Both the position numbers and the translations under genes were made by a program. Source: a virus. From it: 39,064 nucleotides of DNA. Every line of letters begins with the position of its first letter. Positions within the stretch are counted from its first letter, which is position 1. This document shows, piece by piece, positions 1 through 39,064 of the stretch. The notes beneath the pieces were generated by a model that had not been told where the DNA came from, searched no databases, and worked only from the letters and a program-made list of their open reading frames with translations. Location of the stretch: IMG/VR virus record IMGVR_UViG_3300020735_000021, positions 1 through 39,064 of that record. One strand, 5' to 3'.

Positions 1-1
1 T

Positions 2-574
2 CATGGTATGGCTGGAACAGGTAAAAGTTTTATTTCGCTCTATTTAGCACTAAAGGAAGTTATCAAAACCGATAGTCCTTTCAAAAAGGTTGTCATTGTC
101 AGAAGTGTGGTACCAACAAGAGACATGGGATTCTTGCCAGGTAATAATAAAGAGAAAGCAAAAGTATATGAAGCTCCCTACTACGCTATCTGCACAGAGC
201 TCTTTGGAAGAGGAGACGCTTATGAGGTTCTTAAATCCCGAGGAATTATCGACTTCATATCTACTTCTTTCATACGAGGCATTACTCTTAATGATTGTGT
301 CATTGTGGTTGATGAGATTGCCAATCTAACATTGCATGAACTGGATTCGATCATCACTCGTGTTGGTAAAAATTGTAAGATCGTTTTCTGTGGAGATTTC
401 AGTCAGTCTGACTTTACTCGCGATCAAGACAGAAACGGTCTTAAAGATTTTATGAAGATTATCGATAGAATGAAGTCGTTCGAATTTATTGAATTTAATG
501 AAGATGATATTGTGAGATCGGCAATGGTGAAGGAATATATCATTTCAAAACATCGTTTGGGAATCAATGCGTAA
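2..574 (+). CDS. phoH: PhoH-like P-loop ATPase, 5' end cut by window
   Basis: The gene is open at the window edge, so the N-terminus is missing; the reading frame starts at base 2. The first visible residues form a Walker A motif (GMAGTGKS) and about 95 residues later there is a Walker B strand ending in VVDE, followed by CGDFSQSD, the sensor-like segment typical of PhoH ATPases. PhoH proteins bind and hydrolyse ATP and are common in T4-like phages of marine and alphaproteobacterial hosts, where their role is not settled (an RNA/DNA helicase-type function has been proposed). About 190 residues are visible, which is most of the usual PhoH core. The stop overlaps the start of the downstream nuclease by 8 bases, so the two are probably translationally coupled. 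The family call is firm; the function is not. Confidence 0.88.
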   Translation, partial: HGMAGTGKSFISLYLALKEVIKTDSPFKKVVIVRSVVPTRDMGFLPGNNKEKAKVYEAPYYAICTELFGRGDAYEVLKSRGIIDFISTSFIRGITLNDCVIVVDEIANLTLHELDSIITRVGKNCKIVFCGDFSQSDFTRDQDRNGLKDFMKIIDRMKSFEFIEFNEDDIVRSAMVKEYIISKHRLGINA

Positions 575-1217
575 AATATTTGAACACTCTTTTTTTCCAC
601 CGATGAATTTAGAACGAGTTGTGATTGATGGTAAACGTCATTATGCAACTCCTACTGGTGAAAAATATCCATCAGTTACAACCGTTCTAGATCAAAAGAC
701 AGATAAGACTGCACTTCTTGAATGGAGAAAGAAAGTTGGTGAAGCTGAAGCTAACCGAATTTCAACACAGGCTGCTAATCGTGGCACTGCCATTCATAAT
801 ATCGCCGAACACTATCTTCTCAACAACGAAAGTTTTCCTAAAGGTTCTATGCCTGCAAACATAGATACTTTTAGGAAACTACGTCCTATCATTGACGATC
901 ACATTGGTAAAGTGTATGGTCTCGAGTACTACCTCTATTCTCACACACTCAAGACTGCTGGCGCGACCGACTGCATTGCTGAGTATGATGGTATCAACTC
1001 TATCATTGATTTTAAAACGTCAAGAAAACTCAAGAAGGAAGAATGGATTCAAAATTATTTTCTACAGGCTACTTGCTATGCCATGATGGCCGAAGAGCGC
1101 CTTGGTTTGGAAATTCCTCAAATCGTCATCCTAATCGCCGTTGACCACGAGGAGCCTCAGGTATTTGTCAAGCCCAAGTCTGAATTTATTAGCAAGGTTC
1201 GTGAACTTTTCGCTTGA
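567..1217 (+). CDS. PD-(D/E)XK (RecB/Cas4-type) exonuclease
   Basis: This 216-residue protein carries the ordered residues of the RecB/Cas4-like nuclease family: RGTAIH with His77, Glu120 before a beta strand, Asp135 in GATDC, the Asp148-x-Lys150 core in IIDFKTS, and the QATCYA motif at about 167-172 that matches the QxxxY signature. These residues would bind two metal ions and cut DNA, usually from an end. Homologues are routinely found in T4-like phages of cyanobacteria and alphaproteobacteria, where they are annotated simply as exonuclease; a role in recombination or host DNA degradation is inferred. It overlaps the end of the PhoH-like gene and starts at ATG 567 behind a GGGA sequence. 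No cysteine cluster of the Cas4 iron-sulphur type is visible. Confidence 0.85.
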   Translation: MRKIFEHSFFPPMNLERVVIDGKRHYATPTGEKYPSVTTVLDQKTDKTALLEWRKKVGEAEANRISTQAANRGTAIHNIAEHYLLNNESFPKGSMPANIDTFRKLRPIIDDHIGKVYGLEYYLYSHTLKTAGATDCIAEYDGINSIIDFKTSRKLKKEEWIQNYFLQATCYAMMAEERLGLEIPQIVILIAVDHEEPQVFVKPKSEFISKVRELFA

Positions 1218-1242
1218 CAAATATGAGTTTCTACGGTAGAAT
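1214..1242 (+). promoter_or_regulatory. sigma70-type promoter P1
   Basis: TTGACA at 1214-1219, a 17-bp spacer, and TAGAAT at 1237-1242. It overlaps the end of the upstream nuclease gene and faces the next ORF. A second copy of its -10 region lies exactly 330 bp downstream (see the promoter at 1544-1572). Confidence 0.7.
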
Positions 1243-1255
1243 GAATAATAGGTTG
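1231..1255 (+). repeat. 25-bp direct repeat, copy 1
   Basis: An exact 25-bp sequence covering the -10 region and first transcribed bases of promoter P1. It recurs unchanged at 1561-1585, an offset of exactly 330 bp. Confidence 0.85.
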
Positions 1256-1264
1256 GATTGAGGT

Positions 1265-2239
1265 GTGGTTGTGAACCTTTCTGGAAATGTAACGATTAAG
1301 GTTCTTTCCCCGCTCTGGGAGCATCGCGATGCTTACGCCTACCCTATTGCTCAGTTCGAGTTGTATACGGGTCCAGTATTGCCTAGCCCAAGTTGGGTTG
1401 GACCTGAGTCAGTTTGTATCGGAACCGGAAACAAACGTTTCCCCTTTCGAGTGGTAGAGCGGGCGAGGATTGTGGAGTATAGCCAAGCCCAAGTAGTCCC
1501 GAAGGTTTCGGAAATTGTAACGAATGTTAAAAAAACAATTCGCTTTACTAATTTCCAAAACTACGGTAGAATGAATAATAGGTTGAAACGGGGAATGGTC
1601 CCCAAATCTGGTGAGGTTGTTATGGCTAAGGTCAAGTCTGCTAACGTCGAAAAGCATGGTGATAAAACCCGCATCGCGATTGAAATTATGGAAGCCAACG
1701 TAGGAAAGTCCTACGATGTGGTTTCGCAAATGATCGCTGATGCTATCGGTGTTGATATCGGTCGTGCTCGTGTGTACTACCGTCACAAGGTGATCAACGG
1801 TTTGGCCAAGGGTTATAGCCCTGACGTTCGCCCGTGGGAGGTGAAGGGTGGTCGTACGGCTACCGCCAAGGCACCGAAGCCCACTAAGGATATCCATGCC
1901 GCCTCGAATAAGCTGATCGGCTCTTTCGTTGCTCGGGAAGCCAAGGCTAAGGCTAAGCTTGAAAAGGCTTCTAAGAAGCTGATCGCCAAGACCAAGGTTG
2001 AGATGAACATCGACGAAATTGCTAAGATCAAGGAAGCCAACCTTGCTCGTATGAAGGAAGTTTCAGAAAAGCTGAAGCCGAAGGGCAAGGTTCGTGACTA
2101 CGGTACTCGGGTCGCCGCTCCGGAGGGTGATGGTGTAGCTGATTTTGATCCTAGCTTGGCTCGTGAGGAAATTAACTCTATCCTCCGTGATGAGCGTTTG
2201 ATCGACGTTTGCCCCAAGTTCGTTCGTGAAGACGCATGA
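1265..2239 (+). CDS. unknown protein, apparently two ORFs fused in frame
   Basis: The frame is open for 324 codons from GTG 1265 (GTG 1271, with GAGG seven bases upstream, is the better-placed start). I do not recognise a known family. The first ~95 residues look like a genuine small globular protein (aromatic and beta-rich, e.g. VLSPLWEHRD). The part from ATG 1622 (residue 120, preceded by GAGG) reads as a separate 205-residue protein: a helical segment around residues 150-180 that could be a helix-turn-helix, followed by a long Lys/Ala-rich basic helical stretch and a short acidic tail. A complete promoter copy lies inside the ORF just before ATG 1622, so a promoter/leader duplication probably joined an extra ORF in frame to an older gene. 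Both the 324- and the 205-residue products are possible. Basic charge suggests nucleic-acid binding, but that is inference. Confidence 0.6.
   Translation: MVVNLSGNVTIKVLSPLWEHRDAYAYPIAQFELYTGPVLPSPSWVGPESVCIGTGNKRFPFRVVERARIVEYSQAQVVPKVSEIVTNVKKTIRFTNFQNYGRMNNRLKRGMVPKSGEVVMAKVKSANVEKHGDKTRIAIEIMEANVGKSYDVVSQMIADAIGVDIGRARVYYRHKVINGLAKGYSPDVRPWEVKGGRTATAKAPKPTKDIHAASNKLIGSFVAREAKAKAKLEKASKKLIAKTKVEMNIDEIAKIKEANLARMKEVSEKLKPKGKVRDYGTRVAAPEGDGVADFDPSLAREEINSILRDERLIDVCPKFVREDA
1544..1572 (+). promoter_or_regulatory. internal sigma70-type promoter, copy of P1
   Basis: TTTACT at 1544-1549, a 17-bp spacer, and TAGAAT at 1567-1572. The -10 region and downstream bases are identical to P1 and even the CGC before the -35 is kept. 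It sits about 50 bp upstream of ATG 1622 and would give a separate transcript for the C-terminal part of the ORF. Confidence 0.55.
1561..1585 (+). repeat. 25-bp direct repeat, copy 2
   Basis: Exact second copy of the sequence at 1231-1255; here it is also translated, as part of the reading frame that begins at 1265. Confidence 0.85.
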
Positions 2240-2246
2240 TGGGTTT

Positions 2247-2300
2247 GGACCTACGGGTCCATTCCTCTCTAGCAGATTAAGGTCTGCTGCAGTGGAATGG
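2247..2300 (+). promoter_or_regulatory. structured intergenic RNA with alternative hairpins
   Basis: The gap between the long ORF and the next small gene can form a GGACC/GGTCC hairpin (2247-2251 with 2256-2260, loop TACG) or a larger stem CCATTCC/GGAATGG (2259-2265 with 2294-2300) that encloses AGCAGA/TCTGCT (2271-2276 with 2283-2288). The first hairpin and the outer stem share bases 2259-2260, so they cannot form together. No T-run follows, so it is not a plain terminator. It ends about 6 bases before the AGGAG of the next gene and could control its translation or be a processing site. Confidence 0.4.
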
Positions 2301-2310
2301 TTTCTAGGAG

Positions 2311-2499
2311 ATGATGATGACTTCACTTGATGAACGCATGAACGAGGGTATTGATCGGCTGATCGCTCGGCTTGAAGCTCTCAAGGCTCAAGAAGGCAAG
2401 TATTCGGCGAAAGTCTATGAAGTTTCTATGGTGGCGCTGGATGCCAAGAACTATGCTGACTACTGGGAATATAAGCTCACCGATTGGGCTAACGACTGA
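2311..2499 (+). CDS. small protein of unknown function
   Basis: Up to 62 residues, acidic and mostly helical, with a basic/acidic alternating first half (DERMNEGIDRLIARLEALKA) that could form a short coiled coil. Three ATG codons follow each other at 2311, 2314 and 2317; the AGGAG at 2306-2310 is best spaced for the one at 2317. The gene is followed closely by a small membrane protein gene whose AGGAG overlaps its stop, so they are cotranscribed. I do not recognise a family. Confidence 0.6.
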   Translation: MMMTSLDERMNEGIDRLIARLEALKAQEGKYSAKVYEVSMVALDAKNYADYWEYKLTDWAND

Positions 2500-2510
2500 G
2501 GAGATAGATG

Positions 2511-2663
2511 ATGGAAAATGACAAGTTCGTTAAGGTCATGATTGATATAATCGTCCAGCTTTCGTTTCTGATCGGTGGTATCGTTCTGGTTGGTTTAGGT
2601 TCGAACTTCTATCTCGGCTTTGGGCTTGCTGCTCTGGTAATCTACGGAAAGACGGTGGAATAA
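2511..2663 (+). CDS. 50-residue membrane protein of unknown function
   Basis: A short ORF starting at ATG 2511 (ATG 2508 also possible) behind AGGAG at 2499-2503. It has a polar N-terminus (MENDKFVKVM) followed by two hydrophobic stretches at roughly residues 11-27 and 30-44 separated by GSNFY, consistent with a helical hairpin in the inner membrane. The stop shares one base with the next start (TAATG). The size and two-segment layout would suit an early lysis or superinfection-type membrane protein, but nothing in the sequence decides this. Confidence 0.6.
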   Translation: MENDKFVKVMIDIIVQLSFLIGGIVLVGLGSNFYLGFGLAALVIYGKTVE

Positions 2664-3037
2664 TGGCGAATTTACCGATGCTCGTCTATGATCGTTCCCA
2701 AATTTATGGTCATAGACCAGAGGCTGACGAAAATTTTGAGCAAGAGCCGCCCATCGAAACCGTAATTGACGCTGAGCAGATCAAAGAAAAGGTTATGGAT
2801 TACCTTGGTGCTGTTCTCGCTCGTTGTTGGTACGACAAGCAGCTTCTCAAGGGTCTTGAAACAAACGCCCATCGTACCCTACGTCACCTTGGTATTTTGC
2901 TACCAGACGAGCTTGAGATTTTGTTCGAGAAGTCAAACAAAGAGCGGCCACGTATCCTCATCTATGAGTGGAACAAGGAGCGCTCTTTTAAACGCAAAAT
3001 TTGCTATCTGCAAATGATCATGATGGCTGGGAGATAA
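2663..3037 (+). CDS. protein of unknown function, 124 aa
   Basis: Start ATG 2663 overlaps the preceding stop by one base, implying translational coupling. The first ~35 residues are acidic and probably flexible (EADENFEQEPP); residues 35-85 are helical; the C-terminus is basic and aromatic (KERSFKRKICYL). No known motif is recognised. It belongs to a cluster of small coupled genes between 2.3 and 3.5 kb with host-like codon usage, which is typical of phage early accessory genes. Confidence 0.6.
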   Translation: MANLPMLVYDRSQIYGHRPEADENFEQEPPIETVIDAEQIKEKVMDYLGAVLARCWYDKQLLKGLETNAHRTLRHLGILLPDELEILFEKSNKERPRILIYEWNKERSFKRKICYLQMIMMAGR

Positions 3038-3039
3038 GT

Positions 3040-3303
3040 ATGAAAATCAATCCGATCGATATCGCTGGCGCCAGTCAAACGGGTCGCCTTTACGACATTA
3101 ACGTTGATACAATCAACGAGATCCTCGGCTTCGGTCCTAATATCGATGATGATCCATCTAAGGTCGTTAACTCTTGGGGATTTGAGATCGATGGTCATAA
3201 GTTCGGTATTTGGGATTACAAAGGTTCTCACCATCTCGGTCAGTTCTCTACCTATGGCAATCCCGAAGTACTCTCGAAGCTCTTTCCCGCTCATTACGTT
3301 TAA
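3040..3303 (+). CDS. protein of unknown function, 87 aa
   Basis: The frame is open from 3001, but the start at ATG 3040 is chosen because it follows GGGAG at 3029-3033 and lies just after the preceding stop. The protein starts MKINPIDIAGASQTGR and contains a beta-rich centre with WGFEIDGHKFGIWDYKGSHH, which looks like a small compact fold. I do not recognise a family. Confidence 0.6.
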   Translation: MKINPIDIAGASQTGRLYDINVDTINEILGFGPNIDDDPSKVVNSWGFEIDGHKFGIWDYKGSHHLGQFSTYGNPEVLSKLFPAHYV

Positions 3304-3314
3304 GGAAGTCGAAA

Positions 3315-3524
3315 ATGGATAAGGTACAAATCGCTCGTGAAATTGAAACTATCAATGAAGAATTGCTTCAGCTTATCGATAAGCTTATTGGTGCTGAACC
3401 TGGAACAGAGCAAGCCGAGGCTTTGAACGCTGTGGCGAACGCCATTTTGTTCCTGGAGAACTACCTGTACCCAGATTTGGCTACGGCGATTGATGAAGAT
3501 GTCCATCTTTACGACGACGAATAA
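3315..3524 (+). CDS. small acidic helical protein of unknown function
   Basis: The 69-residue product starts at ATG 3315, 11 bases after the preceding stop, behind AAGGAAG. The frame is open further upstream, but those codons overlap the previous gene and have no ribosome site. The sequence has heptad-like hydrophobic spacing over residues 5-40 (EIETINEELLQLIDKLIG) and a strongly acidic C-terminus, suggesting a helical hairpin. It is the last gene of this cluster; a promoter follows immediately. Confidence 0.6.
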   Translation: MDKVQIAREIETINEELLQLIDKLIGAEPGTEQAEALNAVANAILFLENYLYPDLATAIDEDVHLYDDE

Positions 3525-3530
3525 TAGTGC

Positions 3531-3559
3531 TTGACTTTTTCAGAAGCCTATGCTATAAT
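3531..3559 (+). promoter_or_regulatory. strong sigma70-type promoter P2
   Basis: TTGACT at 3531-3536, a 17-bp spacer and a consensus TATAAT at 3554-3559. Transcription would start about 28 bases before the DUF932 gene. Confidence 0.85.
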
Positions 3560-3593
3560 GATGACAGTTGAAACGAAACGAAGGTGAATCCAA

Positions 3594-4553
3594 ATGGCTC
3601 ATATGATTGAAACCGTGAATGGCGTCGCTCAAATGGCTTACGCTGGTGATGTGCCGTGGCATGGTCTCGGTACCAAGGTTCCTAACGACCTGACTCCTGA
3701 GCAGATGCTCGATGCGGCTGGTCTCAACTGGACCGTTGATAAGGTTCCTGCCTACGCTAAGGTGGGCGGTAAGCAGGTCGATATCGGTCAGTCGGCTCTG
3801 GTTCGTTCGATGGATAACAAGATCCTCGACGTTGTGTCCAATGACTGGAATCCTGTGCAGAATCAGGAAGCTTTCGAGTTCTTCAATGACTTCGTGGCTG
3901 CTGGTGATATGGAAATGCATACCGCTGGTTCGCTTCGTGACGGTCAAATCGTTTGGGGTCTCGCCAAGGTGAAGGAATCGTTCTCGCTGTTCAAGGGCGA
4001 TCAGATTGATTCCTACCTGCTGTTTTCCAACTTCCACAAGTACGGTCATTCGACTGATGTGCGCTTCACTCCTATCCGTGTGGTTTGCAATAACACTCTG
4101 ACTCTCTCGCTCAACTCTAAGGTCGAGCAGATGGCAAAGATTAGCCATCGCAAGGTGTTCAATCCCGATGACGTCAAGGGTATGCTGGGTATCGCTCACG
4201 ATAAGCTTGCTCAGTACAAGGAAATGGCTACCTTCCTTGGTTCGAAGCGTTACAACGATGAGAATATCGTTGAGTACTTCACTCGCATCTTCCCTGTGTC
4301 TGGTGCGAACGATAAGAAGAAGAAAGAAGTTTCGAAGAACGCCGAGTTGGCACTTGATGTTCTTGAGAAGCAGCCTGGTGCGGAATTCGCTCCTGGCACT
4401 TGGTGGCAGGCTTTTAATGCTGTCACCTATGTAACTGACCATCTCCATGGTCGCAATGCTGACAATCGTCTCCAGTCTGCATGGTACGGTTATCATAAGG
4501 GTGTCAAGACCAAGGCTCTTGAGACTGCAGTTGAAATGGCTGAAGCTGTCTAA
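3594..4553 (+). CDS. DUF932 family protein
   Basis: A 319-residue protein with the DUF932 (phage/plasmid-like TIGR03299 type) signature: the N-terminal MAHMIETVNGVAQMAYAGDV, then PWHGLGTKV, a central VVCNNTLTLSL segment and a C-terminal AFNAVTYVTDHLHG. Proteins of this family are common on phages and plasmids; their biochemical role is unknown. The length agrees with the family. The gene has its own consensus promoter 35 bases upstream, a GAAGGTG ribosome site, and codons favouring CGT, AAG, GGT and CTG, which suggests high expression early in infection. The minus strand shows a long open frame across the gene that is a shadow of its codon use. Confidence 0.85.
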   Translation: MAHMIETVNGVAQMAYAGDVPWHGLGTKVPNDLTPEQMLDAAGLNWTVDKVPAYAKVGGKQVDIGQSALVRSMDNKILDVVSNDWNPVQNQEAFEFFNDFVAAGDMEMHTAGSLRDGQIVWGLAKVKESFSLFKGDQIDSYLLFSNFHKYGHSTDVRFTPIRVVCNNTLTLSLNSKVEQMAKISHRKVFNPDDVKGMLGIAHDKLAQYKEMATFLGSKRYNDENIVEYFTRIFPVSGANDKKKKEVSKNAELALDVLEKQPGAEFAPGTWWQAFNAVTYVTDHLHGRNADNRLQSAWYGYHKGVKTKALETAVEMAEAV

Positions 4554-4578
4554 TTTATCCCCAACAAAGGAATATATC

Positions 4579-4956
4579 ATGTCTTATGCATACGATTCAG
4601 TCCATCAGGAAGATATCCTCGAGTACATTCGCTGCCTTCCTGAAGATCAGGAGTTTACCTCTCGATCAATCACTACGTATCTTGATCTTTTGACGGGTAC
4701 TCGACATCACATTTCAAATGTGTCTGCTCAGCTTTGTCACCTGCGTAGCGAAGGTTTGATCCATCAGGTTGCCGAACGATTGAATGAAACTGGTCAGTGC
4801 ATCAACGTCTACACTCGCCTTCCTGGTCTCATGGGTTTGAATATCTTCGAAGATAACACTTTTGCCGATCAGCTTGCTGAGCTCATTCCTACTCGTACTC
4901 TGGCAGATTATTCTGATGCAGAGTTGCTTGCCGAAGTTCGTCGTCGTTTGGGATGA
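4579..4956 (+). CDS. putative winged-helix DNA-binding protein
   Basis: A 125-residue protein starting at ATG 4579 behind AAAGGAA. Residues 20-65 read as a winged helix: a helix with EFTSRSITTYLDLL, then HISNVSAQLCHLRSEGLI, which resembles the recognition helix and wing of MarR/ArsR-like domains (a Val-Ser-xx-Leu-xx-Leu-xx-x-Gly-Leu-Ile pattern). The C-terminal segment TLADYSDAELLAEVRRRLG is a helical tail often seen in rhizobial small proteins. It follows the DUF932 gene by 25 bases and is likely in the same transcript. A transcriptional role is inferred. Confidence 0.55.
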   Translation: MSYAYDSVHQEDILEYIRCLPEDQEFTSRSITTYLDLLTGTRHHISNVSAQLCHLRSEGLIHQVAERLNETGQCINVYTRLPGLMGLNIFEDNTFADQLAELIPTRTLADYSDAELLAEVRRRLG

Positions 4957-4965
4957 GGAGTTGTC

Positions 4966-5190
4966 ATGAAGGTAATTCAGTTTCCTACACGTGAAGACGT
5001 TACCTATATAGACAACAAACCAGTCCAGAAGCCGAAGTATGGTCATCAGTATCTTGCAATGTGTAAGGATATCTTAGACGTTCTTGATTATGAAGAAGTC
5101 CTACTGTCTATTTTGGACGAAGCGTACTACAAAGATACGGATCCTGAGATCCAAGCAATGGTAGATGCATATTTTACCTTCGACCGATAG
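4966..5190 (+). CDS. small acidic protein of unknown function, 74 aa
   Basis: Starts at ATG 4966 behind GAGGAG, nine bases after the preceding stop. The N-terminus MKVIQFPTRE resembles leaders of many small rhizobial proteins; the remainder is helical and acidic (DILDVLDYEEVLLSILDEAY). No known motif is recognised. It is followed after 8 bases by a larger gene and is probably cotranscribed with it. Confidence 0.6.
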   Translation: MKVIQFPTREDVTYIDNKPVQKPKYGHQYLAMCKDILDVLDYEEVLLSILDEAYYKDTDPEIQAMVDAYFTFDR

Positions 5191-5198
5191 GAGAAACC

Positions 5199-6332
5199 AT
5201 GGCTCGTCGCGCAGCACTTATATCTAAGAAGCAGAAAACGATTCGCATCTCGCGTAGTGAATCATATCTGATCAACGTTAAGTACATGGGTGAGGAGCCA
5301 GAGTTTCTTGGCGCTATGACGTCAGGCGAGTATGGGCTGGCGCTCAATTGGTACAATGCGATGTGTGACAATGGTGATGCTCGTCAGTACATCACTGACT
5401 ACCTCATCAAGCGTGACCGTAAGGCTGAGGCTAAGTTGCTCGCCAAGCTTGACAATTGCTGGGTTCCAACGACTGTAGCTTGGCGTTGCCGTATGCTTGA
5501 CCGTGGCTATGATGTGCCGCTCGAGGGAGACTTCCTAGAGGAGGAGCTTGCCAAGGCTCTGGGTAGGGTAGCCCGAGACTCTCAGGAGCCGTCAGAGGGC
5601 TCCCTAGCCGCCTCCAAACGGTCAATTCAGGACCGTATGAGGGACCGCCAGAGCGAAATTATCGGCGATATCGAGGAAATGCTTGATCTGGGCAATAACG
5701 AGCTTAACCTTTACGATTGGTTGAAGGGAAAGGCGATCCCAGCTACCTATTGCCAAGCTATCGTCGACCATTACTCGCCTTGGCTCGATGAGCTCATCCA
5801 AGCGTACGAGGGTGGCGATGAGCAGCTGAAGGAGGCATATAGCCATATGAGCCGTAAGGAGTTGAAAGAACGTATCATGTTCTTCAATAAGCTCATTGAC
5901 GACGCCCAACGCTACGGAAATGTGACGAAGAAAACTCGTGCACCTCGCAAGCCTCGCACTATTTCGATGGATAAAAAGCTAAAGAATTTGAAGTTTCAGA
6001 AGGAAAATAACGAATACAAGATTGCGTCAATTAATCCAGAGAAGATTATCGGTGCACAAGAGCTATGGACGTTCAATACCAAGTACAAGATCGTCACCGT
6101 ATTCAGAGCGATTGATCGTGGTGGGCTCCAAGTCAAGGGAACAAGCATCATCGGATATGATGAGAAAACTAGCTTCAGTAAGGGAACTGGGCGTAAGCCT
6201 GAAATAGTTCTTGACAAACTGCAAAATTCGGGTAAAATAGTCCTTAGAAAATTGATGGAAGAACTGAAGACTGATAAACCACTTCAGATTCGAATCAATG
6301 AAAACACAGTGCTGATGAAGGTAGTATTATGA
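5199..6332 (+). CDS. conserved phage protein of unknown function, 377 aa
   Basis: Starts at ATG 5199 behind AGGAG. The N-terminal third (IRISRSESYLINVKYMGEEPE) and the block LNWYNAMCDNGDARQYITDY resemble an uncharacterised protein found in T4-like phages of cyanobacteria and alphaproteobacteria; this is from memory of the family and unconfirmed. The middle is helical and charged; a basic linker near residue 245 (KKTRAPRKPR) leads to a C-terminal ~120-residue beta-rich domain with repeated Lys, which suggests nucleic-acid contact. Codons 121-137 are GC-rich, use rare codons and form an imperfect palindrome (see the repeat at 5561-5609). The stop overlaps the next start (ATGA). Confidence 0.6.
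   Translation: MARRAALISKKQKTIRISRSESYLINVKYMGEEPEFLGAMTSGEYGLALNWYNAMCDNGDARQYITDYLIKRDRKAEAKLLAKLDNCWVPTTVAWRCRMLDRGYDVPLEGDFLEEELAKALGRVARDSQEPSEGSLAASKRSIQDRMRDRQSEIIGDIEEMLDLGNNELNLYDWLKGKAIPATYCQAIVDHYSPWLDELIQAYEGGDEQLKEAYSHMSRKELKERIMFFNKLIDDAQRYGNVTKKTRAPRKPRTISMDKKLKNLKFQKENNEYKIASINPEKIIGAQELWTFNTKYKIVTVFRAIDRGGLQVKGTSIIGYDEKTSFSKGTGRKPEIVLDKLQNSGKIVLRKLMEELKTDKPLQIRINENTVLMKVVL
5561..5609. repeat. imperfect palindrome inside coding sequence
   Basis: Arm 5561-5574 (GGGTAGGGTAGCCC) pairs with 5597-5609 (GGGCTCCCTAGCC) over 12 bp with one mismatch and one bulge; the 22-base loop can itself pair in part. The segment is translated in frame and its codons differ from neighbouring ones. 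Confidence 0.55.
6211..6238 (+). promoter_or_regulatory. possible promoter inside the end of the preceding gene
   Basis: TTGACA at 6211-6216, a 16-bp spacer, TAAAAT at 6233-6238. The 12 bases GTTCTTGACAAA around the -35 are the same as at the gp32 promoter. It would feed the small-gene cluster starting at 6329. Confidence 0.4.
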
Positions 6333-6538
6333 CTCCAAGTGTAGAAGAGCGCCAAGCTTACATAGAAGGCTATTCAGCGGTAACTCAATTCAATTTGAAG
6401 TCTCATAAATTCCTGTCTAATCCTTATGATGATGTGAAGGGACAGATGCTTTGGGAAGCTTGGGAAGTCGGCTTCAACGATGCATTTCAAGATGAAATGA
6501 CAGTTTTGCGTATTATTGAGGAGATGAGCGGTGACTAA
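6329..6538 (+). CDS. RMF/CrpP-like small protein
   Basis: The 69-residue product starts at ATG 6329 overlapping the upstream stop (ATGA). The pattern AYIEGYSA, then NPYDD, then WEAWEVGFNDA follows the layout of ribosome modulation factor and CrpP-like proteins (Ala-x-x-Gly-Tyr, Asn-Pro-Tyr, Trp-x-x-Gly-Phe/Trp-x-x-Ala). In bacteria RMF dimerises ribosomes in stationary phase; in phages RMF/CrpP-like genes are common but not characterised. Assignment rests on these spaced residues only; the first ~8 and last ~15 residues are unlike RMF. Confidence 0.45.
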   Translation: MTPSVEERQAYIEGYSAVTQFNLKSHKFLSNPYDDVKGQMLWEAWEVGFNDAFQDEMTVLRIIEEMSGD

Positions 6539-6734
6539 GAAAACTGTGATGATGATTGATCCACCTTCGGGTTGGAAGTATGGCTTCCCTATGCCAATTG
6601 ATCTCCAAGAATCGAAGGGTCGTGTTCTTGAATGGCTAGTTGAGCACGGTTATCCTCAGAAGGAAATTGATGCTTGTGGCGACCACTTCTATTGTCGTTA
6701 TTGGGAACAGGAGATTGAAGATGGAAACGATTAA
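6531..6734 (+). CDS. small protein of unknown function, 67 aa
   Basis: Uses GTG 6531, seven bases behind AGGAG (6519-6523), inside the end of the preceding gene. A later ATG at 6549 or 6552 lacks a ribosome site. The sequence has a Pro/Gly-rich beginning (DPPSGWKYGFPMP) and a C-terminal half with CGDHFYCRYWEQE, where two cysteines and a histidine might bind a metal. No family recognised. Confidence 0.55.
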   Translation: MTKKTVMMIDPPSGWKYGFPMPIDLQESKGRVLEWLVEHGYPQKEIDACGDHFYCRYWEQEIEDGND

Positions 6735-6924
6735 GACAATCGCTGACATTCGAGCAGTGAATTATTGGGGTTGGGTAACTCCTATTTGGGATGGGTTCTC
6801 AGTACCCAAGCCTGAAAAGTACTGGTCAATCATTCGGCACGAGATCCAAACAAAGGACCCGTCAGGTACATGGACGCCTATTGAAGTTGTTGATGTGAAT
6901 AAGGATGGAACAAATGCAAATTGA
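6721..6924 (+). CDS. small protein of unknown function, 67 aa
   Basis: ATG 6721 lies seven bases behind AGGAG (6709-6713) and overlaps the previous gene by 14 bases. The product is rich in Trp (WGWVTPIWDGF, YWSIIRHE, TWTPIE) and beta-like. The frame is open upstream but only the 6721 start has a ribosome site. No family recognised. Confidence 0.55.
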   Translation: METIKTIADIRAVNYWGWVTPIWDGFSVPKPEKYWSIIRHEIQTKDPSGTWTPIEVVDVNKDGTNAN

Positions 6925-7147
6925 AATTGATGACTCGATTCTTGATAATATTATTGTTGAACGGTTCAAGAAGGATTATGTTTCTGCACAGGATGACATC
7001 CATCGTCTCTTGAGTAAGGGATTCGTTCATGATTACGAACGAGAAGACCTTTGGATGTTCAAGGAAACAGCAGATGCTCTTGAGGTTCTTCTTCGTTACT
7101 ACATGTACCGTCCAGAGGCTGATGCTTGGATTAGGGATCACTCATGA
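6914..7147 (+). CDS. conserved small T4-like phage protein
   Basis: ATG 6914 is preferred over ATG 6905 because AAGGA (6901-6905) is eight bases upstream of it and the resulting N-terminus MQIEIDDSILDNIIVERFKK resembles a small protein often present in T4-like phages. The 77-residue product is helical, ending with a segment ADALEVLLRYYMYRPEA that also recalls that family. Function unknown. Its stop overlaps the next start by four bases (ATGA). Confidence 0.6.
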   Translation: MQIEIDDSILDNIIVERFKKDYVSAQDDIHRLLSKGFVHDYEREDLWMFKETADALEVLLRYYMYRPEADAWIRDHS

Positions 7148-7566
7148 ACCGTAGATCGTTCTTCTCCTTTCTTCCAGCAGCACCATTTGGTATACTAATG
7201 GCTGCTGAAGCTATGGCAAAGACATCACCAGCGTCAATGGCTCCTGTAAAGGAATTAATGACGTTGACTGCTCATAAGCCACCAGCTCCTACTCCAAAGT
7301 ATCCTGAATGGTCTCAAACATTCATTGGTGGTGGAGGTGGTGGTGGCTCTGGTAGATATCTTCAAGTTGTTGATGCTGGTGATGGTTGGGCTACTGATTA
7401 CATTGCTTTAACACAGCCACACAATATTGTTCTAGGAGAAGGTATGAAGATTGAAAGTTCTCCTAATCAATTTGATGAAGAAACCAAGGTTGCTATGTCT
7501 GTTGGTAAAGATGGACACCTATGGCTGAAGATCAACGATGAGTGGAAGCGAATTGTTACCGAATAA
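7144..7566 (+). CDS. exported protein with Tat-like signal and glycine run
   Basis: The 140-residue protein begins MNRRSFFSF followed by a hydrophobic stretch ending in AEAMAKT, which fits a twin-arginine (Tat) signal with an Ala-x-Ala cleavage site near residue 25. After a Pro-rich linker comes a run of seven glycines (IGGGGGGGSG), then a compact beta-rich C-terminus (YLQVVDAGDGW ... DGHLWLKINDEWKRI) that resembles short domains seen in phage fibre or decoration proteins. Start ATG 7144 overlaps the preceding stop. Export to the periplasm through Tat is inferred; a phage protein using Tat would be unusual, so the signal may instead be a simple Sec signal with two arginines. A tmRNA promoter begins two bases after the stop. 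Confidence 0.6.
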   Translation: MNRRSFFSFLPAAPFGILMAAEAMAKTSPASMAPVKELMTLTAHKPPAPTPKYPEWSQTFIGGGGGGGSGRYLQVVDAGDGWATDYIALTQPHNIVLGEGMKIESSPNQFDEETKVAMSVGKDGHLWLKINDEWKRIVTE

Positions 7567-7568
7567 GC

Positions 7569-7597
7569 TTGACTTTCGCTAAATGATACACTATACT
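7569..7597 (+). promoter_or_regulatory. sigma70-type promoter of the tmRNA gene
   Basis: TTGACT at 7569-7574, a 17-bp spacer and TATACT at 7592-7597. The predicted start near 7604 is just upstream of the acceptor piece of the tmRNA. Confidence 0.85.
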
Positions 7598-7604
7598 AAA
7601 TATA

Positions 7605-7914
7605 TTGCTTGGTTGTTGAGGCGTAAAGAATAGACAGTTTGGACGGGAGTGCAAATCTCCCCACCTCCACCATAAGCACTAACGCATTAGCTGCACCAGA
7701 AATGCCGTATGCAGGGGAATGTAAGTCGAGTAGTGCTTATGATGGGGGTGTATAGGTTCGACAGGCTGTGATAAAGTTACGATTAGACTAAGTAAACTCG
7801 TAAATGCAACATATGCATCAAACGACAATGTTCCTTATTCAGCAATGAAAGTTGCTGCTTAATTAACTGAGTCTGCGGTCTGACAGGGAACCGTATTACC
7901 TAATCCCTGTCGCC
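7605..7914 (+). ncRNA. ssrA: circularly permuted two-piece tmRNA
   Basis: The gene has the permuted order of alphaproteobacterial tmRNA. The acceptor piece comes first: T-arm GGGAG-TGCAAAT-CTCCC (7645-7661), then the 3' acceptor strand CACCTCC (7662-7668), A and an encoded CCA (7670-7672). An excised loop follows, closed by an 11-bp inverted repeat (7671-7681 with 7731-7741). The coding piece begins at 7744 with GGGGGTG, which pairs with the CACCTCC of the first piece, followed by the GGTTCGACAGG D-analogue. CAGGCTGT (7762-7769) pairs with ACAGTTTG (7634-7641) to form helix P2. The tag frame ends at TAA 7860-7862; read from GCA 7806 it is ATYASNDNVPYSAMKVAA, or from GCA 7815 ASNDNVPYSAMKVAA. 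A stem of 8 bp closes the 3' end. With SmpB it would rescue stalled ribosomes and mark products for proteolysis. The mature ends are estimates. Confidence 0.92.
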
Positions 7915-7922
7915 TTATTTTT
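7882..7922 (+). terminator. 3' hairpin and T-run of the tmRNA
   Basis: GACAGGGA (7882-7889) pairs with TCCCTGTC (7904-7911), followed by a T-rich tract up to 7922. It may serve both as the last helix of the tmRNA coding piece and as an intrinsic terminator. Confidence 0.6.
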
Positions 7923-8118
7923 CCATTTGCATACCCTGAACATTGACGTATTCTAAAACTTTGAATTTGAAGGTTTCTGGTCTTTTCTTATACGCTCGTT
8001 TCATCATTTCGTTCGAACAAATATAAGAGTCATTGACTTTACCGTAATGACCGCCAACGTAGAAAAACTTCGCTTTGGTGTCGTACCAAATGTAAACGTA
8101 ACCTGTATAAATATGCAT
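7915..8118 (-). pseudogene. truncated GIY-YIG-like endonuclease fragment
   Basis: The minus-strand frame encodes 67 residues from ATG at 8118, eight bases behind GGGAG. It contains GYVYIWYD, then FYVGGHYG, matching the GIY and YIG blocks of GIY-YIG nucleases, and further residues (CSNEMMKRAYKKRP) resembling mobile T4-like phage proteins of this class. The frame stops at 7915 inside the T-run of the tmRNA 3' end, far short of the length of a working homing endonuclease and without the usual catalytic Glu and DNA-binding region. It is therefore most likely a remnant, cut at the tmRNA boundary. A short intact protein of unknown use cannot be excluded since the start and ribosome site are intact. 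Confidence 0.65.
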
Positions 8119-8189
8119 AGCTGTATCTCCCAACTGAGTATAGAGTCAGTGGATATTGGTAGTATCGCGACTGACATTCTATTTAGTAC

Positions 8190-8218
8190 TTGACTTTTTT
8201 TAACAAGTCAGGTATTAT
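8190..8218 (+). promoter_or_regulatory. sigma70-type promoter of tRNA-Arg
   Basis: TTGACT at 8190-8195, a 17-bp spacer and TATTAT at 8213-8218 (a TATAAT at 8216-8221 would need a 20-bp spacer). It would drive tRNA-Arg and, by read-through, the outer-membrane protein gene. Confidence 0.7.
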
Positions 8219-8226
8219 AATACTAA

Positions 8227-8303
8227 GGTTCCTTAGCTCAGCTGGATAGAGCATCAGACTTCTAATCTGAGGGTCGTTGGTTCGAGTCCAACAGGAATCG
8301 CCA
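8227..8303 (+). tRNA. tRNA-Arg (anticodon UCU)
   Basis: A complete cloverleaf: acceptor GGTTCCT with AGGAATC, D-arm GCTC/GAGC, anticodon stem TCAGA/TCTGA with loop CTTCTAA (anticodon TCT), T-arm GTTGG-TTCGAGT-CCAAC, discriminator G and an encoded CCA at 8301-8303. It reads AGA (and AGG). AGA is the main Arg codon in the AT-rich structural genes of this phage but is expected to be rare in a GC-rich rhizobial host. Confidence 0.95.
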
Positions 8304-8338
8304 TATTATGTGTGTTTAACAAACGAAAAGGAAAAAAT

Positions 8339-8887
8339 ATGAAGCGTACAATCACTACTCTTGCTATTTTGGCTGCAGCAGTAACTTCAGCTGTTGCGTC
8401 AGATCTTCCTAGCAAGATTTCACCAGCTGCACCTGCACCAGTATTTACTCAGTCTAACTACTATGTTGGTGTTAATGCTGGTACAGATACTGCTACTAAG
8501 AAGATTTATTCTGGTGGCATTACTGCTGGTGCAACTGTCCTTCCATATCTTGCAGCAGAAGCTGCTTATGATTTCGGATACGCGAAGGATGCCGTTAAGG
8601 GTTATCATCAGAAGACAGATAGTCTTGCTCTTAACGTAATTCCTCAGTACAAGGTTTTTGGTACTGATTTTACTGCTTACGCTCTCGCTGGTGTAGGTTA
8701 CAAGTATGATGCTATCACTTCTAACACAACTAAGAATGACGCATTCTATAATGTTGGTGGTGGTCTCAAGTACGAGTTCGTCAAGAATATTGATCTTGAC
8801 GCTCGTTATCGTTATTCTGATGCTCTTAAAACAACTGATAAGAACTCAGATCAGCGTATCACACTTGGCGTAGACTACAAGTTCTAA
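8339..8887 (+). CDS. Omp25-like outer-membrane beta-barrel protein
   Basis: The 182-residue protein starts at ATG 8339 behind AAAAGGAAAA. It has a Sec signal (MKRTITTLAILAAAVTSAVA) cleaved before SDLPSK, an N-terminal Pro/Ala linker, and alternating beta strands (YYVGVNAGTDT, AEAAYDFGYA, TAYALAGVGYKYD, YNVGGGLKYEF, LDARYRYSD, ITLGVDYKF) ending in Phe, the signal for insertion by the Bam complex. This matches the small eight-strand barrels of the OmpA/Omp25 type common in Rhizobiales, where such proteins often begin with a DLP motif after the signal. The gene follows the tRNA and ends in its own terminator. Acquired host genes of this type may alter the cell surface, e.g. block superinfection, but this is inference. 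Confidence 0.8.
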   Translation: MKRTITTLAILAAAVTSAVASDLPSKISPAAPAPVFTQSNYYVGVNAGTDTATKKIYSGGITAGATVLPYLAAEAAYDFGYAKDAVKGYHQKTDSLALNVIPQYKVFGTDFTAYALAGVGYKYDAITSNTTKNDAFYNVGGGLKYEFVKNIDLDARYRYSDALKTTDKNSDQRITLGVDYKF

Positions 8888-8892
8888 AATAG

Positions 8893-8920
8893 AATGGCTG
8901 GGTAATTCCAGCCATTTTTT
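8893..8920 (+). terminator. intrinsic terminator after the outer-membrane protein gene
   Basis: AATGGCTGG (8893-8901) pairs with CCAGCCATT (8908-8916), loop of six, followed by Ts to 8920. It separates the tRNA/outer-membrane unit from gp33. Confidence 0.85.
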
Positions 8921-8943
8921 AATTATTGATTGAAAGATACATT

Positions 8944-9165
8944 ATGATTCAAATGAATAGTAATTTCGTTGATGAAGTAGAAAAGCTTTGTCGTGCTAAA
9001 AATATGGACTACATCGATGCAGTAGTTCTTTGGTGCGAAAAAAATAAATTAGAAGTTGAATATGCTGCCTCGTTGATTAAAAAAGATCCTGCTATCAGAG
9101 AGAAGATTCAGGTCGAGGCGGAGAACCTAAACATTCTCAAGCGTGGAGCGAGATTGCCAATATGA
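8944..9165 (+). CDS. 33: late transcription coactivator, gp33-like
   Basis: The 73-residue protein starting at ATG 8944 lines up with the conserved part of T4 gp33: FVDEVEKL, then MDYIDAVVLWCEKNKLE (T4 has MSYLEATTAFLEEN), then IKKDPAIREKIQVEAENLNIL. T4 gp33 binds the flap of the RNA polymerase beta subunit and, with the sigma gp55 and the sliding clamp, directs transcription from late promoters. The C-terminus is short (KRGARLPI) as in gp33 of T4-like phages of cyanobacteria. Gene order supports the call: gp33, gp59 and gp32 lie close together as in T4. It overlaps the next start by four bases. No gp55 is in the window. Confidence 0.8.
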   Translation: MIQMNSNFVDEVEKLCRAKNMDYIDAVVLWCEKNKLEVEYAASLIKKDPAIREKIQVEAENLNILKRGARLPI

Positions 9166-10415
9166 AAACGTATATCCTTTACATTGACAAAGAATTGTCT
9201 CGTAATTATGCTTCTGAATGTAGAGACAGCGTAATCAAGTTTAATCTTGATGTAATTATGCACGAAGGATTGTGTGATAAGCAAAACAGAGAGCTTACAC
9301 GCATGACAGGTTTGAATATTCGAACAGTCGAATATTCATCAGAATATTGTGGCACTGTAGGTCATTTTCAAATTTGGAAGCAAATTGCCGAGTCCGGCGA
9401 AATTGGCGTCGTTCTTGAACATGATTGTGTAGTCGTTGGTAATTATAATAATTTAACTGTTAATGATGGGGAAATTCTTTTCCTTGGTCCAAGATTGTTT
9501 GACAGATCTCAATATGTTTTCCCTACTGATTCAGAGGTTGATTATCATGATGTTGGGTATTATAATGGTGCCCATGCATATGCTATTACAGCAAACACTG
9601 CTGCTATGCTTCTTGCAGAGCTTGATCGTACCAAAACGATTCTGATGCCTATCGATGGGTTGCTTGGTTTGAAGAATAAATTCAATATGAAACTAAAGAC
9701 AGTTGATCCTTCTTTTGTTATTTCAGAAATCGGCAATCATCGCAAGTCATTTAATTTCGATCAACCAGATATAACGAATCGCTACTACTTCCCTAAGTTT
9801 TTAAGTGGTGTGGCAGATCAAACTACCCTACCACCAATTGCAGAATATAAATTTACAACAGATTGGTTTACAGAACATATACCTCATTGGCTTAAAACTT
9901 TTAATTTAGTTGATAAAGATATTAGAAAACCTCTTCGTATTCTCGAAGTTGGAGCATATGAAGGTAGATCTACCTGTTGGATTTCTGATAATATGTTGAC
10001 ACATTTAGATAGTCGTTTAGATGTTATTGACACATTTGAAGATTGGATTGATCATCCAAATGAAACAGAAGATCGTGTGTATAGATACTTTATACAAAAT
10101 ATTTCTTTATCTAAAAATCCAGAAAAAATTAAACCATACCCCGGTGATAGCCGTGTTTATCTTCCTTCTTTCTTGAAAGAAGATAGGAAATACGATTTCA
10201 TTTATATTGATGGAAATCATAATACTGAAAATGTTATAAGTGATGGTCTTGCTGCATATCATTTGCTCAAAAGTGATGGTGTAATTATTTTTGATGGTTA
10301 TGAATTTACTCAAAATAATGTTCAAACTGTAAAGATAGCTCTTAACAAGTTGGAAAAAATGCTTGATATTCAACCTATACTTACTAGCTGGCAAAGGTCG
10401 TATGTAAAGAAATAA
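9162..10415 (+). CDS. glycosyltransferase and SAM-methyltransferase fusion
   Basis: A 417-residue two-domain protein. Residues 1-200 look like a GT25-type glycosyltransferase (LPS biosynthesis family): VVLEHDCVV at 83-91 in place of the donor-binding acidic motif, then YNGAHAYAI at 134-142 and a conserved PIDGLLG segment. From about residue 255 there is a class I methyltransferase (Methyltransf_24-like): LEVGAYEGRST (261-271), an acidic DVID strand end, and FIYIDGNHNTENV, then VIIFDGYEF. Together they could glycosylate and methylate a sugar on the host surface or on phage DNA or protein; the sequence does not choose. Start ATG 9162 overlaps the gp33 stop (ATGA), so they share a transcript. 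A second, shorter gene model is not supported. Confidence 0.7.
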   Translation: MKTYILYIDKELSRNYASECRDSVIKFNLDVIMHEGLCDKQNRELTRMTGLNIRTVEYSSEYCGTVGHFQIWKQIAESGEIGVVLEHDCVVVGNYNNLTVNDGEILFLGPRLFDRSQYVFPTDSEVDYHDVGYYNGAHAYAITANTAAMLLAELDRTKTILMPIDGLLGLKNKFNMKLKTVDPSFVISEIGNHRKSFNFDQPDITNRYYFPKFLSGVADQTTLPPIAEYKFTTDWFTEHIPHWLKTFNLVDKDIRKPLRILEVGAYEGRSTCWISDNMLTHLDSRLDVIDTFEDWIDHPNETEDRVYRYFIQNISLSKNPEKIKPYPGDSRVYLPSFLKEDRKYDFIYIDGNHNTENVISDGLAAYHLLKSDGVIIFDGYEFTQNNVQTVKIALNKLEKMLDIQPILTSWQRSYVKK

Positions 10416-10448
10416 ATAAATGGTAAACCAAAAAATGAGGAGACTGAC

Positions 10449-10919
10449 ATGTACCTCAAGACGATCGGTAAACCATTTAAAGTTGAATTGAAACTATGCA
10501 AAGATGCACTTAAATTTTATGGTCATCATCTTTTAGGTGAAAATTTATATCATAAAGTTCGTGTAACTTTGCATTTCGATAAATCATTAACTAAAAAAAA
10601 TGAATATGCTCTATGTGAATGGGAAGACAATAATCATAGAGCTAAAGAATTTAAAATAACAATCGATCCATCATTGGGCAAACGCAACATGCTGTTGGCG
10701 CTAGCGCATGAAATGGTTCATGTTAAACAATACGCTAAAGGCGAGTTGAGAGATTATCTCAAAACAACTAAGAGTAGGTGGAAGTCTGAAATTATTGATC
10801 CTGAAGAAGTAGATTATTGGGATCATCCATGGGAAATTGAAGCGCATGGTCGCGAAAAAGGTTTATACGTTCGTTATATTCAACATGAAAGAGGAGTGAT
10901 TGATGGGCAAACGTGTTAG
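10449..10919 (+). CDS. SprT-like zinc metalloprotease
   Basis: A 156-residue protein starting at ATG 10449 behind GAGGAG. It contains HEMVH at residues 87-91 (the HExxH zinc motif) within a helix AHEMVHVKQ, and a downstream WEIEAHGRE helix whose Glu or His could be the third ligand. The layout recalls SprT/SprT-like metallopeptidases, including a family found in T4-like phages. Substrate is unknown; the SprT family includes proteases acting on DNA-protein crosslinks and the gene lies next to gp59 and gp32, so a role at replication forks is an attractive but untested idea. It ends 18 bases into the start of the next gene. Confidence 0.72.
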   Translation: MYLKTIGKPFKVELKLCKDALKFYGHHLLGENLYHKVRVTLHFDKSLTKKNEYALCEWEDNNHRAKEFKITIDPSLGKRNMLLALAHEMVHVKQYAKGELRDYLKTTKSRWKSEIIDPEEVDYWDHPWEIEAHGREKGLYVRYIQHERGVIDGQTC

Positions 10920-11172
10920 AGCATATGTAGAAACAGAAGTTGATGTTGACCTAACCGATTTCGAAGAAGATGATATCGTTGAGTATCTTGAGGGTCAGGG
11001 TTATACTGTTATGGAAGGTAAAAATAATTCTACCTTTGATAATTTGGCTGATCTTGATAAAAAAATTTGGGAGCTGTATCTATTGTATACGTCAGAAAAT
11101 GGTGCTGGTTACGCAATGGAAATTGCTTTGGGTAAGTTTTTTGCCGAATATTACAACAAAGTTAGTGTATGA
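10903..11172 (+). CDS. acidic protein of unknown function, 89 aa
   Basis: ATG 10903 is chosen because GAGGAG (10891-10896) is six bases upstream. The first half is acidic and beta-rich (AYVETEVDVDLTDFEEDDIVEYLEGQGY), resembling small T4-like proteins that precede replication genes; the second half is helical. It overlaps the metalloprotease by 17 bases and its stop overlaps the gp59 start. No family confirmed. Confidence 0.55.
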   Translation: MGKRVRAYVETEVDVDLTDFEEDDIVEYLEGQGYTVMEGKNNSTFDNLADLDKKIWELYLLYTSENGAGYAMEIALGKFFAEYYNKVSV

Positions 11173-11750
11173 TGTCAGCATTCGAAGTTTATAAAGAGTA
11201 TGTGGCTCTTAAGAACCACTTTACAAAACCATCATACAATTACCACAAATATAATGGCAAAAGTAAGCTATCGTTTGATTCTTTTGATATCAGAAAAGAT
11301 AAGCTATACTTTATGAAGGTTGCGAAACATCCTGATCCACGAAATTATATTTTAGCAAATCTCGTTGAAAATCCTAAAATTTGGATAAAGGAAATTGCAT
11401 TTTCTCCTGATGCAGGAACAGTATATATGGATTGGTCTAAGCGACAGCAATCGCTTATGTACCTCTTCAAAGAAGAATTGTCTAAGCTGAATGAGAATTT
11501 CGATTCAAACTTCAAAGCTGAAAACAATAGTCATCCATATGTTATCAAACTTTTCATTCGAAAAGAAATTAGTTTTGAAACATTGGTGATTCTAGTTGAC
11601 TTGGTGAAGTGTACTTCATATTGGTCAAAGAAATTTGCATATGACCCTACTATCGACGAAATTCTTAACAAGATCAATAAGTATCGTCCATTCTTAGAGT
11701 ATGATCGAGAAAAGGCGAAGAATATTGTTCTTGACAAATTCGGCGAATAG
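11169..11750 (+). CDS. 59: gp59-like loader of DNA helicase
   Basis: A 193-residue protein matching T4 gp59 (217 residues) along its length: FEVYKEYVALKNHF near the N-terminus, then YHKYNGKSKLSFDSFDIRKDKLYFMKV (T4: KYNW...KRRDKYFFQKL), YILANLVENPKIWIKEI, KRQQSLMYLFKEEL, SHPYVIKLFIRKEISFETLVIL (T4: SSYIFKLLQSNIISFETFILL) and the ending DREKAKNIVLDK. Gp59 brings the replicative helicase gp41 onto gp32-covered forks. It lies immediately upstream of gp32 as in T4. Start is ATG 11169 (or the next ATG at 11172), overlapping the preceding stop. The gp32 promoter is embedded in its last codons. Confidence 0.9.
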   Translation: MMSAFEVYKEYVALKNHFTKPSYNYHKYNGKSKLSFDSFDIRKDKLYFMKVAKHPDPRNYILANLVENPKIWIKEIAFSPDAGTVYMDWSKRQQSLMYLFKEELSKLNENFDSNFKAENNSHPYVIKLFIRKEISFETLVILVDLVKCTSYWSKKFAYDPTIDEILNKINKYRPFLEYDREKAKNIVLDKFGE

Positions 11751-11759
11751 AACTATAAT
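11731..11759 (+). promoter_or_regulatory. consensus sigma70-type promoter of gp32
   Basis: TTGACA at 11731-11736, a 17-bp spacer and TATAAT at 11754-11759: a full match to consensus. It begins in the last codons of gp59. Confidence 0.9.
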
Positions 11760-11765
11760 AAATAA

Positions 11766-11834
11766 TGTTGGTGCTTCGGTGCTGATACAAAAATACAATC
11801 AATATTATCAATACATCAAATACGGAGAATACAA
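11766..11834 (+). promoter_or_regulatory. gp32 leader, possible autoregulatory operator
   Basis: The ~69-base leader contains a 39-base stretch without any G (11785-11823) directly before GGAG and the ATG. T4 gp32 represses its own translation by binding cooperatively to an unstructured AU-rich leader; this region has the same character. I see no clear pseudoknot at its 5' end. Confidence 0.4.
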
Positions 11835-12764
11835 ATGGTAGATTTTTCTAAACTCAAGGCTATGTCTGGTAAGAAGTCCCTCGAGTCTCTTACAGCTGAA
11901 CTCACCAAGATCACTGGTAATCAGTTTGACAATTCTAAGGATGACCGTTTCTGGTATCCTAATGTGGACAAGGCTGGCAATGGCTATGCTGTTATCCGTT
12001 TCCTCCCTGCTCCTGGTGACGAAGATACGCCATTCGTGCGCATGTTCAATCATGGATTCAAGGGTCCAACTGGTTCTTGGATGATTGAGAATTGCCCGAC
12101 TACTAAGGGAGCTGGTCATAAGTGTCCTGTTTGCGAACAGAATACTGAGCTTTGGAACAGTGGTATTGAATCAGATAAGAAGATTGCATCTGAGCGTAAG
12201 CGTAAGCTTTCTTTCACCAGCAATATCTATGTGATTACCGATCAAAATAACCCAGAAAACGAAGGTAAGGTATTCTTGTTCAAGTACGGCAAGAAGATCT
12301 TTGATAAGCTTAATGAGGCTATGAATCCTCAGTTTGCTGATGAAGACGCTATGAATCCTTTTGATCTTTGGGCTGGCGCTAACTTCAAGTTGAAGATTCG
12401 TAATGTAGAAAGCTATCGCAACTATGATAAGTCAGAGTTTGCGAAGCCTGGTCCTCTTTCAGAGGATGATTCTGAGATGGAATCGATTTGGAAGAAGGCA
12501 CATTCTCTTCAGGATTTCCTTGCTCCTACGAACTTCAAGTCTTATGATGAGTTGAAGGGTAAGTTGGTAAAGGTTCTTGGTTTGGATAATTCCACTCTTG
12601 GAATGACTCCAGCAGCTGCTCGCGCTAAGGTAACTCTAGATGAAGAAGCTGTAACTGATACTCCTTGGGAAGCTCCTCCGAAGGTTAAAGCTGCACCTGC
12701 ACCTAAGTTTGATGAGGACGAGGATGATGAGTCCTTGGAATTCTTTAAGAAGTTGGCAGAGTAA
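11835..12764 (+). CDS. 32: gp32-like single-stranded DNA-binding protein
   Basis: The 309-residue protein carries the zinc ligands of T4 gp32 with nearly the same spacing: His73, Cys87, Cys97, Cys100 (T4 His64, Cys77, Cys87, Cys90) in MIENCPTTKGAGHKCPVCEQ. The N-terminus has a basic stretch (SKLKAMSGKKSLESL) as in the cooperativity region, the core has DRFWYPNVDKAGNGYAVIRFLP, and the C-terminus is acidic (KFDEDEDDESLE), which in T4 recruits partner proteins such as gp59. It coats single-stranded DNA in replication, recombination and repair. It has its own consensus promoter and a strong terminator and is likely abundant; it uses GGT, AAG and CTT codons heavily. Confidence 0.95.
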   Translation: MVDFSKLKAMSGKKSLESLTAELTKITGNQFDNSKDDRFWYPNVDKAGNGYAVIRFLPAPGDEDTPFVRMFNHGFKGPTGSWMIENCPTTKGAGHKCPVCEQNTELWNSGIESDKKIASERKRKLSFTSNIYVITDQNNPENEGKVFLFKYGKKIFDKLNEAMNPQFADEDAMNPFDLWAGANFKLKIRNVESYRNYDKSEFAKPGPLSEDDSEMESIWKKAHSLQDFLAPTNFKSYDELKGKLVKVLGLDNSTLGMTPAAARAKVTLDEEAVTDTPWEAPPKVKAAPAPKFDEDEDDESLEFFKKLAE

Positions 12765-12770
12765 AATTAA

Positions 12771-12793
12771 GGGGAGCTTCGGCTCCCCTTTTT
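12771..12793. terminator. bidirectional terminator between convergent operons
   Basis: GGGGAGC (12771-12777), loop TTCG, GCTCCCC (12782-12788), then TTTTT. An AT-rich flank also gives a T-run on the minus strand, so it can end both gp32 transcripts and the late minus-strand operon, whose last stop codon is at 12795. Confidence 0.9.
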
Positions 12794-12794
12794 G

Positions 12795-15557
12795 TTATCC
12801 TGCGAGAATACCAAATAGTTCTTTTAATCTTGTTCTTGCATCAACAGGCTCTACATGACCGACATCATGATGATTAAATTTACCACCTGTAGTATTAGTT
12901 GTTGGTGTTTGTGATGTATGTTGATTGACAGTTATCCCAGTTCTAGCTGATCGATCACTCATCATTTCTCTCATAGAAGCTTGAACAAGTTGAGAACCTC
13001 TGGAATTTCCAAGAAATCCTTGTAGAACACCACCCATTATTCCTTTTAATTGTGGAGGAATACCACCAATTCCAGCCATAACACCAGACTCTTTTGGTGA
13101 CAAATTAGCTGCAACAGCTGCAGGTGCTTCCTGCGGAGAAGCATCTTTATTACCAGCATCAGCGGCTCTTGCTGCCATTTCAGCATTACCGTCGCCACGA
13201 CCAGCACCTACTCCAACATCAGCAGCACGTGCTGCCATTTCTAAGCTACCATCACCACGCCCAGCACGTGCTGCCATTTCTAAGCTACCATCACCACGCC
13301 CAGCACCTGCACCCATTTGTGCATTAGCTCTGTCGTTTAATCCTTCAACTACACTACCTCTACCAGCACCTGCATTAATTGCTCCGCCAGTAGCGCCTGG
13401 CGATGGAGTAGCATTAGTTGATGACGGATTAGAAGCTCTTGCAGCTCCCGCAGCATTACCAGCGCTGGGATCTCTTGTTGCTTCTGCTAATTTTGGATTA
13501 TTACCACTACCACCAGATCCTCTTCTTACTTGAAGTTGACCATTGACAGGAACGAAATACCTCTTAACTTGTCCACTACTATTACCAGCAATCATTTCAA
13601 TTTGACCATGCTGATATTTACCAGTAGCAATACCTACGTGTCCACCTGTTTCTCCTGGTCCATGACCTCTTGTTTGAAGTACGACATCACCAGCTTGTAC
13701 TTTAATAGGATCGACTTGTGTTCCCCACTTTTGGAAACTATTAGCTACAGCTGATCCAGAACCAGTTCCGCCAGTTTGTTTTAATGAAGAATTAACAAAT
13801 TCAGCACACCATGCTTCACCTTTGTTATTATAACCACCAGCTTTTAAATAATCTAATGATTGAGTTCTGCTTTTCCCAACCATGGTAGAAGCTAATTGAA
13901 CTGCAGAAGCGTCGGAAAGGCCACCAGTACCAGCTGGTCCAAGAGATGCAGTTTGAACTGCTCCTTGATTAGGTTGTATTTTGGCAGGAGCAAGAGCGCC
14001 AGGAGTAACTCCAAATGAGGTGGTTCCTGCATTTGCACGAGCATCTTGAACTTGGCTCATACCAAATCCAAAGAAGCTTGGAGTTTGTGCTGATGCTAAT
14101 GCTTCTCTAACAGATCCTGATTGAGTAGGTCCAGATATATTTTGTGCACTAGGTAACGGCGCCCCACTAGAAACTGCAGGCTTAACAGTGCTTGTTGGTC
14201 CAGCAGCAGCTGGCGCATTAGTAGTAGCAACAGTTTGTTGATTTTTAGCATTAAAAATTATACTATCTGCATTAAATGTTAATGTTTTCACGTTAACAAT
14301 AGAATCTTTTGGCGATTCTAATATTTGATTATTTACTTTAGCTGCATCCTGCGCAGCTTTAATATCTTTACTTGCCTGTGGTATAGCGCCAGTTTTTGAT
14401 GCATCTGGAGTTGCTAATGCATCATATCCAGCTTTACCTGCTTTACCACCAAGCCAGCTACCACCATAACCACCTATTGCAGCGCCAAGTAATCCGCCAA
14501 TAGCAATACCAACAGGTCCACCAAATGCTCCTAATGCAGCACCAGCACCAGCACCACCCCAAGCACCAAGACCACCACCAACAGCAGATCCAGCTCCTGT
14601 AGAAGCAGCTCTTGTAGCATTTCCAGATTCTTGGTATTCATCATAAGCAGAAAAACCACCACCAAGTAATGCTCCAATTAACGGAGCTCTTGTTAATAGT
14701 CCACGAGCGCCACCCAACACACCAGTTTTTGGTAGTGATTTGATTCCTGTTTTAGCAGCTCCACCTACAGCTGCACCAGCTCCAGCGCCAGCAACAGCTT
14801 CTCCCATACCTAGTAAACTGCCAGCACCACCTATTAAACTTTCGAGTAGGCTAGGTTTTTTTAACTGTTGAACTTCTTTTAATATTAAACCAAGAATTTG
14901 GTTTGTCATTTCCGCACGTGCAGTATTAGTCTGCAACATTTGGTTTGTTGTGTTTATCTCGTCAGCAATTCTATTAAGAGATTGTCTTGAACCGCCACCT
15001 CCGCCACCACCAGCTGATACAGGTTCATTTTCACGATCAGGAACATTTCTATTAATTATTCCTGATAAAGTTGGAAAGGCTCCTGTAAAAGCAGTTTGAC
15101 CAACACTCATCGCCGCTTGTTTAAATGCACCACCTACTCTTTGACCAACAGTAGGTCCAGCTTTAGGAGCTTCTTGTATAGGAGCAGATGGCGTTGGTTG
15201 TACGTTTGCTCTCTGTGCTAATTGTTGATTAGCTTGTCTTGAAGCTTCACGTCCAGCTTGTGCTTCTTGTCTTCTTGCTTCTGCAGCTGCTTGACGTTCT
15301 GATGCTAATCGTTGTTGTCTTGCTTGTTTTTCAGCTGCAGCCTGTGCAGCCCTCGATGCTTTAGCTTCGTCAGCAGCTTTTTTAGCTTCGGCTTGTTGGG
15401 CTGCTCTTTCCTGTTGTTTGGCTTCATAATCAGCTGCGAGAGTTTTTGCAATTGGACCTTTTACTTCTTCGCCTGAATCGTCAACGACTTTCCCATCAGG
15501 AGTTCTGTAATAGGTACTATCGCCTATCTTACCTAGTAACTCACCTTTTTTAGCCAT
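12795..15557 (-). CDS. large virion-like protein with CHAP peptidase domain
   Basis: A 920-residue mosaic. Residues 41-120 are a Lys/Ala/Glu-rich coiled coil; 183-189 are seven glycines; 245-375 is Ala/Gly-rich and hydrophobic with small-residue zipper patterns (IGGLLGAAIGG), able to span a membrane; 550-680 is a CHAP/NlpC-like peptidase with Cys584 (EAWCAEFVN), His640 (GGHVGIA) and Asn659 (IAGNSS); 740-800 carries three Gly-Arg-Gly-Asp-Gly units within 13-residue repeats. It would cut peptidoglycan. The holin gene upstream overlaps by one base, which suits an endolysin, but the length and repeats resemble a virion-associated hydrolase or tail protein injected with the DNA. The two roles cannot be told apart here. 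It is the last gene of the minus-strand late operon. Confidence 0.7.
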   Translation of the reverse strand: MAKKGELLGKIGDSTYYRTPDGKVVDDSGEEVKGPIAKTLAADYEAKQQERAAQQAEAKKAADEAKASRAAQAAAEKQARQQRLASERQAAAEARRQEAQAGREASRQANQQLAQRANVQPTPSAPIQEAPKAGPTVGQRVGGAFKQAAMSVGQTAFTGAFPTLSGIINRNVPDRENEPVSAGGGGGGGSRQSLNRIADEINTTNQMLQTNTARAEMTNQILGLILKEVQQLKKPSLLESLIGGAGSLLGMGEAVAGAGAGAAVGGAAKTGIKSLPKTGVLGGARGLLTRAPLIGALLGGGFSAYDEYQESGNATRAASTGAGSAVGGGLGAWGGAGAGAALGAFGGPVGIAIGGLLGAAIGGYGGSWLGGKAGKAGYDALATPDASKTGAIPQASKDIKAAQDAAKVNNQILESPKDSIVNVKTLTFNADSIIFNAKNQQTVATTNAPAAAGPTSTVKPAVSSGAPLPSAQNISGPTQSGSVREALASAQTPSFFGFGMSQVQDARANAGTTSFGVTPGALAPAKIQPNQGAVQTASLGPAGTGGLSDASAVQLASTMVGKSRTQSLDYLKAGGYNNKGEAWCAEFVNSSLKQTGGTGSGSAVANSFQKWGTQVDPIKVQAGDVVLQTRGHGPGETGGHVGIATGKYQHGQIEMIAGNSSGQVKRYFVPVNGQLQVRRGSGGSGNNPKLAEATRDPSAGNAAGAARASNPSSTNATPSPGATGGAINAGAGRGSVVEGLNDRANAQMGAGAGRGDGSLEMAARAGRGDGSLEMAARAADVGVGAGRGDGNAEMAARAADAGNKDASPQEAPAAVAANLSPKESGVMAGIGGIPPQLKGIMGGVLQGFLGNSRGSQLVQASMREMMSDRSARTGITVNQHTSQTPTTNTTGGKFNHHDVGHVEPVDARTRLKELFGILAG
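13226..13303 (-). repeat. two perfect 39-bp tandem repeats
   Basis: Units 13226-13264 and 13265-13303 are identical and translate to 13 residues each (GRGDGSLEMAARA in circular order). A further diverged copy lies just upstream, at about 13180-13225. In-frame length 39 allows copy-number change without breaking the CDS. Confidence 0.85.
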
Positions 15558-16066
15558 TATTGTGCCTTATTAACCTTTTCTTGAGTTCTACCGTAAGCAG
15601 CAACACCAAGAATGGCACCGAATGCCATGTGAATCAATCCACCATTAGATAAAGTTAAACTCTGCCAAGCAACATATGGTAGTTTGGTTATAATTGGTAA
15701 AAACATTGAAATTGCAGGAAACGCAACGAAATCCATAAAACAAATAAGCATATAGAGCCAGCCCATTGCTGGTCTCCAATATGACTTCATCCAATGTTCG
15801 TCTTGTTTTTCTAATTGATTTTCAACAATTTCTCTATCAAGCGATACTTCTGCTAAACCAACACTCGCCTGTGCTTGTGCTGTCGCTTGAACCGATGCCA
15901 TTTGAACAGTTTGTTGTGCCATAACAGCAGACTGTCCATTATTATTGTTATTATTCACATCAATAACTGTTACTGCAGGAGCTGGTGCGACAGGAGCAAC
16001 AGGAGCAGGAGCTGGAGCAGCTGTTGGTACATCTTCAGTTACAATGGATTTTCCAAATTTAGCCAT
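15557..16066 (-). CDS. holin of the three-transmembrane family
   Basis: The 169-residue protein has a long Pro/Ala-rich N-terminus with a poly-Asn stretch (VNNNNNNGQ), then a C-terminal module like holins of the GTA/3TM type: YWRPAMGWLYMLICFMDF, a second hydrophobic segment FPAISMFLPIITKLPYVAW, and GLIHMAFGAILGVAAYGRTQEK. These proteins form the inner-membrane lesion that releases or activates the endolysin at the end of infection. Its stop overlaps the start of the CHAP protein by one base (TAATG), so holin and hydrolase are made together. The long N-terminal extension before the membrane part is unusual. Start at 16066 is also overlapped by the frameshift ORF. Confidence 0.78.
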   Translation of the reverse strand: MAKFGKSIVTEDVPTAAPAPAPVAPVAPAPAVTVIDVNNNNNNGQSAVMAQQTVQMASVQATAQAQASVGLAEVSLDREIVENQLEKQDEHWMKSYWRPAMGWLYMLICFMDFVAFPAISMFLPIITKLPYVAWQSLTLSNGGLIHMAFGAILGVAAYGRTQEKVNKAQ

Positions 16067-16243
16067 TTTGATTTCTCTTTTGTTCTTCTAATTCTTTTAG
16101 ATGATTCATTAACATGTCAACATATATGTCACGTTCAAATGGCAAAAGATTTTCAATATCACTTATGGAATATTTATGGTGCTGAATCAGAGAAAAATTA
16201 GTTGTATAATAATTCTCTAGTGTGTTGTGATTCAGCGCAATGT
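16059..16243 (-). CDS. gp51-like -1 frameshift extension of gp26
   Basis: A minus-strand frame runs from a stop upstream of the slip site down to TAA at 16059-16061 with no ATG, GTG or TTG near its beginning. It is in the -1 frame relative to gp26. At 16244-16250 the gp26 codons read GAT TTT TTT, giving the slippery heptamer T-TTT-TTT four codons before the gp26 stop. After a -1 slip the ribosome would add 61 residues (YIALNHNTLEN ... PFERDIYVDMLMNHLKE), making a 293-residue product. The added part contains the PFERDIY segment seen in T4-like hub-assembly proteins. The ORF overlaps the holin start by eight bases. The model is inferred from sequence only; an unrecognised independent start is the alternative. 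Confidence 0.7.
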
Positions 16244-16939
16244 AAAAAAATCTGTTAACGAAGTTAATTCAATTTTACGTGCATTTCCAAGTTTGTTTCT
16301 ATATTCAATCACATAATTTAATTTTGGTTGATTGATAATAAAATCTCTTACTTTATCAAATGTAGTAATTTGCAAATTATCAATAAAATTTTCAATTTCT
16401 TTTAATGTATAATTTTTAACGTCGTATACATTTTCTGTATCATAAAGTTTTTCGATACAACGAAGAACAAGTTGATAAAATGCTTCTTCACCAGAATTAA
16501 GAAATTCTTTATCTTCATACAAACTAGCCTCTGGGTATTTCATCATAATACCAGTAGTGTCTGATAGCTTGATATTTTTTTCCATGTTCAAAGGAAATTT
16601 AACTTCAACATCATTTAGATCAATATCGAAATCATAATCGGTATTATCTTCGTTATCTTTGTATGTGACTGAAACGATGTTGTTAACAGATTGTGCTCTA
16701 ATTTTCAAAAACAAATATTCAACATCAAACAATGATAGTTTATCAACATTCATCTCATCAAGTGCACAGTTGTTTACTACCTGTTTAATAGCAAGTAGCA
16801 TATCGCTTTCTTCTTCACTTGCTTTTGCAATAAGAAGAATTTTTTCTTCCTTAACAAGAAATGGTCTAAATCTCATTTCTTTTCTTGAAGATGGAACTTT
16901 AATTTTAAAAATAGGATATTCAATTTTAGGTAATGACAT
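16232..16939 (-). CDS. 26: gp26-like baseplate hub assembly protein
   Basis: The 235-residue product begins MSLPKIEYPIFKIKVPSSRK followed by MRFRPFLVKEEKILLIA, the hallmark of the T4 base-plate protein family (PF12322; T4 gp26/gp51). The centre contains NNIVSVTYKDNEDN and the C-terminus is helical. In T4 gp26 and gp51 help assemble the central hub. Like tail-assembly chaperones of lambda-type phages, it seems to have a -1 frameshifted longer form (see the extension at 16059-16243). Start ATG 16939 lies 19 bases from the end of the preceding gene with GGAG near. Confidence 0.78.
   Translation of the reverse strand: MSLPKIEYPIFKIKVPSSRKEMRFRPFLVKEEKILLIAKASEEESDMLLAIKQVVNNCALDEMNVDKLSLFDVEYLFLKIRAQSVNNIVSVTYKDNEDNTDYDFDIDLNDVEVKFPLNMEKNIKLSDTTGIMMKYPEASLYEDKEFLNSGEEAFYQLVLRCIEKLYDTENVYDVKNYTLKEIENFIDNLQITTFDKVRDFIINQPKLNYVIEYRNKLGNARKIELTSLTDFFTLR
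16244..16250 (-). promoter_or_regulatory. -1 ribosomal frameshift site T-TTT-TTT
   Basis: Seven Ts on the minus strand in the correct phase for tandem Phe codon slippage, just before the gp26 stop codon. No strong downstream stem is obvious in the next 30 bases. Confidence 0.65.
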
Positions 16940-16957
16940 AATATTCTCCAGTTATAA

Positions 16958-17662
16958 TTAAATCGCCACAGATGAATTTGTTCCAGTAGTTATCGGTGTA
17001 GGTGCTGGTGTGCTCCCAAATGAATTATAATTTGTTGGCATTTGTATTTGTGTGCCATTGTTGGTAATGTTATTAACACCAAACATCGACCAATCTCTAT
17101 AACTTATGCTTACTGTTATTTTCATCAAATTACTATTATCGTTCCAATTAAGTGTTATATCATTAATAGATTCAGGATATGCACGATACATGACGATATC
17201 TTTAATTTGATTACCAGCATTATCATAAACATACACGTGAAGATCTGTTACATAATTGTCTTTATATGCAGTAGAGTATGTTGCACCTATATTTGAAGTA
17301 CCTGATGTTCCACCAAAATCAAATATGTTATTCATCCAGGTGTAAAAATATTTGTACAGTTCTCCGTTACGGTCAGAAATAAAAGTAATAGCATTTTCTG
17401 TGAAACGAGCAGAAAACGGCATCTTCTGAGAAGGACCGATACCATATCTATTAACATCAGTTTGAAGCAATGCTATACCAGGCACTTTAACTGATTCAGC
17501 TCTTACTTGAACTAATTGTTCTGTTGTGCTCGTTGGATTATCATCAATCGTAATACCTTGCATAATTGGTGGCGAATTGAATGCAACAATAAATTTATTG
17601 GTTTGTAGATAACCATTCTTAGATATATCTGATTGAAAGCTATTAATATTAAACCCAGCCAT
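16958..17662 (-). CDS. tail-tube-like baseplate protein (gp54/gp19 type)
   Basis: The 234-residue protein starts MAGFNINSFQSDISKNGYL, then NKFIVAFNSPP, a common beginning of tube-fold proteins in T4-like phages. The core contains VPGIALLQTDVNRYGIGPSQ, YTWMNNIFDF, DLHVYVYDNAGNQIKDIVMYRAYPESIN and a final SYRDWSMFG, all as in tail-tube or tube-initiator (gp19, gp54) sequences. The length (234) lies between T4 gp19 (163) and gp54 (320). Position within a baseplate operon favours gp54, the tube initiator on the baseplate. The gene begins directly after the previous stop codon. Confidence 0.65.
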   Translation of the reverse strand: MAGFNINSFQSDISKNGYLQTNKFIVAFNSPPIMQGITIDDNPTSTTEQLVQVRAESVKVPGIALLQTDVNRYGIGPSQKMPFSARFTENAITFISDRNGELYKYFYTWMNNIFDFGGTSGTSNIGATYSTAYKDNYVTDLHVYVYDNAGNQIKDIVMYRAYPESINDITLNWNDNSNLMKITVSISYRDWSMFGVNNITNNGTQIQMPTNYNSFGSTPAPTPITTGTNSSVAI

Positions 17663-18271
17663 TTATCTTACTTTCGCCATTGAATCGCCGAAAACTTTAA
17701 AGTTTGGTGCTTTCTGGAATCTCTCAAGCGGTAACATTAATGCAGTGTCCCAGTTAGAAGGTTCGACGTACAAGAATTTACTACCTTGTACATGATCCCA
17801 AAGATATCTTTTAACACATGCTTTAAATGCACCAAATTTAGATGCACCGTTTAACATATCATAAGATAATTTTAATTTTGTTGTATCATCATATTTATCA
17901 TTATTGGCTGTGGTGTATAATGCATCCATCAGCTGTGCTCTTAAATAATGAGGAAGATAGTGAAGATTGATACCAAGGAATCCGCCTTCTTGAAATCCTA
18001 TAGGAAAAACCATTGGGAAAATATCATAGTATGGTAGCGTATCTTTACCTTTTGGATCGTAGAAAAACAAATACATATTACCGATATCTTTTATAGTAAT
18101 TTGATTTCTAACATTTTCTTTATCGTTCATAATACGATTTTTATTGACGTTTCTTGATGTCAACGCCGAAGCTTGATTGCGATACCAGTTTCTAGCTGAT
18201 GTTGTTTTGTTAGGTGTAATGCCTTCAGCTTTACCTTTTTTAGCTATTTTTTGAAATATGTAAGCTGTCAT
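17663..18271 (-). CDS. conserved T4-like phage protein of unknown function
   Basis: A 202-residue basic protein. The central block MYLFFYDPKGKDTLPYYDIFPMVFPIG, followed by GFLGINLHYLPHYLRAQLMDALY, is a pattern I associate with an uncharacterised virion-assembly protein next to gp4 in T4-like phages of marine bacteria. The N-terminus is rich in Lys/Asn and likely disordered. Start ATG overlaps the gp4 stop by one base (TAATG). Position suggests a role in the neck or tail, but nothing in the sequence shows an activity. Confidence 0.6.
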   Translation of the reverse strand: MTAYIFQKIAKKGKAEGITPNKTTSARNWYRNQASALTSRNVNKNRIMNDKENVRNQITIKDIGNMYLFFYDPKGKDTLPYYDIFPMVFPIGFQEGGFLGINLHYLPHYLRAQLMDALYTTANNDKYDDTTKLKLSYDMLNGASKFGAFKACVKRYLWDHVQGSKFLYVEPSNWDTALMLPLERFQKAPNFKVFGDSMAKVR

Positions 18272-18723
18272 TATAATCCTAATTCTCTTTCTGTCATGAT
18301 CATAAACTCGTATTGTCTATCTTCACAATATTCTCGAGCTGCTGCCCACTTAGCACTATTTATACCATACGTACAAACTTCTGTTATATATTTACGTGAT
18401 CGTTTAGATACGCCTTCTTTAATTACTGGAGGTTGTGTTTGTACGTATGGTTTAACTTCAATCAATACTGTTTTAGTTTTGCCATTAGCGTCTTTCATCC
18501 TTACAGTAAAATCAACGAAATAACGATGAAAACGACCATCTATCGGACTTTTGTATGGAATAACAGTTTCTTCGCTTTGCCACCAAATAACATCTGGGTG
18601 ATTATCTAAATTACTCATCACCACACTTTCCCATCTCGAACGATAAATAATACTACTAGGATCGCCTTTGTATTTTTCTGGATGTTTTGGTTTAAAATAA
18701 CCTTTATATGTTCTGTAAGCCAT
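18271..18723 (-). CDS. 4: gp4-like head completion nuclease
   Basis: The 150-residue protein aligns with T4 gp4 (gp50/65): SRWESVVMSNLDNHPDVIWWQSEETVIPYKSP, then RYFVDF, LIEVKP and a C-terminal KWAAAREYC with EFMIMTERELGL. Glu32, Asp71, Glu89 and Lys91 lie in the order of a TnsA-like restriction-endonuclease fold. T4 gp4 is needed to finish DNA-filled heads for tail joining. It is the first gene of the minus-strand late operon and starts 29 bases from a TATAAATA late promoter. Confidence 0.88.
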   Translation of the reverse strand: MAYRTYKGYFKPKHPEKYKGDPSSIIYRSRWESVVMSNLDNHPDVIWWQSEETVIPYKSPIDGRFHRYFVDFTVRMKDANGKTKTVLIEVKPYVQTQPPVIKEGVSKRSRKYITEVCTYGINSAKWAAAREYCEDRQYEFMIMTERELGL

Positions 18724-18734
18724 CCTTGCACCAT

Positions 18735-18742
18735 TATAAATA
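18735..18742 (+). promoter_or_regulatory. T4-type late promoter, rightward
   Basis: A perfect TATAAATA in the 46-base gap between gp4 and gp48, where late genes start. Transcription would begin near 18748. Confidence 0.8.
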
Positions 18743-18751
18743 GTAAAAAGA

Positions 18752-18759
18752 TATTTATA
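18752..18759 (-). promoter_or_regulatory. T4-type late promoter, leftward
   Basis: TATAAATA on the minus strand, nine bases to the right of the plus-strand element and facing it. It would start the gp4-to-CHAP operon near 18746. Confidence 0.8.
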
Positions 18760-18769
18760 GGAACACTCT

Positions 18770-19702
18770 ATGGCCGCTTCTTCTCTTACTTCTAAAGCTA
18801 TAATTGGTGGGCAAATAGTACAAGCTGGTGTTGGATTAGGTTTAGCGGCTGCAGGTCTTGCTGGTTTAGCTTATTTAAAACCGCCACAGGCTGTCACACA
18901 ATCAAAATATCTTGGTGATATGATGTTTCCTGGTGATCTTCTTGATAACCGTAATGCATATATTTCAATAAAATTTAAAGAGTATCAAAGACGTTCTATT
19001 TTTGATCAGCCATTTTTACCTGAAGTAGGGGGTATTCGTTTACCACTACCAACTCAATTATCCGAAAATCAACAGGTCCAATGGAATCCGCAGGGTACAG
19101 ATGCAGCAACTGGTGCTGCTATTGAAGCAGGTCTTAAAGGAAAAAGTTCTGGTGGTAGTATTGGTGCTATAGCAGTAGATGCCGCCGCTGGTGCTGCCGC
19201 TGGTGCTGCAAATAAAGCACTTTCAGCTACAGCTAGTTCTCTCGGTATCGATGTTGCACAAGCATTACAACTTGGTGGGCTTGCTCAAAATCCATTCTTG
19301 ACAGTTTTATTCCAGTCGCCAGTTTTTAAAAAGCATTCATTTTCTTGGAAACTAGCACCTAATAATGCACAAGAATCAAATACAGTAAGAGACATTATTA
19401 ATTCATTTAAATCTAATATGCTTCCTGCTATGTCTGGTAATGCTGGTGGTACACTGTTAACATATCCAAATATGGCTATTATTAATCTATTTCCTGATGA
19501 TAGCTATCTATATAAATTTAAACCATGCGTAATCGAATCAATGGATGTTAATTACGCTACTGGTGGTCAGCCATCATTTTTTAGAGATACTAATGCACCA
19601 GTCGAAGTTCAACTCAGTGTAAATTTTCTTGAGATCGAATACTGGCTAAAGGAAGATATCGAAAACAATTCATTCCGTGGGGGAGCATTCGGGTTTGGCT
19701 GA
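18770..19702 (+). CDS. 48: gp48-like baseplate tail-tube cap
   Basis: The 310-residue protein has a hydrophobic Ala/Gly-rich N-terminus (residues 10-32), then SKYLGDMMFPGDLLDNRNAYISI, and a C-terminal half with NPFLTVLFQSPVFKKHSFSWKL, ESNTVRDIINSFKSNMLP, and YLYKFKPCVIESMDVNYATG, the ordered blocks of T4 gp48 and its paralogue gp54. Gp48 sits on the baseplate hub where the tube starts. It begins at ATG 18770 behind AGGAAC and is the first gene of the rightward late operon. The final codons contain the ribosome site of gp53. Confidence 0.8.
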   Translation: MAASSLTSKAIIGGQIVQAGVGLGLAAAGLAGLAYLKPPQAVTQSKYLGDMMFPGDLLDNRNAYISIKFKEYQRRSIFDQPFLPEVGGIRLPLPTQLSENQQVQWNPQGTDAATGAAIEAGLKGKSSGGSIGAIAVDAAAGAAAGAANKALSATASSLGIDVAQALQLGGLAQNPFLTVLFQSPVFKKHSFSWKLAPNNAQESNTVRDIINSFKSNMLPAMSGNAGGTLLTYPNMAIINLFPDDSYLYKFKPCVIESMDVNYATGGQPSFFRDTNAPVEVQLSVNFLEIEYWLKEDIENNSFRGGAFGFG

Positions 19703-20582
19703 GAATTATTTTAAGAAATTTCCTCTGATAAATTACAATGGTTATGCAGCTGTTAATATTACAGAGCGTGCTGTGGTAACTCAAGACTCATTTAAAAATC
19801 CATATTTGTTTTACAAGTATGATTTGTCAGAAGGCGAACGTCCTGATCAGTTTGCTGACAGATATTACAACGATCAGTTTTTAGATTGGATTCTTTATGT
19901 TGGTAATACGATAACTGATCCTTATTATGGCTGGTATTTAAGTAGTAAAGATTTTAATTCATTTATAACTAAAAAATACAATGTTGATATTAATATTCTC
20001 CAATCTAAAATTGCTTTTTACAGAAATAATTGGTATGAAAACGATACTCGAATATCTACATCTGAATATGCAGCTCTTTCAAATACTGTGCATAGATATT
20101 GGGAACCATATTACAACAACAGTTCTATCGTTGCAGGTTATCAAAGAATTCAACAGGATTGGGTTATTAATACTAATTCTGTAAGACAATATACTGCAAA
20201 TAGTTCTTCTTTTGCTTCATTTATTACCAATGAAGTTGTTGATATAGTTTTTAGTCCATCATATAAAGGTGTTGGACAGGTTGTTGTTGCAAATTCAACA
20301 TCAATAACACTTAATAATATTTCAGGTACAACGCTTTCAAATAGTACAGTAATAATAACTGGATCCAGTTATCTTAGTGGAAGAGAAAGCTCTTCTAATG
20401 CTGCATTTTCAACAGCAGTAAATATCGTTGATAATCTTGCATCAGAAGAAATAATATACTGGAGTGCAGTTTCAATATATGATTTCGAACGTGAAAAAAA
20501 TGAACAGAATAAATCTATCAATGTTCTTGATAGTGGTTATTCAGGTAGAATTTCAAAAGAACTAACGAATTTGTTGAAGTAA
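19695..20582 (+). CDS. 53: gp53-like baseplate wedge protein, TTG start
   Basis: The product begins with AENYFKKFPLINYNGYAAVNITER, and contains NPYLFYKYDLSEGERPDQ, DWILYVGNTITDPYYGW and a C-terminal IYWSAVSIYDFEREKNEQNK, all characteristic of T4 gp53. With about 295 residues it is longer than T4 gp53 (196) because of an inserted beta-rich domain around 195-240. No ATG fits; TTG 19695 has GGGGAG (19679-19685 region) nine bases upstream and gives the expected N-terminus, whereas GTG 19677 lies before the ribosome site. It overlaps the gp48 end by eight bases. Gp53 locks neighbouring wedges together. Confidence 0.82.
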   Translation: MAENYFKKFPLINYNGYAAVNITERAVVTQDSFKNPYLFYKYDLSEGERPDQFADRYYNDQFLDWILYVGNTITDPYYGWYLSSKDFNSFITKKYNVDINILQSKIAFYRNNWYENDTRISTSEYAALSNTVHRYWEPYYNNSSIVAGYQRIQQDWVINTNSVRQYTANSSSFASFITNEVVDIVFSPSYKGVGQVVVANSTSITLNNISGTTLSNSTVIITGSSYLSGRESSSNAAFSTAVNIVDNLASEEIIYWSAVSIYDFEREKNEQNKSINVLDSGYSGRISKELTNLLK

Positions 20583-20585
20583 AAC

Positions 20586-21821
20586 ATGGCTGATGGTTAT
20601 AATCCCGGCGATATAATAATTGATACATTAACAGTGACCTCATCAAGAGGCACACTAGATCTTGCAGCATCATTCGTATCTTCTTCTATATATGAGAGTA
20701 TTTTTACTCCTGGTATCGTTGGTGATATAGTTGTCCTTGATACTGACGATCAGTTAGGTCAACTTAAATTGACTGGTGATGAAACAGTACAAATGTCATT
20801 TAAAGCTCCTGGTGGTGAATCAGCTAATTATACTTTTGCTCTTCATGCACTAGACGATCTAAAATCTACAGGTTCTCAAAAATCTAAAATGTATACACTG
20901 AAAGTAGTATCAGAAGAAGCTCTTCATGCTAAAACAAATTATATTCAAAAAAGTTACAATTCTACTATTTCTGACATGGTAAAAGATATCCACCAAAATT
21001 ATATGAAAAGTCAAAAACCTCTGGATGTTGAAGAAACCAAAGGTAAACAGAAAATTATTATCGGTCATCATAATCCATTTAAAGCTGCTGATGTTGTTCG
21101 TCGTCGTGGTATTTCGAGCGAAAATAAATCATCTGCATTTCTTTTCTTTGAAACAAGATCTGGTGGCAATCAAACATTTAAATTTACTACAATTGAAAAA
21201 TTATTTAAAGGCGATATTGTAAAAAGTTTCCAGCAGTCTGATGCTATTAATAGCAGCATCATGAATAAAACAGATAATAATATCATATCATATGAAGTTC
21301 CAAAACAATTTTCTGCCACTGATCGTATTGAAACTGGTGGTAAAAGAAGAGTAACAACATTTGATATTAGAACACATACATATAAAACTAAAGATATAAC
21401 AACGGATTCCACACAATATACTACTGGCGGTAATGGTTCTTATGACTCTTCTACTTTTAAATCGAAATATTTTGATGGTGCTAAAATCCCACCACAGGCT
21501 ATGATACCTGTTGATACTTCACAAAGACCAGTAACTAATATACCAGAACAAACAGCTGATCAGCAATCTTTCTTATCTGCATTAATGCAAAATGCTATGA
21601 AAATTAGAGTATATGGCGATGCTAATTTAAAAGCAGGTGATATGGTAAATGCTGCTATTCCAAATAAATTAAGTACAACAAACAATAGCGATACAGATCC
21701 ATTGCTATCAGGTAAGTTTCTTGTGTCTAGAATTCATCATGAAATAGGTGGAGCAGGAGAACGTCCAAGATATACATGCGTTATGGAATTATTAAAAGGT
21801 AATCTTGAGGAAGGCGTATAA
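20586..21821 (+). CDS. 27: gp27-like baseplate hub protein
   Basis: The 411-residue protein follows gp53 by three bases. It starts with GDIIIDTLTVTSSRGTLDL and continues through alternating beta strands typical of hub domains, with FKAADVVRRRGISSEN in the middle and FLVSRIHHEIG near the end, the layout of gp27-type hub proteins in T4-like phages (phage Mu gpD fold). Trimers of this protein connect the tube to the spike and bind the gp5 OB domain encoded just downstream. The T4 homologue has 391 residues. The stop overlaps the gp5 start by one base (TAATG). Confidence 0.72.
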   Translation: MADGYNPGDIIIDTLTVTSSRGTLDLAASFVSSSIYESIFTPGIVGDIVVLDTDDQLGQLKLTGDETVQMSFKAPGGESANYTFALHALDDLKSTGSQKSKMYTLKVVSEEALHAKTNYIQKSYNSTISDMVKDIHQNYMKSQKPLDVEETKGKQKIIIGHHNPFKAADVVRRRGISSENKSSAFLFFETRSGGNQTFKFTTIEKLFKGDIVKSFQQSDAINSSIMNKTDNNIISYEVPKQFSATDRIETGGKRRVTTFDIRTHTYKTKDITTDSTQYTTGGNGSYDSSTFKSKYFDGAKIPPQAMIPVDTSQRPVTNIPEQTADQQSFLSALMQNAMKIRVYGDANLKAGDMVNAAIPNKLSTTNNSDTDPLLSGKFLVSRIHHEIGGAGERPRYTCVMELLKGNLEEGV

Positions 21822-23539
21822 TGACAGAAAGAGATTTTGGTCAAAATAATTGGATTGCTGAAGTAGTAAATTTAAAAGATCCTGATCAATCAGGTCGTGT
21901 ACAAATTCGTATTATTGGCAGACAAGATGATACAGAAAATATCAAAGACGAAGATCTTCATTGGGCTATTCCACACCAACCTATTACATCTGCTGCATAT
22001 GGTAAAATTGGTCAAACGCCATTAGGATTAGTTAAAGGTTCAAAAGTTTATGGTCATTGGTTTGATTCTGATCAACAGCTTCCTATCATAACAGGAACTC
22101 TTGGTAAAGCAGGAGATCCTAAAGATGGCGGTAATACTACTGATGGTATACCAGAAATAGATATTAAAACAGGCAGTATTCCTGGAGCTGCACAAAATTA
22201 TTCTGACCCAACTCCTAATTATCCATTTAGTAATTTGTATGGCAGTAAAATCGATATTAATCAAATTAACAATGGTGATGGATATAAAACTATTGCTACG
22301 TATACACCTTCAACTGGAGTTGATAATAAGTTCGCAGTTGATGCTAAATTAAAAGAGCCAAAAAAACCAACTACAGCATCAGCTGATAAAGCTGATACTT
22401 CTGATGTTCTTGATATTGTAAAAAATGTTGATCCTGATCAGAAAAGTCGTGTATTACCTGGAGCTGTTGATGGGTTTTCACAAGTTCAAAAAATTATGAG
22501 TATGACTAGCCCTAATGGAATTACCAAATTATTAAGTGGTGGTATTCAAGGAGCTATTGGTGGACTAGCTAAAAATTTCGGTCTTAACAATATTCTTGGA
22601 CCATTAACAAGTGTTTTAAATAGTGGTCAACTTCCACCTATTGTTCAAAATGCGATGCGTTCAGCTCTTTCTTCTGTAATGAAGTCAGCAACAGCTTCTG
22701 GTGGTAGTTATAATTACAGTGGAATAAGCACTACTGTTCCAACACTTAATCCTGCAATAGGTTCTCCTTCTGCAAATTTAATTGTAATTAATGTTGCATC
22801 TAATTTTATTCAGCAATATTTTGCTCTTAATGCAGAACCATATCCTGGTTATATTCAGTGGAAAGATCCAACAACAAATAATATTGTGTATACATTACGT
22901 GGTACAGAACCTCATTATCCAACAGCACAGGCGCACATTCAAGGTAATTCGGCTTCTACATTAATTTCAACAATGGGACCAATAATTTCTAATTTATCAG
23001 GTGGAGTTATATCTACTAGCGAAATTAGTAAAATATCTTCTTTGTTAACTGGCCATACTAGTATTCTGTCAGCTGAAGCTCTTACCAAAGTTCTCGGTAA
23101 AGGCGTTAATCTTCAAAGTATTACTTCTCTTGCCAGTAAACTTATACCGAATTTATCAAAAGGTATAAATGGTCTTTTAAATAATCATTTACCAAAGTCT
23201 GTTTTAGATCCAGGTAAAGTTGGACCTGCTATGAATGATTTTACTAAGAATCAATCGTTGCTTGCTCTTAAAAAACAAGAAATGAAAAAAACAGTTGATG
23301 CCGAACCAGCAGAACAACAGGACGCCCAAATTAAAGCATATAATGATAATCAGGCAGCACAAGAGGCTGCAGCAGCAGCGAATGAGCCAGGATTTTCTGG
23401 AGCTAGCGGAGAAATATTATCTAATTCCGTAGCTTCCACAACATCTGCTGCACCTATATCACAAAATTCTGTAAACCCAGCTACTGGTAATTTTATTGGA
23501 ACGACTGGTGAAACATTCTTACCAACATTTGCAGGATAA
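21821..23539 (+). CDS. 5: gp5-like OB-fold hub protein without lysozyme
   Basis: A 572-residue protein. The first ~100 residues (NNWIAEVVNLKDPDQSGRVQIRIIG, then LHWAIPHQPI and VYGHWFDSDQQLPIITGTLG) are the OB-fold of gp5/VgrG hub proteins that binds gp27. No T4 lysozyme-type domain (no ELLRIDEG-like motif) is visible. Instead there are Pro/Thr linkers, a central domain with YPGYIQWKDPTTNNIVYTLRGTEPHYPTAQAH, a long helical Gly/Ser segment and an Ala/Glu-rich tail. The beta-helix needle is encoded by the next gene, so the T4 gp5 is split here. Any cell-wall activity would then come from another protein, possibly the CHAP protein on the minus strand. Confidence 0.75.
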   Translation: MTERDFGQNNWIAEVVNLKDPDQSGRVQIRIIGRQDDTENIKDEDLHWAIPHQPITSAAYGKIGQTPLGLVKGSKVYGHWFDSDQQLPIITGTLGKAGDPKDGGNTTDGIPEIDIKTGSIPGAAQNYSDPTPNYPFSNLYGSKIDINQINNGDGYKTIATYTPSTGVDNKFAVDAKLKEPKKPTTASADKADTSDVLDIVKNVDPDQKSRVLPGAVDGFSQVQKIMSMTSPNGITKLLSGGIQGAIGGLAKNFGLNNILGPLTSVLNSGQLPPIVQNAMRSALSSVMKSATASGGSYNYSGISTTVPTLNPAIGSPSANLIVINVASNFIQQYFALNAEPYPGYIQWKDPTTNNIVYTLRGTEPHYPTAQAHIQGNSASTLISTMGPIISNLSGGVISTSEISKISSLLTGHTSILSAEALTKVLGKGVNLQSITSLASKLIPNLSKGINGLLNNHLPKSVLDPGKVGPAMNDFTKNQSLLALKKQEMKKTVDAEPAEQQDAQIKAYNDNQAAQEAAAAANEPGFSGASGEILSNSVASTTSAAPISQNSVNPATGNFIGTTGETFLPTFAG

Positions 23540-23542
23540 TTT

Positions 23543-24244
23543 ATGTCATACGATCCAAATAACGCCCATCCTAAAATTCCTTTCCTTGGAACTTATCCTA
23601 ATCTTCATGTTTTCCAAGATCATGCTCAGCAGATATTAAAAAGTTTAGATCCTGGCAACGAATCATTATTCCATGTGTTACCAACTGGCAATTATACTGG
23701 TCATGGTCCCGACGGCGCTGAGGTAAATGTTACCGTCGGTAAACAGCACAAATATAATGCTGATGGTCATTCATCAACTACTGATGGTCACAAAGACGAA
23801 AAAACTAGTGGTACTAAACGTGATGCTACTGCTGGCGGGCATCATTCAGAAACAGCTGGAAACAAATATGAAGCTGGTGGTGGGACTAAAATTGCATCAT
23901 CAAAAGATTCTCAAATTAATCATTCTGATGGCGATGGGTTTCATATTACCGAAGGAAATTTAATTACTGATCATACTGGTTCTGTTAATCATAATTATAC
24001 TGGTGATTTAGTGCAGCAGGTTACCGGTCATAAAATTGACATGATTAATGGCGAATATGGAGTACATATATCAGCTGGTAATTATGATATGCAACTTGAT
24101 GATGGCAAAGCAAGATTAAAAGCGTCAAGCGATATATTGATTGAAAGTGATAGTAAAATAACATTAAAGGTTGGCGGATCTACAATTACGATCACTGCTT
24201 CTAATATTACTATCGTAAGCCCAAGAGTGGATATTAATCCATGA
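23543..24244 (+). CDS. spike beta-helix (gp5 C-terminal-like)
   Basis: The 233-residue protein has an N-terminal part with FHVLPTGNYTG then His/Gly/Asp-rich octad-like repeats (DGHSSTTDGHKDEKTSG), and ends with ASSDILIESDSKITLKVGG then ITASNITIVSPRVDIN, the regular valine/isoleucine pattern of the trimeric beta-helix in T4 gp5C and VgrG. It would form the membrane-piercing needle. Many histidines (about 15) could hold metal ions along the needle axis. It lies directly after the OB protein and before the PAAR tip gene, the order expected for building the spike. Stop overlaps the next start (ATGA). Confidence 0.8.
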   Translation: MSYDPNNAHPKIPFLGTYPNLHVFQDHAQQILKSLDPGNESLFHVLPTGNYTGHGPDGAEVNVTVGKQHKYNADGHSSTTDGHKDEKTSGTKRDATAGGHHSETAGNKYEAGGGTKIASSKDSQINHSDGDGFHITEGNLITDHTGSVNHNYTGDLVQQVTGHKIDMINGEYGVHISAGNYDMQLDDGKARLKASSDILIESDSKITLKVGGSTITITASNITIVSPRVDINP

Positions 24245-24438
24245 ATCATAAATTTACTATATTACAAGATGGTGTTCTTAAAACATATACTAAATATGAA
24301 GATATACCCGAATCTTTTGATAATGTTATACAATTTCTACCTGAGATTCCTGAAGGTCCGCATACTGGCGATGAACATGACATTATCGATCAGTGGAATG
24401 ATAAGCTAAAAGAGCTTATGAAAAGGGAAAAGAAATAA
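24241..24438 (+). CDS. small conserved protein between spike and tip
   Basis: A 65-residue acidic protein (MNHKFTILQDGVLKTYTKYE at the start, then IQFLPEIPEGPHTGDEHDIID). Its place between the spike and PAAR genes, with overlapping start and stop codons on both sides, is typical of T4-like marine phages. I do not know its function; a spike assembly chaperone is conceivable. Confidence 0.6.
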   Translation: MNHKFTILQDGVLKTYTKYEDIPESFDNVIQFLPEIPEGPHTGDEHDIIDQWNDKLKELMKREKK

Positions 24439-24731
24439 TGCCAGCAGTAACAAGAATCGGAGACGCTGACGTAGCTCACTGCTCAGGAATGACACGAGCA
24501 CAAGGTTCGCCAAATGTATATGTTAATGGTATACCTTGGAGTCGTCAAGGTGACAATAATACTGTTCATTTATTGCCAGGTGGTAGATTTTGTCCTTCGC
24601 ATGCAGCTGGTATTGCTACTGGTTCAACATCAGTATTCATTAATGGCAAAGGAGCTGGTAGAGTTGGTGATGGTATTTCAGGTTGTACTTCCGTAGCAGC
24701 TGGTTCATCAAACGTATTTGCAGGCGGATAA
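24438..24731 (+). CDS. 5.4: PAAR-domain spike tip (gp5.4-like)
   Basis: The 97-residue protein contains the PAAR pattern: MPAVTRIGDADVAHCSG, then VYVNGIPWSRQGD, CPSHAAGIATGSTSVFINGKGAGRVGDGISGC and a final GSSNVFAGG. Cys/His residues at about 14-15, 55-58 and 80 would bind the tip metal ion. It caps the beta-helix trimer and sharpens the cell-piercing spike. Start ATG 24438 overlaps the previous stop by one base. Confidence 0.9.
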   Translation: MPAVTRIGDADVAHCSGMTRAQGSPNVYVNGIPWSRQGDNNTVHLLPGGRFCPSHAAGIATGSTSVFINGKGAGRVGDGISGCTSVAAGSSNVFAGG

Positions 24732-24732
24732 A

Positions 24733-25155
24733 ATGGCATCAACAAGAGCAGATAAATTTACTTCAGTTGTCAAACAAGAATATTTTACTGATTTTTTAGA
24801 TAACTTTGATAGTCACCCTGTAAATAACAGTTTGGCAAAAGCAGTAAATGAAAATTCTGTTAAACAATCTATTAGAAATTTATTATTAACTAATATTGGT
24901 GAAAGATTATTTCAACCAACAATTGGTTCAAATATTTTATATGCTTTGTTCGAACCAAATGACATTGTAACATCTGAAAATATTACTTCATTTGTTAAAA
25001 GTACTATAACACAAAATGAATTAAGAGCAGTATTACTCAGTGTTAATGTGTATCCAAATCCAGATCAATCATCATTTGATGTAAATATTATTTTTTCTTT
25101 AATAAATAGTAATATACCAATACAAATGACCGTAATCCTCAAAAGAGTAAGATAA
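24733..25155 (+). CDS. 25: gp25-like baseplate wedge protein
   Basis: The 140-residue protein from ATG 24733 contains the gp25 core: VKQSIRNLLLTNIGERLFQPTIGSNI, then LFEPNDI and a final IQMTVILKRVR, including the EPR-like ring of conserved residues (RLFQP) found in gp25 and in type VI secretion TssE. T4 gp25 has 132 residues. It nucleates sheath polymerisation on the baseplate. A TTG at 24718 extends the frame slightly but ATG 24733 has normal length. Its stop overlaps gp6 by one base. Confidence 0.9.
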   Translation: MASTRADKFTSVVKQEYFTDFLDNFDSHPVNNSLAKAVNENSVKQSIRNLLLTNIGERLFQPTIGSNILYALFEPNDIVTSENITSFVKSTITQNELRAVLLSVNVYPNPDQSSFDVNIIFSLINSNIPIQMTVILKRVR

Positions 25156-26981
25156 TGGCAGCAAATAGTTCATTAAGCCTTGTTTCATTGGATTTTGATT
25201 CTTTAAAATCTAATTTTAAAACATATTTGCAATCTCAAAGCGTATTTAGAGATTATGATTTCGAAGGTTCAAACATCAACGTTCTGTTGGATATTCTTTC
25301 ATACAATTCTTATTTAAATGCATTTTATCTTAATATGGCAGTATCAGAAGGATTTCTTGATTCCGCTCAATCATTAAGTTCTGTTATTTCACATGCAAAA
25401 GAATTAAATTATATTCCTAGAAGTGCATTATCTGCAAAAGCTCTTATTAATTTAACAATTAATATTTTATCAGGTTCAACTAATACAATAGAAATTCCTA
25501 AAGGAACAACATTTAGTGGTTCTAATGCAAACGGCAATTTTATATACACCACTGCAGAAAATCATATTTTAACTTCTACTTCTTCTTCATTTTCTATTAG
25601 CAATTTAGCAATTTATGAAGGTACATACATCAATGAAACATTTATTATTGATAACAGTATCGAAAATCAAAAATTTATTCTTTCAAATAAAAATGTAGAT
25701 ACTACTAGTATTGCAGTAACCGTTGCAGAAAATAATGGTTTAAATGTAAATGATTATTCTCAGGCTACAAATTTATATGGTTTAACTAACAATTCTACGA
25801 TTTATTTTATTCAAGCAACACTTGATGGCTCGTATGAAATAGTATTTGGAGATGGTGTATTTGGTTATATGCCACAAAACAATGCTACTTTATTAGTAAC
25901 ATATCGTATTACTAATGGTATTACTAGTAATGGTATTACCCAATTTAATATTGATAAAGATATTGGGGCATATAATAGCGTAAGTGCTGGTGTTACAGTT
26001 TCTACTATTTCACCATCTACAGATGGAGATAATGCTGAAACTATTGAATCAATTCGATATAGAGCACCAAAACATTATCAAACACAAGATAGAGCTATTA
26101 CTACGAGCGATTATGCTAATATAATTTATGAAAATTTTCCAGAAGTAAAAGCAGTCAATGTATATGGTGGGGAAACTCTTTATGGGTCTGTTGAATACGG
26201 TAAAGTGTTTATTTCTACTGTTAGTCGTTCTGGAGCCACAATAACTAATATTTTAAAAACAGATATTATCAATTACATATCTAATAAAAATTCAATTGCA
26301 ATAACACCAGTAATTGTTGATCCTGATTTTCTTTACATTGTTCCTACATTAACTGCAACTGTAAATTTCAACCAAACTAATATGTCGCCTGCGGATATTA
26401 AAAGTTTGATACTAACTTCTGTTTCATCATATAATTCTTCAGTATTACAAAATTTTAATATGGTGTTTAGATATTCTAAATTTGTATCTGTTTTGAACAA
26501 CGTTGATCCTAGTATCGAAAGTATTCAATTATCTAATTTGATTAAAAAAATAGCTAATCCAACATTAAATAAAAATTTTCCAGTATCTTTTTCTTTTAAT
26601 AATCAATTAGTACCTGGTACTGTTGTAAGTAGTCAATTTTTACTTTCTGATGGAAATACATACGTAATTACTGATTATAATCCGAACAACAATACTTTTG
26701 TTCGTACTGGTTCACAATCAAATTTTGATATTATTAATACAAATCAAGTAGTTTATTTAAAACAAATTACTTCTACTAACAGTCAAAATTATACTGTTGT
26801 TGGCACTATTGATTATAATAATGGAATTATATCGATTAAATCAATAACTGTATTAGATTTTCTTGGCAGTCCTGGTATAGTTTGCACAGCGACTCCTAAA
26901 CTAGAAGATATTTACGCTACTAAAAACGATCTTATTGAATTCGATTTAGATAATATTAACATTTCAGTAGTATCATCATGA
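25155..26981 (+). CDS. 6: gp6-like baseplate wedge protein
   Basis: The 608-residue protein has the N-terminal block FDSLKSNFKTYLQSQSVFRDYDFEGSN, then LLDILSYNSYLNAFYLNMAVSEGFLDSA, the hallmark of T4 gp6 and of baseplate J-like proteins, plus RYRAPKHYQTQDRAITTSDYANI in the middle. T4 gp6 has 660 residues. Gp6 dimers make the inner ring joining six wedges. Directly preceded by gp25 and followed by an overlapping start (ATGA). Confidence 0.9.
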   Translation: MAANSSLSLVSLDFDSLKSNFKTYLQSQSVFRDYDFEGSNINVLLDILSYNSYLNAFYLNMAVSEGFLDSAQSLSSVISHAKELNYIPRSALSAKALINLTINILSGSTNTIEIPKGTTFSGSNANGNFIYTTAENHILTSTSSSFSISNLAIYEGTYINETFIIDNSIENQKFILSNKNVDTTSIAVTVAENNGLNVNDYSQATNLYGLTNNSTIYFIQATLDGSYEIVFGDGVFGYMPQNNATLLVTYRITNGITSNGITQFNIDKDIGAYNSVSAGVTVSTISPSTDGDNAETIESIRYRAPKHYQTQDRAITTSDYANIIYENFPEVKAVNVYGGETLYGSVEYGKVFISTVSRSGATITNILKTDIINYISNKNSIAITPVIVDPDFLYIVPTLTATVNFNQTNMSPADIKSLILTSVSSYNSSVLQNFNMVFRYSKFVSVLNNVDPSIESIQLSNLIKKIANPTLNKNFPVSFSFNNQLVPGTVVSSQFLLSDGNTYVITDYNPNNNTFVRTGSQSNFDIINTNQVVYLKQITSTNSQNYTVVGTIDYNNGIISIKSITVLDFLGSPGIVCTATPKLEDIYATKNDLIEFDLDNINISVVSS

Positions 26982-29017
26982 ATGTAGAAAAAATAATTTC
27001 ACCATTAATAGCTTCTCAGTTTCCTAGTTTTTATGAAACTGAAGGTCCGAACTTTATTGCATTCGTTAAAGCGTATTATGAATGGGCAGAACAACAAAAT
27101 AACTTCATTAATCTATCTCGTTCAATTTATGAAATTAGAAATTTAGATACAACACCAAATACTTTTATTACGTATTTTAAGAACAAATATATTTCATCAC
27201 TTCCAGAATCTATTATATCTGATAAGAAGCTATTAGTCAAGCACATTCTTGAGCTTTATAGATCAAAAGGTTCACAAAGAGCATATGAATTATTATTTCG
27301 TATGTTTTTTAATGAAGAAATTTCAATTTTTATACCAGCTGATTACATTTTTAAACCATCAGATGCTTTGTGGTATGTGCCATATTATATTGAAGTATCT
27401 GATAATGTATTGCTACCTAAACTTATTGGTAGAAAAATTTATTCTAAGAGAGATGGTTTCGCAACAGTTGAAAACTTTTTTATTAAAATCGTTAATAATA
27501 AAACAATCAATGTGTTGATCCTTTCAGGTATAGAAGGATCATTTAATTTCAACGAACAAATTTATTGTGATGATTTTCCTGAAATAACTGCTGAAAATGC
27601 GCCAATTATTTTTGGTTCTCTTTCATCTATAAGCATAACAAATGGTGGCAGTAATTTTAATGTTGGTGATTTGTTAAAAATCAATGCAGGCGGCGAAGGT
27701 GGTATAGCCCGTGTTGCATCAACTAAAGTAGAAAATGGTAAAGTTGCATTTACTCTTGTTGACGGCGGGCATGGGTTTTCTGTGAATGCAATTGTCAGTG
27801 TTACGGGTGGTTATGGAGGAGGAGCTTCATTTCAAGTTGGTGGTATAACTGACAAACAAGTATATGAAATCGTTTCAGATAAAATATCTTCATATTTAAA
27901 CACTGCAATAGAAGATCCAGCTGCTGGTGTTCAGCTTAATATCAGTAATTTAAGTGGACCATATATTAATGGTGAACAAATAAACAGTGTTGCAAATACA
28001 CGTACTTTAGATGTTCAGCAATTATATTCTACTGCTGCTAATGGTGAATCGTTTTCAAATACTTACCTTGGTATCAGTAATTTAGTAGCATATAAAATTG
28101 ATGGTAATACAATTTACATAACTGGTAATGATAGTAATTTGCTTAATGCAAATTTAGTTTCCGGAGCAGTATTAATAAGCAATAGTTCTTCTGCTTTAAT
28201 TTCAGTTAAAAGAGTATCGAATAAAGTACATAATGTAGCAAATGGATTTATTGTTACTAGTAATACTTCTGTTGCTATTATTAATCAAATCAATGGAAGT
28301 TTTATTCCATCTGCTAATATTATTGGAACGCATTTTGGAGATAACTATAGTTATACAGCAACAATAACTTCTCAAACGAGACTTACGGATTGGTTATTTC
28401 CATATGCATCAGCTCTTGGTAAATTATCAAACTTAGACACTAAACTTTCAGATTTGTTAACTATAAAAAATTTCGAAGTAGGAACGATTACTTATTTAAA
28501 AAACATAAATCCTGGTGTAGGATATTCGAGTAATCCTACGGTAAGTATTTTAGAACCTGACATTTATGATTTAAGAATAAATGATGGTAAAAACGGTTAT
28601 TATGGTTATGACGCCATAATAACAACTAAAGCTAGTTCCGCAAATGGCATTGTTACAGCGGTTGAAGTTGTTGATTCTGGATATGGATATAATCCAGATG
28701 AAACAATTTATTTGAGTACAGCGTCAAATCCTGTAGTAGTAAGCGGAGTTACTGTTATTAATGGTGGTGGTAAAGGTTCTGGTTATTGGAAAAATAATAA
28801 AAGCTTTACTTCAGACACTATAAATATTCAAGACAGTTATTATTATCAGAATTTTTCTTATGAAATTGTAGCATCGCGTATGATGGAAACTTACGAAAAG
28901 TATGTTAAAGATTTAATTCATCCAAGCGGAATGCAAATGTTTGGCAGATATTCATTAACTAATTATTTGACAGACAATTATACTATTCCAGAATCATTTT
29001 CTATTTCTCAATCATAA
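26978..29017 (+). CDS. baseplate wedge/structural protein in gp7 position
   Basis: The 679-residue protein starts with FPSFYETEGPNFIAFVKAYYEWAEQQ and KNKYISSLPESII, then KLLVKHILELYRSKGSQRAYELLFRMFF, a helical N-terminal domain shared by uncharacterised baseplate proteins of T4-like phages of cyanobacteria. The rest is a series of beta-rich repeats with GG and Asn-Gly turns (ISITNGGSNFNVGDLLKI), ending in a helical segment with MMETYEKYVKDLIHPSGMQMFG. In T4 the gene between 6 and 8 is 7, the wedge initiator (1032 residues); I can match position, not sequence. It overlaps gp6 by four bases. Confidence 0.68.
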   Translation: MNVEKIISPLIASQFPSFYETEGPNFIAFVKAYYEWAEQQNNFINLSRSIYEIRNLDTTPNTFITYFKNKYISSLPESIISDKKLLVKHILELYRSKGSQRAYELLFRMFFNEEISIFIPADYIFKPSDALWYVPYYIEVSDNVLLPKLIGRKIYSKRDGFATVENFFIKIVNNKTINVLILSGIEGSFNFNEQIYCDDFPEITAENAPIIFGSLSSISITNGGSNFNVGDLLKINAGGEGGIARVASTKVENGKVAFTLVDGGHGFSVNAIVSVTGGYGGGASFQVGGITDKQVYEIVSDKISSYLNTAIEDPAAGVQLNISNLSGPYINGEQINSVANTRTLDVQQLYSTAANGESFSNTYLGISNLVAYKIDGNTIYITGNDSNLLNANLVSGAVLISNSSSALISVKRVSNKVHNVANGFIVTSNTSVAIINQINGSFIPSANIIGTHFGDNYSYTATITSQTRLTDWLFPYASALGKLSNLDTKLSDLLTIKNFEVGTITYLKNINPGVGYSSNPTVSILEPDIYDLRINDGKNGYYGYDAIITTKASSANGIVTAVEVVDSGYGYNPDETIYLSTASNPVVVSGVTVINGGGKGSGYWKNNKSFTSDTINIQDSYYYQNFSYEIVASRMMETYEKYVKDLIHPSGMQMFGRYSLTNYLTDNYTIPESFSISQS

Positions 29018-29043
29018 ATAGATAAAATAAATTGGGCTAAAGA

Positions 29044-32000
29044 ATGGCAGTTTTAACAATCAATCAGTATATCGATACGATTAGTTCTTTCGTAAACAAC
29101 GTAAAGAATTCAAAAAATTCTTATTACCTTTTTTACGGTAAAACTGATTCTTGGATCAATACGAATGGTAATGCAGATGATACATCAGTTCCTGCAGCCA
29201 ATTCTTCAATTTATTCTTATGAACAATCTATCTATAAAGATCTTGTGTTCGGTAAATTAATTACTTCGGATGACATTACATATATGGTGCCAAGATATAA
29301 TTGGACAAGCAATACTGTTTATTATGCTTACAGTCAATTTGATTCTAATTTATATGACAATCAATTTTATGTTATTACAGATGCTTATGAAGTATATAAA
29401 TGTATTGATAACAATAATGGATCCCCTTCAATAGTAAAACCATCATTAACTACAACTAGTGGAGTATTTACCACTGCTGATAATTATGTTTGGAAATATA
29501 TGTTTACTATTGAATCTAATGCAAATACTAAATTTACTTCTTCTACATATATTCCAGTAACACCAAATAATGATGTTACTAATAATGCGATTAAAGGTTC
29601 TATTGATTTTATTCGTGTATCAAATATTGGCATCAATTATCAAGCATATGACTCTGGTTATTTGCAAAATTTTCAAAATAATTATGTCGTTCAAATCGCT
29701 AATACTGCATCACCTATTTCAGGTAGATATACAAATTCAGCAATTTATTTAAAAACAGGTTACGGTGGCGGTCAAATAAGAAATATTATTGATTATAGTG
29801 GATTAAATAGACTTGTTACAGTTTCACAACCATTTGATACTTCTGTTATTTTAAATATTACAAACATTAATGGTGCATTTAATGTAGGTACTTTAGCTTC
29901 TCAAAGAATAGATAATATTTCTTTTCTTTATCAGCAAGGTTATTTAAATATTAACGATCAAATCGTTCAATCTGATACTGGAGCTACTGCTAATATTATA
30001 TCCGCTAATGTTACTTTATTAAAAGTAATCAAATCTAGTTCGAATGATTTTATCCAAAATCTTCCATTTTACAATACTGCACAAGCAGGCGTATTGAGAA
30101 ATGGTACAGTTGATATTAAAACAAATATATTAAGAACATTAAATTTAACATTTCCTGGTTCTGGATATACTGCTAATGCGACCGTAACTATTGCTAATTC
30201 TGTTGGCGATACTACAGGCACAGGAGCTACTGCCAATTCAACTGCTAATTCTACTGGACGAATTGGAACGATTACCATAACAGGTCAAGGTACAGGATAC
30301 ACATTACCACCAACTGTTACAGTTTCGCCACCGCTGCCAGTATATTTTAATGCTAATACTAATGTTGATCCTGGTAATAATTTTGTTACTTTAGTAGGTC
30401 AAGGTCAATATTTTGCTAACGGCGATTATGTTTTCTACAAAACAGATTCTGGCAACAGTGTTTTAGCTAATTTAGCTAATGCTAACTATTATTATGTTAT
30501 TGGCGCTAACAGTACTGGTTTTAAATTAACAACAAATAGTACTAGTAATACCCCTATTACTTTGGCAAAAGGCAAAACAGAATCTGGTCATTCATTTACT
30601 GGTCAAACAGCCACAGTAAATTCTTCTATTAACACATATTATATTAGTTCTAATAGCGGAACATCATTTACTACTGATTTTGCTGTTGGTGAATATATTA
30701 GAGTTGGTTCTAATAGTAGTGTAAATATCCGTTACATAACAGCTGTTAACAGCAGTGTTATTACAGTAAATTATCCATTAACTACTAATGCTATTGCGAA
30801 TAGCGTTTATCAAATAGTATATGCTGCTGTACCAACTTCTATATCTGTAACTCAAGCTAATGGTATTATTTCGAATACTAATTTAAATAGCGTAACTTTA
30901 AGCTATAATAATTCTTCAATAAACAGTTTATTGTTTGCAGTTGGTGAACGTGTTGATATGGTAGGTTCAGATAATGTTGTTCAAGGTGCAAATGGTATTG
31001 TTTCATTTTGCAATACAACAGCTATCATTTTAAGTAGTATTCAAGGAACGTTTGCAACTGGTCCGAATAATTTTATTCGTGGCGTGTCGAGTTTGCAAAA
31101 AGCTAATATCGTTTCATCTATTTCTTTTCCAAATATTACTTTATCTTCACCACAAGGTAGTTTTATTTCAGGTCAACAAATTTTTATTAAAACTTTGCCT
31201 GATTTGTCTTTGGTTGGTAATGCAAGTCTTATTGCTTCATATAAAATACCAAATGAGTTAACGGAGTATGTTATTTCACCTGCAGTTAATATTACTGGTG
31301 ATGGCACAGGAGCTTTAGCGTATTCTGTTGTAAATACTACATTTCTTTCTGCTAATGAAATTAGTTCTGTTGTAATGTTAAACCCAGGCAACAATTACAC
31401 TTATGCTAATATTTCCTTTTCATCAAATAATTTATTCGGTAATGGCGCTTCTGCTAATCCAATAATTTCGCCGCTTTCTGGTCATGGTTCGAATGCATAT
31501 AAAGAATTAGGTGCTAGATATGCTGGTATTTCTATGACTATTGATACTGGCGAAAATGAAGGTTATAAATATCCAGTATATGGTAAATATCGTAGAATTG
31601 GAATTATTGAAAATCCATTGTTTGCTGACGCCTCTATTCACGTAGCGAATTATGATCGTATCAATTTATCTATTCAAAACAGAAGCGGAATTGGGTTCGT
31701 TGCTGGCGAATTTATCACTCAGGCTAATTCTAGTGCTGCAGGTATTATAGTAACTACAAATAGTACATTTATGCAGCTAAAAAATATTCAAGGTAATTTT
31801 GTACAAAATTGTTCTGGTGATAATATTATCGGTCTTACTTCAAATACTACAGCTAATGTTTATATTGCAAATACAATACAATTCGTTGCTTCGAATGTAG
31901 ATATCGTCTCAGAAACATCAACAAACGCTTCTGCTTTTGTACTACAAGCAAATAGTGATGTATTGCAATTAACAAATGTATCTGGGCGTTTTGATGTAAA

Positions 32001-32640
32001 TGATACAGTATACGATTCTATTATCAATGCTTATGCTAATGTTACTGCTATCTATACTGTTAACAATACAATTGATTCGTCTTCTAATTTCGGTCTTAAA
32101 TTTTCTCAATTAGCTAGAATAACACTATCATCGAATACTGGACCGTATCTAGTTGGTGAAACAGTAACACAAAATGTTACAAACGCATCTGGTGTAATAA
32201 TTAGTACAAATACTGATATTGATATTTCTTTCACTAATGCTAATGGTGTATTTAATATTGGTAATCAAATTACTGATAATACTTCTGGCGCTACTGCATT
32301 AGTAACATTTGCAAATACTTCATATTTAAGATTAACTTCATCTACTGGAACTTTTTCGACTTCGCATAGAATTATAAATAATCTTAATATTGGTGCTTAT
32401 ATTAATTATGTTTATCCTGTTCTAGTATTAAATAATGTAAATGGAAGTAATAAATTCCAAACCAGCGCTAATACGATTATTGGAAACCAAAGTGGATCTG
32501 TAGGCAAAAGTGAATTGTCAACAATAATTTATCCTGAATTAGTAAGAGATAGTGGTTCCGTAGTTTATTTGGAAAATATCGCACCAGTAACTAGAACTGC
32601 TACATCTAAAGAAAATATCAATTTGATTATTAAGTTTTAG
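29044..32640 (+). CDS. 8: gp8-like baseplate wedge protein with long beta-repeat extension
   Basis: The first ~200 residues match T4 gp8: SFVNNVKNSKNSYYLFYGKTDSW, QFYVITDAYEVYKCIDNNNGSPS, TADNYVWKYMFTI and YIPVTPNND. T4 gp8 has 334 residues; here the protein has 1198. The extension consists of tandem beta units with a pattern such as I-x-L-x-x-x-x-G-x-F-x-x-G-x-x-I and frequent Asn/Thr/Ser, similar to repeats in the neighbouring baseplate genes. The start ATG 29044 has only a weak ribosome site; a CATAAATA lies in the intergenic bases. It would form a longer peripheral wedge arm. Confidence 0.78.
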   Translation: MAVLTINQYIDTISSFVNNVKNSKNSYYLFYGKTDSWINTNGNADDTSVPAANSSIYSYEQSIYKDLVFGKLITSDDITYMVPRYNWTSNTVYYAYSQFDSNLYDNQFYVITDAYEVYKCIDNNNGSPSIVKPSLTTTSGVFTTADNYVWKYMFTIESNANTKFTSSTYIPVTPNNDVTNNAIKGSIDFIRVSNIGINYQAYDSGYLQNFQNNYVVQIANTASPISGRYTNSAIYLKTGYGGGQIRNIIDYSGLNRLVTVSQPFDTSVILNITNINGAFNVGTLASQRIDNISFLYQQGYLNINDQIVQSDTGATANIISANVTLLKVIKSSSNDFIQNLPFYNTAQAGVLRNGTVDIKTNILRTLNLTFPGSGYTANATVTIANSVGDTTGTGATANSTANSTGRIGTITITGQGTGYTLPPTVTVSPPLPVYFNANTNVDPGNNFVTLVGQGQYFANGDYVFYKTDSGNSVLANLANANYYYVIGANSTGFKLTTNSTSNTPITLAKGKTESGHSFTGQTATVNSSINTYYISSNSGTSFTTDFAVGEYIRVGSNSSVNIRYITAVNSSVITVNYPLTTNAIANSVYQIVYAAVPTSISVTQANGIISNTNLNSVTLSYNNSSINSLLFAVGERVDMVGSDNVVQGANGIVSFCNTTAIILSSIQGTFATGPNNFIRGVSSLQKANIVSSISFPNITLSSPQGSFISGQQIFIKTLPDLSLVGNASLIASYKIPNELTEYVISPAVNITGDGTGALAYSVVNTTFLSANEISSVVMLNPGNNYTYANISFSSNNLFGNGASANPIISPLSGHGSNAYKELGARYAGISMTIDTGENEGYKYPVYGKYRRIGIIENPLFADASIHVANYDRINLSIQNRSGIGFVAGEFITQANSSAAGIIVTTNSTFMQLKNIQGNFVQNCSGDNIIGLTSNTTANVYIANTIQFVASNVDIVSETSTNASAFVLQANSDVLQLTNVSGRFDVNDTVYDSIINAYANVTAIYTVNNTIDSSSNFGLKFSQLARITLSSNTGPYLVGETVTQNVTNASGVIISTNTDIDISFTNANGVFNIGNQITDNTSGATALVTFANTSYLRLTSSTGTFSTSHRIINNLNIGAYINYVYPVLVLNNVNGSNKFQTSANTIIGNQSGSVGKSELSTIIYPELVRDSGSVVYLENIAPVTRTATSKENINLIIKF

Positions 32641-32648
32641 AGGAAAAT

Positions 32649-35600
32649 ATGGCATTAACAACAGATTTATCTCGTAGTCCCTATTATGATGATTACAATG
32701 TAGATAAAAATTTCTACAGAGTATTATACAGACCAGGCACAGCTGTACAAACTCGTGAACTTAATCAGATGCAAACTATTTTGCAAGATCAAATCGATAA
32801 ATTTGGTCGCCATATTTTCGTCGAAGGTTCTGTAGTAGAAGGTTGCTCTTTTACCTTTGATAATGCGTACCAGTATGTAAAAATTGGTGATACTTATGCC
32901 AATGGATTTGCTTTTACTATTACAGATTTTCAAAACAAATATGTGTATAATAATAACGGATTGCAAGGTGTTATTATTAACACAGTTGCTGGATATATTG
33001 CGCAAGATCCAGATCTTAATACGCTTTATATTAAATATTTAAACGTAGGTACTTTTGCGAATGGTATGCCACAAAATACATTCGCAAATAATGATACTCT
33101 TGTTATTTCTGGAAATGTTAACAATTCGAATACAACGGCTATTATTGGTAACGTTACTGTTGCAACAGTAACTAATTCTACTGGAACTGGATATGCTTTC
33201 ACGACAAGCGAAGGTGTTATTTTCCAGAAAGGGTTTTTTATTACAGTACAACCTCAAACAATTATTGTTTCGAAATATTCAAATACACCAGATAATGTTT
33301 CTGTCGGTTTCAATCCCGTAGAAAATATCATAACTCCTGAAGCTGATACTTCTCTGTTAGATAATGCTGCCGGTGCGCCAAATTATGCAGCTCCTGGTGC
33401 TCATCGTTTACAATTAATACCTACATTATTCGTTACAACAACTGATCAAAGTAGCAATTCAGCTTTCTTTTCTCTTGTTGATTTTCGTGCTGGCGTTCCT
33501 ATAAGTATCAAAAATAGCCCAGATTATAATATTCTTGGTAATCAATTAGCACAAAGAACATACGAAACAAATGGCAATTTTATCGTTAATCCATTTTTAC
33601 TGTCGACCGAACCAAAAGCTTCAACTGATCCACTTTATCATGATTACGTAAATCTTATTTCTTCTACGGGTCTTGGATATTCTGAAGGTTATAGAGTAGA
33701 ATTTATTGGAAATAATAAAACTACTCTTAGAAAGGGCGTTGACACAGAAAGTATTTCTGGTCAAATTGTAAGTGCTAATTATGGTAATTATGTTTATGCA
33801 AATCAATTAGTTGGCGATTTTGGTACAGATACAATAACTAAAATAGAATTACATAACGTAGCCAAAACTGCTGTCTCAAGTGGTGGATTTTTAAGTGTTG
33901 GATATTCAACATCAACTAAAATTGGTACAGCTTACGTATTAAACGTGGCATATGATTCAGGACAAATTGGTACAGGAAATGATGTTTATAGATTATATCT
34001 ATTTAATGTCATTATGAATGCAGGCCAATCTTTTAGTAATGTAAAAAGTATTATAAATTATAATTCAAGCGTATTGGCTGTAGCAGATACTGTATTACAG
34101 TACAATGCTGCATCAAATACAAATATTGCTTCACTGCAAGAAACAGCATTAAATACTTTAATTTTCCCACTTGGTCAACAAGCATTAAATCCTAGTGGTT
34201 TTAATAATACACAGTATGTTTATCGAAATAAATCTAGTGCTTCGTTTGCTTGTACAGGTATTATGTCTGTTTCATTAGCTTCTATAGTTGGTACAGGAAC
34301 AGAAAGCTATACTTATAGCGGCGTATTAACTCATGAAGAATTGAGAAATTTTGAACTAATTCCAACTACTACAGTAACAACTACAAATAAAACTGGTACT
34401 GTTTCAGCATCATCTGGTCAAAATACTGTAACAGGTTCAGCAACAACGTTTATTAATGATTATCAAGCTGGCGATTTTATTAAAATTAATAATGAAACAC
34501 ATCTTGTAGTATTTGTTGCAAATAATACTTTAATTAGAGTAAGTAACAATTTCTCTACATCACCAGTAGCAAATACTCATGCTAAACAATTCGTTGCTGG
34601 AGTTCCTATTGATTTTACTCAAGTACAAAGATCTGCTAGTATAAGCGGAAGTACTGCGCAATTTTCATTGAACGAAACACTTGCATCTAGTTTACAAACA
34701 ACAATTTATCATGATATTTTAAGAAAATCTACTATTTCAGCTCAGAAAAAAATTGTTAAAAATGCATTTGTAAAAATTGATTGTTCTAGCCACCCAGCTA
34801 ATACTGTTGGGCCATGGTCGTTGGGTTTACCTGACGTTTATCAGGTTAATAACATTTACATTGGCAGTTCTGGTGTTTACTCTAATAGTGTTACAGATTC
34901 TTCTGAGGCATTTACTTTTGTTAATGGTCAAACAGATAATCTTTATACACTTGCAAGTATTAAACTACAAAATGCATCAATAGGTTTGTTAAGTAACACT
35001 TCAACTATACTTGTAGATTTAGATGTTTTTGTTCCTGATTTTTCTCAAGGCGTTGGTTTCTTTACAGCTAATTCATATCCTATCGATGACATCAATACAT
35101 CAAATACCACAGCAATTACTATCCAAGAAATACCAGAATACTTATCATCATCATCATTAAGATATGATCTTAGAGATTGTGTTGATTTTCGTGTATATGT
35201 ATCTAATACTGCGACTGTTAATACAATTATTAGTAATGCTACAATTAATCCAAGTAATACTAATAGTATCAGTATTTTATCTTCTGGATCATATGTACCT
35301 ACACCTGATTCAAATTGGCAGTCTGATGTAATTCATTATCTACCAAGAAATGATCTTGCCATTGTTACAAATCAAGGCGCTTTCAAAATTATTGAAGGTA
35401 TTTCTGATTCTATACCACAAACACCTTTGAATCCTGTAGGAACAATGCAACTTGGTGTTGTAAATATTCCCCCATATCCATCTCTCACTTCTGCGCAAGC
35501 CAAAAATTATAAAAGATTTGATTATGCTATTACAGCAAGTATAACACAAAACAAGCGTTATACGATGGCTGAAATTGGCAAACTTGCAACAAGAATTACG

Positions 35601-37142
35601 AATCTTGAATATTATACTTCACTTAATTTGCTTGAACAAGCAACCAATAGTCTTTTAGTTAAAAATGATACTACTGGTTTAAATAGATTTAAAAATGGTA
35701 TTCTTGTAGATCCATTTGCAGGATTCGATATATCGAATACATTAGATCCTAATTTTAATATTTCTATTGATTCAAATAAAAGAGAAATGCGACCAGCATT
35801 TTATCAGCGTGCAGAACAATTTAGATTAGACACATCTTTAAGTACTGGAGTTGTTCAAACTGGCGCATTGATTATGCTAGATTATAATTGGACTCCATAT
35901 ATTACACAACAATATGCAAACAAATTTAGAAATTGTATTGAAGGTAATATTTACGTATTTAAATGTAATGTTAATCTACAGCCAAATTATCAAACAACAC
36001 CGGATATGACTAAAAATCCTGATGTTGTTAATAATTTAGATTTATCACAAAACTGGATTAATCTTCAAAATGCTTGGGGAACACAGTGGGGCAACTGGCA
36101 AACTGTTGCAACTAACCAAACTAATACTGTTGGTAATGTTACACAATCAGGAAGTCAAACTGATAGTCAAGGTAACATTATTAATACATATAATACACAA
36201 ACTACTACAACAAATTACACATTACAAAGTCAAACTGGCACTCAGCTTATTAATAATGGTAACAATGATCAACAATTTAATCTTGGCACTTTTGTTCAAG
36301 ATGTAAGTATCAATCCATATATTTCAAGCACTAAAATTATGTTTTCTGCTCTTGGTTTAAAACCTGGTGCTAAAATTTATGCATATTTTAATAATACTCC
36401 TGTTAGTAATTGGTGTGTTCAAACTACTCCTGTTTATGGACCTATTATTGCTGGTTCTGCAGCAACTGGTCTTGTAGCTTATCAACCATCAGGTAGTAAT
36501 TGGATTGGTAGCGCTATAGCATTGCCAAATGGCAATACTCTATATCCACAAACAGGAACGCCTGCTGTATTTGGAGACCCTATGTATGTTCAGCCGGATG
36601 GTACAATTTATGGATGGTTTCAAATTCCTCCAAATACATTCCAGGCTACTGAATTGACATTTATGCTTTGTGATGTTGATAATTTAACTACTGGTATTGA
36701 TGCTATTACTACACAAGGAACTGGTATTTTTTATGCTACTAACCTTTCTATAGCCAAGGGAACTTCTATTTTAAACACTCGAGTTCCTATTATTAGTTCT
36801 CAAGAAGTTACTCAACAACAAACATTAACATCTTCAAGTACTTCTGATCAAACTAGTCTTCAGGTTATTCCTGGTCCACCAATTACACAACAGATTAACA
36901 TTAACAATAACACATTTACTACAGTTAATCAAACTAATGTCAATAACGTTACTAATGTTACACAAAATATTAATAACAATACAGTAGTTAATGATGTTGT
37001 TGATAATAATGGAAATATAATAGCTACTGTAACAGCTGTTGATGCTAATAGTGATAGTGGTTCTGGTGGTGGTGGTGGTGGAGCTGGTGGTGCAGGATGT
37101 AGTAGTAGCGCCACTGCTTCTTGTGATGCCGGTGATTCATAA
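32649..37142 (+). CDS. DUF4815-type large baseplate/fibre structural protein
   Basis: A 1497-residue protein beginning DLSRSPYYDDYNVDKNFYRVLYRPGTAVQTRELNQMQTILQDQIDKFG, the signature of DUF4815 virion proteins of T4-like phages. Later parts include SITQNKRYTMAEIGKLATRITNLEYY and a Gln/Asn/Thr-rich C-terminal third ending in a Gly/Ser-rich tail with cysteines (SGSGGGGGGAGGAGCSSS). In T4 order this place is taken by gp9-gp10. It starts behind AGAGGAAA at ATG 32649. Such proteins usually carry fibre attachment. Confidence 0.8.
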   Translation: MALTTDLSRSPYYDDYNVDKNFYRVLYRPGTAVQTRELNQMQTILQDQIDKFGRHIFVEGSVVEGCSFTFDNAYQYVKIGDTYANGFAFTITDFQNKYVYNNNGLQGVIINTVAGYIAQDPDLNTLYIKYLNVGTFANGMPQNTFANNDTLVISGNVNNSNTTAIIGNVTVATVTNSTGTGYAFTTSEGVIFQKGFFITVQPQTIIVSKYSNTPDNVSVGFNPVENIITPEADTSLLDNAAGAPNYAAPGAHRLQLIPTLFVTTTDQSSNSAFFSLVDFRAGVPISIKNSPDYNILGNQLAQRTYETNGNFIVNPFLLSTEPKASTDPLYHDYVNLISSTGLGYSEGYRVEFIGNNKTTLRKGVDTESISGQIVSANYGNYVYANQLVGDFGTDTITKIELHNVAKTAVSSGGFLSVGYSTSTKIGTAYVLNVAYDSGQIGTGNDVYRLYLFNVIMNAGQSFSNVKSIINYNSSVLAVADTVLQYNAASNTNIASLQETALNTLIFPLGQQALNPSGFNNTQYVYRNKSSASFACTGIMSVSLASIVGTGTESYTYSGVLTHEELRNFELIPTTTVTTTNKTGTVSASSGQNTVTGSATTFINDYQAGDFIKINNETHLVVFVANNTLIRVSNNFSTSPVANTHAKQFVAGVPIDFTQVQRSASISGSTAQFSLNETLASSLQTTIYHDILRKSTISAQKKIVKNAFVKIDCSSHPANTVGPWSLGLPDVYQVNNIYIGSSGVYSNSVTDSSEAFTFVNGQTDNLYTLASIKLQNASIGLLSNTSTILVDLDVFVPDFSQGVGFFTANSYPIDDINTSNTTAITIQEIPEYLSSSSLRYDLRDCVDFRVYVSNTATVNTIISNATINPSNTNSISILSSGSYVPTPDSNWQSDVIHYLPRNDLAIVTNQGAFKIIEGISDSIPQTPLNPVGTMQLGVVNIPPYPSLTSAQAKNYKRFDYAITASITQNKRYTMAEIGKLATRITNLEYYTSLNLLEQATNSLLVKNDTTGLNRFKNGILVDPFAGFDISNTLDPNFNISIDSNKREMRPAFYQRAEQFRLDTSLSTGVVQTGALIMLDYNWTPYITQQYANKFRNCIEGNIYVFKCNVNLQPNYQTTPDMTKNPDVVNNLDLSQNWINLQNAWGTQWGNWQTVATNQTNTVGNVTQSGSQTDSQGNIINTYNTQTTTTNYTLQSQTGTQLINNGNNDQQFNLGTFVQDVSINPYISSTKIMFSALGLKPGAKIYAYFNNTPVSNWCVQTTPVYGPIIAGSAATGLVAYQPSGSNWIGSAIALPNGNTLYPQTGTPAVFGDPMYVQPDGTIYGWFQIPPNTFQATELTFMLCDVDNLTTGIDAITTQGTGIFYATNLSIAKGTSILNTRVPIISSQEVTQQQTLTSSSTSDQTSLQVIPGPPITQQININNNTFTTVNQTNVNNVTNVTQNINNNTVVNDVVDNNGNIIATVTAVDANSDSGSGGGGGGAGGAGCSSSATASCDAGDS

Positions 37143-37171
37143 GTAATAAATATTCATAAAAAGGTAAATCT

Positions 37172-39064
37172 ATGACTAAACCAATTGCACAAACGTTTTA
37201 TATTAATGAACCTTCTAATGGTGTTGCTGGCGTTTATTTAACAGGATTAGATTTGTATTTTCAATCTAAAGATCCTACATTTGGCGTACAAGTTCAAATA
37301 CGACAAACAGAAAATGGGACTCCAACATCATACGTAATGCCTTTTGGTGATGTTATTTTACAACCTTCTAATGTTAATGTAAGTTCAGATGCATCGGTAG
37401 CAACGAATTTTACTTTTACTTCACCAGTATTTTTACAATCTGCTACTTCTTATGCTCTTGTAATTATTCCTCTTGGTGGTAATCCAAATTATAATATTTG
37501 GACAGCTGAATTAAATGCTGGCGTCAATGCTACAGACGTAACAACAAATTTACCAATTACTACTAATAATGATACTGGTACATTGTTTCTTTCATCAAAT
37601 GATATTCAGTTTACTGCAGTGCAAACAGAAGATATTAAATTTACTCTTTATATTGCACAATTTAAAAATAATACAGGAACAGCTGTATTTACTTCAAGAA
37701 ATTCTGATTATGTTATTATTAGAGATTTAATTGGTACTTTTATACCAAGAGAACCTGTTGTTATATCAAATAGCTCATACGATCTTACACGTTTAACTAT
37801 TTCTTCTAATACTGGTCCATTTACAGTTGGTGAAGTTCTTTATCAGGCTAATAGTACAGGTAATGTAGCAACTGGTGTAATTTCTTCTGTAAATGCTAGT
37901 TCAATTAAATTGTCAAATAGTACTGGTATGTTTGTTACTTCATATCAAGTAAAAGGTGCAACATCTTCTGCCAATGCTGTTGTTTCAGCTGTTTATGCTA
38001 ATGTTGCAACGCTTATGGGCTCAAATAATATAACGGTTCCATTTACTAATACATTTTCTATTAACCAAATGATTTATATTGGTACAAATAATAGATCATA
38101 TTTACAACCATCAACTATTACTGCTATTATCGATGGCACTACTTTACAGCTTTCATCTAATGCAATGTTCGATGAAACTGATGCTTTATTTGGTAGAGTA
38201 AGAGGCGATGGTTATCTAATGGCAGCTATTCAAAACGCTGATAATATTTACAATACACAGCGTATTATTATAAACTTAGATAATGTTACCTCTAATACCT
38301 CATTAAATTATTCTAATGCTATAGGACAATATTTTATGGGAGCATGGTCAGGTGCATCTGCAAATGTTGTGTATACCTACGATGCAATGTATAATACTAT
38401 TATTCCTCAATTTAACGAATCAGTACCTCCAGGCACTAATAATTCTTGGTCTTTTATTGGATCTGCACAAGATTCAAATAGAACTTTAGACTCTGCACCT
38501 ATTCCTCTTGTAAACAATGTCGAATTAGAATTATCTGATTTGCCAAGAGTATTGATGTCAAGAAGTAATGAATATAATAAATTGCCCGTTGGTAGATTAG
38601 GTCAACCAAGCACATTAGTTTATGCAAATATGTCTACCGGAAATAATAAAATTTCTCCAATTATAGATACTGGTTTGACTATTGTTAATGTTATTGGTAA
38701 TGCAATTGTACCACAATCACAATTAACAGGATATAGAATCGCAATTGATAATAATCCAGTATTATTTAATGTGGGTGATTCTGTAATTCAACAAAATGTT
38801 GTTTCTAATAATACTATTGGAACAGGAACAGTATTCGTTTCTAATGATAATGAAATTATTCTTTATAATATAACTGGTTATTTTGCTAGCAATGTTTCTA
38901 TTATGCAATCAACCAATAATAATATTAATGCTACACCAACTTCTGTAAGTTTTTTTGGTGAAAATACAAATGCCAATTTTAAATATGGTTCAAGATATAT
39001 TTCGAAAAATGTTGTTCTTTCTCCAGGTCAAGATGCTGAAGATCTACAAGTTTATTTAACTGCT
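37172..39064 (+). CDS. fibre/baseplate structural protein, 3' end cut by window
   Basis: The frame is open from ATG 37172 (ribosome site AAAAAGG) to the end of the window, at least 631 codons. It begins MTKPIAQTFYINEPSNGVAG, then YLTGLDLYFQSKDPTFGVQVQIRQTENG and MPFGDVILQP, a domain that in T4-like phages of cyanobacteria is commonly found in, or next to, DUF4815 proteins. It continues with beta-repeat units (SNTGPFTVGEVLYQANSTG). The boundary with the previous gene is clean, with a stop and 29 intergenic bases, so in this phage the module is a separate protein. Probably a fibre-base or adhesin-like virion component. Confidence 0.75.
   Translation, partial: MTKPIAQTFYINEPSNGVAGVYLTGLDLYFQSKDPTFGVQVQIRQTENGTPTSYVMPFGDVILQPSNVNVSSDASVATNFTFTSPVFLQSATSYALVIIPLGGNPNYNIWTAELNAGVNATDVTTNLPITTNNDTGTLFLSSNDIQFTAVQTEDIKFTLYIAQFKNNTGTAVFTSRNSDYVIIRDLIGTFIPREPVVISNSSYDLTRLTISSNTGPFTVGEVLYQANSTGNVATGVISSVNASSIKLSNSTGMFVTSYQVKGATSSANAVVSAVYANVATLMGSNNITVPFTNTFSINQMIYIGTNNRSYLQPSTITAIIDGTTLQLSSNAMFDETDALFGRVRGDGYLMAAIQNADNIYNTQRIIINLDNVTSNTSLNYSNAIGQYFMGAWSGASANVVYTYDAMYNTIIPQFNESVPPGTNNSWSFIGSAQDSNRTLDSAPIPLVNNVELELSDLPRVLMSRSNEYNKLPVGRLGQPSTLVYANMSTGNNKISPIIDTGLTIVNVIGNAIVPQSQLTGYRIAIDNNPVLFNVGDSVIQQNVVSNNTIGTGTVFVSNDNEIILYNITGYFASNVSIMQSTNNNINATPTSVSFFGENTNANFKYGSRYISKNVVLSPGQDAEDLQVYLTA

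What the first reader, a model, noticed from the sequence alone, without database searches (positions are those of the whole stretch)
7605..7914. Phage-encoded circularly permuted two-piece tmRNA
Both pieces, the excised loop with an 11-bp inverted repeat, the seven-pair acceptor stem joined across pieces, helix P2 and a tag frame with stop can be read. Permuted tmRNA is characteristic of host alphaproteobacteria; a complete copy with its own strong promoter in a lytic T4-like phage suggests the virus supplies ribosome rescue, perhaps with a different tag, while it degrades the host genome.
Basis: partly seen in the sequence, partly recalled or inferred. Interest (0 to 1): 0.85.

Follow-up and report, generated by a model that had tools for sequence, protein, structure and literature searches.

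The report
Phage tmRNA with swapped tag cassette
A T4-like virus of bacteria carries its own two-piece ribosome-rescue RNA (a kind already known in related marine viruses), and its protein-tag half has been replaced by a mobile cassette that comes with a selfish homing-nuclease gene, which appears to be a new way of rewriting this RNA's tag.

Summary
Window 7605-7905 is a complete permuted, two-piece tmRNA gene of the alphaproteobacterial type: Rfam tmRNA_permuted 92.3 bits and alpha_tmRNA 73.1 bits, both over their cut-offs. It has a seven-pair acceptor stem with G3-U, a 71-nt spacer with an 11-bp stem, and a tag, ATYASNDNVPYSAMKVAA. A phage-borne two-piece tmRNA was published in 2022 for Melnitz, Mosig and related T4-like phages (PMC9004378), so by itself this is a new member of a known kind.

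Outside the given coordinates I found something I could not find described. Sibling phages (L009, L011) match the window up to the resume codon and again from the tRNA-Arg gene. Between these points the window carries a different, ~413-bp segment (7810-8222): a new tag, a new 3' structure, and the remnant of a convergent GIY-YIG homing endonuclease gene. The intact endonuclease exists in relatives. Every relative with enough flank (29 of 31 loci, not all independent) sits beside a permuted tmRNA, and in every locus measured its stop lies within 56 nt of the tag stop. I read this as a homing-linked tmRNA tag allele. The replacement is shown by sequence; homing is inferred.

The parts
7569..7597 (+). 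sigma70-like promoter TTGACT-17-TATACT of the tmRNA gene
   Evidence: 10 of 12 consensus matches; not proof of function
7605..7672 (+). acceptor piece: outer helix strand, P2 strands, T arm 7645-7661, acceptor 3' strand 7662-7668, ACCA 7669-7672
   Evidence: Rfam alignments, RNA fold, pairs across 49 phage tmRNAs
7673..7743 (+). intervening spacer expected to be cut out (71 nt, 11-bp terminal stem)
   Evidence: sequence and fold; in 49 relatives the spacer is 18-142 nt and mostly has a 9-11 bp stem
7744..7805 (+). 5' part of the coding piece: acceptor 5' strand GGGGGTG, D region, P2 strands, up to the conserved TAAAT before the resume codon
7806..7862 (+). tag reading frame ATYASNDNVPYSAMKVAA with stop; conserved core ASNDNVPYSAMKVAA
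   Evidence: ARAGORN; resume codon placed by alignment with relatives
7863..7912 (+). 3' structure: possible pseudoknot (TGCGGT 7874-7879 with ACCGTA 7890-7895) and a competing terminator-like hairpin 7882-7889/7904-7911 followed by a T run
   Evidence: hairpin in the fold; the pseudoknot is read by eye only
7810..8222 (.). replacement cassette: everything from just after the resume codon to just before tRNA-Arg
   Evidence: endonuclease-less siblings L009 and L011 align on both sides and carry ordinary 3' halves of about 84 nt between
7915..8118 (-). remnant (67 aa) of a convergent GIY-YIG homing endonuclease; internal deletion of ~367 bp removes the catalytic glutamate region
   Evidence: alignment with the intact 208-aa gene of L213; PHROG homing endonuclease E 6e-12 for the intact gene; I-TevI catalytic-domain fold
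8190..8218 (+). promoter-like TTGACT-17-TATTAT before tRNA-Arg, inside the cassette
   Evidence: absent from L009 and L011
8227..8303 (+). tRNA-Arg (TCT), right border of the cassette
8926..9165 (+). gp33-like late transcription factor, the conserved neighbour downstream of the tmRNA
   Evidence: PHROG 254, E 5.6e-15; same order in Mosig, HTVC008M and Melnitz

Best explanation
This is a genuine phage two-piece tmRNA gene. One precursor is transcribed, the spacer is removed by host tRNA-processing enzymes, and the two pieces pair through the acceptor stem and P2. The molecule is charged with alanine (G3-U present), works with the host's SmpB, rescues stalled ribosomes and adds a phage-specific tag ending in KVAA. 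The gene is an old resident of this phage group. Its tag half, however, was replaced by recombination with a cassette made of a new tag, a 3' structure and a convergent GIY-YIG endonuclease gene. The most likely driver is intronless homing: the endonuclease cuts tmRNA alleles that still have the uninterrupted TAAAT-GCAAACGAYAA resume site, and repair copies the endonuclease together with the tag that lacks this site. Because the permuted gene places all strands that join the two pieces upstream of the tag, the tag and its 3' structure form a terminal module that can be swapped without breaking the pairing. In this window the endonuclease has since decayed. Shown by sequence: the tmRNA, the replacement, the linkage and the decay. 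Inferred: charging, rescue, homing and the cut site.
For: tmRNA: Rfam and ARAGORN; fold z -4.0; paired variation in 49 phage tmRNAs. Old residence: 37 of 41 loci spanning the neighbouring genes have it (Rfam adds L040), with the same gp33-gp59-gp32 neighbours in isolates. Replacement: L009 agrees with the window up to TAAATG and at 100% for about 140 nt from 8223, with a different 3' half between; L011, L016, L082, L059 and L020 all stop aligning at exactly 7809. Transfer between lineages: L213 shares a 99% block (window 7771-8185) flanked by about 82% identity on the left and a diverged tRNA on the right, and its gp33 is 69% identical. Linkage: 31 endonuclease relatives down to 38% identity; all 29 with enough flank, duplicates included, are beside a permuted tmRNA and convergent with it, against 0 of 72 other phage tmRNAs. 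The endonuclease stop lies -25 to +56 nt from the tag stop in every locus measured. Resume site interrupted in 9 of 11 endonuclease-linked tags and 3 of 18 others, Fisher p 0.0013. Nuclease identity: PHROG 6e-12, I-TevI fold with probability 1.00, invariant GIY, YIG and Glu positions in 14 sequences. Tag core: at least 6 changes, all synonymous, P 2.8e-4.
Against: No cleavage, homing, expression or tagging data exist for any of these phages. Two endonuclease-linked alleles (L232, L242) keep GCAAACGA, so an interrupted resume site is not universal; the Fisher test treats related tags as independent. L210 and L215 have the same tag core without the nuclease. All endonuclease queries came from tmRNA-linked copies, so strict linkage may not hold for more distant homologues; Sinorhizobium phages have 43-49% similar N-terminal domains elsewhere. 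Pfam GIY-YIG is below its cut-off (15.8 against 22.6 bits). The structure model is of low confidence overall (mean pLDDT 56.7), and the fold match has a weak E-value (0.03).
Confidence: 0.78

Rival explanations
1. Ordinary phage tmRNA only: the tag half differs through normal divergence and generic phage mosaicism, and the endonuclease is an incidental selfish gene lodged in a tolerant gap next to RNA genes, as T4 SegB is between tRNA genes.
For: T4-like phages carry endonucleases near tRNAs (SegB between tRNA-Arg and tRNA-Ile, PMC2988022). Two linked alleles keep the uninterrupted resume site.
Against: The left border sits at the resume codon in five relatives and the nuclease ends inside the tmRNA 3' structure across 38-100% identity. 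0 of 72 other phage tmRNAs carry it. The 99% block spans tag and nuclease together.
Confidence: 0.2
2. The tmRNA mainly serves as an interfering RNA: a decoy that titrates host SmpB or overrides host tagging, with the KVAA tag giving tagged proteins another fate than the host tag would.
For: A tRNA-domain-only tmRNA like that of phage DS6A inhibits tmRNA (PMC4131195). No SmpB gene in 12 related records. The tag pattern is absent from genome contigs.
Against: All functional parts are kept, including the tag frame and stop, and the tag core changes only synonymously, which fits a translated tag. AA-ending tags are normal.
Confidence: 0.12
3. Non-functional relic of a host tmRNA captured by the phage.
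For: The 3' half has lost the GGAAACAGAA motif common in relatives; a terminator-like hairpin competes with the pseudoknot.
Against: Strong model scores, paired variation, an intact frame and resident status in 37 of 41 relatives.
Confidence: 0.05

Closest known systems
Two-piece tmRNA of Methylophilales phage Melnitz and Pelagibacter phages Mosig and HTVC008M (PMC9004378)
   Same: T4-like phages, alpha-type permuted tmRNA, same place upstream of the gp33-like late factor and near PhoH, exonuclease and gp59.
   Different: Melnitz and Mosig have a glutamine riboswitch, which Rfam does not find here; their tags are short (ANDNYVPVDYALAA, GEDNFALAA, ANFNEYALAA), and no endonuclease cassette was found.
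Alphaproteobacterial two-piece tmRNA (Rfam RF01849; Caulobacter ssrA)
   Same: Permuted order, acceptor stem and P2 joined across pieces, G3-U, ANDN-like tag start.
   Different: Phage-borne; tag has extra residues before SNDN and ends in KVAA; diverged 3' structure.
T4 SegB and other free-standing GIY-YIG homing endonucleases (PMC2988022)
   Same: GIY-YIG nuclease next to RNA genes in T4-like phages; expected to spread by cutting the nuclease-less allele and co-converting flanking DNA.
   Different: Linked to the tmRNA and not only to tRNAs, overlaps the tmRNA antisense, and its spread would replace the coded tag. No activity has been tested.
Genomic islands that integrate into bacterial tmRNA genes
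   Same: A mobile element brings a replacement 3' part of the tmRNA gene.
   Different: Islands use an integrase; here no integrase was seen but a homing nuclease, and the exchange point is the resume codon. This comparison rests partly on general knowledge.
Group I intron tmRNA genes with homing endonucleases (PMC11915505)
   Same: Homing endonuclease associated with a tmRNA gene.
   Different: Those sit in a self-splicing intron in the T-loop region; here there is no intron and the nuclease gene is convergent, outside the RNA except for the antisense overlap.

Membership tests
Permuted (two-piece) tmRNA | Score over the Rfam permuted tmRNA cut-off | tested here: met
   RF04321 92.3 bits against 47; RF01849 73.1 against 50
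Permuted (two-piece) tmRNA | Acceptor strand with CCA precedes the 5' acceptor strand, separated by a spacer | tested here: met
   CCA at 7670-7672, spacer 7673-7743, GGGGGTG from 7744
Permuted (two-piece) tmRNA | Alanine identity pair G3-U in a seven-pair acceptor stem | tested here: met
   present here and in 49 of 49 phage tmRNAs
Permuted (two-piece) tmRNA | P2 pairing between the two pieces | tested here: met
   P2a own-partner test 0 of 20,000; the P2b permutation test was negative, but P2b is in the fold
Permuted (two-piece) tmRNA | Tag frame ending in small hydrophobic residues and a stop | tested here: met
   ATYASNDNVPYSAMKVAA stop
Permuted (two-piece) tmRNA | Processing into two RNAs, charging and tagging in cells | not testable with these tools
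   needs RNA and protein from infected cells
GIY-YIG homing endonuclease (gene linked to this tmRNA allele) | GIY and YIG motifs with catalytic Glu in the intact gene | tested here: met
   G6-Y7, Y20-x-G22 and E69 invariant in 14 sequences; I-TevI top structural match; PHROG homing endonuclease; Pfam GIY-YIG only sub-threshold
GIY-YIG homing endonuclease (gene linked to this tmRNA allele) | Intact in the window | tested here: not met
   67-aa remnant, ~367 bp deleted relative to L213
GIY-YIG homing endonuclease (gene linked to this tmRNA allele) | Nuclease-less alleles have an intact target that is interrupted in nuclease-bearing alleles | tested here: inconclusive
   9 of 11 interrupted against 3 of 18, p 0.0013, but two exceptions and no cleavage data
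GIY-YIG homing endonuclease (gene linked to this tmRNA allele) | Biased inheritance in mixed infection | not testable with these tools
   needs isolates

The most novel reading that the evidence does not exclude
A dedicated family of homing endonucleases uses the resume codon of phage tmRNA genes as its target and, by homing, overwrites the proteolysis tag of the recipient phage with its own; the permuted gene order makes the tag a swappable terminal module.
Probability: 0.6. Interest if true: 0.8.

Novelty: new variant of a known kind. Interest (0 to 1): 0.62.

Why it matters
Phage tmRNAs are documented but their use is unknown. This locus shows that the tag is an exchangeable allele in natural phages, with a defined donor cassette, empty-site siblings and a nuclease candidate, so both the homing step and the effect of the tag can be tested directly. 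It would be a case of a selfish gene changing the message of a ribosome-rescue RNA, and it suggests one consequence of the circularly permuted gene order: the tag can be replaced without disturbing the tRNA-like part.

Tried and rejected
Riboswitch upstream or downstream, as in Melnitz: none in a permissive Rfam scan. SmpB supplied by the phage: none in 12 related records (several are fragments). Host identification through the tag: no match in genome contigs; the T-arm pattern matched only one metagenomic contig labelled Deltaproteobacteria; a class-wide search of Alphaproteobacteria was not possible without a genome handle. Direct Pfam assignment of the 72-aa ORF failed until intact homologues were found. 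Sequence search of the nuclease against PDB: no hit. Megablast of the window against phages: no match. The permutation test for P2b did not separate own from swapped partners. The second GCA (first codon of ASNDN, the ARAGORN reading of L090) as resume codon: rejected for the window because TAAAT directly precedes GCA 7806-7808, as in the relatives.

Full report
1. What is there. Window 7605-7905 holds a permuted tmRNA gene. Rfam's permuted and alphaproteobacterial models both score well over their cut-offs (92.3 and 73.1 bits) and ARAGORN agrees. The order is acceptor piece (7605-7672, ending CCA), spacer (7673-7743, 71 nt with an 11-bp stem), coding piece (from 7744). The seven-pair acceptor stem contains the G-U pair at position 3 that alanyl-tRNA synthetase needs (general knowledge); it is invariant in 49 distinct phage tmRNAs collected here, and variable acceptor and T-stem positions stay paired. 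P2a pairs each first piece with its own second piece better than with a swapped one (0 of 20,000 permutations); P2b did not pass that test. The folded precursor is 4 standard deviations more stable than shuffles and adds a 10-bp helix, 7605-7614 with 7786-7795. A sigma70-like promoter lies just upstream.

2. Where it lives. Genes around it are PhoH, exonuclease, gp33-like late factor, gp59-like helicase loader, gp32-like single-strand binding protein and T4-like baseplate proteins. The nearest named phages by gp6 are Caulobacter phage Cr30 (37%) and Pelagibacter phage HTVC008M (34%), so this is a distant, unnamed T4-like group; an alphaproteobacterial host is likely but unproven. HTVC008M, Mosig and Melnitz have a permuted tmRNA in the same neighbourhood. 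Among IMG/VR relatives that span the region, 37 of 41 have the tmRNA (Rfam adds L040). The tmRNA is therefore a long-standing resident, not a recent capture. The published survey of phages with two-piece tmRNAs (PMC9004378) settles that the kind is known.

3. The tag. The resume codon is GCA 7806-7808, preceded by the conserved TAAAT, giving ATYASNDNVPYSAMKVAA. A degenerate pattern for its main features has no match in 84,980 species genomes but 11 matching viral contigs with a related pattern. Among the five distinct alleles of the core ASNDNVPYSAMKVAA there are at least six nucleotide changes, all synonymous (P 2.8e-4 under random mutation), which suggests that the peptide itself matters.

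4. The replacement cassette. The closest nuclease-less sibling, L009, agrees with the window up to TAAATG and again, at 100% for about 140 nt, from 8223 onward into tRNA-Arg; in between L009 has an ordinary 3' half (tag ANDNNASRLALAA) where the window has about 413 bp of other sequence. L011 gives the same picture, and in five relatives the left border is the same base, 7809. The cassette holds the new tag, a changed 3' structure with a terminator-like hairpin, a minus-strand ORF and a new promoter-like site before tRNA-Arg. In contig L213 the same segment (window 7771-8185) is 99% identical while the 5' half of the tmRNA is about 82% identical, the tRNA is diverged and gp33 is 69% identical: the segment has moved between lineages.

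5. The nuclease. In L213 and L023 the minus-strand ORF is intact, about 208 aa. It matches PHROG homing endonucleases (6e-12) and Pfam GIY-YIG below threshold; an AlphaFold model, reasonably confident only in parts of the N-terminal domain, matches the I-TevI catalytic domain first (probability 1.00, E 0.03); GIY, YIG and catalytic-Glu positions are invariant in 14 sequences. In the window about 367 bp are deleted, leaving roughly the first 58 residues. A search for relatives found 31 viral loci, including duplicates, down to 38% identity. Every one with sufficient flank has a permuted tmRNA next to it, convergent (L228 and L234 are near-copies of L227 and L233; L241 and L246 are cut off). In every locus that could be measured the nuclease stop codon lies between 25 nt inside and 56 nt beyond the tag stop, so the nuclease gene ends inside or against the tmRNA 3' structure. 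None of 72 other phage tmRNA loci with enough flank has this nuclease.

6. Mechanism. The simplest account is intronless homing as known for T4 seg genes (PMC2988022). The tmRNA resume region TAAAT-GCAAACGAYAA is strongly conserved in nuclease-less alleles; nuclease-linked alleles mostly interrupt it with extra codons (ATY, AKK, NAI and so on): 9 of 11 distinct tags against 3 of 18, Fisher p 0.0013. Exceptions L232 and L242 and the non-independence of related tags keep this from being proof. All strands that join the two pieces lie upstream of the resume codon, so exchange at this point keeps the tRNA-like part intact; this is my inference from the layout. The nuclease later decays (window, L007, L247-L250) or may be lost (L210, L215).

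7. Novelty. Phage two-piece tmRNA: known. A homing-endonuclease-linked replacement of the tmRNA tag: not found in the open-access literature searched; subscription papers and preprints could not be searched. I rate the whole as a new variant of a known kind.

Noticed in passing
window 7673-7743: The spacer that should be cut out is nearly identical to that of L011 although the acceptor piece before it differs more (T arm and P2 strand changed), an unexpected conservation for a discarded stretch.
   Followed up: no
L207, L209, L233, L235, L243: ARAGORN misses these permuted tmRNAs although Rfam or direct reading shows them, so ARAGORN-based surveys of phage tmRNA undercount.
   Followed up: partly
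L210 and L215: Same tag core (AKTASNDNVPYSAMKVAA) without the nuclease, in a more distant phage group; possible loss after homing.
   Followed up: partly
window 8312-8887 (+): Small OmpA-like outer membrane beta-barrel protein encoded beside the tRNA-Arg gene (Pfam OMP_b-brl 6.9e-16); unusual cargo for a T4-like phage.
   Followed up: no
window 8190-8218: The cassette adds a promoter-like site before tRNA-Arg, which in L009 and L011 directly follows the tmRNA and is probably co-transcribed with it; L213 lacks this site.
   Followed up: no
L231 1978-2003: Here the nuclease frame runs about 25 nt antisense into the tag coding sequence itself.
   Followed up: no
L247-L250: Tag VAANDNRPAVSEAMRIAA would begin with valine (GTC) if resumed at the usual place, next to a truncated nuclease remnant.
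   Followed up: no
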